64,000 nt of DNA. It comes from Dipteronia dyeriana (taxonomy: Eukaryota > Streptophyta > Magnoliopsida > Sapindales > Sapindaceae). The stretch is from contig CM065297.1 in NCBI GenBank assembly GCA_032871835.1, forward strand, positions 22,201,098 to 22,265,097. The letters are read 5' to 3'. The notes below the pieces were generated by a model that saw nothing but the letters and a program-made list of their open reading frames with translations, was not told the origin of the DNA and searched no databases. A program made the translations under genes and the position numbers. Every line of letters begins with the position of its first letter. Within the stretch, counting starts at the first letter, position 1. Positions 1-64,000 of this stretch are shown piece after piece.

Positions 1-149
1 TCAATTTAGGTCTAATGCATGAGCATTTAATATCAAGCGTGTGAATGTGTGATAGAAACTTAGCACAATGATACAGGGACATAAATGTATGCAATATGTG
101 TGTGTGTGTGTGTGTATGCCTCAGCCTTGTAAGAGGAATAAGGTCTAAA

Positions 150-580
150 TATATCTTTGATGTGCAACAATACTTCCTCTTGAAGGCTTCACTTTGCTTG
201 ATGAGTTGTGTAACTTCCTTGAATCTTGATAAGGTGTGACTCCTAGAAAACTAATCAATATAAAGGAAATATCATTTTGACATAGAATAATGCCAACATA
301 ACTCAAAATTCTAACATATTTTACTTTCTTATTAGACCTTGTGATGAGTAACTTCTTCACTTCTTATTTAATCATCGCGCTTCTTACCGGATTGAACAAA
401 CGTCTCTTTCTGAACTACCGTCTTGGCCTCTTGATCCATAACCAAGTTATGTGATATTATCCTCGTGTTGATCTTTGGCACATCCTTGTGACTCCAGGCA
501 AACACATCATTGTATTCTTTTAACAGGCAGGTCAAGTCAGCTTTAATGTCCATACGCAGGTTTGCACCTAATTTAACCAC
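150..580 (-). pseudogene. RT N-terminal fragment of gypsy pol
   Basis: Minus-strand peptide around 580-368 ends just after a motif of the type 'HxL..D..AK.V.QK', which is found before the reverse-transcriptase domain of Tat-like gypsy elements. The matching peptide in the second gypsy element is at 60342-60127. A stop follows, and similarity continues in a decayed form to about position 240. The catalytic YIDD region is absent. The family identity is clear for 368-580 and weaker for 150-360. Confidence 0.6.
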
Positions 581-745
581 TTTGGTTGGCTCATTGGTGT
601 CAAGGGCTACTGCCTCTATTGGCTCATCATTTTGTGTCTCGGGTCCTACCCTATGGTCGAGTTAGAACCATCTAGCACTTCCGTCTGGTCCCTCAACTCG
701 TCGGCACCCTCAACTGCCTGAATCGAGAATACCTGATGATCATCC

Positions 746-1075
746 TTATTTTCCTTGTCTTTGTCTTACTAGAGACCTTTCTTCAGCTCCCCCAAATCTC
801 CAAAGTGGGATGTGAAGGGGTTGTAAGTCTCTCTTGTCCAACTTCAGTCGGTCGTACACTCCCGCACTTAAAATGTCTGCTAAACTCTTATCATCAGTTA
901 GCACCAGATAAACATCCATATGCCCGATCTGAGCACTTATGACAAGTGCGTTTTTAGGTTTGAAATCCACGTAATGTGAGTCGACTTTAGTGAAAACCAT
1001 GGGGTCAAAACCTTCCATGATCCTCTTCGGGTCTGGCTCCATAAAGTTCACATTAAGGTAACCCTTTGCCTCCAC
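746..1075 (-). pseudogene. gypsy protease-region fragment
   Basis: A minus-strand frame of 109 codons ends with a block of the form 'ADILSAGVYDRLKLDKRDLQ'. This matches the segment just downstream of the aspartic-protease active site in the related element at 61060-60556, which reads DNGSSADIL. Here the expected D-N-G triad reads D-D-K, so the catalytic motif is lost. It belongs to pol of the element at 1-3811. Retropepsins process the Gag-Pol polyprotein. Confidence 0.65.
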
Positions 1076-1474
1076 TACTTCTTGGACTTCTTGTGCCCTT
1101 TCTTTGTTACTTTTTCTTGCTGAAGAACCACAAAAAATGGTTTTTATGGCCTCTTCATCTTCAGTTTTCTTAGGGCTTGATTTCTTTCCTCAGCCCCACT
1201 CCTACTGATTGTCTTAGAGAGGCTGGTTGTCCGTCTTTTTGATAACGATGTCCTTTAAGTGATCTTCCCAAATACGAGTCTCGATGTCGTCCTTGAGTTG
1301 ATAACCCTTAGAGGTTTCATGTATGTTATCTTTGTGGAATCGATAATACTTTGTAGTGTCTCGACGAGAGAAGTTTGACTATCTATGTGGTTCCTTTGAC
1401 AGGTTCTTCTCTTCCAAGATTGCAAGGACTTCTTCCTACTTTTTCTTCAAAGGGGTGTAATTATTGTATTTTCC

Positions 1475-2678
1475 CTAAAACCTGAAGCTGGTCTGATCAT
1501 TCTTGGAATCATTATCTCGGGAACCGCCTTGGGTCTTACTCTTTTGCTTATCTCCCTTTTGGGTCCTACCCCCATTATCTTTAGGTGTAGCTACTTCAGG
1601 GCAATCCTCGTGCATAATACTTCCTCCTGCTACAATTTCTTCTTCCTTGGGCAAGACAATCCCACCAGCTATGTCTGTCATATTTGCGTAGCTAGTAAGG
1701 TGTGCTCTCCTTAGATCGAAAGACAACCGACCATTTTGTAGATTGTTTATATACATTGTTATTATGACTTTATCATTCGCGCTTCCGATCTCTAACACTT
1801 CTTGGCCTAATCGGCTAAAGTACTTTTTCAATGACTCATTTTTCCCTTGTTTAAGTTGAGAGAGATGCACCGCCAACTTTTTCATGTGTACATTCCTGAG
1901 AAATTGCAATAAGAACTCCTAGATGAGCTCACTGAAACTCCCTATACTGCCTGCAGAGAGCTTTTTGGACTATCTAGAGCCTATATCCCTAAGGGTCTAG
2001 GGGAAATTAAGACCATCAAGGCATCACTTATGGCGTATTGGGCCATTGCACTTTTATATCTCCTTACATGCTCTTTCGGGTCGATGTTCTTTTTGAATTG
2101 CTCAACACGGTGCATCCTGAACCTTTATAGGAACGGTGTCCGAAGGATATCATTGGTGAACTGGCTATCCGACTCATCATCTGACAACTAATTGCGCCCA
2201 TACCGCCTAACCAAGGCGTCCATCCATCATATATTACTCAGAACTTCCAAGGTTAACTTCAGTATGAGTATATCATGTTCACCCACTGGTTCTCTACTCG
2301 GACTGAAATTCTATCGAATGGTTAATCCTATGACCTTTTCATCAGTATCATGCTCATCAGTTTCTCACTCTAGGTCATCCAATCTGGTTGATCCTCTCTA
2401 GTGTCTTCGATAATGATCCTGATCACTATCTTTAGAAGAGGATAAGTGATTCCTCTGGTGAGTATGCCTATTGGGTTGGTACTGATCCCACTCAAGGTTT
2501 GGTAGTTGTCACACTTGTCGCAAGGATACCCTTTTCCCTCACGTTCTCTGGTGCTCCAAGCCTGCATTTTCGATAAAGTTTCTGGTTGTTCTGTTGGGTT
2601 TCTGTCCATCGTCAGTAGTGCATCCGGTGTTAGGCCGACTATTACTGAACACATTATGCCTGGCTGATTATCTGGCAT
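1475..2678 (-). pseudogene. gypsy gag remnant
   Basis: The best part is a 144-codon minus-strand frame (1909-1475) with the gag core 'KQGKNESLKKYFSRLGQEVL' and a basic, glycine-rich tail. Retrotransposon gag domains carry this 'ESL..Y..RF' type of helix, and the second gypsy element has the same block at 62118-61807. An N-terminal piece lies at 2678-2370, with broken frames between. Gag would form the virus-like particle; this copy cannot. Confidence 0.7.
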
Positions 2679-2983
2679 GTGAAGGTCGTAAGGCGAGGTC
2701 AGCCATGCAGTTGTCGAAAGGGCAACTCAATGTCTAGCCGTATTTGCTCCAAGTTGCTATAAGGAATCGCAAAACCGTTGGGCAATCTCCCGTTAGTCGT
2801 GGGAGTCATTGGACAACCGTTGATTGGTTGCTAGCAGTCAGTGTTGCGTCTGATGGTCTCGTGGTATCGGGAGTGGTGTTAGCTCCTCTCATATCATTTG
2901 GTAAGTTCTGGTTGTTTCTGGAACCGCTCACATCTCCATTGTCAGCAATTACTCATAAGGGTTTACAGAATTTAGATAATATG

Positions 2984-3004
2984 CCCCCTCCTTCTAGTGC
3001 CAAT
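2984..3004 (-). other. primer-binding site next to 5' LTR
   Basis: Directly inside the LTR, the minus strand reads TTGGCACTAGAAGGAGGGGG. It starts with TGG, as needed to pair with a tRNA CCA end. The same 'CTAGAAGGAGGG' core occurs beside the LTRs at 21938 and 62981, so three related elements share it. It is not the common initiator-Met site (TGGTATCAGAGC). The tRNA is unidentified. Confidence 0.6.
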
Positions 3005-3811
3005 TGTTAACGGTGATTTCTTCCCTCAAAGAAAGTCAACTGGTCAACGATGTGGTCTGCAAACGATAAAGAAATAATGACATAAAAAATAATAAGGAAA
3101 ACGGTTTTACGTGGTAAAACTCCAATGACGGAGAAACATCCACGGATTGTCGCTTGGCGACAGAGAAACAAATCCACTATGAAAATAATTAATTACACTC
3201 TTATCTCCCTTTTCTCTCTGATATTGATTGTCCCTCATTTTTACAACGGTTTTATGGTTATATTTATATAGTGCTCTGTAGGATTTTTGGTGTGTCAACT
3301 AAAGATTACAGAGTCATTAGGAGTCTTCATGCGTGGACTATCTTGATATCTTTTCTATTCGGAATCGTTACACAATCACGGTAGTTGAGTATATGTTTGA
3401 CTTGGATTCTTTACATTCTGGAGAGTATCGCCTTGTTTTCTATTCGAAGTGTGACTCTTATATTCTATCTTGGTAAAACTTCCATCTTGGTCGCCATGTT
3501 CTGATCGATTTGTGATTGCCTGTTTTGGATGAGCAATCATCACAATGAGAAGCCCTAATGTGGACATATTGCCTGTTTTGGCCGTCTAGATATCGCTGAG
3601 CAGAGATCTCCGACTAATAGAATCCTTATTTGTTAAGACTTTTTAATCTAGCAACTCTATCGTCATGTTATGATGTGTCTTTATCCAATGATGTGTTAGT
3701 CGGTGCTCTTTTCATTGTTCAGTTAACTTTTGTCGATGTGGCCTAGTGGGTTTTCCACTTACCCTGCTCTACTTGGCTGACACATCACTTGGGCAAATTT
3801 GTCACACAACA
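3005..3811 (-). repeat. gypsy 5' LTR (807 bp)
   Basis: It starts TGTTAACGG and ends CACACAACA on the plus strand, giving the usual TG...CA ends on either strand. A primer-binding site lies immediately at its left. It contains a segment 'ttttacgtggtaaaactcc' that is nearly shared with the LTRs at 44428 and 62981. This shows the LTRs belong to related families although the overall sequence differs. Confidence 0.8.
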
Positions 3812-5595
3812 AAAATAAATAAAATAAAATTCCTGACCCGTTTATGAAATGTTGTTATTTAATAGCTTGACCGAATCAATCAGTTTCATTTAATTTAAGT
3901 GTTTACATATTTAAATATGGGGAAATTACACTACGCCCTTAAGGTTTGGCTATGATACACCTAGAAGGAAAACTTCCATTTAGTCTACGCACAGCTCCCT
4001 ACACTTAATGGTTGTTAAGTCTTCTGTTAGATTGATTTGGTTTGACATGTGAACTACCCAAAATGCTATTATAATTATATAATTACAGAACATAATAAAA
4101 TATCACGATAGATAATGAAAAAAATACGTCAGAGTGATATAAAAACAAATGAAGTTGGCGGTGAGACCACTATAAGATTTTATTTATTTATTTATTTCAA
4201 ACAATTGTTGCCATCACCACCATAATCACCACCATAATAAAATGAGTAGTGGTGAGGTATAGCAAAATGGAGGAGGTTGGTGTCTCCTCCGTTGAACCAC
4301 AAAATAAAAATCAGACATTCCCAAACTCAAATCTACACTTAATTTGTAACCTAAATCCATGCTCATTTCAAATCATAGAGTTCAGACATATAAAACCCAA
4401 CTTAAACTCACCAAAATCTAACTCAAACCTACCAAGATTCCAAGAATTGGAGGCCCTACGGTCACCTGTTTGCAGATCGGAGGTCCTATACAGTTACCTC
4501 ACTGGTTCCCTATGGCCGGGCTGGGTTTGCATTAAATTAAGAGAGTTGAGAAAAATCAAAATGCAAGAATTTATAGTGGTCTGACATGCATACGTTAGGT
4601 GACTACATTGACTTCAGAACTTAATTAAAGCTGTTCACTATATACTGTACTTGGTCTATCAAGATTGAAATGTACAAATTAAATTACATTTGTTGATGAT
4701 ATCTCATGACTCCAAATCTATTAAATGATATATTTCAAAAAATATATATATTATTATTATTATTGACTATGCTACCAAGCAGTGGCTTGAACTTGGGCGG
4801 TAAGAAACACAAGAACTCGTGTAATCTTACGATCAAGTCCAACAGGAAGCATGGTTATATTACACATTTAATTTTAAAATAAATTGCAAGTATGTTCACT
4901 TTTTACACCTATTTCTCACACTAACTTATAAAGAAATGACTGAAATATTAAATACAGATAAAGCCTATGCAGGGGGCTGAAATTTCCTAGGTGATCGACC
5001 CCTCTATATTGCTTAATTATAATTTTTGTAAATTATTGTAAGAATTAATTTATGGTTGACTAGCATAGGTAAAGCTAGGGGCCATGGCCGAACAAACAAT
5101 AAAAAATTATATATTTAATATTAAATTTTTTAAATATTATATTTTACTGTATTGTCCCCACTAAAAAAAATTCTCCAACCGATTCTTTTATGCACCCAGA
5201 CTAGTATATTTTCAAATTTAAAACTTGTTAATGCATTTCAAATAGGATTGAACGTTTAATATTTCATTTTTCACTTCATTGTACACACCGAAAAGGAACA
5301 CTATCTACCAACCCTACTCAAGTTCTTTAAAATTCTAAGAGTAAATTTACTATGTCCATTCAATTGCTTAGCTAAAAATCCCTATATTTATATCTCTTTA
5401 GTCAGGCTATAAGTGGATTAATTTGTGTACCTGCTCGCTTGAGAGATTACAGAGGAAAATTGTTTGGATGAAACGAACGCATAAGTATTCGGCTATTTAA
5501 AACACACTATATATCGCTTTGCGTCAATTTTTATTTTATCTAATCATATCTATGATACCCTAACATCATATGACGTTTTTTGAGTAATTAGATAC
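3812..5595. other. gene-free AT-rich intergenic stretch
   Basis: No convincing gene. The 111-codon plus-strand frame at 4249-4584 shows no recognisable motif. Around 4449-4530 there is a GC-richer patch (gaggtcct...cctcactgg...ccgggctggg) that resembles 9779-9851 and may be the end of an old DNA transposon. The rest is AT-rich with short homopolymers. Confidence 0.5.
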
Positions 5596-5725
5596 ATGTA
5601 TGCTGGTGGGAGGAGTTTCCTCCTTGCGTTTGTAAATTTTTATTGACGGATGCTCCCGGTTGTATTTGATTTCTTATTTTAATAAAGATGTTCTTTGTAA
5701 AAAAAAAAAAAAAAAAATGTATGCT
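5596..5725 (+). mobile_element. Severely 5'-truncated LINE tail with target duplication
   Basis: A 112-bp insert (5605-5716) ends in AATAAAG followed 11 bp later by a run of A. It is bracketed by the 9-bp direct repeat ATGTATGCT at 5596-5604 and 5717-5725. The layout (3' UTR-like sequence, polyadenylation signal, poly(A), target duplication) is that of a dead-on-arrival L1-type insertion. No coding sequence remains. Confidence 0.8.
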
Positions 5726-5770
5726 TGACTATCCCATATAAACTTCTCTCTAAAAAATGATCAAATGATC

Positions 5771-7539
5771 TAGCATTTCCAACAATCTCTTAACGGTGGA
5801 TGTTATTGTAAGGGGTCATTAAGGCCAACTCCATTGGGTCACCCCTTTAATGGTTCTCTAATTCATGCCAGACGAAAACAATAAATTTGGAGATAAAGTT
5901 TTCATTTTCATATTTAGATATCCAAATCCCCCACCTATATTTGGAACAGGATCCACTCATTGGTCCTTGTTTTTCCTTGGTAATTTTCAAGTGTAATTAA
6001 AATATCAAATTGTATGAGAGAGAAAAAGTGATTAAATCTTGACCGTGTATTTTTATTTTGCTTAGGTGTCATTAGATTCTAAAAAGTCAAGAAAAAACAA
6101 GATATGGAGAGGATCTTGATCCTCTATATTTCACTGTTTATTTTTTACATTCCCACTTTATCCTCATATTCTATCTTAAATTTCAATTATATTCTTTTCA
6201 TTTTTTTTTTAACTAAACTTAATTAATTTATTATAACTTTTTATTTATAAATCCTATTGCTATAAAAATTATCCCATTAGAAATATTTTATTGAGATTTT
6301 TCATCCGAGTATAATATTAACTATATTTTAATAATTTTTTATTTTTTTATGTATTATACCTTCTATTTTAATCAATAAAGTAAAAGTATTTTAATTCAAA
6401 CAAATGTTTTCAAACCATTAATTTTAATCAATGTTTTCTAATCATCAATAACATTAATATCTTCAAATTAAAATATTACGATGGAAAAAAAAAAGTACAT
6501 TGAAAAAGAAGTTATTTTTCTGATAGTGTGTTGGAAATCAAATAATTTTATGGTTGATTGATTGATTAAATTTATAATAATATTAATTAATTATAAGGTA
6601 CACTAATTAAATGTATATTACATTTTTCTGATATAATATATTAATCAAAAGTACAATAAAAATATATGATCTAAAATTTAGGTTAGGTGTAGACAATTAG
6701 GTAAAAAATTAGATAAAAAAAAAATATAAATATCAAAATTTGTTTTGTACTCATCATTATATGTAAAAATAGTTATGTGTAACTATTTTATAAAAAAAAT
6801 TAAAAAAATTATTAACTAAAATAATTAAGAGAAAACAATTTTATTAAAGAAAATAATAATATTTTGTTATTTGAAGATTGTAAAATGAAGAACGATTTGA
6901 GTAATAAATTTATAGAGATGAAATATTCCTAGAATATTCTATTTTTGGTCTCTAAAATGGAGAAAACAATTTAGAACAATTGGAGATGACCTAAGAGGAG
7001 TTCACTTTTGTTCACCCCCCTTCAATGGGGGTGAGCATTACCCCTCTCCCGCTTGGATGACATATGTCTAAGGAGAAGTAAATTTGTCCCAAAATATGAT
7101 AATGTTAAAACAAATTCACCCCCTCCATGGACACATGCCATCCATGCAGGAGGGGGTAATGCTCACCCCCCTTGAAAGGGGGTGAGCAAAAATAGACTCA
7201 CCTAAAAGAGTATTGTTTTCTAACAATACTCCCTTAAATGACTCTCTTAATAATTTTTTATTATTATCTTGATATTTTATTTTATAATGATTACAGTAAC
7301 ACAAATTACTTATTGGATAACATAAGAGTGAATGATATTTAAAGTTAAATATTTGGTGCTTTTCAAAAAAGTTAAATTAAATATGTGGAGCTCATTTAAT
7401 AAAGGCTAAAGACACCATTTAATTAGACGAGTGAGCTCCACAAAAACACATTTAAAGGAGTCTTTAAGAAATCTGTTGGTGTTGCAAAAATACAGCTAAG
7501 GGAGGTCTCCAAGGGATCGAGACCGTTGGAGATGCTCTA
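5771..7539. mobile_element. possible non-autonomous TIR DNA transposon
   Basis: The left end reads 'tagcatttccaac' and the right end, reverse-complemented, 'tagagcatctccaac'. An inner pair, 'ggccaactccattggg' (about 5822) and the complement of 'acaattggagatgacc' (about 6977), is also inverted. AGCATCTCCAAC-type ends are widespread in plant MITEs. The interior is AT-rich and non-coding and contains the fold-back element at 6997-7202. No clear target duplication, so the exact ends are tentative. Confidence 0.4.
6997..7202. mobile_element. Fold-back / MITE-like palindromic element (206 bp)
   Basis: The left arm (6997-7072) and right arm (about 7125-7202) are inverted copies of about 75 bp sharing 'gggtgagcattacccc' and neighbouring sequence. 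Each arm also contains its own small hairpin, for example GCTCACCCCCC-ttga-AAGGGGGTGAGC on the right. Together they would fold into a long hairpin with branched tips. The GC-rich arms contrast with the AT-rich surroundings. No coding capacity. Confidence 0.75.
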
Positions 7540-8428
7540 AATATTGATTATGGTTTTGTGTAATTAATTACAGAAAATTGAAATTCCAAGAATTATAAGG
7601 GTATGTGGAGTATGTGTTCATGTAAATCTATAAAGTTGAAGGGTCATGGCCTACAAATTACGTAATTAAAGGTCCCTGCCGACCAAAAACTAGAAAGTAT
7701 ATTATCTGGCCAAGCAAGTATATACACAGGAGTAAGGGGTGACTATTGACTTGTTTTGTGATCATTAGTCAAGACTCAAGAGTACTACTGAAGACCGAAG
7801 ACGATGCTGCGTTGCTGACAGCTCAAATTTCACACAGCTTAAGAATGTGCTGATTTTCTTGAATAAAAATAATAAATTGCTTATCTTATTGTTAGTTTAT
7901 CGAGTTCTGTAACTACTATTTTTTTTGTAAGATTTTATTAAAAATTAAATATCAGAAAATAAGATTAAAAAGTCCAAATCAAAATTCATCAAAATTAATG
8001 GATTTCATCAATATCATTACTTTATAGTAAAAATAAAGGGTGTCTCATGAGTTTATATAATGAAATCTTGTAAATAATTAATGCAATAATTAAAAATTGA
8101 AAAAGAATTAGTAAGTAATTTTTGGAGATAATCGATCGGTGAAATAACATGCCAGTTGGGCGAGGCAACAACCACAGGTTATAGCAGCAGTTGACAAGTC
8201 TATATATAATACAGCTGTGAGATGTGTGTTCTTTTTTCCTGGATCGTGCGTGTGTCTGTCTTGGTGTACATTGTACAACGTAATGTGCGTGCCACATAAA
8301 AAAAAGGTCAAGAGCTTGCTAGCTTTGGTGGCCCATGCTGGATTATGATGTTGTGAGGATTTCTAGCTATCTACATAAATTCTTCAAATCCAATAGCTTT
8401 TCTATTTATCATATTATTATTATTTTTT
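7540..8428. other. gene-free AT-rich stretch
   Basis: I see no gene or clear repeat. Two overlapping minus-strand frames at 8022-8311 are shadows in low-complexity sequence, without motifs. Confidence 0.5.
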
Positions 8429-8999
8429 GGGTTAATTGCACTAACCGACTCTTACTTAATTAAATCTAACAAGATTTCAAAAAGATATTCTAAATTAATA
8501 CAAACACCTCTTACCATTAAGTTAATACGTTAACTTTAACAGTTGACTATCATTAACCTTTGGAAAACCAAATATATCTCTACCAAATCATCCCAAACAT
8601 AAAATATTTGTTAATTAAAAATTGATTTTTTTTAAAAGATAATATATCGGCCACCAAAGGAAATATCCTCAATTCACGGAGAAGGTTCCTCTACGAACTG
8701 CAGGAGGTCGATCTCCGAGGTCGGTGAAGATCTCTTCTAGTAAGTGGGAGATCGTGAAAGATCTCTTATTTCTTTCGGCGGTGGAGCTCCACTGTAAGTA
8801 GATTATCTTGATTTTTTTAATATATATATTATGTTTGAGATGATGTGGTAAGGGTATATATATTGGGTTTTACAAATGTCAATGTTAGTCAACCGTTAAA
8901 GTTTGACTTGATGGCAAGGAGTGTTTGCGTTAATTTTGGATATCTTTTTTAAACCTTGCTAGATTTAACAAACTAAGGGTAAGTTAGTATAATTAACCC
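8429..8999. mobile_element. Long-TIR non-autonomous DNA transposon (571 bp)
   Basis: It begins GGGTTAATTGCACTAAC and ends with the inverse, AATTAACCC. The two arms match as inverted repeats over about 130 bp, including 'aaatctaacaagatttc' on the left and its near complement on the right. The centre (8640-8810) is less AT-rich and non-coding. Long TIRs suggest a Mutator-like or fold-back type. The flanks give no unambiguous target duplication, so the superfamily is uncertain. Confidence 0.75.
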
Positions 9000-9117
9000 T
9001 TAGTATTACCATTCATCTAATTATATATAATATATGTATAGAGAGAGATCCAATAGCATCAAGTGATTCAAAAATTTAAAATAAAGAATAAAGAAAAAAA
9101 AAACTTAGAGAAAAAAT

Positions 9118-9215
9118 TAGAATCTCATCTTCTTCTACCACACTTAGAAGGATACTTATATATTAGTAGAATCTCATCTTCTTCTACCACACTTAGAAGG
9201 ATACTTATATATTAG
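9118..9215. repeat. Perfect tandem duplication of a 49-bp unit
   Basis: The segment starting 'tagaatctcatcttcttc' occurs twice head to tail with a period of 49 bp, with no visible differences. This indicates a recent local duplication in otherwise non-coding DNA. Confidence 0.9.
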
Positions 9216-10512
9216 GTGAAATTATACGTATATTTAACTTATACGAATATCCCCTACGTTGACTAACCTTTTGATTTATAGCCAACTTAACATTCCAAGA
9301 GTACTGATCTAGGGGTAAAATCATCCTCTTACTTATAAAATAATTAAAAACCAAAGAAACCCCATAGGTTTGTATAATTATATAACTACCTAGGGTAGGT
9401 ACTAAGATATTCGGGGTCGAGGCGAAGTACAAAAAATGTGACCCTCGATACTTTATGTATATTTATTAGATTTTTTTCTCTAATAAATACTTGTAAATAT
9501 CAATATAATAAGAGTGTTATACAGTTTTTTTTAATATATAAAAGATAATTATTGTTGGGATTAAGATTCAAGTATTCAACAGACTATAATAATTGGGTTT
9601 TATAATTTATGGATCTCTTAAAATGAAATATGTTTGGTGGACCTATTTTGAACTCATTTTATGGGTTTATTAGTTTGAAAATAATTACATGTTCAAAAGG
9701 CTTTTTTAAACTCATTTTTATGGGTCTATTAGTTCATATAAGAGTTATCTGCAAAATCAAAAAAAAAATTGAAACTTTGAGGGCCCTTACAGATCAGGGG
9801 CCCTAGGCGGTCGCCTCACTGGGCTCCCTCTGGGGTCGGGCCTGTTACTACCCTAACGATAATAACTATAAAATAACTTCTAAAAGTTCTAAAATTTACA
9901 AAACCACCATAACAACACATCATCTTCTTCCTCCTCTCCACTACTTCGATGACAACAAAATTGGTTCATGGAAGATCGCAACCTTATCCAAGTAACAGAG
10001 GAGACGGCGTTAAGCCTCCTCTCGATCTAGAGGTACTGCAACCTCCTCCTTTCATAAAAAGGTTTTGCCACCTCTACAAGAGGAGGCAGCGGACTTTCTT
10101 TACATGGAAGAGACGTTCTGCCTCCTCTTCAAATGTTTGTGTAATAAAAGAATTTGTTGAAAATATATGCAATTACATCTAAATTCAGTGACATTTGAGC
10201 AATTAACCCAATTCCAAATGTTTATACGCATTTTACATATTTGTTAATAGTCCATAAAATTCAAAGGTTTAAAAAATAAAAATAAATAGATAACTAAAGA
10301 AAATGTTTTCTTTTGAAAACTAACCCAATAACATTGATGATACCAGCAACCTAGTCAAAACCATGCCCATATATATAAATATATAGTTATATATTCCTTT
10401 ACATATCAATTTATAGATATCCATCATGCATGACAAGGAAATTATGCATGCAGATCATGCATACATATTGCTTATATATATAGTCAAAAAGTAAGTGGTA
10501 TTTTTTGGTCAA
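9216..10512. other. non-coding stretch with a dispersed-repeat end
   Basis: No gene recognised. At 9779-9851 a GC-rich block ends GGGTCGGGCCTG and resembles the patch at 4449-4530; the ending looks like the terminus of a hAT-type element. The 77-codon frame at 9949-10182 has no motif. Sequence 10380-10500 is rich in 'atgcat' and 'tatata' repeats. Confidence 0.45.
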
Positions 10513-11481
10513 TAGTTGTTCCATATCAGATTTATTTCATTCATTTTACAATGACTGGGTTGTGAAGTAGAGAGAGAAATTCTCGTTGAAACCCAGACAA
10601 TTACTCGAACGGTGACGGAGTGAGGCTACGCAGACGTATTCGGGGGTCTAGCTCAGAGTCTTTAGTAAAAGCCTTTTCTGGTCAGTACTTATAAGGGTCG
10701 AAATGTGATTACAAAAAGCTCAGAGTCTTTAGTGAAAGTCTTGAAACCTTTATTAAAAAGCTCATAAGCTTTATTAAAAAGCTTGAAGTCATTAGTAAAA
10801 GTTTCGGAGCCTTTATTAAAAAGCTCGGAGCCATAACAAAAAAGTTTAGAGCCACTACAAAAAAAAAAAAAACTCGGAGCCATTACAAAAAAGAAAAGTT
10901 GGGAGCCATTATAAAAAAGCTCGAAGCCATTATAAAAAAAAAAAGTTCGAAGCCATTACAAAAAAAAGCTTGAAGCCTTTACAAACTTTACAAAATAGCT
11001 CGGATTCTTTACAAAAAAGCTCTGAGATTTTACACAAAGTCTCGGATAATTTACATAAGGGCTCGGACACTATAAATAAAGTCTCAATTAACCTTCAAAA
11101 AGGCTCGGATAGAGCTTACAAAGGCTCAGAGGTTCAAACTTCACAATATCAACTTCATGTTCACACAAAGACTCGGACAACAAATCATAAGGAATTGATA
11201 AATTATTACAAGAATCAGAATACCTTGTTGTGCTAAAACAAATCGACTTCCAGACAAGTTGTAGATCGATTTCCAAACAAGTTTTAGATCGATTTCCAAA
11301 CAAGTTTATTGGAGAGAGAGAGAAGTTACTGCTTTCAGTGATCAAAGTGTAGAGACGGAAGTATAAAGAAAATTAAAAGTTGATTATTTAAGGACAATAT
11401 GAGTAGTTTACCATAATAGGTACCTTTTAAACTTAATTTATTAAAGCAGTGACACCATTGCAACGCACAAAAAAAAGTGTC
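10513..11481. mobile_element. Truncated copy of the 'agctcg' minisatellite TIR element
   Basis: It is homologous to the element at 24804-26836. Both share the block beginning 'caatagttgttcca', the internal 'aaagctcgga' repeats, and the right end (gtagttyaccataatagg...gtgacac). The left terminal repeat seen in the other copy is missing here, so this copy is 5'-truncated at about 10513. The internal repeats (10710-11130) mostly run in one orientation: 'aaaagctcggagcc...' repeated imperfectly. No protein-coding signal. Confidence 0.75.
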
Positions 11482-11709
11482 ATTTCTCACAATTTCCACT
11501 ATATATATAAATTTAAATATGCTTACTTATTTAAACGTATAAACTTAATATTTGATATTAGAGTCAAGTCGAATATACGTATATATAATTATTTAATATA
11601 AGAATAATAGTAAGTAATTATTTATTATCATATAAGATTCCAAAAGTATGTATAGAGATTCATAAGATATATATTCATATCGGGGAGATTGACATTGATA
11701 ATTTTAGCA
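11482..11709. other. short AT-rich spacer
   Basis: No feature seen between the right end of the minisatellite element and the first LINE-like coding sequence. Confidence 0.4.
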
Positions 11710-12751
11710 ATGAAATGCCTACAACAACGCTAATTCTGGGTCTTGGAAGACAATCCAGATTATTGAATCTCAGTTAGATTTAGCTTTGGAAACAGAGGAA
11801 CGTTATTGGAGACAGCGGTCAAGGATATATTGGTTGAATTATGGGGACCGTAATACTCGTTTCTTCCATATGAAGGCGGCGGTTAGAAGAGATCGTAACC
11901 ATATTAAAGGTCTTATAGGAGATGACGGTTTGTGGTACGATTCTACTGCCGGTATGGAACTTATTATTCTTTCTTATTTTGGTGACCTTTTTCAGTCTTG
12001 TAACCCTTCCTAGGTAGATATTGGTACAGTTTAGAGGGTTCGTCCAAAATTATCTCATACGATGATTCGCTTTCTTGAGTCTGCATTTACTGCTGAGGAG
12101 ATTAAAAAATCGGTTTTTGAGATGGGAGCGACAAAAGCTCCAGGTTAGGATGGTCTTCCTACTTTGTTTTATCAGCATTTTTGGGATAAAGTGGGTTCTA
12201 GTGTGACCAAGGCCTATTTGGAGTGTTTGAATGATGGTTTCTCTCTGAGAAAATGAACGATACACTGGTGACGCTCATTCCTAAGAAGAAAGTCACAGAG
12301 CAGATAGCGGATTTTAGAGCGATCAACATATGTAACGTTCTTTACAAGATTGTGTCGAAGACTATCGCCAACCATTTCCGTCTTGTGCTGGATGAGGTTA
12401 TTTCAGAAGCACAAAGTGCCTTTATTTTGGGACAGTTGATCTTTGATAACATTTTGGTTAGTTTTGAGTGTATGCATCGTATCAAAAGGTGGAAGAGGAA
12501 ACATGGTTCTATGGCTATCAAATTGGATATGTCAAAGGTGTATGATAGAGTGGAATGGACTTTGGTTGAGCAAATGATGCGTCAGCTGGGTTTTTCTGAG
12601 CGATGGATCAATTTGGTTATTCACTGTATTTCTTTCGTTTCCTATTCTTTTGTTCTGAATGGTGCCATTTACGGCCTTATTAAACCTTTGTGTTGGTTGC
12701 ATTAATGAGACCTCTCTCTTCCTTCTTGTTTCATCTATGTGCGGAGGGTTT
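11710..12751 (+). pseudogene. LINE (L1-type) ORF2, left half: linker and RT N-terminal domain
   Basis: The first block (11786-12013) carries 'YWRQRSRIYWLNYGDRNTRF', the conserved stretch between endonuclease and reverse transcriptase in plant LINEs. At 12062-12250 a frame with TAEEIK...TKAPG-stop-DGLP follows. The block at 12253-12705 contains LIPKKK, ADFRAINICNVLYKI, AQSAFI and KLDMSKVYDRVEW, the fingers and palm of a LINE RT. Several stops and a frameshift near 12690 show it is dead. The 5' end (ORF1 and endonuclease) is missing. The element is cut at 12751 by a copia insertion and resumes at 19247. Confidence 0.9.
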
Positions 12752-14294
12752 TGAAAGTTCCCTAAAATGTGTGTCAATAAAATGTGTGTCAATAAACTAG
12801 AGGGGGGTGAATAGGTTTTAATCGAATCAATTACCGATTTTTCGATTAATCAATATTAACACAAATTACCCCGAGTAAACAAGCATTCAAAAAATCAATT
12901 ATGCTTAAAACAATTACATCACAAAATATTTACGTAGATACCCTCCAAATGGGAAAAATTACGGACTGATATGTGCGCCACACTAGATCCTCAAATCCAC
13001 TATTGAATGAAAGTTTATAACCTAGGTTGACCTCCTGTCACACCCTCCAGTTACTAACCCTTTCACTCTACCCAACGAACCTTAATAGTGATTCTTGATC
13101 TATTTGCTTGTGCACTAACCACTTAATCACAAGACTTAACCTCAATGAAGAGTCAAACACAACCTAAGTGAATATACAAGAATATTCAATATGCTAAAAT
13201 GCTAGGTCAAGACATTCATGCTTATCTAGGATTAATAATGACAATTAAAACATATCCTAGATATCAATGTTCTAAATGCAAAGGCAAGAAGAATTAGCTA
13301 GAAGGGTAAAATCGTCCTAAATGCTACCTATCATGAAAGCATATATCTCAACCAACAAACAACTACTCAAGCATGTTATAAATGCAATAAAACTTAAAAG
13401 CATACAATCAATGAGTAATTAATGCTATTTCTAGGTAAACATAGCCTAGTAATGAAACAATTCATTATAGGTCATGTAGAGATTACCTAGTCAATGAAAA
13501 CAAGAAGAATCCATGCTTGGAAGATGCAAGAAGATGTTAGATGCTCATGGATTGATGGTTGGATGAGCCAAGATAAGTTCTTGGAAGCTCTCTCTCTCTA
13601 GGAGTTACTTTCCCTTTCAAAGATATGGTTTTTGGCTCATAAAAACGAATGAAGAAGAAGATGATACATAAATATGAGCTCTAAATGAAACTATGTCGTT
13701 TTGACAAAAACGCCCAGAAAATTGCCTTGTGCACTGGTCGAGTAGCGCACGACATGCGACAACCCACTGGACAAGTTATGCTGGTGAGGTGCGCATGACG
13801 ACCAATGCACCACCAGTGACAAGCTACTGGAAAGCTGCGCTGGTGTTGGCACGCATGACGACCAACGCACTACCAGCGACACACCACTGGAAAGTTACGC
13901 TGGTGTTGGCGCTGGTGAGGGTGCTACTCAAGTGGCGCACGACTCACTTCCTTCACACTCATACATAAATTATGCTAGAGAAAAGAGGTGAAGGGAATGC
14001 ATCCTAATGTCTAACATGACATGGCATTTTAATCACAAGATGCAATCAATTTAATCAAGCAAGAAATAACAAAATTAGGCACACAACAAGACAATTAAGC
14101 ACACATGCAAAGTGATCAAAAACATGCATGAGAGTAAGTGTGTGCCCTAAACCTCTTCAATGAAGGTTAAGCAAGTGAATTTACCTTTGAAGCTTGAAAG
14201 AGCACTTGAGCAATGATGACCTAACTGCCCTTATACATTAAACCCCAAATGTGGTTGTTAACAGAATGAGCCAATCAAAACTGAGGAACTTACA
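12752..14294 (-). repeat. copia LTR (3' LTR, 1543 bp)
   Basis: Starts TGAAAGTTCC and ends GGAACTTACA (plus strand). It is highly similar to 17701-19241 with scattered substitutions and a short 'gtgtgtcaataaa' duplication near its start. Inside (about 13727-13925) is an imperfect tandem repeat of about 60 bp with 'gcgcatgacgacca' and 'ccactggaaagtt'. The small frame over this repeat (13729-13968) is not a gene. Confidence 0.92.
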
Positions 14295-14308
14295 ATCTCC
14301 CCCTTTGG
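14295..14308 (-). other. polypurine tract of the copia element
   Basis: The minus strand reads AAAGGGGGAGAT immediately before the 3' LTR start TGTAAG. This is the expected priming site for plus-strand DNA synthesis. Confidence 0.85.
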
Positions 14309-15530
14309 TTATTTCGTGACAAAACCACCACTCACAATTCATCCTCACCAATAAACAAAACAAAACAAAACAAAAACAGAGATCAACAAATTTTTTCTAC
14401 ATTACAAAGAGATGTCTAATAAACTAGATCTTTAAGTCATCCATCTCTTGTAGAATCAACATCCCTACAAAATAAAATAACTACACTTTCCAAGACAAGT
14501 GTATGTGAGGTGATCAAAGACATAAAAAAAACAAGAGCAATTTGCAAACAACAGAAACAAGCAATATGCATCAACAATGCAAATGCAAATGCTCCCCCTA
14601 AATAGGTTAACTCCCCCTCAATGAATCAAACTCTTCTCATATGCAACTCTCAACTCCCCATAAATCCATAACTCCCCCTAAATCCATACTACTCCCCTTT
14701 TTTGTCATGAGATAGACAAAGAAGTATCCCCTTAAGAAGGCATCAGCAATGAGAGCTTATGGCACAAGACATATGCACAATCATATAACCAAATTTATGC
14801 AACTTAATTAAGAAGAGAGAATCAAGGATTTTTATTAAAAAAAATGTGGGAACAAATGCTTTGCATACAAGACAAGTTGTACTCAAGATCAAAACATGGT
14901 ATTTGGCAAAGCAAAATAACAAGGGTTTCCAAGAGAATTCAAACCAATTTCACCCTTTGTCATGGAGTAAGCAAGATATAGACTGTAAAATAAATTCATT
15001 TTAAGAACAACTATATCAAACTTTACGAGCAAAACAAGACATGAACGACTATTGCGCCCTTTTCGATTTTTCCGGGTGGAATGCCCGTATGATAGTAGCC
15101 TTGTTTGACAAGTAAAGAGAGAGAGACTTTTGGATTGTAAAATCCTTGAAATGGATACGATATCCTTATTGATTGAAGCCTCATAATTGCTTTCACACAC
15201 ACATTTTTGCATTCAATTTAGAGCATTCAACAATTTCATCATGCATATTACTTTAAAGCATGTAATAAAAAGAATCAACATGTCATGTAGATCAATTCTA
15301 GGTCATTCAAAATGTATTTCCCAATCAATTCTCCTATTCCAAAAATGCATGTTTGGTCATAAATAAGACATGGATTGCATGTAAAGCAAAGTTGCACACT
15401 TATTAAAAAATATGTACAACCAATCATCTCAAGCAATTAATAAAGAAGCATAAATATTATCAATGAGCATAATGCAATGCCAATTTGCTCTCTTTGCTTG
15501 AGCTCCTCATATGGGGTCAATCAAAAACTA
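14309..15530 (-). other. non-coding internal region with multiple polypurine tracts
   Basis: Between about 14590 and 14705 the minus strand has at least five purine runs of the type GGGGGAG or GGGGAG, spaced at about 15-35 bp. Repeated polypurine tracts before the 3' LTR are a known hallmark of Sireviruses. Upstream of these the region shows no protein similarity, so pol seems to have been deleted or replaced here. Confidence 0.65.
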
Positions 15531-15531
15531 G

Positions 15532-17666
15532 TCAAGAGGCGATATGAGTCCCTATAGACTTACCAAGTCCATTTGACCTAGTTGAGCCTATGGGTGAAGC
15601 CTTAGCACAATGGCATGTGAGTTCATCTTTTCTAATCCACTTAGGTGACACATTGTCATTCCTAGTGATCAAGATCATCATATTACTCCTAGGGTCATTA
15701 ACACTAGCTTTCCTAGACACATGCATATTGACTCTACCCCTTTTTCTTTCAATCATGCTCTTAGTTTTACACATGTTAATGTACTTGAAGCAATTTGGTC
15801 TAACATGACCATCAACACCACAAAAATGACATGAAGGAATAAAATGAGGGGTCATACCATTCCTTTGTGAGGACAAAGGTGCTTTCCCTTGTCTTTAAGC
15901 TTTCCTTTGGTGTGGTATAGATTATCTTCTCCCTTGTTGTTGAGTTAGAGAAGATTGTTTCCTTTGTTGAGCATGCAGGAAATGCTTCTTGGCTTGATGG
16001 CTTTTAGTTTTAAGGATAGTTGCTTGAGGTGCTCTCCTTGGTTGAGCTTGAACTTGACTTCTTGGTGCCATCTTGACTTGAACATTTCTTGAACACTCTC
16101 CTAGTTCAATTTTCTTCTTAGGATGAAGTGGAGGAAGAGGTTCTTTAAAGTCTAAGCTCTTAACAAATATCGTCTTGCTAGAAGTTGATGTCTCCTTGTC
16201 ATTTTCAAACCCTAGACCTCTTTTTTCACTTTGCTTCTTGCCAACTCCCGACATATGTTCAAGCTTCTCCGTACTCGAATTCATCTTAACAATCAACTCT
16301 CTAGCTTCTCTAAGCTCATTCTTCAAGCTTTCTTCCATTTTTCTTCCATTCTTCACTTTCTCACTTAAGTGAGTCACTTCGGTTGATAGCTTGAGGTTCT
16401 CTTCCTTTATCTTTCGAACCTTTTTCTTCATATTCAACCTTGAACTTTGAAAATGCTCAATGAACTCTTCAAGGTTTATACTCTCTACATTTCCATTTAT
16501 AGAGTGAGATGAAGAACTCTTATCACTAGAGTCATTACTAGTGTCACTTGTTGCCATGATGGCATCATCAACATAAGTAGCTTCACTTATCACTCTCTTG
16601 GCTACTTTTTCATCTACTCCTTTTTCAAGGTCACTACTTAAGGCTTTGTTGCCTTTTTCAACATCTTCCACAAATGAGGCTCTAAAAGCCGTGTAGTTAA
16701 GAATAACCTCTTCATCACTTGAGGAATCTTCTTCACTTCCACTCTCACTTGATGAGGTAGCCACCACTTTTCCTTTCTTCTTCTTTTTCGAATTAGTACA
16801 CTCGGTGGCTATATGACCAAACCCACTACATTCATAACATTGAATGTCTTTTCTTGTAGGCTTCTCTTGCCTTGGCTCAATCTTCTTCTTTGAGTCATTC
16901 TTGTGAAGTTTCATAAACTTCTTGAATTTCTTCACCATAAGAGCCATCCCCTCATCTGAGTCATCTTCCTCCATCTTTACTTTGGATGTCTTCAACGCTA
17001 TGTTCTTTTTCATCTTAGGAGATGTAGGTGTAGAAGTCCACCTAGACTCATAGGCTAGAAGCCTTACAATCACTTCACTCGGCTTCATAGTCTTGAGTTA
17101 ATATTTTCTTCCAGTGCTGTCACCTTGGACTCAAATCTCTTGGGAAGTGACCTCATGATCTTTTGCTTGATCCTTCTATCCGAATATGGGTCACCTAGTT
17201 GACGGCATTGATTTACGATGTCCATCAACTTCACTTGGAAGTCATTAAAGCACTCGTCCTCTTCCATCCAAATTGTCTCAAATTGCATTTGAAGGACTTG
17301 AAGCTTGGATTCCTTGACCATTTTGGTTCCTTCATGAGCCATTTGTAGAATCTCCCAAGCCTTCTTTGCATTCCTAGTGTTTTGAACCAACTTGTATTGA
17401 TTGTTATCCATGGCACATAAGATGGCATGCATTGCCTTGTTGTTCCACTTGGAAGCTTCAAATTCTTGTGTGCTCCAATGAGACTTAGGCTTTGGAACGT
17501 CATCTTCTTCTTCGGTTGTCATTGTTGGAGAAGTGTATCCATCTTCAATTGCCATCCATGCAAGGTCATCTATTTGACAAATATAAGCATCCATCTTGCC
17601 TTTCCATGAAATGTAATTATCACCCTTAAGCAAAGGTGGTCTTAAGCTTGACAGAGCACGGATCAC
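15532..17666 (-). pseudogene. Sirevirus-like gag with two CCHC zinc knuckles
   Basis: Three minus-strand blocks make one gag. 17666-17085 begins with 'RPPLLKGDNYISWKGKMDAY', the copia gag N-terminus. 17088-15922 carries a first knuckle (CYECSGFGHIATEC), an acidic Ser-rich stretch, and a coiled-coil-like Lys/Glu segment. 15876-15532 carries a second knuckle (CHFCGVDGHVRPNC). A frameshift joins blocks 1 and 2 (4-nt overlap), and two TAA stops separate blocks 2 and 3. The long gag with a 'KRGLGF...FVK' motif is typical of SIRE/Maximus-type elements. No protease follows. Confidence 0.85.
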
Positions 17667-17679
17667 CTAAGTATATCTA

Positions 17680-17700
17680 GGCACCAGCTCTGATACCAAT
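17680..17700 (-). other. primer-binding site, initiator-Met tRNA type
   Basis: The minus strand reads ATTGGTATCAGAGCTGG directly after the LTR. TGGTATCAGAGC is the classic complement of the plant initiator tRNA-Met 3' end. Confidence 0.95.
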
Positions 17701-19241
17701 TGAAAGTTCCTTAAAACGTGTGTGTCAATAACCTAGAGGGGGGGGGGGGGGTGAATAGGTTTTAATCGATTCAATTACCGATTTTTCGATTAATCAATAT
17801 TAACACAAATTACCCCGAGTAAACAAGCATTCAAAAAATCAATTATGCTTAAAACAATAACAACACAAAATATTTACGTGGAAACCCTCCAAATGGGAAA
17901 AATCATGGGCTGATATGTGCGCCACACTATATCCTCAAATCCACTATTGAATTAAAGTTTACAACCTAGGTTGACCTCCTGTCACACCCTTCAGTTACTA
18001 ACCCTTTCACTCTACCCAACAGGCCTTAATAGTGATTCTTGATCTATTTGCTTGTGCACTAACCACTTAGTCACAAGACTTAACCTCAATAAAGAGTCAA
18101 ATACAACCTAAGTGAATATGCAAGAATATTCAATATGTAAAAATGCTAGGTCAAGACATTCATGCTTATCTAGGATTAATAATGACAATTAAAACAAATC
18201 CTAGATATCAATGTTCTAAATGCAAAGGCAAGAAGAATTAGCTAGAAGGATAAAATCATCCTAAATGCTAGCTATCATGAAAGCATACATCTCAACCAAC
18301 AAACAACTACTCAAGCATGTTATAAATGCAATAAAACTTAAAAGCATACAATCAATGAGTAATTAATGCTATTTCTAGGTAAACATAGCCTAGTAATGAA
18401 ATAATTAATTCTAGGTCATGTAGAGATTACATAGTCAATGAAAACAAGAAGAATCAATGCTTGGAAGATGCAAGAAGATGTTAGATGCTCATGGATTGAT
18501 GGTTGGATGAGACAAGATGAGTTCTTGGAAGCTCTCTCCCTCTCTCTAGGAGTTACTTTCCCTCTCAAAGATATGATTTTTGGCTCATAAAAATGAATAA
18601 AGGAGAAGACGATACATAAATATGAGCCCTAAATGAAACTATGTCGTTTTGATAAAAATGCCCAGAAAATTGCCTTGTGCGCTGGTCGAGTAGGGCACGA
18701 ACAACGACAACCCACTGGAAAAATTACACTGGTGAGTTGCGCATGACGACCAGCGCACCTCCAGCGACAAGCTACTGGAAAGTTACACTGGTGTTAGCGT
18801 GCATGACGACCAGCGCACCACCAGCGACACACCACTGGAAAGTTACGCTGGTGTTGGCGCTGGTTAAGGCGCTACTCGAGTGGCGTACGACTCACTTCCT
18901 TCACACTCATACACAAATTATGCTAGAGAAAAGAGGTGAAGGGAATGCATCCTAATGCCTAACATGACATGGCATTTTAATCACAAGATGCAATCAATTT
19001 AATCAAGCAAGAAATAACAAAATCAGGCACACAACAAGACAATTAAGCATATATGCAAAGTGATCAAAAACATGCATGAGAGTGAGTGTGTGCGCTAAAC
19101 CTCTTCAATGAAGGTTAACAAGTGAATTTACCTTTGAAGCTTGAAAGAGCACTTGAGCAATGATGACCTAACTGCCCTTACACATTAAACCCCAAATGTG
19201 GTTGTCAACGAAATGAGCCAATCAAAACCGAGGAACTTATA
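17701..19241 (-). repeat. copia LTR (5' LTR, 1541 bp)
   Basis: Partner of 12752-14294. It begins TGAAAGTTCC and ends GGAACTTATA, where the final CA has mutated to TA. It contains a G run (about 17741-17752) longer than in its partner, and the same internal 60-bp tandem repeat at about 18676-18870. Confidence 0.92.
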
Positions 19242-19246
19242 GGTTT

Positions 19247-21420
19247 CTCAAGTTGGGTTACTCATACGGTCAGTATTAGGGAATTACAGGGCTTTCATTG
19301 TAGCCATAGTGGTCTAACTATTTCCCATCTCTTCTTTACAGACTATAGTCTTTTGTTCTCTTAGGCTACGGTTTCTAACTGTGTTTCGATTTAGAGACGT
19401 TTAGATATTTATGCTCGGGCTTCAGGCCAGCTTATAAAATTTGAAAAATCTGCGATGTGTGTGATTCCTTCTTTCCCTCCCTTAGAGTGTTTCAGCTCGC
19501 TGTGATTATTGGTATTGGGGTTGTTGAGTGCCATGAAAAGGACTTAGGGTTACCTTGTTTTACAGGGAGGAAGAAAAAAGTTTTTTTTTTTAGTTATCAC
19601 TAGTCTGATTTGGGATAAGATCAAAGGTTGGGGTGGCAAGTTTCTATCAATAAGAGGGAAAGAATTTTTAATTAAAGTTGTTATCCAGTCCATTCCCATG
19701 TACATAATGAATCCTTTTCAACTGCCAAAGTGTCTTTTGAATGAGATTTACCGGCTTTGTGCACACTTTTGGTGGGGGAGTAATGGGAATTCCAGGAAGA
19801 TTCATTGGTGTACTTGGTCCAAATTATGTGAGGCCAAGGAGAAATGTGGCTTAGACTTTAGAGATTTGGAGATTTTTACCAATGCCCTTCTTGCTAATCA
19901 GTGTTGGTGTTTAATGAATAATGGTAACTCCCTGGCTGCTCGTGTGTTAAAAGCTTGTTATTTCCCTGATCATAATTTTATCGATGCCAAAGTTAAGGCT
20001 ACAACCTCATTCATTTGGAAAAGCTTGATGTAGGGTAAGATTATTATTGTTGTAGGCTCTCGGTGGAAAGTGGGGGATGGCTTCACGATTCACATCTATA
20101 AGGATCAGTGGATCCCAAGACCATCTAAGTTCACTCATGTTTCCCCTCTCTCTTCTTTATCAGGTGAGAATGCTACTGTAGATTTTCTTATAACTCTTTC
20201 TAGTGTTTGGGATATGGATTTATTGAAAAGTGTTTTTAGAGAAGATGATGTTTCATCCGTTTTGAGAATTCTTATTGGGCGTTACTGTGTGCTTGATTCT
20301 CTTCAACGACACTTCGATCAGAAGGGTATTTATATTGCCAATAGTGGTTATTGGTGGATCGTTCTTTTTGTTATGCTTCGGGATCATCTAATTCAAGCTT
20401 CTTCTCCAACATTTCTATTTCTTGGTGGAAGTCACTTTGGAAACTTCAGATCCTCTCCAAGATTAAGATTTTTGTTTGGAAGGCTTGCAACAACATGATT
20501 CCTTGCTTTGAGGTTTTGGCTTATCGTAAGCTTCCAGTTGACTGGATTTGTCCTCTTTGTAAATGTAAGGTTGAATCTGTTCTCTACGGCCTTTGGAGTT
20601 GTAGCAGTCTGAAGTTGATGTGTGCCTTTTGGATTCCACAGCTGGCTGGTAATCACAAGCTTAAGTCCTGTTTATTTTATATATTTCATTTTGGACTGTT
20701 TTACTCATTTATCATTGGAGGAGTTGGAGCTGTTGTGTGTGTTTGTGGAAAGTTTGGTCCGTCTGTAATGCCTTTGCTCACGATTATGTTATTGTTAAGG
20801 AGATGGATGTGGTAGATTGGCCTCGTGGTTATGTTACTGATTTTCACAATGGTATAGTGGCGAAAAATGGGATTCTTGCTTCCAATTCCTTCAGGAATCC
20901 GGTTTGGATTCCCCCTGATCCAAATTTATATAAAATTAATTGTGACACTGCTTTTATGTGGTTGGTCGTTTGGTGGGTTTTGGGATTGTAATTCGTGATT
21001 CGAAAGGCTTTGTTATGGCCTCTAGCTCTTAAAAAATCGAAGCTACTTTCTCCCGTCAAGTAGCAGAAGCAATAACAATTTCTTGCAGTCTTCAGTTGGC
21101 TATCGATACTGGTTTATACCTATGCAGGATAGAGTCCTCTGCTGATGTCGTGGTGGATTGGATCAATAGTGGTGTGATTATTTTTTCTGAGGTTGGAAGT
21201 GTTATTGTCGAGATTCATATTTTGTTGGAGCAGACGTGATGTGTCACCTTTAATTTCGTTCCGAGAAAGGCTAATCAGGTAGCCAATGTGTTAGTTAAAA
21301 ACGGTATTGCTTGTGTTGAAGACATGTTTTGGCTAGAGGAGTTTCCTCTCTGTGTAGGTTCTCTTGTTTCGGCTGAATGCCGTGTTTGTTTGTAATCCTT
21401 TCTTCTTAAAAAAAATAAAA
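19247..21420 (+). pseudogene. LINE ORF2, right half: RT C-terminus, zf-RVT, RNase H, poly(A) end
   Basis: Continues the LINE cut at 12751. The RT palm box, normally FADD, reads F-T-D-Y near 19338, so it is catalytically dead. 19698-20033 holds the region after the RT (HFWWGSNGNSRKIHW). About 20450-20640 is the zf-RVT type zinc motif (WICPLCKCKVES). About 20890-21390 resembles the RNase H domain found at the C-terminus of many plant LINEs (VWIPPDPNLYKINCDTA). Frameshifts and stops occur throughout. The 3' end runs into an A-rich tail at 21408-21420. Confidence 0.9.
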
Positions 21421-21769
21421 ATTGGTTCCTAGCTTTATAGCCTTCACCTTAACATTTTGTAGTTGCTGATTGATCAAATTAAGCTTATGGAAATCGATTC
21501 CTATCTTTCTCTCTACTTCCTTTAAAGCAAATTCAGTGACAATAATATAAGGGAAATGCTACTCTTCCCGAAAACTTATCCTAAAAATATGTATAATCTA
21601 ATGTGGCAGTCCAGATCATTCAACGAATTGCCATGTTTTTTCTCTCATTATTTCTTTTGCTGGATTGCTACATTGGATTATACATATTTTTTTCGACAAT
21701 TTGTTGAAAAATGTATCATTACCCATAATATAATGAACCTAATTTATCCATGTATACATATTTAATGGT
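21421..21769. other. AT-rich spacer, no gene seen
   Basis: The 69-codon plus frame at 21556-21765 shows no family motif and is probably chance. Confidence 0.4.
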
Positions 21770-22824
21770 TTGATCTTCCTAGCATCGATTTCCACAATTG
21801 AGAGAGCTCGCATTGTGATTATTTCCATTGCAACTTCTTATATATATTTTTTCGGCTTGCTAGAGTATCTCGGTGTTTCGCCTGTTTATGTTGGTTCCTT
21901 GAAGTTGAGTTCTAGAGCCCCTCCTTCTAGCACTAGTTGTTGACGGTGATTTTTGGATCGTATAGGATTAATCAAGTGTCTAACATGTTTTTGTAGATTG
22001 TTGAAGATGTTATGAGAAAATAGAAAAGTGAGAAGAAAACATGCACACAGAAGCTTATGTGGTAAAACCCCAAGGTGTGGAAATATTCACTGTTACCGGT
22101 GACGGCGAGAAGAAATCATTATAGTATAATGATTACACACTCAATCTCTCCTTTTTGGTGAGCCTCTCTCTTTCTTGTATATTTTCTATGTGTTGTTGTA
22201 TATGTCTCTATGTCTCTATGTCGTTGTGAGTATCTTTTCTACAGGTGGTTATCTATATTTTACAATGAGATTATGAGCCTATTTATATATGTATAGAACC
22301 TTAATCATTGTTATACAAATAAGGAAATGTGATAGTGTTTAATTAGGATTGGTAACTTATTGAAGTCGTCTTTGTCTTCTTTCTTGTTTTGGAGTTTATC
22401 CTTCTGGAAGTTTTGAGTTCTTTTCTGAATAGAAATCTCTATCACTAAAGAGGAAATAAGGACATTTCCTTATTGAAGTGTAATTCTAGATTCCTTGTTT
22501 AAGTAAGATAATTCGTCTTCGTATTTGAGTCATAGTTGCCCTTAATATCTCCCACGCGTTATCCAACTGACCAATTGTCTAATCTCGACCAAACTTCTTT
22601 TATCTCGATCGGATGGTCCCGACCAAGTCATCTTTACCCGATCGACTAGTTTCCTCAACCAGGTTATTTGTGCTCGATCGGTTAGCTTCCCCGACCATCT
22701 TGGGTAATCTCGACTAGGCTTTGAGATCATTTATTAATTGTCTTGAGTTGATCTTTCCTGGCTATTGTGACGTGGTATATCTAATCATGCTAGCTTGTCA
22801 TGCTATCAAAAAATCCCTATAACA
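21770..22824 (-). mobile_element. gypsy LTR with short leader remnant
   Basis: An 887-bp LTR (21938-22824) starts TGTTGACGG and ends CCTATAACA. To its left on the minus strand is a primer-site relative (TGCTAGAAGGAGGGGC) and about 150 bp of leader ending near 21770. It is the same family group as the elements at 1-3811 and 44428-63872. The LTR carries direct repeats such as 'tgtctctatgtc' near 22205 and several 'tcgaccaa'/'cgatcgg' motifs (22570-22710). The internal genes are gone. Confidence 0.75.
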
Positions 22825-22838
22825 GAAGATATTATGTA

Positions 22839-22843
<5 letters not shown>

Positions 22844-22874
<31 letters not shown>
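22844..22874. repeat. (TA)n microsatellite
   Basis: Uninterrupted TA dinucleotides, about 31 bp, just outside the LTR. Confidence 0.95.
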
Positions 22875-22876
<2 letters not shown>

Positions 22877-23134
22877 GAAGTATTACAAAATGAAATATAC
22901 TTACAAACAGTTTTTGAAAATTTCTAAGCACTTATGATCAAGTTTTTTTTTTTTAATATGAAACCTTACAAAAGAAAAGGGGAGGAAAACATAGTTTAAT
23001 CGAAGTAGTCATGATTCAGGAGTAACCACATAGGACATACCATGAATGAATCTAAATAGGTTTCATTATTTTGTCATTCTCTTTTCAAAGAGCATCTCAA
23101 TTCTCAACCAACATATATTAGCTATATATACCCC

Positions 23135-23389
23135 ATCTCATGTAGACATGACCACGGTTCGGTTCGAACCGTCAAACCGAACCGTAACCGTATGAAATGA
23201 ACCGTAACCGTAACCGGAATCGGAACCGTGAAACCGGTTTCGTAACCGGAACCGTAACCGGAACCGTGGGGGAGGCGGTTGGGTTCCGGTTCCTCCTCTA
23301 AAAAAACCGCCCTGGAACCGGCGGTTCGGAACAGCCGGTTCCAGAAAATATATATATTTTTATTTTATTTTTATTTTTCTTATACTAAA

Positions 23390-23423
<34 letters not shown>

Positions 23424-23462
23424 AACTGAACCGGCGGAACCGTGGACATGCCTAATCTCATG
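23135..23462. mobile_element. hAT-type MITE with perfect 8-bp target duplication
   Basis: The element at 23143-23454 (312 bp) is bracketed by ATCTCATG on both sides (23135-23142 and 23455-23462). The ends are inverted: TAGACATGACCACGGTTC on the left, and TAGGCATGTCCACGGTTC when the right end is complemented. The body is built from many 'aaccg'/'cggtt' units (aaccgtaaccg, ggaaccg) followed by an AT-rich part with a 28-base A run. Eight-base duplications and TAG-type ends are features of hAT elements. There is no transposase. Confidence 0.9.
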
Positions 23463-24522
23463 TGGCTAAAAGTTGGAAAACTTGTCATCTTTTTACCCTT
23501 TTTACCACATATGAGCGTGTTGATAATTGTATTTGATGTATGTCCAACTAATAGACAAATAAAGTGTTCAATCTCAACCATTTAATTCATTCTTCACTTA
23601 TCAAAAAAAAAAAAAAATCATTCTTCAGTTCTGGTAAACCATTAATTCAAGACATGCATCTCATGATACCTTCAATATCTTTTCGAGGAAATAGCTAGAA
23701 ATAGTTTTTTTTATCAAACTTCAAAATCTTTTCAATTGTTTTGAAACTTTAGCCCTTGAAATAACAAAAATATCCTCTATTTTTTTTTTTAAGTATTTCA
23801 CTTTATTTTTTTTTAACTTTATTTTTTTTTAATAAAAAATAAAAATTTGATCGTTACTGACCTCCACCAATGAAGGTTTCACAGACCTCCATTTGGAGTT
23901 TTCTGTTGTAACATTTTTTTTACTTTTATTTTTAAATTTAAAATTTATTAAGTGTATTTTTACCCAAAAAGTTAAAACTTTTTTTTTTGTTGGGAGGGGG
24001 TTTAAATTTAGTATACTTGTTGAAAAGAGGCTTGCTTTTTTCAACAATAGTTACAAACAAATTATAAATTATAAACTTCTTTATTATGTAAACATGGGTC
24101 TTATATTTATTTATTTTAAGTTGTTAACATTATGGGTCAAGGGTTTATTAGAATCCGACGAAATTATTAAACTATACAAACACAGAAATATTAGACTATA
24201 CAGACATGACCCAGGTTGCAACTCTCACGAAAGGTTAGGGTTGTCGTTTTGTCACCAGGGACGTAATCAAGATTAAATACTAGGGTGGGCTAGAATAATT
24301 TTTTTTTCGATCATTAACATTATGATAAAATTGTATAAATTAAAAATAAAGGTACATCCAATTAAGAGTTTGAGTATCATCATTTTGAGTTTTGTATCTT
24401 TTAGTCTTGGAAGAAGATCTCGAATTTAAAATGTGAACATCATATGTGGTATTTGACCTACTTGATGACTCACCGTATTTATTTTTATCGAAATAATGGA
24501 ATAAGTTTCTTTTTTACATTAC

Positions 24523-24525
<3 letters not shown>
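23463..24525. other. AT-rich non-coding stretch with homopolymer runs
   Basis: Includes several T and A runs. At 23588-23627 a 10-bp repeat TCATTCTTCA flanks a short poly(A) insert. The 127-codon plus frame at 23893-24276 is low-complexity and unsupported. Confidence 0.5.

Positions 24526-24596
<71 letters not shown>
24526..24596. repeat. (TA)n microsatellite, about 71 bp
   Basis: Uninterrupted run of AT/TA dinucleotides; self-complementary and likely length-variable. Confidence 0.97.
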
Positions 24597-24598
<2 letters not shown>

Positions 24599-24803
24599 AA
24601 ATAAGTCATTAAATAGATAATTTACTCCAATATAATTGAACTAACCAAATTAAAAGAAGAACCATTAAATGGTTACATATTTTAGTAAAAATTTTAAGCT
24701 TATTATGTGACTATAAATTATGACATTGAGACATACATAAACCCAAAACACTAAAAAGTGGTACAAAGCTCGCCCCATCACTACTCGGGTTCAAAAAATA
24801 AAT

Positions 24804-26836
24804 AGCACTTTTTGGACGTAACATTTCAATATTGTCACTGCTTTAATAACTTATGTTTAAAATGAACTTATTATGGTGAACGGACAAAAATACCCTCAAT
24901 AGTTGTTCCACATCAGATTTCTTTCATTCATTTTATAGTGATAGTTTTGAAGTAAAGAGAGAAAATCTCGTTGAAACTCAGACAATCACTCGAACGTCGA
25001 CAGAGTGACGCTACGCAGATGCATTCGGGGTCCAGCTCCCCGCCAAGCTCGCGGTGGTCGAGCTGCCAGGTTAGCTGGAGGGGCAGAGGCCAGCGCCCCG
25101 AGAGCTTTTTTTTCTGGTCAGTACTTAATATACTCGAAATATAATTACAAAAGGCTCAGAGCCTTTAGTAAAAGTCTCGAACCTAGTAAAAAAAAAGCCC
25201 GGATACTTGATAAAAATACTCGAACCCATTAAAAAAAAGCTCAGGCACTTGGCAAAAAAGCTCGAACCCTTACAAAAAAAGGTCGAGCTTTTTTTTAATG
25301 GGTTCGAGTTTTTTGCTAATTGCCTGAGCTTTTTTTTTTACTAAGTGCTTGAACTTTTATTTTAACTTGACAAAAAGGCTCGAACACAGTAAAAAAAGCT
25401 CGGGAACTTAACAAAAAAGATCGAACACATAAAAAAAAAAAAGCTCGGACACGTGACAAAAAAGCTCGAACTCTTACCAAAAAAGCTCGAGCTTTTTTTT
25501 AATGGGTTCGAGTTTTTGTGTCAAGTGCCCGAGCTTTTTTTTACTGGATTCGAGTTTTTTTACCTAGTGCCCGATTTTTTTTTTTAACTTGGCAAAAAGG
25601 CTCGAACCAAGTAAAAAAAAGCTCGGGCACTTGGTAAAAAAACTAGAACCTATTAAAAAAAAAGCTCGAAAACTTGGTAAAAAAGCTCAGACACTTGGTA
25701 AAAAAGCTCGAATCCATTAAAAATAAAAGCTCCACCTTTTTTGCCAAGTGACCAAGTTTTTTTTACTGGGTTCGAGCTTTTTTATCAAGTGTCCGAGCTT
25801 TTTTTTAACTTGACAAAAAGATTCGAACCAAGTAAAAAAAAGCTCGGGCACTTGGTAAAAAAGCTCGAACCCTTTTAAAAAAAGCTCGGGCACTTGGTAA
25901 AAAAGCTCGAACCCATTAAAAATAAAAAGCTCGAACCCATTTAAAAAAAGCTCGGACACTTGGTAAAAAAGTTCGAATCCATTAAAACTAAAAGCTCGAG
26001 CTTTTTTGCCAAGTGCTTGAGCTTTTCTTTACTGGGTTCGAGCTTTTTTACCAGGTGCCCGAGCTTTTTTTTAACTTGGCAAAAAGGCTTGAACCAAGTA
26101 AAAAAAGCTCGGGCACTTGGCAAAAATGTTCGAACTCTTTTAAAAAAAGCTCGGGCACTTGGTAAAAAAGCTTGAGCCCATTAAAAAAAAGCTCGAGCTT
26201 TTTTGGTAAGGGTTCGAGCTTTTTTGTCAAGTGCCCAAGTTTTTTTTATTGGGTTCAAGCTTTTTTACCAAGGGTTAGAAATTTATTTGGGCCATATCAA
26301 AAAAGCTCGGAGACAAATCTCAGACATTAACTTAACAAAAAAGCTCAAAGACAAATAAAAAAAGCTCGGAGGTGTATAAAAAAATCTCGAAATCATATCA
26401 AAATAGCTCGGACACTAATCAAAAAATCTCGGAGTAATTTAAAAAAGTCTCGAACAGAATCTGGAGACTAAATGTTCATATATGTTCATACAAAGATTGA
26501 GACAACAAATCATAACGAATGAATATATTGTTAAACCACACAGAAATATATGATAATATATAAACGAAGTTCACAAATATATGTTATTTTTTGTGCGCAG
26601 AATCTAGAGAGAGACAAGTTTTTTGGAGAGAGAGATGAGTTGTAGATCGATTTTCAGATAAATATTTTGAAGAGAGAGAAAGATGGGAGTTATCGTTTTC
26701 AAAGCGTAGATAGAAGCACAATGAGAATAAAAAATAGATTATTTAAGGGCAATTTGGGTAGTTCACCATAATAGGTGTCTTTTAAACTTAAGTTATTAAA
26801 ACGGTGACATTATTACAACACAAAAAAAAAGGTGAC
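24804..26836. mobile_element. Long-TIR element carrying an alternating inverted minisatellite
   Basis: The left end (24804-24895) and right end (about 26745-26836) are inverted repeats of about 90 bp. Both contain the patterns 'tttaataactta', 'gtttaaaa' and 'ttatggtgaac' when read inward. Next to the left end is a unique block (24896-25120) with a GC-rich section, then 1.3 kb of 'agctcg' minisatellite. There is no transposase, so the element is non-autonomous. A truncated relative sits at 10513-11481. The superfamily is undetermined. Confidence 0.8.
25140..26450. repeat. 'agctcg' minisatellite in alternating orientation
   Basis: The unit is about 40 bp: AAAAAAGCTCGGGCACTTGG followed by a TAAAAAAGCTCGAACCCATT-type half. 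Forward blocks alternate with inverted blocks, which read GGGTTCGAGC...CAAGTGCCCGAGC. Inverted blocks begin near 25283, 25490, 25733, 25998 and 26197. Several junctions are exact palindromes of the type AAAAGCTCGAGCTTTT. Long frames across it (25717-26230) are artefacts of the repeat. Confidence 0.9.
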
Positions 26837-27220
26837 ATATCTCATCATTTCCACATCACCACTCCATGGTAATTTTCATTTATGCTTATACGTATACACA
26901 AATATCCCTCCAATTTTAGTAAACAAAAGCTTCAAAACAGGGAGATAATTGTAAATTAATAATAATAAAGAGCATACTATATAATAGGGTAAATATCATT
27001 TTAATCCCTGTGATTTACCCTATTATCCATTTCGATCCTTGTAGTTTCAGTATTAGCCCGTTTAATCCTTCTGTGACGGTTTCTGTTAAAATCAGACCAT
27101 CTGACATAATCAGATGGTCAAATGACTGTTATACCCCTACTAAATGAGTTGTCTGTTGGAAAGACAATTAAAGCCTCAAAAGTAACCGTTGTAAACAACA
27201 ACTACTTTTTTTCTTTCTCT

Positions 27221-27230
27221 TATAAAAAGG
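27221..27230 (+). promoter_or_regulatory. TATA box of the MULE second gene
   Basis: TATAAAAAGG follows a pyrimidine-rich stretch 235 bp inside the left TIR and 356 bp before the ATG at 27586. This is a good match to a plant TATA box. The leader between is rich in CACA and CAACAC repeats. Confidence 0.55.
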
Positions 27231-27585
27231 CATGCACCCTGCTACACTACAACCTCATCTTACATTTTCTTCCACACGCAGCACAAACCCTTCATACAAA
27301 AGCCTTCATACATTTGCAACCTATTCAACACACAGCACATGCTCCAACACTCATATTATACAAACACATAAACCCTTTTTACATTTTCTTCCACAACACA
27401 CATCACACTCATATTTTATGCCACAACACCTGCTCCAACACTCATATTTTATGCCACAGCACACATATACAAACTCAACAAAGAAAAACAATATCAACAA
27501 ATATATATGTCAACCAACCACAACAACCACATCTACCACAGAAATATCAAGCAAACACAGACAACATAAATCAATAGCAGCAGCC

Positions 27586-28077
27586 ATGGAGACATCATCA
27601 AGCTCAACAATGGCTATCAATGGCGGGATAATCAAATTCAAAAACCAAAAATGCTTATGTGGGATTAAAGCCGCTGTGAAGATATCTGAATCTCAAAAAA
27701 ATCCATAGAAATTGTATTTTTTCTGCGAGAGAGGAAAATCTAATTTCTTTAGATTTTGGGATCCTGACATTGAAGAATTTAACCAAACTGAATTCGTAGG
27801 AAGCAATTCACAAAGGTATGATGATAGAGAACATTTTCAGCTTCAACAAGAAATGACAAGTGTAATGCAGAAGTTGGAACTATTATGGCAAAGGGTGCAG
27901 CACCTAGAAAGCTTACATTTAAGGACGCATAATTTGGAAAATAACATTCATGGGAGAATGCAAAACCTAGAGTCTAGACAAGGGGGGCAAAGGCTAACGT
28001 GGGTAGTTAACATAGTGTTGTTTGGTGTAACAATGACAGTGTTTGTACTTAGTCTAACAAACAATCATGGAATGTAA
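27586..28077 (+). pseudogene. GRF-type zinc-finger protein with coiled coil and C-terminal TM segment, inside a MULE
   Basis: The frame has 164 codons including stop, interrupted once by TAG at codon 41. Residues about 23-62 show the GRF zinc-finger pattern: C-L-C-G, then K-N-P, then YFFC, then F-F-R-F-W-D. The fourth zinc ligand reads Ser instead of Cys (GKSNFF). A heptad-like helix follows (QLQQEMTSVMQKLELLWQRV), and the end is hydrophobic (VVNIVLFGVTMTVFVLSL), a likely membrane anchor. Plants have many small GRF-finger proteins with this layout. GRF fingers bind single-stranded DNA in some proteins; the role here is unknown. Without the stop and the Cys-to-Ser change it would be a normal family member. 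Confidence 0.8.
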
Positions 28078-28396
28078 TAATTAGTAAAGCATAAGCATAA
28101 AGAAAAAGTAGATAGAGTTCATAATACCCTTAGATTGCATAACAAAAGTGCAGCCAATTACTGTCAAATTTCTACATGGTCTGTGTGCTAGCACAAACAA
28201 AAAACAAATTTCAGCATATATAATGGTTTACTAACCATAATTAAAAAATGCTAGCAAGAAGACCACACATTTAAACAAAAAAAAACATGTGAAGATGAAC
28301 AAAATAAAGTAGAGTTCATAATTACGAATTCAAAATAAAACTAAATTTTGTTAACCAAGAACTGCCAGTGTTGCACTTTCAACTGCCAGTCTTCCA

Positions 28397-31362
28397 TCAG
28401 TCCAAGTCCTTTTGTGTTTGAGTCTGGGTTGGTGGTGGCTGTGAAGATGAACCTTCAAGTGCTGATTGTTGTTGGATTGGGTGATGTGAAGATGAGGTTG
28501 TAGTGGAGGTTTCATTAGTCTGTAAAAAGAATTTGCAAAGGAAAAAGAAAAAAATTAATTAGATAAAGAAGTTTGAAAAATGAATGTAGAAGAAATATAT
28601 TCAGTTTTGTTGTTTTGACATACCTTGTTTTTGCATGTTCTTTTGTTGTGTCTAACTTGGCTGCAAAGTTTGCATGTCACAGTTCCAAACTTTCCTCCTT
28701 TAGGGCCCTCGTCTGGTTCCCTCTTCCTTTGAGTCTTCGGCCTTCCAGGTTGCACAGTGCGAGGTGGTGGATCTATGAGTTCTGTTTGACCTTCAATTAG
28801 TACAGAAGCAGGGACTTCTGGCCACCTCTTTTGATCGGGAATTGGGTGGATCATTCCACCATAAGTTTGCATGTAGGCACTCTTGGTCAAACATTGATGG
28901 ACATATTCACTCACCTTATCCTTCACTGCAGCCTTACCACAATGGTGGCTTATGGAGGCCATTGCATGCCTACAAGGGATCCCGCTCACTTGCCAACTGC
29001 CACACTGACAACTATACTCACCAAGTTTAACAGCATATCCCTTATTTGGACCTAAAAGCTCATACTCCATGTTCCCAGCAGCTATAATTGTTAACACCCT
29101 GCTCTGTTTACTATTCTTTAATATCTTTGCATTAACTTTAGGTGGCAAAACTGAATTCTATTGTTGACACTCTACCTTTCTCTCTTGGAATTTTCTCATA
29201 ACCATCCTCCTAATAAACTCAAGCAACTCTAAGTAAGAAGAAGCTCTATGAGTCCCTATCATGCTATTAAAGGCTTCAGTCATATAGTTGGTAACATGGT
29301 CACACCTAATTACGTGATCATAAGCATACCTAAACCAATGCTTTGGTTCAATTTCTTGCAACCAACTCTTCGCAGCAGGGTTTATGGCACCAATCTCGTC
29401 CATTGTTTCTTTAAAGTCACTAAACATTAGAGCTTCAGCTAGCTCTCCAAAACAGTTTATTGAAATGATCACCCTTGTAGGTTAGTCTAAAGTTGGCATA
29501 TATATGCCTTGCACAATACCTTTCCAAAGGAAAAAAAAAACATAAATATTTTGTACACAAGGTTTTACATTTCAAAACTAGAAGTCTATGTATGATTTGC
29601 TCATAAATGTAAAAAAAATAAATACTAGAATAAAATCTGTTGTCAATTATTAGAAACTACATGTATTAGATTTAAGCTGTCAAAACTTCAGTAAAAAATT
29701 ATGTATGTATGCTAACCAGACAACAGTATCACAAGGTAACAAAATTAAAATTAAATGCACAAATGAGCCACAACTCAACTTAGCAAGACTAATATATATA
29801 TATATATGCAATCAGATCATAAAAGAAATTACCTTCTATTTGGAAAATGCTAATGCAATGCGTGAATGACTCTTTTTTGTCTATCAGACATGAAAGTCAA
29901 GTTTCGGTCTGATGGGTACTTGAGATGAATCTTCAGGTTGTTTAAGAACCATTCCCAACTGGACTGTGTCTCCTTCTTACAAATGCAAACAGCTAGTGGG
30001 AATAATCCACTGTTTGCATCCAATGCCACAGCAGAAAGTAGCACTCCTCCATATGGCCCTTTTAAGTGGCATCCATCCATTCCAATAAAGCCCTGCAGCC
30101 TTCCAGGAAACCTAATTTTTGAGCTTTAAAGCTTAGAAACATCCTATGAAAGGTAGGGTGTGGTTGTTGGGTGGAAATATGAACTGTTGATCCAGGGTTA
30201 CTTTGGTTCACCATGTAAGCATATCTCCTTAATTTAGCAAAAGCTTTAGCATGATCTTTTGCTAACCCCTCTAAAGCTCGTTTCTTGGAATTATACAACC
30301 TTTAAATGTCAACCGAGACCTTATATTTCTCCCTCAACAGATCACTTATCACCTTAATAGAAATACTATGATTGCCCTTCACAAGGTTCTCAAATTTAGA
30401 GGCAATCCACTTGACCTTAGCCTCTTTATTGTTGTAAATCCTATGACATTCATGTATGTAAACTAAAGTTTTTATCTTCAATGTCATTCTATCAAGGAGG
30501 CATGAACCGTGTGCTCTCCAAGGACAACCAGCTTCTTTGCACTTGTAGGCCTGTCTTTGAAGGTCATTTTTAACTCTAATTAAAGTTACCCCTCTTGGAT
30601 TGCATACTCCCTGAATAATTCTTTCATTTGCTCAATATTGTCAAACGTTTGACCTACTTCAAACTTATTATCACCATCCATCATTTTCTTGAATGGTATA
30701 CCTTTCACCAACTTGGCGATCCTAACCTGTGCAGGTTCAAGCTCCGAGTCACTAAAATACTCATCTTTAGACTTCGATTGGTAACCCTCAAATAAATCCA
30801 TGCACTCCTTCATTATGCCATCATCCCCATCAACAGATTCTTCCTCAAATACTAGGACCTTGTCATACTGCCTATTTTATCCCTCATTAGCCTGTCTACC
30901 CTCTCCCTCTCCCTCACCATCCTCACCATCCTTATCATCATCTTTCTCACTATCACCATCATAATTCAACTTATCGGCCTCAAAGTCACACCAACCTAAC
31001 GTTTGGCAACCACCCTGTTGATCCAACACTTCATGTTCTTAATTAGGCCTAGAAGATGACCCTTCTGGAGGACTTGGAACATAACATCTATTTTCTAACT
31101 CAAAAACTATTTTTCATAACCTACGGTCCTCAAACTCCTTAAAAAACTCAATTAACTCACTATCTTTATTCACCTCAACTCTCTCATCACACCAAGGTAA
31201 GTGTATCCAAACAAGGCAATCTTCGTTAGGCACTACATCTTGTCCACTAAGCTCCTCAATTGTTGCACGAATCAAACTAATGAGGCTTATGTGATCAGAA
31301 TCACACTGACCTACATCATCCACCTCATTCCTAAACATCACAGTTATTGTGAAAATATCCAT
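28397..31362 (-). pseudogene. MULE transposase (mudrA-like), degenerate, spliced
   Basis: The order on the minus strand runs as follows. A PB1-like N-terminal domain (31362-31114) comes first, then an acidic region (about 31080-30820) and the MuDR N-terminal domain (30813-30302). The MULE catalytic domain is next (about 30300-29850, with 'MDGCHLKGPYGGVLLSAVAL'; the D of this DGCH-type motif is the first catalytic Asp). The C-terminal half starts with 'RYCARHIYANF' (about 29510), then a SWIM zinc finger (29030-28970, CQCG...CRHA) and a CCHC knuckle (CKLCSQVRHNKRTC). A likely intron is 29832-29520. A second intron, 28623-28520 (GT-AG), leads to a last exon 28519-28397 that is Ser/Gln/Thr-rich and ends in TGA. 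Stops (for example TAG near 29156) and frameshifts show it is inactive. The protein would cut and rejoin DNA at the TIRs. Confidence 0.88.
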
Positions 31363-32560
31363 TTCACCTATGTATAAAAAAAATATGCAATCTAAATTAA
31401 CATATATATTTATAACATATCAAATATATCTGTTAACAGTTTTGTCAAGCCATCAACAAACAATCTCCAAAAGCAGAAAAATCCCAGTTCACAAATACAA
31501 AAATCGAATTACTTGTAGTAAACTCATTTATCAACCACAAACAAAAACAAAAGACACTGACATAATATATCTTTCAAACATTAGAACCATTTATTATTCT
31601 TGTTCTTATATTCTTCTATATACAAGATAATAATAATAATAAAAAACCAAACAAAGCAAACAACATAATAAATTATGTTTTAATTATATTCAAAATTTAG
31701 TTACTCAAGTGATATCAAAACCATAAAAACTTGTTTTGCAAACTTAATAATAATCAACCCAACATAAAATCATATGAAACACTTATAGACAAAAGAAATA
31801 CAAACAAATTCACATCATAAACAGAAAAGAGCATAAATCAACCCTAGATGATTTGAACCCGATAGTTTAAAAAAAAAAGACAATCATTTATTTTTAAAAT
31901 TTTGTTTACTTTCGGTACTAACACACGTAAAACTACTGCAACAACCAAGAATTACACTTCATCGGCTTTCAATAGCAAAACCCCCAATTTCTCATACATT
32001 GTAACCATAGATAGATGAAATCTTTAAAGAATCTAGACACAAACATATTGCATGCAACAAATATCAATCAAAACACACTAAATCATCCTTCATTCTTTCA
32101 ATAACCTAATGCTCAGCAAGCTTCAAATCCTCCTCGCAACAGGTGTTCTTCTACAAGTATTCCTAAAAATGAACGTCTAGTACAAACGAGGTTTCACAAC
32201 ATTTCAAGAAGAACGTGGAAATGACGTGAAAACAGTCAAAGAAGTTGGGTTCTGTAGGGTTTTTGGCGCGAAGCTTCAGACTGTTGTTGTGGTTTCTAAA
32301 GAAAAACGAAACCAAATGAAAATGACAGTGGAAGTGGAACCACACTAGTCAGTGTTTTTATTTTAAAGTTTTATGTGACATGTCAGGGAGATGGATTACA
32401 TCTCAACCTTTCAATTTCTTATTTGTTTTTTATTACCAATTTTTTTAATTTTTTAATTTACAGTTTTGCCATTCAGATAAGAAATTCTAGAAGAATGCAT
32501 GATGCTTTTACAAATTTACCCTCACTTTGTTAACGGAAATTTTTAAAACTCTAGCGAAAT
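31363..32560. other. MULE 5' region of the transposase gene
   Basis: AT-rich DNA between the transposase start and the right TIR. It would hold the transposase promoter. The plus-strand frame at 31349-31630 is not supported. I see no strong TATA box. Confidence 0.4.
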
Positions 32561-32683
32561 TAGACGGCAGGGACTAAAATAAGAATTAATTGAAACCATA
32601 AGGACCTGTATGGCCAATACTGAAACTACGAGGATCGAAATGGATAATAGGGTAAACCACATGCACTAAAATGATATTTACCC
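32560..32683. repeat. right TIR of the MULE
   Basis: Reverse-complemented, it begins GGGTAAATATCATTTTA and contains 'taccctattatccatttc' and 'gtagtttcagtatt', matching the left TIR at 26987-27110. It ends about 1.2 kb before the CSLA9 start codon. Confidence 0.9.
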
Positions 32684-32692
32684 TATTTAATA

Positions 32693-33889
32693 TAATACAA
32701 CAACCATTTGAGCTGTCACATTGATGCCAACTGTGGGCATTTTTGTTTTGTTTTTGTTTTCTTATCTTTTCTTCTTGTAATTGTAAATCCATGTATTTGG
32801 ATTTCTGACGTACTTTAAAGTATATTCAGTTCAATTCTTATGATTGTGTTGTCAAACGAATTAAAATGCGTAATAATAGAAAATTGTGTCAAACATGTAA
32901 TTTTTGTAAGTATTATATCAAATATTACATGGCACAAGTGCGATACATATAGCATATAACAAATAAATTATAACTATTCTTTCCAAAACACATGAAATTT
33001 TATATTTATGTATTAAAATAATTAATTAAAATAAAAATGTACTTTTTAAATTAAATTTTGGGTTTTTAATAAAAGGACGCAATTATAATTTATAAATACC
33101 AACATTCGAACCCAAAATGGAAACAAAAGAACAAAAAAAGACGTATAAAAATAACACCGGAGCCTGGCCACCGGCAGTTTGACTGATTTTTACTTGTTTT
33201 ATATAAGCCGCATATTTTGTTGTTGTGGTAGTTAGAGCCTTGAGGTTTCGAAAAACAAAATAAAACCATTATAGAAAAAAAAGAAATAACAAAATAATTT
33301 AAAAAAAATCAACAGAAATAACATTCAGAGAAAGGAGAAAGTTTATATAAAGACATTGTTCTTTTTATTTCTCCTTGCTCTTCTTGTTTTTTTTTCCATT
33401 TCTCATCTCTGTTTTGAACTTTTATATATACATTGTTCTGCTTCTGTTTTCCTCTGTTTACAGAAGCAGAAAAAAAAAAAAAGAAGAGGTTTTTTATTTG
33501 GTAAGAGAAATTATTTCGATAGACCTTTCCTTTCAAGTGTTGGTTGTTGTTGTTGGTGTAATGTATTAGTTTTCTGGGTTTGATAGATTGTGATTTGTAG
33601 CTGTTTAGTTTAAGTTTTTTTTGAAAAAATTAGTTGGGTTATGAGTCGGTGACTGACATTCCAGCTCTGCAACTTCCATTGTTTTGACTTTTGCGTACCT
33701 CAGAAGCAAAATCACATAACAAAAGAAGAAATATTCGTGCTCTTTTGGAAAAGGAGGCTCTTTAAATCCATGCAGATCTAGTGCGCTTCCTTCAAAAACC
33801 GTTTTCAATCATCTTTTAACATTGTTTCTAGCTTCCCATTTGCCTCTCCTCTGTTTTTGCTCTGTTTTCACAACACAAGAAAATCATAA
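32693..33889 (+). promoter_or_regulatory. CSLA9 upstream region with candidate TATA boxes
   Basis: Between the MULE and the ATG at 33890. Candidate TATA boxes are TTTATATAAG at 33198-33207 and GTTTATATAA at 33341-33350. The second is followed by pyrimidine-rich sequence typical of a 5' leader. Which one is used cannot be told from sequence. A/T homopolymers at 33280-33300 and 33465-33485 are present. The short frames here on both strands are not genes. Confidence 0.4.
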
Positions 33890-36800
33890 ATGGAGCAATT
33901 ATCTACAACCAACCTTCTTCCTGATGCATTTCAAGGGGCTAGAGGGGACATATCAATGCAATTTCAATTGCTTTGGGATCAAATCAAAGCACCATTGATT
34001 GTACCATTATTGAGAGTTGCAGTCCTTGTTTGCTTGATCATGTCTTTAATGCTATTCATTGAGAGAGTTTATATGGGCATTGTCATTGTGTTGGTGAAGC
34101 TTTTTGGTCGAAAACCAGAGAAGAGATACAAATGGGAGCCAATTAAAGACGATGTTGAGTTGGGTAATTCATCATATCCCCTGGTTCTCGTTCAAATCCC
34201 TATGTACAACGAAAGAGAGGTCCTTTTCTTCTAAAAAAAAATAATTCCTTTTTGTTCTTATTTTATGACTTGATTTCATGTTCTAATGCACATTTGTAAT
34301 GCAGGTTTATCAACTTTCAATTGGAGCTGCCTGTGGACTTTCTTGGCCGTCTGATCGTATCATCATTCAAGTCCTTGACGATTCAACTGACCCAACAATC
34401 AAGGTATAACCTATCGGTCAACATTTTCATTTTTTTTTTCTTTTTGTTTGTACTAATAGCTATTTCCCCTTTAAAAACCCTATCAAGTTTTATTCTTTTC
34501 TTGGAAATCGAAATCGACCATTAATTTGTGATGTTGAAAATGCTGCAGGATTTGGTGGAGCTAGAGTGCCAACGATGGGCAAGCAAAGGAATAAACATCA
34601 AATATGAGATAAGAGACAACAGAAATGGGTACAAAGCAGGGGCTTTAAAGGAAGGCATGAAACGCAGCTACGTGAAACACTGCGATTACGTTGTCATTTT
34701 CGACGCCGATTTTCAACCAGAGCCTGATTTTCTCTGGCGCTCCATTCCCTTCCTTGTCCACAACCCTGAAGTGGCTCTGGTTCAGGCTCGCTGGAAATTC
34801 GGTAACTCGAAAAAAAAAAAAAACTCACTTTTGATCAATTAATTAATCAATCGCACATTTGACATTCTGTTTTCCTCACTAAAATTAAATCATTGGGTTT
34901 ACACACTTGCCCTAGTTTGGATAGATTTTGTTATTTTTATTTTCTTTTATTTTTCTGGTTTTGGTTAGTGTAGTAAACAGGAACTGTTTTCAATATTGTC
35001 GGTGGGTATGTTGAGGAAAGGCTGAGGTGGGTCCCATTTCATGGGTCTATCCTCGCTGGACATCTGTATAGTTTGACACGTTAGCATATTATTTATTGGT
35101 TCATAGTTCATGGGACCCCCACGAGACGAACCAAATTGCAAATGTGTAAAAGATGAAAACGTAATGTTCAGGTGTCGTTTTGTTCTCTTTGTTTTTAATC
35201 GAATTTGTCTGAAACAATTGGAAGTGTTGAACTTGCACTGTTGCACATGGAAATGGGCAATTATTAATTCACTTTATTTGACGTGGCATTATCAGCTTTA
35301 GGTTTTCTGGAAGTAAAAGTTTGGTATCAAATTTTAGGCCATCTTTTGTACGTGTTTTTGGTTATTATATATGAAGTAACTTTTGATGATCTCTTATTAT
35401 AATCAACTTTTTACAGGAAAATTATTTCTTAAAATTATCAAGTTCCTGTGTATTTAAACTTGGAAAGTTATAAATATCCATCAAATTAAAGAGAAATATA
35501 AAGCGTCATTAAAAACATTGTCATTTCACATGCCATTACATTAAAGACATTTTGTAAAAGCATATTGTTAGTGGGTTGACAATTTGACATAACCCATGAA
35601 TTAGAGCTACCCAGAAGAGAAACCATTAATTTGGTAGGGAAACCGAAAGCACTTTTGGCTGCAAAAGCTGCAAAGCCTCTCGAATTTATTTGCTTTGGAA
35701 GTGCTAGATTTTGGCCGGGTCTAGCAAAATTCTATCTCATAAATGTAGAGAAACAGCACAGAACAGAAAGTCCAATTGGGCATGCTTGGACTTTCGAACA
35801 TATTTGAGGGGTACAATTGTCTTATTTTTTGAAACATTTTCTTATAGTATGCCCGGCAGCTGCATGTGCAATCTTAATGGTGGACCTCGTGCTCCTGCAG
35901 TCACTTTCTAAGTGTTTTTTTTTAAAAAAAAAAAAATCTCCATTCTCTACTATACTGACCGACATTTATTCATTTATTTCCTTGATATCATTGTTTACAT
36001 GTAATGATAATAATTTAGTCCAGTAAATTGTAAAATCAATGCCAGCTAATTAAGGTAGTGACTAGTGACATGGCAGTGTTGAATTTATTTTTCCGGGGCT
36101 GTTTTTGCATGCAGTGAACTCCGATGAGTGTTTGATGACAAGAATGCAAGAAATGTCTTTGGATTACCATTTTACAGTGGAACAAGCAGTGGGGTCCTCC
36201 ACCTATGCCTTCTTTGGCTTCAATGGTAAAAGCTATTACAACATTGATTTCTTACTTAGAAACCATATCAAAATTACCAAACCAATAATAATAACAAATG
36301 ACCATAATGGATGGATTTGGATGGATGTGTGATGTTTGATGGATGGATGCTGATTCAGGGACGGCAGGTGTGTGGAGAATTACTGCTCTCAATGAAGCTG
36401 GAGGATGGAAAGATAGGACCACAGTGGAAGATATGGATTTGGCTGTCAGGGCTAGTCTTAAAGGCTGGAAATTTGTGTATCTTGGTGATCTAAAGGTACC
36501 TAATTTTGCAGTCTCATTTAAGAATCTCAAACCTTTCATTTTCATACATAATTCATTCAATTGATCTGATAATAGTAATTGAACAGAAGGGTTATGACAA
36601 TTTGATTGATTTTCAAACCACTTAGTGATTTGTTATTGTTTACTACAGGTGAAAAATGAATTGCCTAGTACTTTTAAGGCCTACCGCTACCAACAGCACA
36701 GATGGTCTTGTGGTCCTGCTAATCTTTTCAGGAAAATGGCCATGGAGATTATTACAAACAAGGTTTGTAAATTTAAATGACAAAAATCAGAAAGTGAAAT

Positions 36801-38102
36801 GAAAATCAATTTAGTAAGTAGCTCTAACACTTGGTTTGATTTGATATGTTTAAACAGAGAGTAACTTTGTGGAAGAAGGTCCATGTGATCTATAGCTTCT
36901 TCATGGTCAGGAAGATCGTAGCACACCTTGTTACATTTATCTTTTACTGTGTTGTGTTACCGGCAACTGTTCTGGTTCCTGAAGTTGAGGTCCCCAAGTG
37001 GGCCGCCGTTTATATTCCTTCTGTCATCACCATCCTCAATGCAGTTGGAACCCCAAGGTCTGTTTAATTTGTCTCCTTTCCTATAATTGTTTGATCCTAT
37101 CGATTGTCATCGTCTATTTAGATAATAGTTTATAGGCATATACGTCCAACACACTTATATTATAAGTGTATCATGTGATATGTATTTCTCGTGTTTTTGG
37201 TTATTCATATCGCATGACTTGATTTGATTGGACATCATATCATATGATTTGATTTGATTGGACACATAAACCAGACGTAACGGATCATTTCTCCAAATTT
37301 AGAACAACAATCAACTCTAATAGAACCTTTTATTTTGGTACTCAACTAGCTTCTTTGAATCTCTTATGTTATTGGTTATTTATATCACATGACTTGTTTT
37401 GATTGGGCGCATAAACCAGACGCAATGAATCATTTCTCTAAATTTAGAACAGCAATCCACTGTAATAGAACCTTTTATTTTGGTACTCTATTTAATTATT
37501 TTTGTGTGACAATTGACAACGCCAACACTTCTGCTCAGTTGATTCATTTGCAAAACAGCTGCCCTGCTTCAAAGAAGAAATCTAAACAATAGTTTAAAGA
37601 TTTGAGTCAACTTAAATGATTTGGAATGGTTGTTCATGCAGATCACTTCACCTAATGATTTTCTGGATCTTGTTTGAGAATGTAATGTCACTGCACCGGA
37701 CAAAGGCTACCTTCATTGGCCTGCTAGAGGCCAGTCGTGTAAATGAATGGATTGTCACAGAGAAACTAGGAGATGCTCTCAAGGCTAAAACGGCCACAAA
37801 AGCCCCCAAGAAACGCCGATTCAGGATCGGAGACAGGTATATACATACGGAATATGTTCTTGTATCCTAATTTGCCATTACCCTTGCATGTTACACTTCC
37901 CTAACCTGCCTTTGCCATTTTGCATTTATATGTAAACAGAGTCCATACGTTAGAACTTGGTGTTGGTGCTTACCTCTTCTTCTGCGGCAGCTATGACCTT
38001 GCCTTTGGAAAAAACCACTTCTTCATTTACCTTTATGTGCAAGCAATTGCATTCTTCATCATGGGGTTCAGTTTCGTTGGCACATTCATCCCCCACTCGT
38101 AG
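33890..38102 (+). CDS. CSLA9: Glucomannan 4-beta-mannosyltransferase, CSLA9 type (9 exons, intact)
   Basis: Exons: 33890-34219, 34305-34403, 34549-34801, 36115-36225, 36359-36495, 36649-36762, 36858-37057, 37642-37836, 37940-38102. All introns are GT-AG and the reading frame joins without a break to 533 codons plus TAG. That is the length I recall for Arabidopsis CSLA9. This family 2 glycosyltransferase polymerises mannose and glucose from GDP-sugars into (gluco)mannan in the Golgi. Motifs: DDSTD (residues 135-139), DAD (195-197), VED (287-289) and QQHRW (325-329), which together form the processive D,D,D,QxxRW site. There is one N-terminal membrane segment (about 36-57), and several more after about 357. 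The start is supported by the family N-terminus (MEQLS...ITMQ-like) and is the first ATG of the frame. The assignment to CSLA9 rather than CSLA2 or another CSLA rests on overall similarity and should be confirmed by a tree. Confidence 0.97.
34802..36114 (+). other. CSLA9 intron 3, 1313 bp
   Basis: The longest intron of the gene, with ends GTAACT...TGCAG. It splits a valine codon (phase 1). No transposon or coding signal is recognised inside; frames on either strand are chance. Confidence 0.85.
37198..37491. repeat. diverged tandem duplication in CSLA9 intron 7
   Basis: Two copies (37198-37345 and 37372-37491) share 'catgacttg', 'cataaaccagacg' and 'atagaaccttttattttggt'. Copy 1 has an extra internal doubling of 'gatttgatttgattggacac'-type sequence. 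Differences between copies show the duplication is not recent. Confidence 0.85.
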
Positions 38103-38586
38103 TTGAGTGAACAATCGATGCAATTTGATCTTTTGGCTATCCGATCGCCCTGTGCGTTATATGTGGTGTTCATAGTAGTGGGATTTTCTTCTTTTTGTGG
38201 TCATTCTTTTAGGGTTGATCTTAAGAATTCGAGGAGGGCATGACTCGAAACAACTTAGTTTCTCTTGTGAATATCCAAGGAAGTTACAAATCATGGGAAT
38301 GCATTATATAAACAAGATAAGGATCAAGTGAAAGGCAGAGTTCAATATGGGTTCAGAGCCCAAGTAGATAGATGAACATCTTTGAATGGAGTGCTTGAGA
38401 TTGTGAGAACTAGATTTTTTTCTTCTTCCTTTTTTGGTCCTTTTTACCGTTGTGGTATTTTTTTTTTCTTTTTGCCTGGAAGGGAATAAATTGATAGAAA
38501 ATGCAATAAAATTCACATACATGAATTAGAAATATAACAATAGAAGCCAAAAACAATACACTGCAATCTGGTCGGGGATTAAATAA
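38103..38586 (+). other. CSLA9 3' flank / probable 3' UTR
   Basis: No gene. AATAAA-type signals occur at about 38484-38508, about 400 bp after the stop, and could serve for polyadenylation. The left end of the copia element follows at 38587, so the gene's 3' end is squeezed between the stop and a transposon. Confidence 0.45.
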
Positions 38587-39130
38587 TGTTGGAACTATTT
38601 TCAAAATAAAGTACGTGAAAGTTGTAAATGTGATCAAATGAAATGATCAAGAGATGTGACTCTTGACAAAATATGTGACTTTTAATTCAAAATGAAAAGT
38701 CACAATGAAAGATTGTATTGTTTCAAAATTACAATCATTTATGAAATGTTGTATTTGTTTATGAAATAATAAAATTATTGATGAAAGGTTGCAAGCATTA
38801 TGAAAGAGTGCAAAACATATTATAAATTGTCACTCGTTTCATTCATTTTGATACACAACTAAATACAGAACATTACATTTCTGTTACTACTCTTTCCTCC
38901 CTCAATTTCTCATTTTCCTACACAACAAATTTCTCATTTCTTTCTTGTATAAATACTAATATTCTGTTAAACTGCAGTAACATAATATTGTTTCTTGACT
39001 GGTTTGACATCAAAGGTGTTCGTGGTTTATGTTGTTTGTGCACAACGATATTAAACAAATATGCTTCATTGTATCCTAAAGGCATATTTTCTCAACTATG
39101 TACATCATTCAATTGGTGGGGGTAAATAGT
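38587..39130 (+). repeat. probable 5' LTR of the Tork-like copia element
   Basis: It starts TGTTGGAACTATTTTC, a typical copia LTR start. A TATA box (TATAAATAC at 38948) with pyrimidine-rich sequence after it fits an LTR promoter. I could not locate the exact LTR end or a primer site, so the right border is approximate; the partner LTR is outside the window. Confidence 0.45.
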
Positions 39131-39329
39131 GTCTTAAGATTAGCGACATTTGTAACGTGCCTTGAAGCCCACTATTTACTACAGTATTTTTCTATTGTCA
39201 ACGAGTTTGGTTCTACATAAGTTTACAGTCACAGCGAACCTTGATACAAAGGTACACAATTTTCTTTTTCTTAGACACTTTTCTAACAATCTTAAGACAA
39301 TATTCTTGCTACTACAATAACACCTACAA

Positions 39330-40136
39330 ATTCTCTGCAAGAGTTCGTTGTGGACTCTGTGAAATTGGACAATTTTGATGGTGGTAGTTTTATTTGTTGG
39401 CAAAAGAAGTTGTATTTTCTCCTGTCAACATTGAATGTGGTGTACGTATTGACAACACCGAAATCGGTCGAGCATGATGATGAAACCATGGCACAGATCT
39501 GTCAGCGTCATAAGTGGGAGTAAGATGATCATATCTGCAAAGGTCACATTTGCCATGCAATGTTCGTTGCTATTTTCGATCAATATCACATAGTGGCAAC
39601 TGCAAAAGAAATTTGGGACTCTCTCAAGGTAAAATATATGGTAGAAGATGCTACAAGTAAGAAATTCTTGGCCTCTATGTTTTTTATTATAAAATGGTAG
39701 ATAGCAGACGTGTGGTTGAACAATTTCATGAAATTAGACACATTTTAAATCATTTTAGCCAACACAAAATGAATATGGATGAATCTGTTATTGTTTCTAC
39801 CATTATTGATAAACTTCCTCCCTCTTGGAAAGACTACAAAAGGAGTCTTAAACACAAAAAAGAGGATGTTACTTTGAAAGAGTTGGGCCAACACCTCCAC
39901 ATAGAGGAGGAGTATAGAATTACCTCTATTGATGAGCAGGTCAATTCATCCTCTAAGGTTCATATGGTGGAGGAAGGGAAAGAAGCTATACAGGTCTTTC
40001 AACACACCAAGGACTAGAAGCGAAAATTTGATTCAATGAAGAATCAAAGTTCTAAAAAGAAGGGTTCATGCCATCATTGCGGCAAGCCTGGCCACTTCAA
40101 GAGAGAATGACGTTTTTTGAAGAAGAAAAATGTGTA
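39330..40136 (+). pseudogene. copia gag remnant
   Basis: Begins 'FDGGSFICWQKKLYFLLSTL' near 39372. It continues through 'EIWDSLKVKY' and a solid frame at 39694-40017 (VEQFHEIRHILNHF, MDESVIVSTIIDKLPPSW). It then reaches a zinc knuckle at about 40069 (CHHCGKPGHFKRE), whose last Cys codon has become TGA. Further stops lie at 39521 and 40015. These are standard gag (UBN2-type) blocks. Confidence 0.85.
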
Positions 40137-40149
40137 AAATACCTTAAAT

Positions 40150-40967
40150 TTTATGGCCATGATATCTGAGATCAATGCTCTTGACGATGATACCTCATGG
40201 TGGATAGATTCAGGCTCTACAAGACATGTTTGCAAGAATCAAAGTCTTTTCTCTACTTATGAAAAAGTTGATGATGAAAATATACTCTACATGTGTAATT
40301 CCTCCACTGCTACTATTAAAAGAAAAGGCAATGCGTAGATAAAGTTTACTTCTGGGAAGATCTTGACTCTCATTGATGTATGCCATGTTCTTGAAGTTAG
40401 AAAAAATCTTGTGTTTAGAAGCCTTCTGAACAACCATGGATTCAAACTTGTATTTGTATTGACCAAAAGATGAGTGTTTGTAGGGAAAGGGTACTTGTGT
40501 GAGGGAATGTTCAAGTTGAATGTTATTAATCAAATAAATTCTTCTGCTTATACACTTAGACTCCTGCATTTTATCTTCGTGGCATAATCGTTTAGGTCAT
40601 GTTAATACTAAAACGATTACAAGATATGTCTCATTTAGATTTGATTCCAAAGTTTAGTAATGATATGCATAAAAGATGTAAAGTTTGTGCAAAAACCAAA
40701 ATCACAAAAAACCATATTTCCCACAATTGATAGAAAATCAACTTTATTGCAATTAATACACACTGATGTATGTGATATGCATAATATTTCTACTAGAGGA
40801 GGAAAAAAGTACTTTGTAACTTTTATTGATGATTTCTCTTAGTATTGCTATGCATATTTATTGCATTCTAAAGATGAAGTTTTAAATAAATTTAAAATTT
40901 ATAAAACTAAAGTAGAGAATGCATGTGATGCTAAGATTAAAACTCTTAGAAGTGATAAAGAAGGTTC
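40150..40967 (+). pseudogene. copia protease and integrase, first part
   Basis: The protease motif WWIDSGSTRHVC (about 40198-40233) has the catalytic D-S-G intact. A GAG-pre-integrase region with several stops follows. The integrase catalytic core begins with 'LIHTDVCD' (about 40755-40780), then 'GGKKYFVTFIDDFS'. It is cut after 'LRSDKEGS' by the solo LTR at 40973 and resumes at 43172. Confidence 0.85.
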
Positions 40968-43171
40968 ATATATGTAGGGAAAAACCCGCGTAACGGAAGT
41001 GTGAAAAATAAAAAAAATTAAGGTTTCGATATAAATTAAAATGTTCCCTTTTTCAATAACAAAAACCTTAACCCTAGATTAATTGATGTATATAAAAGTT
41101 GCGTACCTTTTTCTCGTGACGATTGAACAAGCACCGAATTAATTTCGCAAGATCTTCCAATCCAATCATGAACGCGAATCACATAGGAGTGTGGACTCTC
41201 TTTCTTTAAATTGTATACCTGAGGATGGAAACAAACAAAATCTTTCTCTTTGTTAGTTATAATAATCCTCCAAGAAGAAAACAAAGAACGTTAGGTCACT
41301 TGTGAATTATCAATCAATTTGATTGAAACTCGCGTGAATCCTGGTTCGATGTTGTACACAAAACCTTTTAATGTAAATGCTACTAGTGTACTATCGAAAA
41401 CTAAAAGTTTTTTCTTCATTTTCTTCATTGTCGAATCTCACACTATTTCTTAGAGTTGATAGAATTTTGTCTAGAACAAAAACAAAATTTTCACCCTCAA
41501 AATTCTATGGTGGCCGAATTCTTCTCTTGGAAAAACTAGGGCTGCCCGAATTCTTCATAGAATATATTAGGAATTTAAATCCTTTCCTATGAAGGATTTA
41601 CTTGGTTGTTAAGAATCCTTTCCTTAGGTGGATTTACTTGGTGGTTAAGAATCCTTTTCTAAAAGGAATTCTATCATATACCAAGACTCCTAATCCTACT
41701 CAATAGTGTATTTGTAACCATATTAAAGACTTCCTAATTTGATTAGATAAATAATTCCTTTTATTTATCTACTTATCAAATATAGTCTTTAATATTAATT
41801 ATACTACCAACAATAGTATAACTTTAGGAGATCATCTCCTACTAGAAAAAAGATTTTGACTTTTAAATAAATAATTAATTAATCAACAAATTAATTAATT
41901 TTTATTTAATTAAATAATAAAATAAAAATAATATAATGAAGCTATTTTAAATAGCCTTGCCGCCCAACACATATATATGGGCCAATATATTATTTTTCTT
42001 ATTTTATTAAATTCATTGGACCTTAATAAAAAGTCCACATGTGAACTAGATCCATTCTTGCAAAAAGAAACAAGTCCACATGCCTCAATACAATTTTAGA
42101 TGGACCCCTAAATTGGTCTGGTAGAATACATCAAGTGATCCATAAAAGTTCGTGTGGATTGAGGATCTTGGCGGGCTATCTAAATTTAAGCTCCAATAGA
42201 CACAACCCAATCACAATCAACAAATGATTCACTTAGGTCCTATCTATTAATTTTAGTTCATTCCACTAAAGAACTAAAATTGAACTCTTAAATAAAGATA
42301 GAATAAGTTGATGTTACTCATTCATACCCTAGACAACCTTATTGGGAAAAGTGAATCCTCGTAAAGAATATCAGTAATCGCCAAGAGCTCATAAACCGCA
42401 TATAGCTCTCCAAGTTAGCATATTTACTTATATGACCACATTTTGAACTTGGATATTATGACTTGTCCAGAAGCCATGTTTCAATAGATACTATTGAAAA
42501 TTTAACGTTAAGATTTAATATCTAATACCTCAAAACATCCTATGATGATATTCTACTCACATTTAACAAATGGAGCCACGATGTCCATATCTATAAATGA
42601 AGTCCTCTATCGATTAACAAATGAATACCACCAAACTATCGAGGATAGACTATCTCAAATGATAACACTTGCAACCATAAGTCCATCATTTATCTCAAGA
42701 TTGAGATAGACTCTCCGATTGTCTTCAAATGAAAACTTTTATCCATTGACGGTTCTAGATAAAGTATGTCATTATGATCCAATTCAATGCATCCAGTGCA
42801 CTATATTCTTTTGCTCAAAGACACCACAGTTTGATGATTTTAGACTCATCATAACACATTTGATCCCACTCAAATGCTAGCAAAAGAATCTACAACTTTA
42901 ACAAGATAAAGGCGCCCAACCTTTATCTTAAGTTGTGAATATTATTCAAGACTAACTAAAGAATTGTGTCTACCTCATACATATCTAGATGTATGAACAA
43001 TTCTTCTTTTCTTATAGTCTTTTGAACTTATGATTATTTACTTTTGACAATTATAATAATTAAACTATAAATGCTATAAGATTTGTTAAACTAGAAATCA
43101 CTTTATTAATATGAAAAGATTGTCAAATACATTATTATACTCTTGCTATCGAGTATAATCCCAACAATATC
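40968..43171 (-). mobile_element. Solo LTR (2194 bp) inserted in the copia integrase
   Basis: On the minus strand it begins TGTTGGGATTATACTC and ends TTTTCCCTACA (40973-43166). Flanks are ATATA (40968-40972) and ATATC (43167-43171), a 5-bp duplication with one change. Removing it and one flank restores the copia integrase frame (G-S-Y-Q-F-A-N). There are no internal genes or partner LTR, so it is the product of LTR-LTR recombination. Its start and overall length resemble the LTRs of the copia element at 50012-57617 (TGTTGGGGTTTATGC), so it is probably a distant relative. Confidence 0.85.
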
Positions 43172-44427
43172 AATTTGCTAACTTTTATGAAAATCTTGGT
43201 ATTGTCCATGAAACATCTACTACATCGGGAAGAAAGACTAGGACATTAACCGAAATGGTTAATGCAAATGCAATGCTTTCTAACTTAGGTTTAAGTAGAG
43301 GTTTTTGGGGTGAAGCCTTATTGACTGCATGTTACATTTTAAATAGAGTACCTAATAAGAAAATGAAAACTACCCCATATGAACTTTGAAAGAAAAGAAA
43401 ACCAAACCTTTCTTATCATAGAGTTTGGGGTTGTCGAGCTATAGTTAGATTACCATAACCTAAGTTAAAGAAATTAGGTGAAAAAGGTGTAAAATGCATA
43501 TTCATAGGTTATGCAGAACATAATAAATCATACATATTTTTAGTAATTGAACCTAATAATTCTATTAAAATAAATACTGTAATAGAATCTAGAGATGCTA
43601 TATTTTATGAAAATAGATTTACTGTTATACCTAAGAATACAGATTCGGGTACACTTATGTAGACTTTGGCAATACCAAAAAGAACTGTCACAGATGATCC
43701 TCCTGAAATACGGAGAAGCAAAAGGGTAAGGAAAGAAAAATCCTTCGGCCCTGATTTCATTGTTTATCTAGTTGAAGGAACTAGAAACACTCATGTGAGG
43801 CAATCTACGGTTTCACAAGCAATTGAATCAGACCCCCTCACTTTTGAGGAAGCAATGAAGTCACAAGAGGTTACCTTTTGGAAAGAGGCAATTAATGATG
43901 AAATGGAATCCATTATGGTAAATAAAACTTAGAAATTGGTTGACCTACCACTTGGGTCTAAACCAATTGGTTGCAAATGAATCTTTAAAAAGAAAATGAA
44001 GGTTGATGGAACTATTGACAAGATCAAGGCAAGATAAGTAGCAAAGGGCTTTACTAAAAAAGAAGGCCTTGATTATTTTGATACTTATGCATCAGTTGTA
44101 AGGATTGCTACTATCAAAACTTTGATTGCATTAGCATCAATTTATCATCTTGAAATATATCAGATGGATGTAAAGACGGTTTTCCTCAACGGAGAATTAG
44201 ATTAGAAAATTTACATGGAGCAGCCTGCAAGGTTTGTAATACCTGGACAAGAACATAAAGTTTGCAAACTTGTCAAATTTTTATATGGCCTTAAATAGGC
44301 TCTGAAGAAATGGCATAAAAAAATTGATAAAGTTACTGTCTCAAACGTTTTTCAAATTCATGAATCTGATAAATGTGTGTACAGTAGATTCAATGGAAAC
44401 AAAGGTGTAATTATATGTCTTTATGTG
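43172..44427 (+). pseudogene. copia integrase C-terminus and RT N-terminal half
   Basis: The integrase continues with 'RTLTEMVNANAMLSNL' and 'GFWGEALLTACYILNR', then the C-terminal 'VKCIFIGYAEHNKSYIF'. The RT starts with 'FEEAMKSQEVTFWKEAI' (43850), then 'LEIYQMDVKTVFLNGELD' (the palm Asp, intact) and 'LYGLK-stop-A'. Many stops are present, for example at 43387, 43930, 43978, 44035, 44200 and 44295. The frame stops at 44427, after the Y-V codons of the YVDD box, where the gypsy element begins. Confidence 0.9.
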
Positions 44428-45320
44428 TGTTGACGTCGATTTCTGGATGTATAAGAAAAGCCAACAAGATTTGAATTTTAGTTGTGATCTCAAATAGAAA
44501 GAGAAGGATAAAGTAATCGGACGCAAGTTTTTACGTGGTAAAACTCTGATGACCAGAGAAACGTCCACAGGTAGTTGAATAATCAACCGAGCCAAAATCC
44601 AGTATGAATAGAATAATTACAATTCTCGATCTCTTTTTTTTCTCTCTGTATTTTTCTATACGATTTCTGTCTATTTTTTGTGACGAGATTATGGGTCTAT
44701 TTATATGTCCATAGAACCTTAATATTCTTTGTACAAGTAATAAAAGATCTTTGTATTTAATTATGATTGTTTACTTGTTCGAAGTAGTTTGTCTTCTTTC
44801 CTGTTTCGGAGACTTGTATTGAGATTGAATGGGATTCTAGTGGTATAATCCAGTTAGGACTTATTTCCTTATAAAGGCGTAGTTTTTTTGAATAAATAAA
44901 ATTGTTGCCTGATTAGGAACCCTTTTTGCTTGATATTCTGTTCTTCATGGAATTCCTCTTTGATATGGATATCTTCACGTATTTTATTGACTATATTCGT
45001 GTGAGCTACACACTGGGCTTTTTATTCGGTTTTCTACATGTTTGTCCCGAGTAGAACACGATATCAGCTGGTCCTGAGTGACGTCATCTGATCCCGAGTA
45101 GAAAATATCATCAACTAGCCCTGAGTATCATTAACTGACCCCGAGTAGTATATGACGTCAGTTGACCCCTAGTAGGTTTTGTTCAATACTTGTTTACTCA
45201 GGCTTCTCTTCTTTGGTGATGTCTTGCAGGATATTTCATGAATGCCTATTTGGACGTCCACCTGGCAATTTTATCCTCTTTGTCAATGATTTGTACGTCT
45301 GATAAAATTTACATGCAACA
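44428..45320 (-). repeat. gypsy 3' LTR (893 bp)
   Basis: Starts TGTTGACGTCG and ends CATGCAACA on the plus strand. It is nearly identical to 62981-63872 with scattered point changes, so the insertion is fairly young. It holds repeated 'ccgagta'/'gacgtca' motifs near 45055-45180. A polypurine tract (AAGGGAGTAT on the minus strand) adjoins it at 45321-45330. Confidence 0.95.
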
Positions 45321-45827
45321 ATACTCCCTTAAAATATTTTTGCTGAACAGGGTTTCGTTTCGGGCAAAAGTATTTTAATCAATTCTTCAATTTTTATATC
45401 TCTTTAATGTCAGGGTAAATGTCTTGACATAATGGCGTGTCTTAATGGTGACCCTGCAAATTCGATTTGCCCCCTCACGTGAGATCTCAATGATGGCGAC
45501 GTTTTAGAGTTCTGACGGCGAAAGCCAGTTCTTTTCTTAACACATGTCTTTTTTCGCTTCATTTTTCGATACCATTTATAAGAAACGACTTACGCGTCTC
45601 CCAGTGTGCTGCCTACGTCATCAAATCTTGTCATTGATTTTTCCCGCCTTGTGACCCTAGGGTTTCGTGTTAATACCCCTTTAAATTATTCCTTGAGGGG
45701 TTGCGCTGGTTCATTCTCAAAAATTCATACCAGAAAATTTTCCTAGCCCAGAGTTCTTTGCGCAGAAAATCACCGTTCTCCGTTGAAGATTTTGCATCAG
45801 TTTTCTTGGTTCAAGGTTAGTTTTAAT

Positions 45828-48778
45828 GGAACCAACTTCCCATCTTCGACTCTATACTATAGCTCTTGAAGCGCTTGATCGTGGGGATTTTCAACTGGTT
45901 TCCTACATTCGAAGATTATTGGGGGAAAATCCTCACTAATGAACCTCTTTTTTTAGAAGTCGACGTTTCTGAGCTTCACCCTGACGTCCGTTTTAGTTCT
46001 GTCTCCAGTTTTGATTCTGATTCTGATTCATCTAGTTCTGAATCTGTCGTTTCTAATCATAGGGTACCACTTCGATCAAGGATAGGAAAGCACCAAAACA
46101 AAAGCGAAGTCCATAAGCACAACTCGGGCAGCATTCGGATCAGGGAACAGACTGTTGACGAGAATGATGTCGAAGAGGTGTCCAGAGTATCTCGTCTCTC
46201 ATTCTCTGCTGATCGCCCGAGTGGGTTTGATACAGAACCGAACATGGTCGGGACAGATGAGATCGGGAAATATCATGCCCGATTCGACCTGGATAATTCG
46301 GTTACTTTGATTCCAGCGGGTGATAGAGCTGCATGGAATCCTCCCCAGGCATGGTGGCAATATATGGATCAATGCTCTGTTGTGGCGTCACTCTTCCTCT
46401 TCAGCTGTTCATGCCTGGTTTCTGGTTGATGCAGGGATGGCTCCAGCTCAACTGGCCCCGAACAACTACAAGATCTTGATGTGCATATGGCACATGTGGA
46501 GCCGAATGAACTTTTCACCGCCTTCCTCGAGTGAAATCATGAACTTCTTCACGCTGAGGCAGTCTGGTAAGACAGAGACTTATTTCCTCATGTCTAATCT
46601 GTCAAATTGCTGGGTCCCCGAGAGGACAAAGGTGAATTGGGGATTTGATACCTCTGATGACCCCAAAAAGAGAGGTTTTGTATAGGGATTCCCTTCATCC
46701 AACAAGTTCTGGAAGAACAGTTTGTTTTTCACCGGAGGGAATCTCGGTCTTGAAGTCGCTCTCTTTACTAGGAAAACCTGGATAGTGTTGAAAGTTCCCC
46801 ACTTTTTCTGTTCTCCCGAGGTATGAAACAAGAAAAAGCTTAAATTCAGCAATACTGAGCTGACCAGACTTGCTCGGGTAACAGTTCACACCCTGGAGAA
46901 AAGGAGCATAACTTATCTTTTTAATGAGAAAAAGATGATAGAGCTCGGTTTCTTTAGCCAGATTTCGGGCTACAGCAGGCGATGTAAGTGGTCTTTGTAA
47001 CTTTATTTTTTATTTTTTTATTATATATAATTTTTTTTATATTCTGACGTGATTCCTCTTTTTCTTCTAAGTGTATGATATGGACATCGTCTGCGACCTT
47101 CAGGCTCGCCAAGTGAAGTCGATTCTTCAAGCGAGCCGAAAAGAAGTTTCTCGTTAGAGCGAAGATGGTATTGCCCCACCTGAGTCTAACGAGGAACCTG
47201 ACATGGCAGAGGAGCAGGTCCCCGAATATGTCCCCGAGGAAGTCGTTTGGCCGACCGTAGGAAAGTCTAGTGGTCCGAGTGGCCCACCAGATCATACTTA
47301 AGAGTTGTCTGATGACGAGGAGAGGCAAAGTGAGGGTCTTGGTGAAAGGCCTAGTGGATCGAGCTCTTCGATTGTGGTCGTGGACGCCGGTGATAGAGGA
47401 AACAACCCTGAGGGACATGGAAATACAGATCCCAATTTTTTTGAATCTTTTCGGGAGGATGTTCAGGAAGCTCCCTCAGCTGATCTCTGCTTTCATCTCT
47501 CTCGGGTCGAGAAAAAGGAAAGGGATTGTTTCTTTCACTCTCCCTCATAAAGTTCCTCGGGTGATTTCCTTTATCGAATCCAGTGATGAAGAAACCGGAG
47601 CTGAAATTCCCCCGAGCGTTGATGTTGAAGCATCGGCGGGTGTAGAGACTTCAGACCCGATCATGGGATTCCCCCCCACCCCTGAGGTTGAAGTTGCCAG
47701 AGCTGAACCCTCGGGGGCCCTTTCTATCCTTCCCCTCAGGATCTGTTGCAGGCGATGTCATCTGGTCGGGCTTTCATTGGGGATGACTGCTGAAGCTATT
47801 TTTGGGATGGCTCTTTAACGGAGCGTCTTCAGAATGTTTTCAACGACGTATCTTATGTAAGTTATTCCTAACTCTTCAATTGTCTTGTTGGCTCGCCATA
47901 TTTTTAATTAAACTTCTTTGTAGATGGTGGCCGATTTCGCTGAGTTGGTTCAGACGCAACAACATCAAACTGATCGAATAAAGCGTCTGGAAGGTCAGCT
48001 GAAAGAGAGTGAGGATAGCCTTGCTCGGGTCGAATTGGATTATCAGAAAGAAGTTGGCAGTGCCCAAGTATTTGCCGACCACTGTTTTGTGAAGCAGGTG
48101 GAGACCGAGAAGAAAGCTTCTTTGGTAGAGCAGAAGGCAACATCACTTCAAAACTTGTTATCCTCTGCCCAAAAATCAATGCTTAAAGCCGAACAGGAAG
48201 CGGAGCAATCTAAGTCGGCATATGAATAGAAGATCGAAGATTTGGAACACCGGGCTTTGACGGTCGAATCCTTATCCAAAGAGGCCAGGGTAGAACTTGA
48301 AGTCCAAGGGGTATACCGTTTCAAAAGATCCCCTGCCTACGATGCCTTTCTCCTTCAGGAGTTTCAACGAGGGCTAGTTTCAGCTGGCGAGTTCTTTAAG
48401 GTTAAGAATCGGGCAACTGAGAAAGCCCAAATCAACTAGGAGTTGTCGATCAAGAATCACATGGATCAGTCCTTGGAATCTTTTCAGACTCAGATGAAGG
48501 AGTGGAGAGCTTACTGCCGTAGCCGAGGCAAAGAGCCCCATCCCATGTATTTTGAGGTTCCATCCGAGCATTTCCTCTCGACCTTTTACGCCAGTCAAGA
48601 ATCGGTCGTGGAAGGTGTGGTGCCTGATGTCAGACTGATCCCAGGAGATGATTACAGCCAATGGATGGATGATTCAGTTAATACGATCGCTTGGCCTTCC
48701 AATGAAAGTCTGCTCCACGAGTATGAAATGGTTCCCGACCCGAGTATCGGCAAGAGTTCCAAATCCTCACAACCTTGA
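45828..48778 (+). pseudogene. Antisense extra ORF of the gypsy element ('plant transposon protein'-like), three exons
   Basis: Exon 1 is about 45828-46983, intron 1 46984-47071, exon 2 47072-47856, intron 2 47857-47923, exon 3 47924-48778. Both introns have GT-AG ends. Intron 1 joins the frame (phase 1) cleanly; the exon 2 frame is disturbed before its end. Exon 1 has an acidic Ser/Asp-rich part, then 'APNNYKILMCIWHMW' and 'PSSNKFWKNSLFFTGG', which resembles the plant 'putative transposon protein' domain found in the extra genes of Tat elements. Exon 3 encodes a coiled coil (QTDRIKRLEGQLKESEDSLA) and a conserved C-terminal block. Exon 1 has two frameshifts and at least two stops, exon 2 two stops, and exon 3 two TAG codons at expected Gln positions. 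The function is unknown. Confidence 0.8.
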
Positions 48779-49659
48779 TTTTTGTTGAATTTTCATAAAT
48801 TTTTGTAAAGATTCTTTTTGTTTGTGTAACAATTCTTTGTAATAATTCTTTGTAAAGATTAATGAAATCCCGAGTTTAACTAATTCTGAGAACCGAGTGG
48901 TTTTGATCTGCTTTATTGCTCAAGTAATTTCACCATCTTCTTTAACTTGATTATTGTTGCCGAGTATCTTATTAAACTGGCTATTGCAATCTTTATGTCA
49001 AGTATCTTATTAAACTGGCTAATTCTGATGTTCGGGTAACCTCACCGAGTATCTTATTAAACCGGTTGTCACCCGAATATTTTTTAGCGCAAAGTATCTT
49101 ATTAAACTGGCTAGTATTATTAACCGAGTCATTTTAAAACAGACAAGTAGATTTATACTTGGGTTTCATACTTGGTTGCTACCCAAACATTACATCAAGG
49201 TTCACCATGATCATATGTTTTGAGTCCTTACAAATTACCGAGGACGTCTCCCCAGTTTTTCTGTGCAAAGGTTTGCCGAATCGTTAAGCTTTTCGAACCG
49301 CTTAACACAGCTATGCATTTCACCGAAACTTTTTCCGATAGCGTCCCGAGCTTTTCCAGAATCTGGTGCATCGGGTTTGCCTTTTTGCTAAGGTCAATTG
49401 ACCTTGCTCGGTTGGCATGCTCCTTAGAGCTTTCCCGCCCATACGGGAATCAATGGTCCCAAGTATTCTATTTGCATGTTCTCATTATCATGCTTGTCTT
49501 CCATATGTTCTTATTATCATATGCTTTATTTTTCGGAAATCCCGGGTTTGATTTTATTTATAACTGTAAAATCAACAAAGATTTATGTTCTAAAAATATT
49601 TGAACTAACTAAAATTGTCCTGACTAGAAAAGAGAAACAAAAAATAATTTAAGGATAGA
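48779..49659. other. spacer between antisense gene and pol, with short repeats
   Basis: No protein similarity. Between about 48960 and 49115 the phrase GTATCTTATTAAACTGGCT recurs about four times at intervals of 35-50 bp, with small changes. The frames at 49220-49868 are not supported, except that from about 49660 the minus strand is integrase. Confidence 0.6.
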
Positions 49660-50011
49660 AAATATTCAGATATTGGGCATTGCATGGTCGAGGTAAAACC
49701 CTTCCATTGGGTCGTGCAATCCAATATGCTCTATGGCCAGCTATTCCTTCGACTTTGTACGGGTCTTCCCACTTATCAACCAGAGAACCTGCAGCTTTAT
49801 TTTTTATGTTCAATGACACCTTCCTGAGTACCAGGTCTCCTAGTTGGAATTTCCTAACCCGAACATGAGAGTTATAGTGGCGAGCTACTCTTTACTGATA
49901 TGCCATATTTCGTATTCGGGATCTCTCCCTTTTCTCTTCTAGCTTATCTAGACTTTGTAACAGCATATAGACATTCTAATCTTCATCATATAGCCTGACC
50001 TGGGGAGATGC
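49660..50011 (-). pseudogene. gypsy integrase, C-terminal end
   Basis: Minus-strand peptide with 'RVRKFQLGDLVLRKVSLN' and 'GSLVDKWEDPYKVEGIAG'. This is the usual end of plant gypsy integrases, after the DDE core. It continues the peptide broken at 57623, and the join reads 'IPIEMSYASPQVRL'. Stops are present. Confidence 0.85.
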
Positions 50012-52147
50012 TGTTGGAACCCCGTTCACCGGTTACGCAGCGGAATTAGGTTTTAAATTTTTTTATGCAGATCATAATATGTATTTGGGACCAGTGAACT
50101 TGGATCGTAATTATTTTTCAGAACTAATACATACAATATGTATATACAGGAAATTGTAATCAACAAAAATCAGAAGAACATACCAACGTTTGGAGACTCC
50201 TTCACTTTACGTTATGCTCCTGTCTGAACCACTCGATCTTCCTCTCTATCTCCCGGGATTGGTAACTACGTGTGGGCGCATCACGATCTCAGAAACTTGA
50301 ATGGAGGATGTAGAGAAATACTTGAAGAAACTCTTTCTTCTCAATTTGATGTATTGATTTCATGCACACATAAATTGCATCTCATGCAAAATTTATATCA
50401 ACTGATGTGGTTCAATTCTTAAAATCATAATATATATCTAATATATATATTTTTATTTCTCACGCAATTTTTGCTTTGATAACAGATCAAGCATGAAGCA
50501 CCTGATTAAAAATATGCCTTCACATTTTTTTTCCCTTTCTTTTTGCATGTGTATCAGGTAAAAAAAAACAATTTTTTTTTTCAAAAAAACCAAAATCACG
50601 CCTCTGCTCACTTTTATATCACGCCACTACTCCCTTTTATATCAATATATATATATATATATATATATCACTTGTGTGTATCAAGTATCTGCATCCTATG
50701 CAAATTCTTCTTTTGATTAATGTTTTATGTGCACACACCAATTTGCATCCAACACAATCTCTTGTGTTATTGATATATATATCTTTTAATTATATTTTTT
50801 AAATATATATAATATATTAAAAGTGATAATAATAAGTATTTTAAATTGAAACTTAAATTCAAATACATAGATAAATGATTTAGTAAAAATAAAATAATCT
50901 TATTATTTATCTTCCTCTAAATTCATATATCAACTAACACCCTCCAATTAATAGTTAATTAATAATTCATAATTATCGATATAATTAAATAATCTAATTA
51001 TTTAATTAATTTAACTATTAACATTCATTAATTAAATAATCTCATTATTCAATTAATTCCCGAATAAACACATGTCACTTTCGTAACACAACTAATTAGA
51101 CAATCCAATTAATTTACCGTGACCCTTGTTACCTTAATCGATCGGGCTAGCAAGGGGACCTAATGGACCCACAGATTTTGAGCTCCAATAATCCTCGGAA
51201 TAATTAATTAAACTCTTTAATTAATATTCTTTGATTATTAACTCCGGTGTTATTCCACTAAAAACCCGAAGCTGCACTCTCTCAACTGTAGACGCTTTTA
51301 CACAGACCGATACAACTCGGTGTCCATTGGTATAGCTATTACATATGGTGTGATCCTCCACAGTAGTTCATAATTAGAGCTGGGTCATAATATCCGTTAT
51401 ACCCCTCTAATTACATATATCCTTTAAGTACCGTTGATTCTATAATGAACAATAAATCTTATTTCCTTACGGAACTAGGAGAGCGCTCATATTGTCCAAG
51501 CCCCGAATCAACCCTTAAGGGAACTACCATCTACTACTCATAAGAAGGAGTGGATTCCACTATTGTGTACAAACCTTCCCAGCCACAAGTCAAACCGTAA
51601 TCCCAACATACAGAGCATATTGATCGGGAACTGCATCCGACCTCACCCATGGTATATCAAAGACCACGATCTAACCTGAAGGAGTCGATAAGACACTTAG
51701 GATTAAGATCAACCACATATAGCCATCATTAGTTAATATATATGAATCTCATCTGTAAACGGATATTGTTGAGAGATTCATATAGATCATGGCCCAGTCC
51801 TATATGATCACATCATACAAGGTGCCTCCATTCTCATATCTCCATATGAATGGTTCAGAATAGAATCACCGTACATTACGGGATAGACCGCAGCTATAGA
51901 TTAACCACAAATAAAGTACCCAGCTTTATTTTCTATCTATGGATTCTTTAGATTGCACGTCTCTTACTGTATCCATCTATATATGACACTCACATACACA
52001 GTTCGAGATTACATCTGACAATCTTGGATGTTAAATATATGCACAAGTTATAAAATAAACAACACAGCATGAATGAATTGAACTTTTTCTTTTATTTATT
52101 TCATAAATCCATTTACAAATTATATCTTTAGGGCATAAATCCTACCA
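50012..52147 (-). repeat. copia 3' LTR (2136 bp)
   Basis: Plus strand starts TGTTGGAACCCCGTTCACC and ends AATCCTACCA. The minus-strand start has changed from TGTTGG to TGGTAGG. AT-rich, with (TA)n at about 50644-50668. The polypurine tract GCAAGTGGGAGAT adjoins at 52148-52160. Confidence 0.95.
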
Positions 52148-52161
52148 ATCTCCCACTTGCG

Positions 52162-53615
52162 CTAAAGCATGTGAGGCATGTCTCGTAACCCTAGACCATC
52201 TAGGTGACACGAAAACACTTTAGCCGGTAAGATTTTTGTTAATGGATCAACATGATTGTCTTGTGAGGCTATCTTGGTGACAATCACATCTCCTCTTTGC
52301 ACTGTCTCTCTAATGAGATGATACTTTCTCTCTATATGCTTCCCTCCTTTGTGACTTCTTGGTTCTTTAGAATTAGCCACAACACCACTGTTATCACAAT
52401 ATAGTGTGATGAGCCTATCCAGATCTGGAATAATTTCCATATCACTCAAGAACTTACGGAGTCAAACAGCCTTTTTAGCAGCTTCACAAGCGGCTATATA
52501 TTTCGCTTCCATGTTGGAGTCAGAAATGCAAAATTGCTTGATACTTCTCCACACAATGGCTCCACCACCCAGGGTGAATACTGATCCAGACGTGAATTTC
52601 CTAGAATCCCTGTCTGACTAAAAATCAGAATCCGTGTATCCTAACGGGATCAAATCCTATCCAGAATACACTAGCATATAGTCTCCCGTTCTCTGAAGAT
52701 ACTTGAGAATTATCTTGACAGCAACCCAATGATCCAATCCTGGGTTGGACTGCTATCTATTGACTACTCCCACTGCATAGCAGATGTCCAGTCTCGTGTA
52801 TAACATAGCATACATGAGACTACCTACTGCCGATGCATAGGGTACACATCTCATATCCTCAACTTCTTGAGGTGTCTTAGGACACTAATCCTTAGAAAAA
52901 TTAACTCCATGCCTAGAAGGTAAATTACCTTTCTTGGAGTTTTGCATCGAAAATCGCATAAGAATCTTATCGATATATGATACCTGAGATAGTGCTATGT
53001 GTTTGTTCTTACGATTTCTTATAAGCTGGATCCCAAGACCATAACTCGCCTCTCCTAAATCTTTCATTTGGAATTGGCTAGCCAGCCAGCCCTTTACATC
53101 AGACAACACTCCCACATCATTTCCAATTAGTAGGATATATCATCTACGTATAGGACCAAGAAAACTACTTTTTTATCAATGATGCGCTTGTAGACACAAG
53201 GCTCATCGACATTATAGGTTTTGATCACATCATCAAACTTGATGTTCCAAGATCTAGATGCTTGCTTAAGCCCATAAATGGACCTTTGCAGCTTGCAAAC
53301 CTTTTGCTCTTGATCTGGACACACGAATCCCTCTGGTTGCATCATATAGATGCTCTCATCAAGATTGCCATTCAAGAATGCAGTCTTGACGTCCATTTGC
53401 CAAATTTCGTAATCGAAATAAGCAGCAATGGATAAGAGAATCTTAATAGACTTAAACATGGCTACTGGCGAGAATGTCTCTTCATAATCGACCCCCTCTT
53501 TCTGGGTATAACCCTTGGCCACTAGCCTTGCCTTGAAGGTCTTTACCTTCCCGTCTACTCCTCTCTTTCTCTTGTAGATCCATTTACACCCTATGGGTTT
53601 TACCCTATCCGGTAA
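52162..53615 (-). pseudogene. copia RT and RNase H
   Basis: 53639-53127 carries 'GCKWIYKRK', '[20 protein letters not shown]' and 'LYVDD', the RT palm motifs with the catalytic Asp residues intact. A frameshift follows right after YVDD. 53115-52885 continues with 'VKGWLASQFQMKDLGEASYG'. 52620-52162 is RNase H ('YTDSDFQ', 'EAKYIAACEAAKKAV', 'LYCDNSGVVANS', 'KHIERKYHLIRE'). A few stops interrupt it (for example in 'RHGVNFSKD-stop-CPKTPQE'). Confidence 0.92.
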
Positions 53616-53616
53616 G

Positions 53617-53685
53617 TTTCCACTTAGTGTAGTTATCACCAGTTAATATGTCATTTGCGAGAATATGAAGTAAAGCAGAAGACAT
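53617..53685 (-). pseudogene. gag N-terminus fused to RT by deletion
   Basis: The minus-strand ATG at 53685 starts '[19 protein letters not shown]', the beginning of a copia gag protein (…LTGDNY.W). After about 23 codons, homology jumps to RT sequence (…PIGCKWIYK) near 53600-53617. This marks a single deletion removing the rest of gag, protease, integrase and the RT start. Confidence 0.8.
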
Positions 53686-55465
53686 TATTGCTGAAATATA
53701 TAAAACATTCATTCAGTTATTTATTTAAAACAAGTGTGAGTGCTTTGGCATAAATTTAAACATGATGCATGAACATGTTTAATTAACTAGAACTACCCTA
53801 AAACTAGTTGCTATACCACGACAATCCAACATACCACAAAGAAGTGCCGCCTTAGGGTCGGTCAAGTCTTTGCATGTTGGACCGAGACATTCTCAATCAA
53901 ATGATATTCTAGAATAACTCTTATTCTATATCATTCAACCATCGTTTATTTAGTCAGGTTTTTAATTAACAAACTTAATCAAAACCTTCGTGAATGTAAC
54001 CCACCATTTCAGATCTCACGAGTTTAACTCGAGAATTGCCGCCTTAGGGTCGGTCAATCCCGAAATACCTTCAGAAATCCTATCTGTTAAGAAGTCAACA
54101 TTGGTATTGACCTTTGTGGAAACCCTTCTTTGGGAGGACGAAAACAAAGCCGTCACGAGGCCCCACTCGGATCCCACGGTGTTGAACTAATGATGGAGAC
54201 CGCGAGATATATATGTTATATATCCCACTCCCACTCACTTTTTTAAAATTAGGGTTTTCTATTAACCGTTAATGCATCTAGATTCTACATGATTAAAAGA
54301 CTAACTTTAATCAAGTTATCTAACGCATTAACTAATTAGAAACAAATTCTAATTTAACTAATAAATTATTAATGATTTTTAACAATTAAAAATCTAATCT
54401 ATTAGTGAATAATCTAAGTTTTTGTAAACTATTTACTAAGGTCAGATTATTATGTTAGTGTTTACCAAGTTTTAACTATTAAAACTCTAACACTTTATTC
54501 GGTTTATTTATTATTAGGTAATTAATCATATTAATCCTAATTAAAAAAATGACTCTATTAATCTAACTTATTAAAATCTTTAATAACTAGATTAATATTA
54601 ATGAGAATTACCAAGTTTTCTAACCATTAAAAACTAATCTCATTATTCATAGCCATTTATGTATTTACCCATTTTAATCACATTAAAATAAATACATAAA
54701 ATATCAAGCTATGATGCATATATGACATATCAAATATATTTGTGTAGGCACATCTAATTTAAATGACATACGTATGCATGACAATGCTTTTATCATCACA
54801 TAATATAAAGCATACATGAATTGACCGAGTACTGTGGATTATTTAACTTAAAAAATTGGAATCTAAAATTACAAAAAATTTACCAAGGAATTCCCTGGTC
54901 TTCAAGTAATTTCAAATATCTTCCAGTTTCTTAGGGTCACTCCGATTCATCTTATGAATCTGAAAAGGGAAATCTGCACGGAACGCACTAGGCAACACTT
55001 ACCAACGGAACCGTGCGTGAACAGTACCGCATGAACAGTACCCGGTGAACAGTACGGTGACCAGTATGTGAACAGTGCCGATGAACAGTACCTGTGAACA
55101 GTGTGGGGTGACCAGTACGGTCGTGAACAGTAACCGGTGACCAGTGCCGGTCGTGAACAGTACCCCGAAACAGTATCGCTGCCGTGAATAGTACCGTCGT
55201 CGCGCGCGTTTCCAGTTCTTCGTTTACAAGTTACAATTTTTTTAATTCATTTACAATATAATAACAGTAAAATAAATATAATAATAATAATAATAAAATT
55301 ATAGAACCCATAAACCCTAAATCCACAGTACCATAAAAATTTACGATCAACAATGTTTAAATTAAACAATTTAATTATAAAAATTCATACAATCATAAAG
55401 ATGGTGCCTACGCAATTCATACATACAGGAGCATCGAAAACAATTTCCTGTTCCGAAAAATAAAT
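53686..55465 (-). other. leader of the internally deleted copia element
   Basis: Non-coding. It has two exact copies of TGCCGCCTTAGGGTCGGTCA (53845-53864 and 54037-54056), AT-rich DNA from 54230 to 54840, and a GC-richer minisatellite at 55013-55195. The 66-codon plus frame at 53990-54190 is not supported. Confidence 0.65.
55013..55195. repeat. 'gtgaacagtacc' minisatellite
   Basis: About a dozen imperfect copies of a 12-18 bp unit, GTGAACAGTACCG and variants (gtgaccagtgccg, atgaacagtacc), in the leader next to the 5' LTR. Confidence 0.9.
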
Positions 55466-55466
55466 T

Positions 55467-55481
55467 GGCTGTGATACAAAT
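55467..55481 (-). other. decayed initiator-Met primer-binding site
   Basis: The minus strand reads ATTTGTATCACAGCC, two changes from the canonical ATTGGTATCAGAGCC. It lies directly inside the 5' LTR. Confidence 0.8.
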
Positions 55482-57617
55482 TGTTGGAACCCCGTTCACC
55501 GGTTACGTAACGGAATTAGGTTTTAAATTTTTTATACAGATCATAATCTGTATTTGGGACCAGTGAACTTGGATCGTAATTATTTTTCGGAACTAATACA
55601 TACAATATGTATTTATAGGAAATTGTAATCAACAAAAATCAGAAGAACATACCAACGTTTGGAGACTCTTTCATTTTACGTTATGCTCATGTCTGAACCA
55701 CTGGATCTTTCTCGCTATCTCCCGAGATTGGTAACTACGTGTGGGCGCGTCACGATCTCAGGAACTTGAATGGAGGATGTAGAGAAATACTTAAAGAAAC
55801 TTTTTCTTCTCAATTTGGTGTATTGATTTCATGCACACATATATTGCATCTCATGCAAAATTTACATCGACTGATGTGATTCAATTCTTAAAATCAAAAT
55901 ATATATCTAATATATATACTTTTATTTCTCAGGCAATTTTTGTTTTGATAAAAGATCAAGCATGAAGCACCTGATTAAAAATATGCCTTCACATTTTTTT
56001 TTCTTTTCTTTTTGCATGTGTATTAGGTAAAAAAAAAAACAATTTTTTTAAAAAAAAAAAACAAAATCACGCATCTGCTCACTTTTATATCAAATAAAAT
56101 CTATATCATGCACTGCTCACTTATATATATATATATATATATGTATCTAGTATCTGCATCCTATGTAAATTCTTCTTTTGATTAATGTTTTATGTGCACA
56201 CACCAATTTGCATCAAATACAATCTCTTATGTTATTAATTGATATATATATCTTTTAATTATTTTTTTAAAATATATCTAATATAATAAAAGTGATAATA
56301 ATAAGTACTTTAAATTAAAACTTAAATTCAAATACTTAAATAAATGATTTAGTAAAAATAAAATAATCTTATTATTTTATCTTCCCCTAAATCCATATAT
56401 CAACTAACACCCTCCAATTAATAGTTAATTAATAATTCATAATTATCAATATAATTAAATAATCTAATTATTTAATTAATTTAACTATTAACCTTCATTA
56501 ATTAAATAATCTCATTATTCAATTAATTCCCGAATAAACACGTGTCACTTTCGTAACACAACTAATTAGACAATCCAATTAATTTACCGTGACCCTTGTT
56601 ACCTTAATCGATCGGGCTAGTAAGGGGACCTAATGGACCCACAGATTTTGAGCTCCAATAATCCTCAGAATCATTAATTAAACTCTTTAATTAATATTCT
56701 TTGATTATTAACTCCGGTGTTATTCCACTAAAAACCCGAAGCTGCACTCTCTCAACTGTAGACGCTTTTACACAGACCGATACAACTCGGTGTCCATTGA
56801 TATAACTATTACATATGGTGTGATCCTCCACAGTAGTTCATAATTAGAGCTGGGTCATAATATCCGTTATACCCCTCTAATTACATATATCTTTTAAGTA
56901 CCGTTGATTCTATAATGAACAATAAATCTTATTTCCTTACGGAACTATGAGAGCGCTCATATTGTCCAAGCCCCGAATCAACCCTTAAGGGAACTACCAT
57001 CTACTTCTCATAAGAAGGAGTGGATTCCACTACTGTGTACAAACCTTCCCTGCCACAAGTCAAACCGTAATCCCAACATACGGAGCATATTGATCGGGAA
57101 CTGCATCCGACCTCACCCATGGTATATCAAAGACCACGATCTAACTTGAAGGAGTCAATAAGACACTCAGGATTAAGATCACCCACATATAGCCATCATT
57201 AGTTGATATATATGAATCTCATCGGTAAACGGATCTTGTTGAGAGATTCATATAGATCATGGCACAGTCCTATATGATCACATCATACAAGGTGCCTCCA
57301 TTCTCATATCTCCATATGAATGATTCAGGATAGAATCACCGTACATTACGGAATGAACCGCAGCTATAGATTAACCACAAATAAACTACCCTGCTTTATT
57401 TGCTATCTATGGACTCTTTAGATTGCACTTCTCTTACTGTATCCATCCGTATATGACACTTATATACACAGTTCGAGATTACATCTGGTAATCTTGGATG
57501 TTAAATATATGCACAAGTTATAAAATAAACAACACAACATGAATGAATTGAACTTTTTCTTTTATTTATTTCATAAATCCATTTACAAATTACATCTTTA
57601 GGGCATAAACCCCAACA
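55482..57617 (-). repeat. copia 5' LTR (2136 bp)
   Basis: Minus strand starts TGTTGGGGTTTATGCCC and ends GGGGTTCCAACA. Same length as its partner at 50012-52147, with scattered differences concentrated in the AT-rich part near 56030-56290. Confidence 0.95.
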
Positions 57618-58500
57618 GATGCATATGACATTTCTATGGGGATAACAACTTCTGTTCCAAATGCTAAGGTGAATGGAGTCTCTCTTATTAACGTTCTTGT
57701 TGTTGTCCGATACGCCCATAATACTTCGGGAAGCTTTTCAACACAACTTCCTTTCTTGGAATCCAGCTTTACTTTGAGTGTATGCTTGATTATTTTGTTT
57801 ACTGATTCAGGCTGTCCGTTTGTTTGAGGATGGGCAGGTGTGACATAGTTATTGGCAATTTGGTACTCCTTGCACAGCTGTCTGAATTTCTGGTTATCGA
57901 ACTGGGTGCCGTTATCAGTGATAATAGTGTTTGGGACTCCAAACCTGTAGAGTATATTCTTTTTCATGAAATTTGTGGTATTTGCTTCTGTGATATGCAC
58001 TAATGCTTTAGCTTCTGCCCACTTGTGAAATAGTCAACGACTACTATGGCATACTTTGCTCCACCCCCTGTCTCGGCTGGCATTGGGCCGATTAAATCCA
58101 AACCCCACATGGAAAATGGCCATGGGGATGTGAGATTTCTGAGTTGTTCAGGAGGTTATCGGATATCATTAGCGATCCTTTGGTAAGTATTGCAACTCTC
58201 CGAACATCGATGTGAATATGAGAATAAAGTAGGCCAATAATAACCTTGCCTGAGTACCTTGTGTGCTAAACTTTGACCCCCAGTATGGTTTCCTCAAACT
58301 CCTCCATGGATTTCCTATAATATCTGATATACATCCTCTTCTGACACACATCTTTGAAGTGTTCGGAAAAACCCCCTTCTGTATAGTTCTCCTCCAACCA
58401 CCGTGTACATTGTTGATCGATACCTGATATGTTTTGCTTGTAAGAGATCTTCCGGGAGCACACCTTCTTCCAGGAATCTTTTCAGCTGAGTTATCCAACC
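57618..58500 (-). pseudogene. gypsy integrase, zinc-binding and catalytic core
   Basis: 58500-58169 covers the N-terminal zinc-binding part in broken frames. 58000-57623 contains 'RFGVPNTIITDNGTQFDNQK', 'YVTPAHPQTNGQPESVNKII' and 'EVLWAYRTTTRT', the DDE core with its second Asp and the Glu visible. It is cut by the copia element and continues at 50006. Integrase inserts retroelement DNA into the genome. Confidence 0.9.
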
Positions 58501-58503
58501 ATC

Positions 58504-59558
58504 TTAAGGTGTTTGGATTTCTAAAATTTCTAAGTTTTTCGGTTTAGTTGTGCTCGGTTTGAGGAGATGTGCAACCGAGATAGTTTTTGGCCTAATTGTG
58601 GTTGTTGCTGATTCTAGTTTGGACAAAGCGTCTGCCTTTTCACTCTTCTCCCTGGGGATCTGGGCAATCCTATATTCTTTGAATTTTTGGAGGAGCTGTT
58701 TTGTAATGTCACGGTAGGCTATCATGCCTTCATACTTGGCTTGATATTCATCCAGGACTTGGTTGACAACTACCTGTGAATCACTAAATATCTCAACTTC
58801 ATGGTCACGAGAGCTATGCAGACTCTGAGTTCAGCTAGTAGCGCCTCGTACTCGGCTTGATTGTTGGTTGCTTTGAAGTCAAACCTCATGGCACATTCGA
58901 CATCATCTCCTTCTGGAGTGCATACTACGATCCCTGCCCCGCTGCCATGAGTGTTTGAAGAGCCATCAACATATAATTTCCATAGGAAATTTTTTCCTAA
59001 CATCTTTTTTGTTTTCAGGTTTGGCTCTGTGAACTCTGCTATAAAATTTGCCATTGATTTCCCTTTGAGGGATGTCTTAGGGAAGTAGTGGATATCGAAT
59101 TAACTTAGCTCGATTGCCCATTTGGTTAGTCTTCCTAAAATCTCTGACTTCTGTAAAATTTGTCTCAATGGGCAGTCGGTGAGAACCTGGATTGTATGAG
59201 CCTGAAAGTATGGCCTTAGCTTCCTTGCTGCAGAAACCAATGCTAGGGCCATTTTTTCTGCCTGTGAATACCTTATCTCGGTTGGTAAGAGTGCATTGTT
59301 GGTATAATACACTGGCTTCTCTGTTTCATCTTCTGTTCTGACTGGGACTGAACTTGCTGCTAGTTTTGTAATTGATAAGTATAAATGGAGTATCTCTCCC
59401 ATCTGTGGTTTTGAAAGGATGGGAGCCTGCCCCATGTACTCTTTGATTTTTAAGAAAGCCAGCTCACACTCTTCATTCCATTCGAGTCCTTTTCCTTTTT
59501 TGATTACCCTAAAAAAGGGTGCCCATCTGTCCGTGGCGTTTGAGATGAATCTTCCCAA
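58504..59558 (-). pseudogene. gypsy RT thumb/connection and RNase H
   Basis: 59558-59100 has 'FFRVIKKGKGLEWNEECELA' and 'EKPVYYTNNALLPTEIRYSQ', the end of RT and the first RNase H-like part. 59054-58770 holds a second RNase H with 'WKLYVDGSSNTHGSGAGIV' and 'TNNQAEYEALLAEL' (catalytic D and E present). Having an additional RNase H next to RT is characteristic of the Tat lineage. 58725-58504 continues into the linker before integrase. Confidence 0.9.
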
Positions 59559-59670
59559 GGAAGCTAAACATCCTGTTAAGCATTGTACTTTTTTTTAATG
59601 TCCTTGGTGAGGTCATTCTCTGCAGGGCTTGGATCTTTTCAGGATTGACTTCGATTTCCCTTTGGTGAAC

Positions 59671-60342
59671 TTAAGAACCCAGGAACCTTCTTGAAGGAAC
59701 TCCGAATAAACACTTGTTCGGATTCAGCTTCATTTGGTATCTCCTCAAAATATCAAATGTCTCTCGCAGGTCTGAGGTATGCTTGTCTGGCGAGATGCTC
59801 TTGGTCAGCATGTCATCAATGTACACTTCCATGTTCCTTTCTATTTGCCGTGTGAAGATTTTGTTGACCAGCCTTTGATATGTTGCCCCTGCATTTTTTA
59901 ATCCGAAGGGCATCACTGTGTAATAGTACAAGCCCTGATCGGTTGTGAAAGCTATTTTTTCTTCGTTAGCCTTGTTCATTCGGATTTGGTTATATCCCGA
60001 GTAGACATCCATGAAGTTGAGCAATTCGTGGCCTGATGTAGCGTCCACCAACTGATCTATCCTTAGGAGTGGGAAACTGTCTTTTGGGCATGCCTTGTTC
60101 AAACCTGTGAAATCTACGCACATTTTTCATTGTCCATTTTTCTTTTGGACGAGGACTACATTAACTACCCATTGAGGGTTGTTGATCTCTCTAATCGATC
60201 CTATGGCAAGTAGCTTTTCTACTTCCTGTTTGATTGCCTGACTTCTCTCAAGATTGAATGACCTTTTCTTTTGTATCACTGGTTTTGCATTCAAGTCTAC
60301 TGCGAGATGATGAGATATTATTTGGGCGTCTATCCCGACCAT
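59671..60342 (-). pseudogene. gypsy reverse transcriptase
   Basis: 60342-60127 begins 'IISHHLAVDLNAKPVIQKKR'. It meets a stop at 60126-60124 where W is expected (GKWRM). 60123-59671 has 'CVDFTGLNKACPKDSFPLLR', 'YSGYNQIRM', 'MPFGLKNAGATYQRLVNK' and the catalytic YIDDM, intact. A second stop follows 'SRRFLGS'. Apart from the stops the domain is well preserved. Confidence 0.93.
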
Positions 60343-60555
60343 GTCTTCATGACTCTAAGCGAACACATCATTGTATTCTTTAAGCAGATCAGTAAGGATT
60401 TGTTTGACTTTTCCTTTCAGGTTGACCCTGATCTTGATCTTCTTATCTGGTTCATCTTCTTTCAAGATTATTTCTTTGACCGGTTCATTTTTGGATTCAT
60501 TTGACTCTTCCCTTGGATCAAATTCGAATGACAGTGACTCTTTGTTCTGACCCAG

Positions 60556-61060
60556 CTACGTTATAGTGCATACCTGTTCACCATCATTTTTATCTTTGTA
60601 TACTGACAGGTTAGCTCTTCGGGCCATCACTTGGGATCCTTTAACTACACCGACCCCATGTTCGGTCGGGAACTTGATCATCAATGCATAAGTGGCTGTT
60701 ACGGCCTTAGTTTTATTTAAGAATGGCCGACCCAATAACGCATTATACGACCAATTGTCTAAGTTTACCACTACCAAGTCGAGCATTACTGTTCTCTGAC
60801 AAGGTGCCACTCCAATCTTTACGGGTAGCTTTACCGTCCTGAGTGACCTGACCTCAATTCCTCTAAATCCTCTGAGTGGAGTATGGAAAGGTTGTAGATC
60901 CTTTCGGTCCAACCTGAGTTGATCGTAGACGGATACATTGAGAATGTCTGCCGAACTTCCATTATCTATCAGGATTCTCCTGACTTCCAGGTGACCAATC
61001 CGGGCACTTATAACCAGGGCGTCATTTGGTCGAACATCGACCCCATGTGAGTCTGTTTCT
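60556..61060 (-). pseudogene. gypsy aspartic protease
   Basis: The minus strand reads '…RRILIDNGSSADIL…VYDQLRLDRKDLQPFHTP' (about 60990-60890) with the D-N-G active site seen in Tat-like proteases. 'VVNLDNWSYNALLGRPFLNK' (about 60770-60710) is the second conserved block. It connects to RT downstream through a linker of about 200 bp. Confidence 0.85.
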
Positions 61061-61352
61061 GTGAATATTATTGGGTCTCATCCTTCCTTTACCCTTTTTG
61101 GGTTTGACTCGATCGAGTTCACGTCAAAGTTATGTCTTGCCTCCACTGCTTCTCTGATTTCTTGTGTTCACTCTCGGTTACTTCTCCTAGTTGATGGTCC
61201 TCTAAAGATTGTTTGTATTACTTCATTGGCCTCTGGGCTGGCCCTTTGATTTTGACTAGAGCTGTGGTCGGCCTTGATCTCTTTCTTTGTTTCTAATCTC
61301 TCGTCCCTTTTCAAGATTACATCCTGTAGATGTCCTTCCCGGATGAGGGTTT

Positions 61353-62864
61353 CTAAGTAATCTCTGAGATGGTAACAATTGGAAGTCTCATGACCGGTTT
61401 TCTTATAGAACCTGCAGTATTTGGCTGTATCCCACCGGGGGAACTAAGACCGTCGCCGTGGCTCTTGTACCAGATTCTTTGCTTCCAGTATGGCCAGGAT
61501 TTCCTCCTACTTTTTTCGAAGAGGGGTGTAGTTGGTGTATCTACCTCGGAATTTCTATTTGGTCTGTTCATCATTACACTCGTTTCCCCCGTCCTTGCTT
61601 TTTTCTTTGTTGTTTCCTTTCTGTTTTCTCTTTTGGTTTTGCACCTTGGATTCGGCATCCCTCTGTTCGGGTTTTCCTCCATGCACGTAGCATCCTCCCA
61701 AGGCTAATTCTTCTTCTTCGGCTAGTGCATATCCTCCCACCATGTCCATCATATCTGAATATCTGGTTAGATGGGCTCTTCTCAGGTCAAAAGATAACCG
61801 TCCATTCTATAGGTTGTTAATGAATGCAGCGATTATCGCTTCATCGTTTACACTGCCGATTTCTGATACCACTTGACCGAACCTCCCCAGGTATTTCTTC
61901 AATGACTCATCTTTTCCTTGTTTTATCAAAGAAAGGTAAAACACTGATTTTTTCCTGTGAACGTTGCTCAGAAAGTTTTTTGAGAAACTCCTGCTTAGTT
62001 CACTGAAGCTTCTGATGCTCGCTGGGCGCAATCTCCCGAACCATCTTGAGCCAGTGTCTCCTAGAGTTTGTGGAAAGTTGAGGCATAGCAAGGGATCGTT
62101 GTGGGCATACTGGGCCATAACACTTTTATAGAGTCTGATGTGTTCTTAAGGGTTTCTTGAACTGCTCCACGTGCGGCATCCTGAACCTTTCTGGGAATGA
62201 GGTCCGTAAGATTTCCCCAGTGAATGGGCTGTCGGAATCGTCGTCAGATAAACCGTTGTACCCATAACGTCTGGCCAGTGCATCAATTTGACGCCTATTG
62301 TTTTCGACTTCTCGAGTTAGGCTCTGAATTATGACATCTCTGTCTCCCACCGGACTTCCATGATGGTTAAACCTCTGGGTGATTGTCATTCCTCTCTCTA
62401 GCTCTTCACTCTGACATCGAGTTTCACGGGTTGATTCTTACAGTGGTTCCGTGATGACTTTTACGATAGTGCCGATCGCTATCTTCTGATGACGATCGAT
62501 CCCTGTACAGGTCATGTCTACGGTGTCTGGCACGGGCTGTCTGATCATAGTTCTGCTTATGGCGTGGTCATTCCTCTTCGGGTGTTTCACGTCCAGCCTG
62601 ATTAATTGGAGCAGAGTTCCTTCCGACTTCCGGTGTATTTAGTTCTGGCCTCACTACAACCGAACAAAGCCTTACAAGTGGGAGGTTAAGAGGTTGCGTT
62701 TCTTCTGTAATAAGTAGGTCAACTCCTTCCTTTGTTGCGTCTGCTACCAACTGTTGCAGCGCCTCTCGAAAGCGTTGTGTCAGGTCTTTGTTGATCGGAG
62801 GAACTTGCTGGATCCCCGCCAGGGATGTTGGTTGATTCTCTGTGGTTGCAGTGAGATCTCGCAA
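61353..62864 (-). pseudogene. gypsy gag
   Basis: Three frames in sequence. 62864-62568 is the N-terminus. 62389-62126 ends 'FPERFRMPHVEQFKKP'. 62118-61807 is the gag core: 'FPQTLGDTGSRWFGRL', 'FSKNFLSNVHRKKSVFYLSL', 'QGKDESLKKYLGRFGQVV'. A basic C-terminal part follows to 61353. Frameshifts separate the blocks. The order and motifs match retrotransposon gag of Tat-like gypsy elements. Confidence 0.88.
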
Positions 62865-62960
62865 GCTACTGCCAACATGGAAGTTATCTGGAGATTTTTA
62901 GATATCCCCAGAACTGCTTCTGCTTCCTACTATTACCTTTAACTAAATCGGAGGTTCGAG

Positions 62961-62980
62961 ACCCTCCTTCTAGCACCAAT
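62961..62980 (-). other. primer-binding site of the gypsy element
   Basis: The minus strand reads ATTGGTGCTAGAAGGAGGGT directly after the LTR. It shares its core with the sites at 2984 and 21920. Read on the plus strand together with the preceding 'ggttcgaga', it looks like the T-arm and acceptor end of a tRNA ending in ACCA. Confidence 0.7.
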
Positions 62981-63872
62981 TGTTGACGTCGATTTCTGGA
63001 TGTATAAGAAAAGCCAACAAGATTTGGATTTTAGCAATGATCTCAAAAAGAAAAAGAAGGAGAAAGTAATCAAACGTAAGTTTTTACGTGGTAAAACTCC
63101 GATGACTGGAGAAACGTCCACGGGTGGTTGAATAATCAACCGAGCCAAAATCCATAATGAATAGAATAATTAAAATTATCGATCTCTTTTTTTTCTCTCT
63201 GTATTTTTCTAAATGATTTCTGCCTATTTTTTGTGACGAGATTATGGGTCTATTTATATGTCCATAGAACACGAATCTTCTTTGTACAAGTAATAAAAGA
63301 TCTTTGTATGTAATTATGATTGTTTACTTGTTCGAAGTAGTTTGTCTTCTTTCCTGTTTCAGAGACTTGTATTGAGATTGAATGGGATTCTAGTGGTATA
63401 ATCCAGTTAGGACTTATTTCCTTATAAAGGCGTGGTCTTTTTGAATAAATAAAATTATTGCCTTATTAGGAACCCTTTCTGCTTGATATTCTGTTCTTCA
63501 TGGAATTCCTCTTTGATATGGATATCTTCACGTATTTTAATGACTCGATTCGTGTGAGATACGCGTTGGGCTTTTTATTCGGTTTTCTACATGTTTGTCC
63601 CGAGTAGAACACGATATCAGCTGGTCCTGAGTGACGTCATCTTATCCCTAGTAGAAAATGTCATAAACCAGTCCCGAGTATCATTAATTGACCCCGAGTA
63701 GTATATGACGTCAGTTGACCCCTAGTAGGTTTTGTTCAATACTTGTTTACTCGAGCTTCTCTTCTTTGGTGATGTCTTGCAGGATATTTCCTGAATGCCT
63801 ATTTGGACGTCCACCTGGAAATTTTATCCTCTTTATCGATGACGTGTACGTCTGAAAAATTTACATACAACA
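62981..63872 (-). repeat. gypsy 5' LTR (892 bp)
   Basis: Partner of 44428-45320, with the same start TGTTGACGTCG and end ACATACAACA. Followed by the target duplication ATGTG. Confidence 0.95.
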
Positions 63873-63877
63873 ATGTG

Positions 63878-64000
63878 GATGGCATGTTAATATTCGAAAC
63901 TAACAGTGAGAGTATTGAACTCACTAAATCATTATTGTCATCAAATTTTGACATGAAAGACATAAGGCTTGGTGATGTAATTTTGGGTATAAAACTTGTT
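63878..64000 (+). pseudogene. copia RT resumed after the gypsy insertion
   Basis: Continues the frame broken at 44427. The peptide reads 'DGMLIFETNSESIELTKSLL' and then '…FDMKDIRLGDVILGIKL', the region after the RT active site. The box is YVDG instead of YVDD because GAC has become GGC. The element runs past the window end. Confidence 0.93.

What the first reader, a model, noticed from the sequence alone, without database searches (positions are those of the whole stretch)
26987..32683. MULE with a MuDR-like two-gene plan: transposase plus a convergent GRF zinc-finger/TM gene
Seen: long TIRs, one-mismatch 9-bp flanks, a mudrA-like gene from the right TIR and a GRF-finger gene with its own TATA box from the left TIR, pointing at each other. 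Known: maize MuDR has mudrA and mudrB convergent, but mudrB is not a GRF protein and has been regarded as Zea-specific. Inference: a GRF-finger protein with coiled coil and membrane tail may be a recurrent second gene of some eudicot MULEs, an accessory factor in the mudrB position, and could explain why small GRF-finger genes are so numerous in plants. It could instead be a captured host gene.
Basis: partly seen in the sequence, partly recalled or inferred. Interest (0 to 1): 0.82.

Follow-up and report, generated by a model that had tools for sequence, protein, structure and literature searches.

The report
Jumping gene with conserved second gene
In this tree's genome a large family of plant jumping genes (Mutator-like elements) carries, besides the usual enzyme gene, a second small gene for a membrane-tailed zinc-finger protein that has been kept by selection and has evolved in step with the enzyme, so it is probably a working helper rather than a stray passenger.

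Summary
26987-32683 is a MULE with 72-bp TIRs (66/72 identical), 8/9-bp target-site flanks, a mudrA-like transposase (minus strand) and a convergent GRF-finger/coiled-coil/TM ORF (plus strand). Both genes of this copy are broken. In the window's own genome (914 Mb, probably Dipteronia dyeriana) the arrangement is the rule for this transposase clade. Of 50 transposase loci, 41 have a GRF ORF on the 3' side within 8 kb (43 with two at 13-14 kb), all convergent. Of 12 randomly drawn GRF loci outside that set, 10 have a convergent transposase. Across 27 loci transposase and GRF distances correlate at r = 0.82 (0 of 9999 permutations reach it). GRF dN/dS is 0.41 (finger 0.23; frame-shifted control 1.16). 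A more distant transposase clade also carries it (20 of 32), one ORF just passing the Pfam GRF cut-off; among other MULEs 1 of 38 has a detectable one. So this is a resident, co-evolving second MULE gene, not a one-off capture. Its function (nucleic-acid-binding, membrane-tethered accessory factor) is inferred; spread beyond Acer/Dipteronia was not shown. Second MULE genes are known; ten searches of open papers listed no GRF one.

The parts
26978..26986 (.). left target-site duplication TATATAATA (8/9 with the right one)
26987..27058 (+). left TIR, 72 bp, 66/72 identical to the right TIR
27221..27230 (+). TATA box TATAAAAAGG of the GRF gene
   Evidence: read; same motif in 8 of the other 16 fetched elements
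27586..28077 (+). second gene: GRF-type zinc finger, coiled coil and C-terminal TM helix, 163 codons; in-frame TAG at 27706-27708 and Cys to Ser at codon 52 (27739-27741), so this copy is broken
27631..27765 (+). GRF finger region (about residues 16-60); Cys 23, 25, 47 kept, Cys 52 lost
   Evidence: alignment; finger dN/dS 0.23
27994..28050 (+). predicted C-terminal transmembrane helix (about residues 137-155)
   Evidence: hydropathy of relatives; helix in model
28397..31362 (-). mudrA-like transposase gene, convergent with the GRF gene, broken by stops and frameshifts
   Evidence: start and main exons by tblastn of P0015, short last exon and stop read by eye and P0019
28555..29157 (-). transposase C-terminal part with SWIM zinc finger (PF04434, E 9.8e-9)
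29850..30125 (-). MULE transposase domain (PF10551, E 2e-10)
30302..30876 (-). MuDR DNA-binding domain split over two frames (PF03108, E 6.5e-5 and 0.0069, below the curated cut-off)
32612..32683 (-). right TIR
32684..32692 (.). right target-site duplication TATTTAATA

Best explanation
The window holds a decayed copy of a two-gene MULE family, at home in this genome and in related Acer and Dipteronia genomes. Gene A is a mudrA-like transposase. Gene B, read from the other TIR towards gene A, encodes a small protein with a GRF zinc ribbon, a coiled coil and a C-terminal membrane helix. SHOWN: gene B lies inside the TIRs and TSDs where ends were found, is convergent with gene A at most loci of this transposase clade, has diverged together with the transposase, and was under purifying selection, strongest in the finger. 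INFERRED: as NEIL3- and APE2-type GRF fingers bind single-stranded nucleic acid, gene B is an element-encoded accessory factor in the mudrB position. It would bind nucleic acid of the element (transposon ends, excision or integration intermediates), multimerise through the coiled coil and be held by its tail in the nuclear envelope/ER, helping transposition or helping the element escape silencing.
For: Convergent GRF at 17 of the first 20 transposase loci, window included, and at 38 of 50 by coordinates, 0 in another arrangement, 34 of the 38 with 3.3-3.95 kb from start to start. Five more of the 50 were found by reading DNA: 43 of 50, or 41 within 8 kb. 10 of 12 randomly drawn other GRF loci have a convergent transposase; chance expectation for 120 loci is 0.32. 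TIRs with TSD of at least 8/9 in 12 of 17 elements, the GRF match starting 511-624 bp from the left end in those 12. Mantel r 0.82 over 27 loci, 0 of 9999 permutations. dN/dS 0.41 against 1.16 in the +1 frame, finger 0.23. Other species: 6 of 23 locus-tagged GRF genes lie within 3 tags of a transposase, random mean 0.12; gene models that run into the antisense of the partner gene. GRF identity: Pfam cut-off passed by P0143, P0145, P0146 and, barely, by the own-genome L043 ORF; NEIL3 GRF found by sequence (E 8.6e-6 for the whole chain, 0.023 for the best single domain) and as best fold match (prob 0.93, E 0.085). Hydrophobic segment of 19 residues in 23 of 24 relatives examined.
Against: No function was tested. 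The window's own copy is dead, and most copies read carry stops: only 9 of 29 GRF copies aligned have none. Members of the window's GRF type fall below the Pfam GRF cut-off. In the 34 own-genome copies aligned the zinc ligands are not specially kept (Cys 23 and 25 85%, Cys 52 76%, Cys 47 65%, mean of all columns 66%), as expected of decaying copies but no proof of a working finger. The structure models are poor (mean pLDDT 62 and 60), with no fold match at E 0.001. 7 of 50 transposase loci have no GRF found, 2 more have it only at 13-14 kb, and one locus of the second clade has it on the same strand. L031 and L039 are GRF loci without a transposase in the 3.3 kb read. L033 breaks the co-divergence: the nearest transposase relative ranks 24th among GRF relatives.
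Confidence: 0.72

Rival explanations
1. Gene B is an anti-silencing factor of the VANC kind: it counters methylation or RNA-directed silencing of its own element and plays no part in the transposition reaction. (The best explanation leaves this open as a sub-case, so the odds overlap.)
For: TE-encoded anti-silencing proteins are known in Arabidopsis VANDAL MULEs (PMC5735166, abstract). Strong co-divergence with the element fits an element-specific target. Placement near the left TIR promoter fits either role.
Against: No comparison with VANC was made; a membrane tail is unexpected for a protein acting on chromatin, though not impossible.
Confidence: 0.25
2. A host GRF gene was captured once by an ancestral element and is carried as a passenger without a use for the element.
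For: MULEs often capture host genes (stated in PMC6446971, passages). Copies without a nearby transposase exist (L031, L039). Close pairs of copies show dN/dS of 0.63.
Against: Purifying selection at dN/dS 0.41, 0.23 in the finger, against 1.16 in the shifted frame; the transposase of close pairs decays alike (0.70); retention and co-divergence over transposases that differ at up to about 60% of residues; present in two transposase clades. A useless passenger would have decayed.
Confidence: 0.08
3. The GRF gene is an ordinary host gene family and MULEs land next to it, or gene density makes the pairing look regular.
For: Hundreds of GRF loci exist in this genome (204 in the union of two capped lists).
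Against: Fixed order, orientation and distance, inside TIR and TSD limits, rare near other MULE clades of the same genome (1 of 38), chance expectation 0.32 per 120 loci.
Confidence: 0.01
4. Gene B is a self-regulator: the GRF protein, or the convergent transcripts of the two genes, limits transposase expression.
For: Convergent genes with stop codons about 320 bp apart in the window can give overlapping transcripts; retention of a repressor by selection is conceivable.
Against: Selection on the protein sequence, above all the finger, shows that the protein itself matters, not only antisense RNA.
Confidence: 0.12

Closest known systems
maize MuDR (mudrA + mudrB)
   Different: Here the second protein has a GRF finger, a coiled coil and a TM tail.
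Abermu MULEs with ORFR (PMC9168764, passages and sections 15 and 23 read)
   Same: Second ORF in opposite orientation between transposase and 3' TIR in type II elements; Ka/Ks of ORFR 0.39-0.56 reported there.
   Different: ORFR is of unknown kind, is absent from many representatives (17 of the 38 plants of that paper's list have one-ORF elements) and is not alike between distant plants. The GRF gene is present at most loci of its clade and recognisable across two clades.
MULEs with an antisense PMD ORF (groups MUDR, MUDRAVI2, MDR and others in Table 1 of PMC6446971)
   Same: Additional ORF, often antisense to the transposase, frequent in plant MULEs.
   Different: PMD (spelled out as plant mobile domain from memory), not GRF; the main text of that paper holds no 'GRF'.
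VANDAL elements with vanB/vanC
   Same: MULE-borne accessory genes kept with the transposase; VANC is an anti-silencing protein (PMC5735166, abstract).
   Different: No or short degenerate TIRs (stated in PMC6446971); VANC is not known as a GRF-TM protein (recalled).
GRF zinc fingers of NEIL3, APE2, TOP3A
   Same: Zinc-ribbon finger; NEIL3 GRF is the best sequence and fold match. zf-GRF is described as a potential ssDNA-binding domain (PMC10969213, passages).
   Different: Those are domains of large repair enzymes; here a free small protein with coiled coil and membrane tail on a transposon.

Membership tests
Mutator-like element (MULE) | MULE/MuDR transposase domains | tested here: met
   PF10551 and PF04434 above cut-off in the window, PF03108 below it; relative P0015 passes all three
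Mutator-like element (MULE) | terminal inverted repeats with 8-11 bp target-site duplication | tested here: met
   window 66/72 and 8/9; 12 of 17 elements with TSD of at least 8/9, in L016 with weak TIRs
MuDR-type two-gene plan | second gene convergent with the transposase inside the TIRs | tested here: met
   window; 43 of 50 loci in the genome convergent, TIRs around both genes in 12 of 17
MuDR-type two-gene plan | second gene homologous to mudrB | not tested
   no MURB sequence was fetched; the GRF domain makes it unlikely
GRF zinc finger (PF06839) | score above the curated Pfam cut-off | tested here: inconclusive
   met by P0143, P0145, P0146 and own-genome L043 ORF (26.5 against 25.9); not met by the halves of the window ORF or by the P0002-type relatives scanned
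GRF zinc finger (PF06839) | four zinc Cys and the conserved aromatic residues | tested here: met
   C23, C25, W58 invariant and C47, C52 nearly so in the 19 proteins of A5; in the window copy C52 is lost, and 34 own-genome copies keep them at 65-88%
tail-anchored membrane protein | single hydrophobic helix near the C-terminus | tested here: met
   19-residue hydropathy of at least 2.07 in 23 of 24 relatives chosen as full-length, within 20 residues of the C-terminus except in P0005 and P0006; insertion in a membrane not testable here
Pack-MULE / captured host fragment | non-autonomous, host gene fragment, no selection on the captured ORF | tested here: not met
   transposase present; dN/dS 0.41 against control 1.16
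accessory transposition factor | needed for or stimulates transposition | not testable with these tools
   needs an assay

The most novel reading that the evidence does not exclude
Plant MULEs of this clade encode a membrane-anchored GRF protein that binds single-stranded transposition intermediates and tethers the element to the nuclear envelope as an obligatory partner of the transposase, and most small GRF-finger 'host genes' annotated in plants are copies or relics of this transposon gene.
Probability: 0.25. Interest if true: 0.88.

Novelty: new variant of a known kind. Interest (0 to 1): 0.72.

Why it matters
Here is a second gene of a different kind that passes the tests for a functional element gene: fixed position, retention, co-divergence and selection. 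It makes the question 'what do MULE accessory proteins do' testable with a defined fold and a membrane tail. It also warns annotators: in this genome roughly nine in ten GRF genes of this kind appear to be transposon genes (estimate, about 128 of 146), yet public records list the relatives as hypothetical or zinc-finger proteins.

Tried and rejected
Chance inverted repeat: rejected. Stray host gene captured by one copy: rejected. Neutral passenger: rejected. General property of all MULEs in this genome: not supported, other clades 1 of 38, with the caveats that both GRF lists are capped and that a much diverged GRF would be missed by the two queries used.

Leads that gave little: Pfam on the halves of the window GRF ORF and on P0002-type relatives gives no GRF hit; profile A3 against PDB gives no GRF structure; viral contigs gave one 16-residue match, not followed; genome contigs gave none; the two structure models are poor in the finger. 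Locus-tag adjacency with 7 pairs gave only a weak co-divergence signal (r 0.52, p 0.023); a first version (r 0.45, p 0.036) had a frame error in my join of the window transposase and was replaced. A first TIR search by plain local alignment picked AT-rich false pairs in several loci and its script ended in an error after printing; it was replaced, which missed L019, where by eye the output gives 9/9. The counts in this report use alone. Papers: 10 searches; some searches asked for GRF together with transposon or transposase terms, and no listed title or abstract start showed a GRF-bearing MULE. One paper (PMC11734081, on plant NLR proteins) holds both 'GRF-type' and 'MULE transposase' once each; I did not read it.
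Full report
OBSERVATION. The stretch 26987-32683 is bounded by inverted repeats of 72 bp, 66 identical, far above shuffled sequence (score 114 against at most 32 in 200 shuffles), with flanks TATATAATA and TATTTAATA. The minus strand carries a mudrA-like transposase with a MULE domain, a SWIM finger and a weak, frame-split MuDR DNA-binding domain; the plus strand carries a 163-codon ORF from 27586, downstream of TATAAAAAGG. The two converge, with stop codons about 320 bp apart. This copy is dead on both sides: the small ORF has TAG at 27706-27708 and Ser in place of the fourth zinc Cys, and the transposase frame is broken repeatedly.

RELATIVES BY PROTEIN. A search with the small ORF found 14 proteins; the ten with a name are from Acer and Dipteronia, most of them called 'Zinc finger GRF-type' by a source. 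A profile search reached 36, including four more distant proteins P0143-P0146 from contigs of unknown origin, three of which carry the Pfam GRF domain. A transposase search at E 1e-30 gave 115 hits among 7994 scored candidates, led by Acer and Dipteronia. Locus tags give neighbourhood: 6 of 23 tagged GRF genes lie within 3 tags of a transposase in that list, against a random mean of 0.12 and a maximum of 3 in 20,000 draws, taking assumed gene-number ranges; the other 17 are 39 or more tags away. Several public gene models are chimeras: GRF models P0006 and P0007 end in the antisense of the transposase 3' end (E 2.9e-12 and 1.0e-7), and transposase models P0015, P0032 and P0038 end in the antisense of the GRF ORF (E 1.5e-15, 6.4e-25, 3.4e-14). 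That fixes the convergent order at five further loci, in A. yangbiense, A. saccharum and D. dyeriana.

THE WINDOW'S OWN GENOME. It is held (G000, 914,068,332 bases, 78 contigs; window at C3:22201098-22265097). Contig C8 has exactly the length listed for a Dipteronia dyeriana contig, and Ddye_011713 (P0001) matches L016 at 100%, though other contigs differ by some kilobases from the lengths listed; so it is probably that species, by inference. P0015 gave matches merged into 50 transposase loci (54 of 7885 candidates scored, so a lower bound). I read the first 20: 17, window included, have a GRF ORF on the 3' side, convergent; L010, L015 and L025 do not. P0002 gave 152 matches (150 of 469 candidates scored), of which 150 were pasted and merged to 146 GRF loci. 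By coordinates 38 of 50 transposase loci have a convergent GRF within 15 kb on the 3' side, 0 in another arrangement; 34 of the 38 have 3.3-3.95 kb between the two starts, two are at 13-14 kb. Of the 12 without, L024 has one, and four loci read in L042-L045 have a more distant GRF of the P0143/P0145 type. So 43 of 50, or 41 within 8 kb.

FROM THE OTHER SIDE. Combining 38 linked with 10/12 of 108 gives about 128 of 146, an estimate. Chance expectation of any GRF within 6 kb of 120 transposase loci is 0.32.

WHERE IT STOPS. A second transposase clade (query P0045, itself 41% identical to the window transposase) gave 32 rows after I dropped second exons and most rows at loci already in the first list (seven overlap it). 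18 have a convergent GRF within 6 kb, 1 has one on the same strand, 13 have none; two of those 13 do have one on reading (L042, L044), so 20 of 32. MULEs found with the more distant Pistacia query P0092 that are in neither list: 1 of 38 has a GRF match; some of the 38 may be domesticated host genes. The difference from the first list is significant (38/50 against 1/38, Fisher p 3e-13).

ELEMENT ENDS. Of the 17 elements with GRF read in full, a script that looks for paired ends found a TSD of at least 8/9 in 12 (6 of them 9/9); it ranks candidate pairs by TIR and TSD together, so the TSD counts are partly selected, and in L016 the TIR match is weak. In those 12 the GRF match starts 511-624 bp inside the left end (in the window it starts 24 bp inside the ORF) and the transposase 969-1381 bp inside the right end (2252 bp in L028). 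In 5 (L011, L013, L019, L023, L024) the script found no good ends. So the GRF gene moves with the element.

CO-DIVERGENCE AND SELECTION. For 27 loci with both genes, distance matrices correlate at r = 0.82, no permutation of 9999 reaching it (highest 0.54); the nearest transposase relative is among the three nearest GRF relatives in 23 of 27, the worst exception being L033 (rank 24); the trees share many groups. Pairwise dN/dS (Nei-Gojobori) over GRF pairs with dS 0.05-1.5 has median 0.41 (329 pairs from 29 copies); transposase 0.30 (310 pairs). At dS below 0.3 the medians are 0.63 and 0.70, as expected for copies decaying after insertion; at dS 0.6-1.5 GRF is 0.35-0.39 and transposase 0.26-0.31. 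The nine copies without stops give 0.44 (35 pairs). Shifting the frame by one gives 1.16 against 0.41 in 318 pairs, real below control in 309; the finger alone gives 0.23 (224 pairs), the rest 0.58 (319 pairs). Pairs share sequences and are not independent.

WHAT THE PROTEIN IS. N-terminal finger with C-x-C ... C-x4-C and a conserved Trp, a long predicted helix, and a hydrophobic segment near the C-terminus in 23 of 24 relatives that I chose as full-length (of 36 found), P0010 being the exception. The Pfam GRF model passes its cut-off in P0143, P0145, P0146 and in the own-genome ORF of L043 (26.5 against 25.9), not in the window type. In 34 own-genome copies, many of them decayed, the four Cys are kept at 65-85% against a column mean of 66%. 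P0145 matches human NEIL3 GRF domains (E 8.6e-6 for the chain, 0.023 for the best single domain), also the best fold match of a low-confidence model (prob 0.93, E 0.085). GRF fingers of topoisomerase III are described as potential ssDNA binders (PMC10969213, passages). ENA contigs holding such ORFs, mostly 0.6-1.9 kb, may be transcripts; this is inference.

MECHANISM. Shown: a resident, selected, co-evolving second gene. Inferred: nucleic-acid binding by the finger, multimerisation by the coiled coil, membrane anchoring by the tail, hence an accessory factor in transposition or in escape from silencing. I rate a role in the transposition cycle at about 0.5, anti-silencing about 0.25, self-regulation about 0.12, passenger about 0.08; the stated best explanation covers the first and most of the second.

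KNOWN WORK. Second ORFs in MULEs are known: mudrB; mutB; vanB/vanC; PMD ORFs, often antisense (PMC6446971, passages and part 2 of section 6); and ORFR of Abermu, opposite to the transposase (PMC9168764, passages and sections 15 and 23). In what I read of them none is described as GRF. Ten full-text searches of the open library listed no GRF-bearing MULE; subscription papers and Repbase were not searched.

Noticed in passing
G000:C4:59812947-59814312: Five matches to the first ~150 bp of the element lie in a row within 1.4 kb: apparently a tandem array of element ends.
   Followed up: no
L046 (G000:C7:899900-905899): Two GRF genes of different type close together, a P0145-type at C7:901011-901448 and a P0003-type at C7:905036-905494, with transposase matches of both clades nearby: neighbouring or nested elements.
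   Followed up: partly
L031 (G000:C2:35467567-35467989): GRF ORF without stops in the part matched and no transposase in the 3.3 kb downstream: a candidate solo or host-adopted copy.
   Followed up: no
G000:C4:10903382-10906321: The single case of transposase and GRF match on the same strand.
   Followed up: no
public models P0006, P0007, P0015, P0032, P0038: Gene predictions in Acer and Dipteronia fuse one gene of the element with the antisense of the other: annotation artefacts.
   Followed up: yes
window 27331-27360 and 27422-27451: 30-bp repeat (90%) in the leader between TATA box and GRF start.
   Followed up: no
window 25190-26268: Repeat array with a 21-bp period just left of the element, rich in inverted matches.
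   Followed up: no
window 50052-51205 with 55521-56675, and 12802-14292 with 17746-19239: Direct repeats about 5.47 and 4.95 kb apart, 84-97% alike in the pieces listed, probably LTR pairs of retrotransposons.
   Followed up: no
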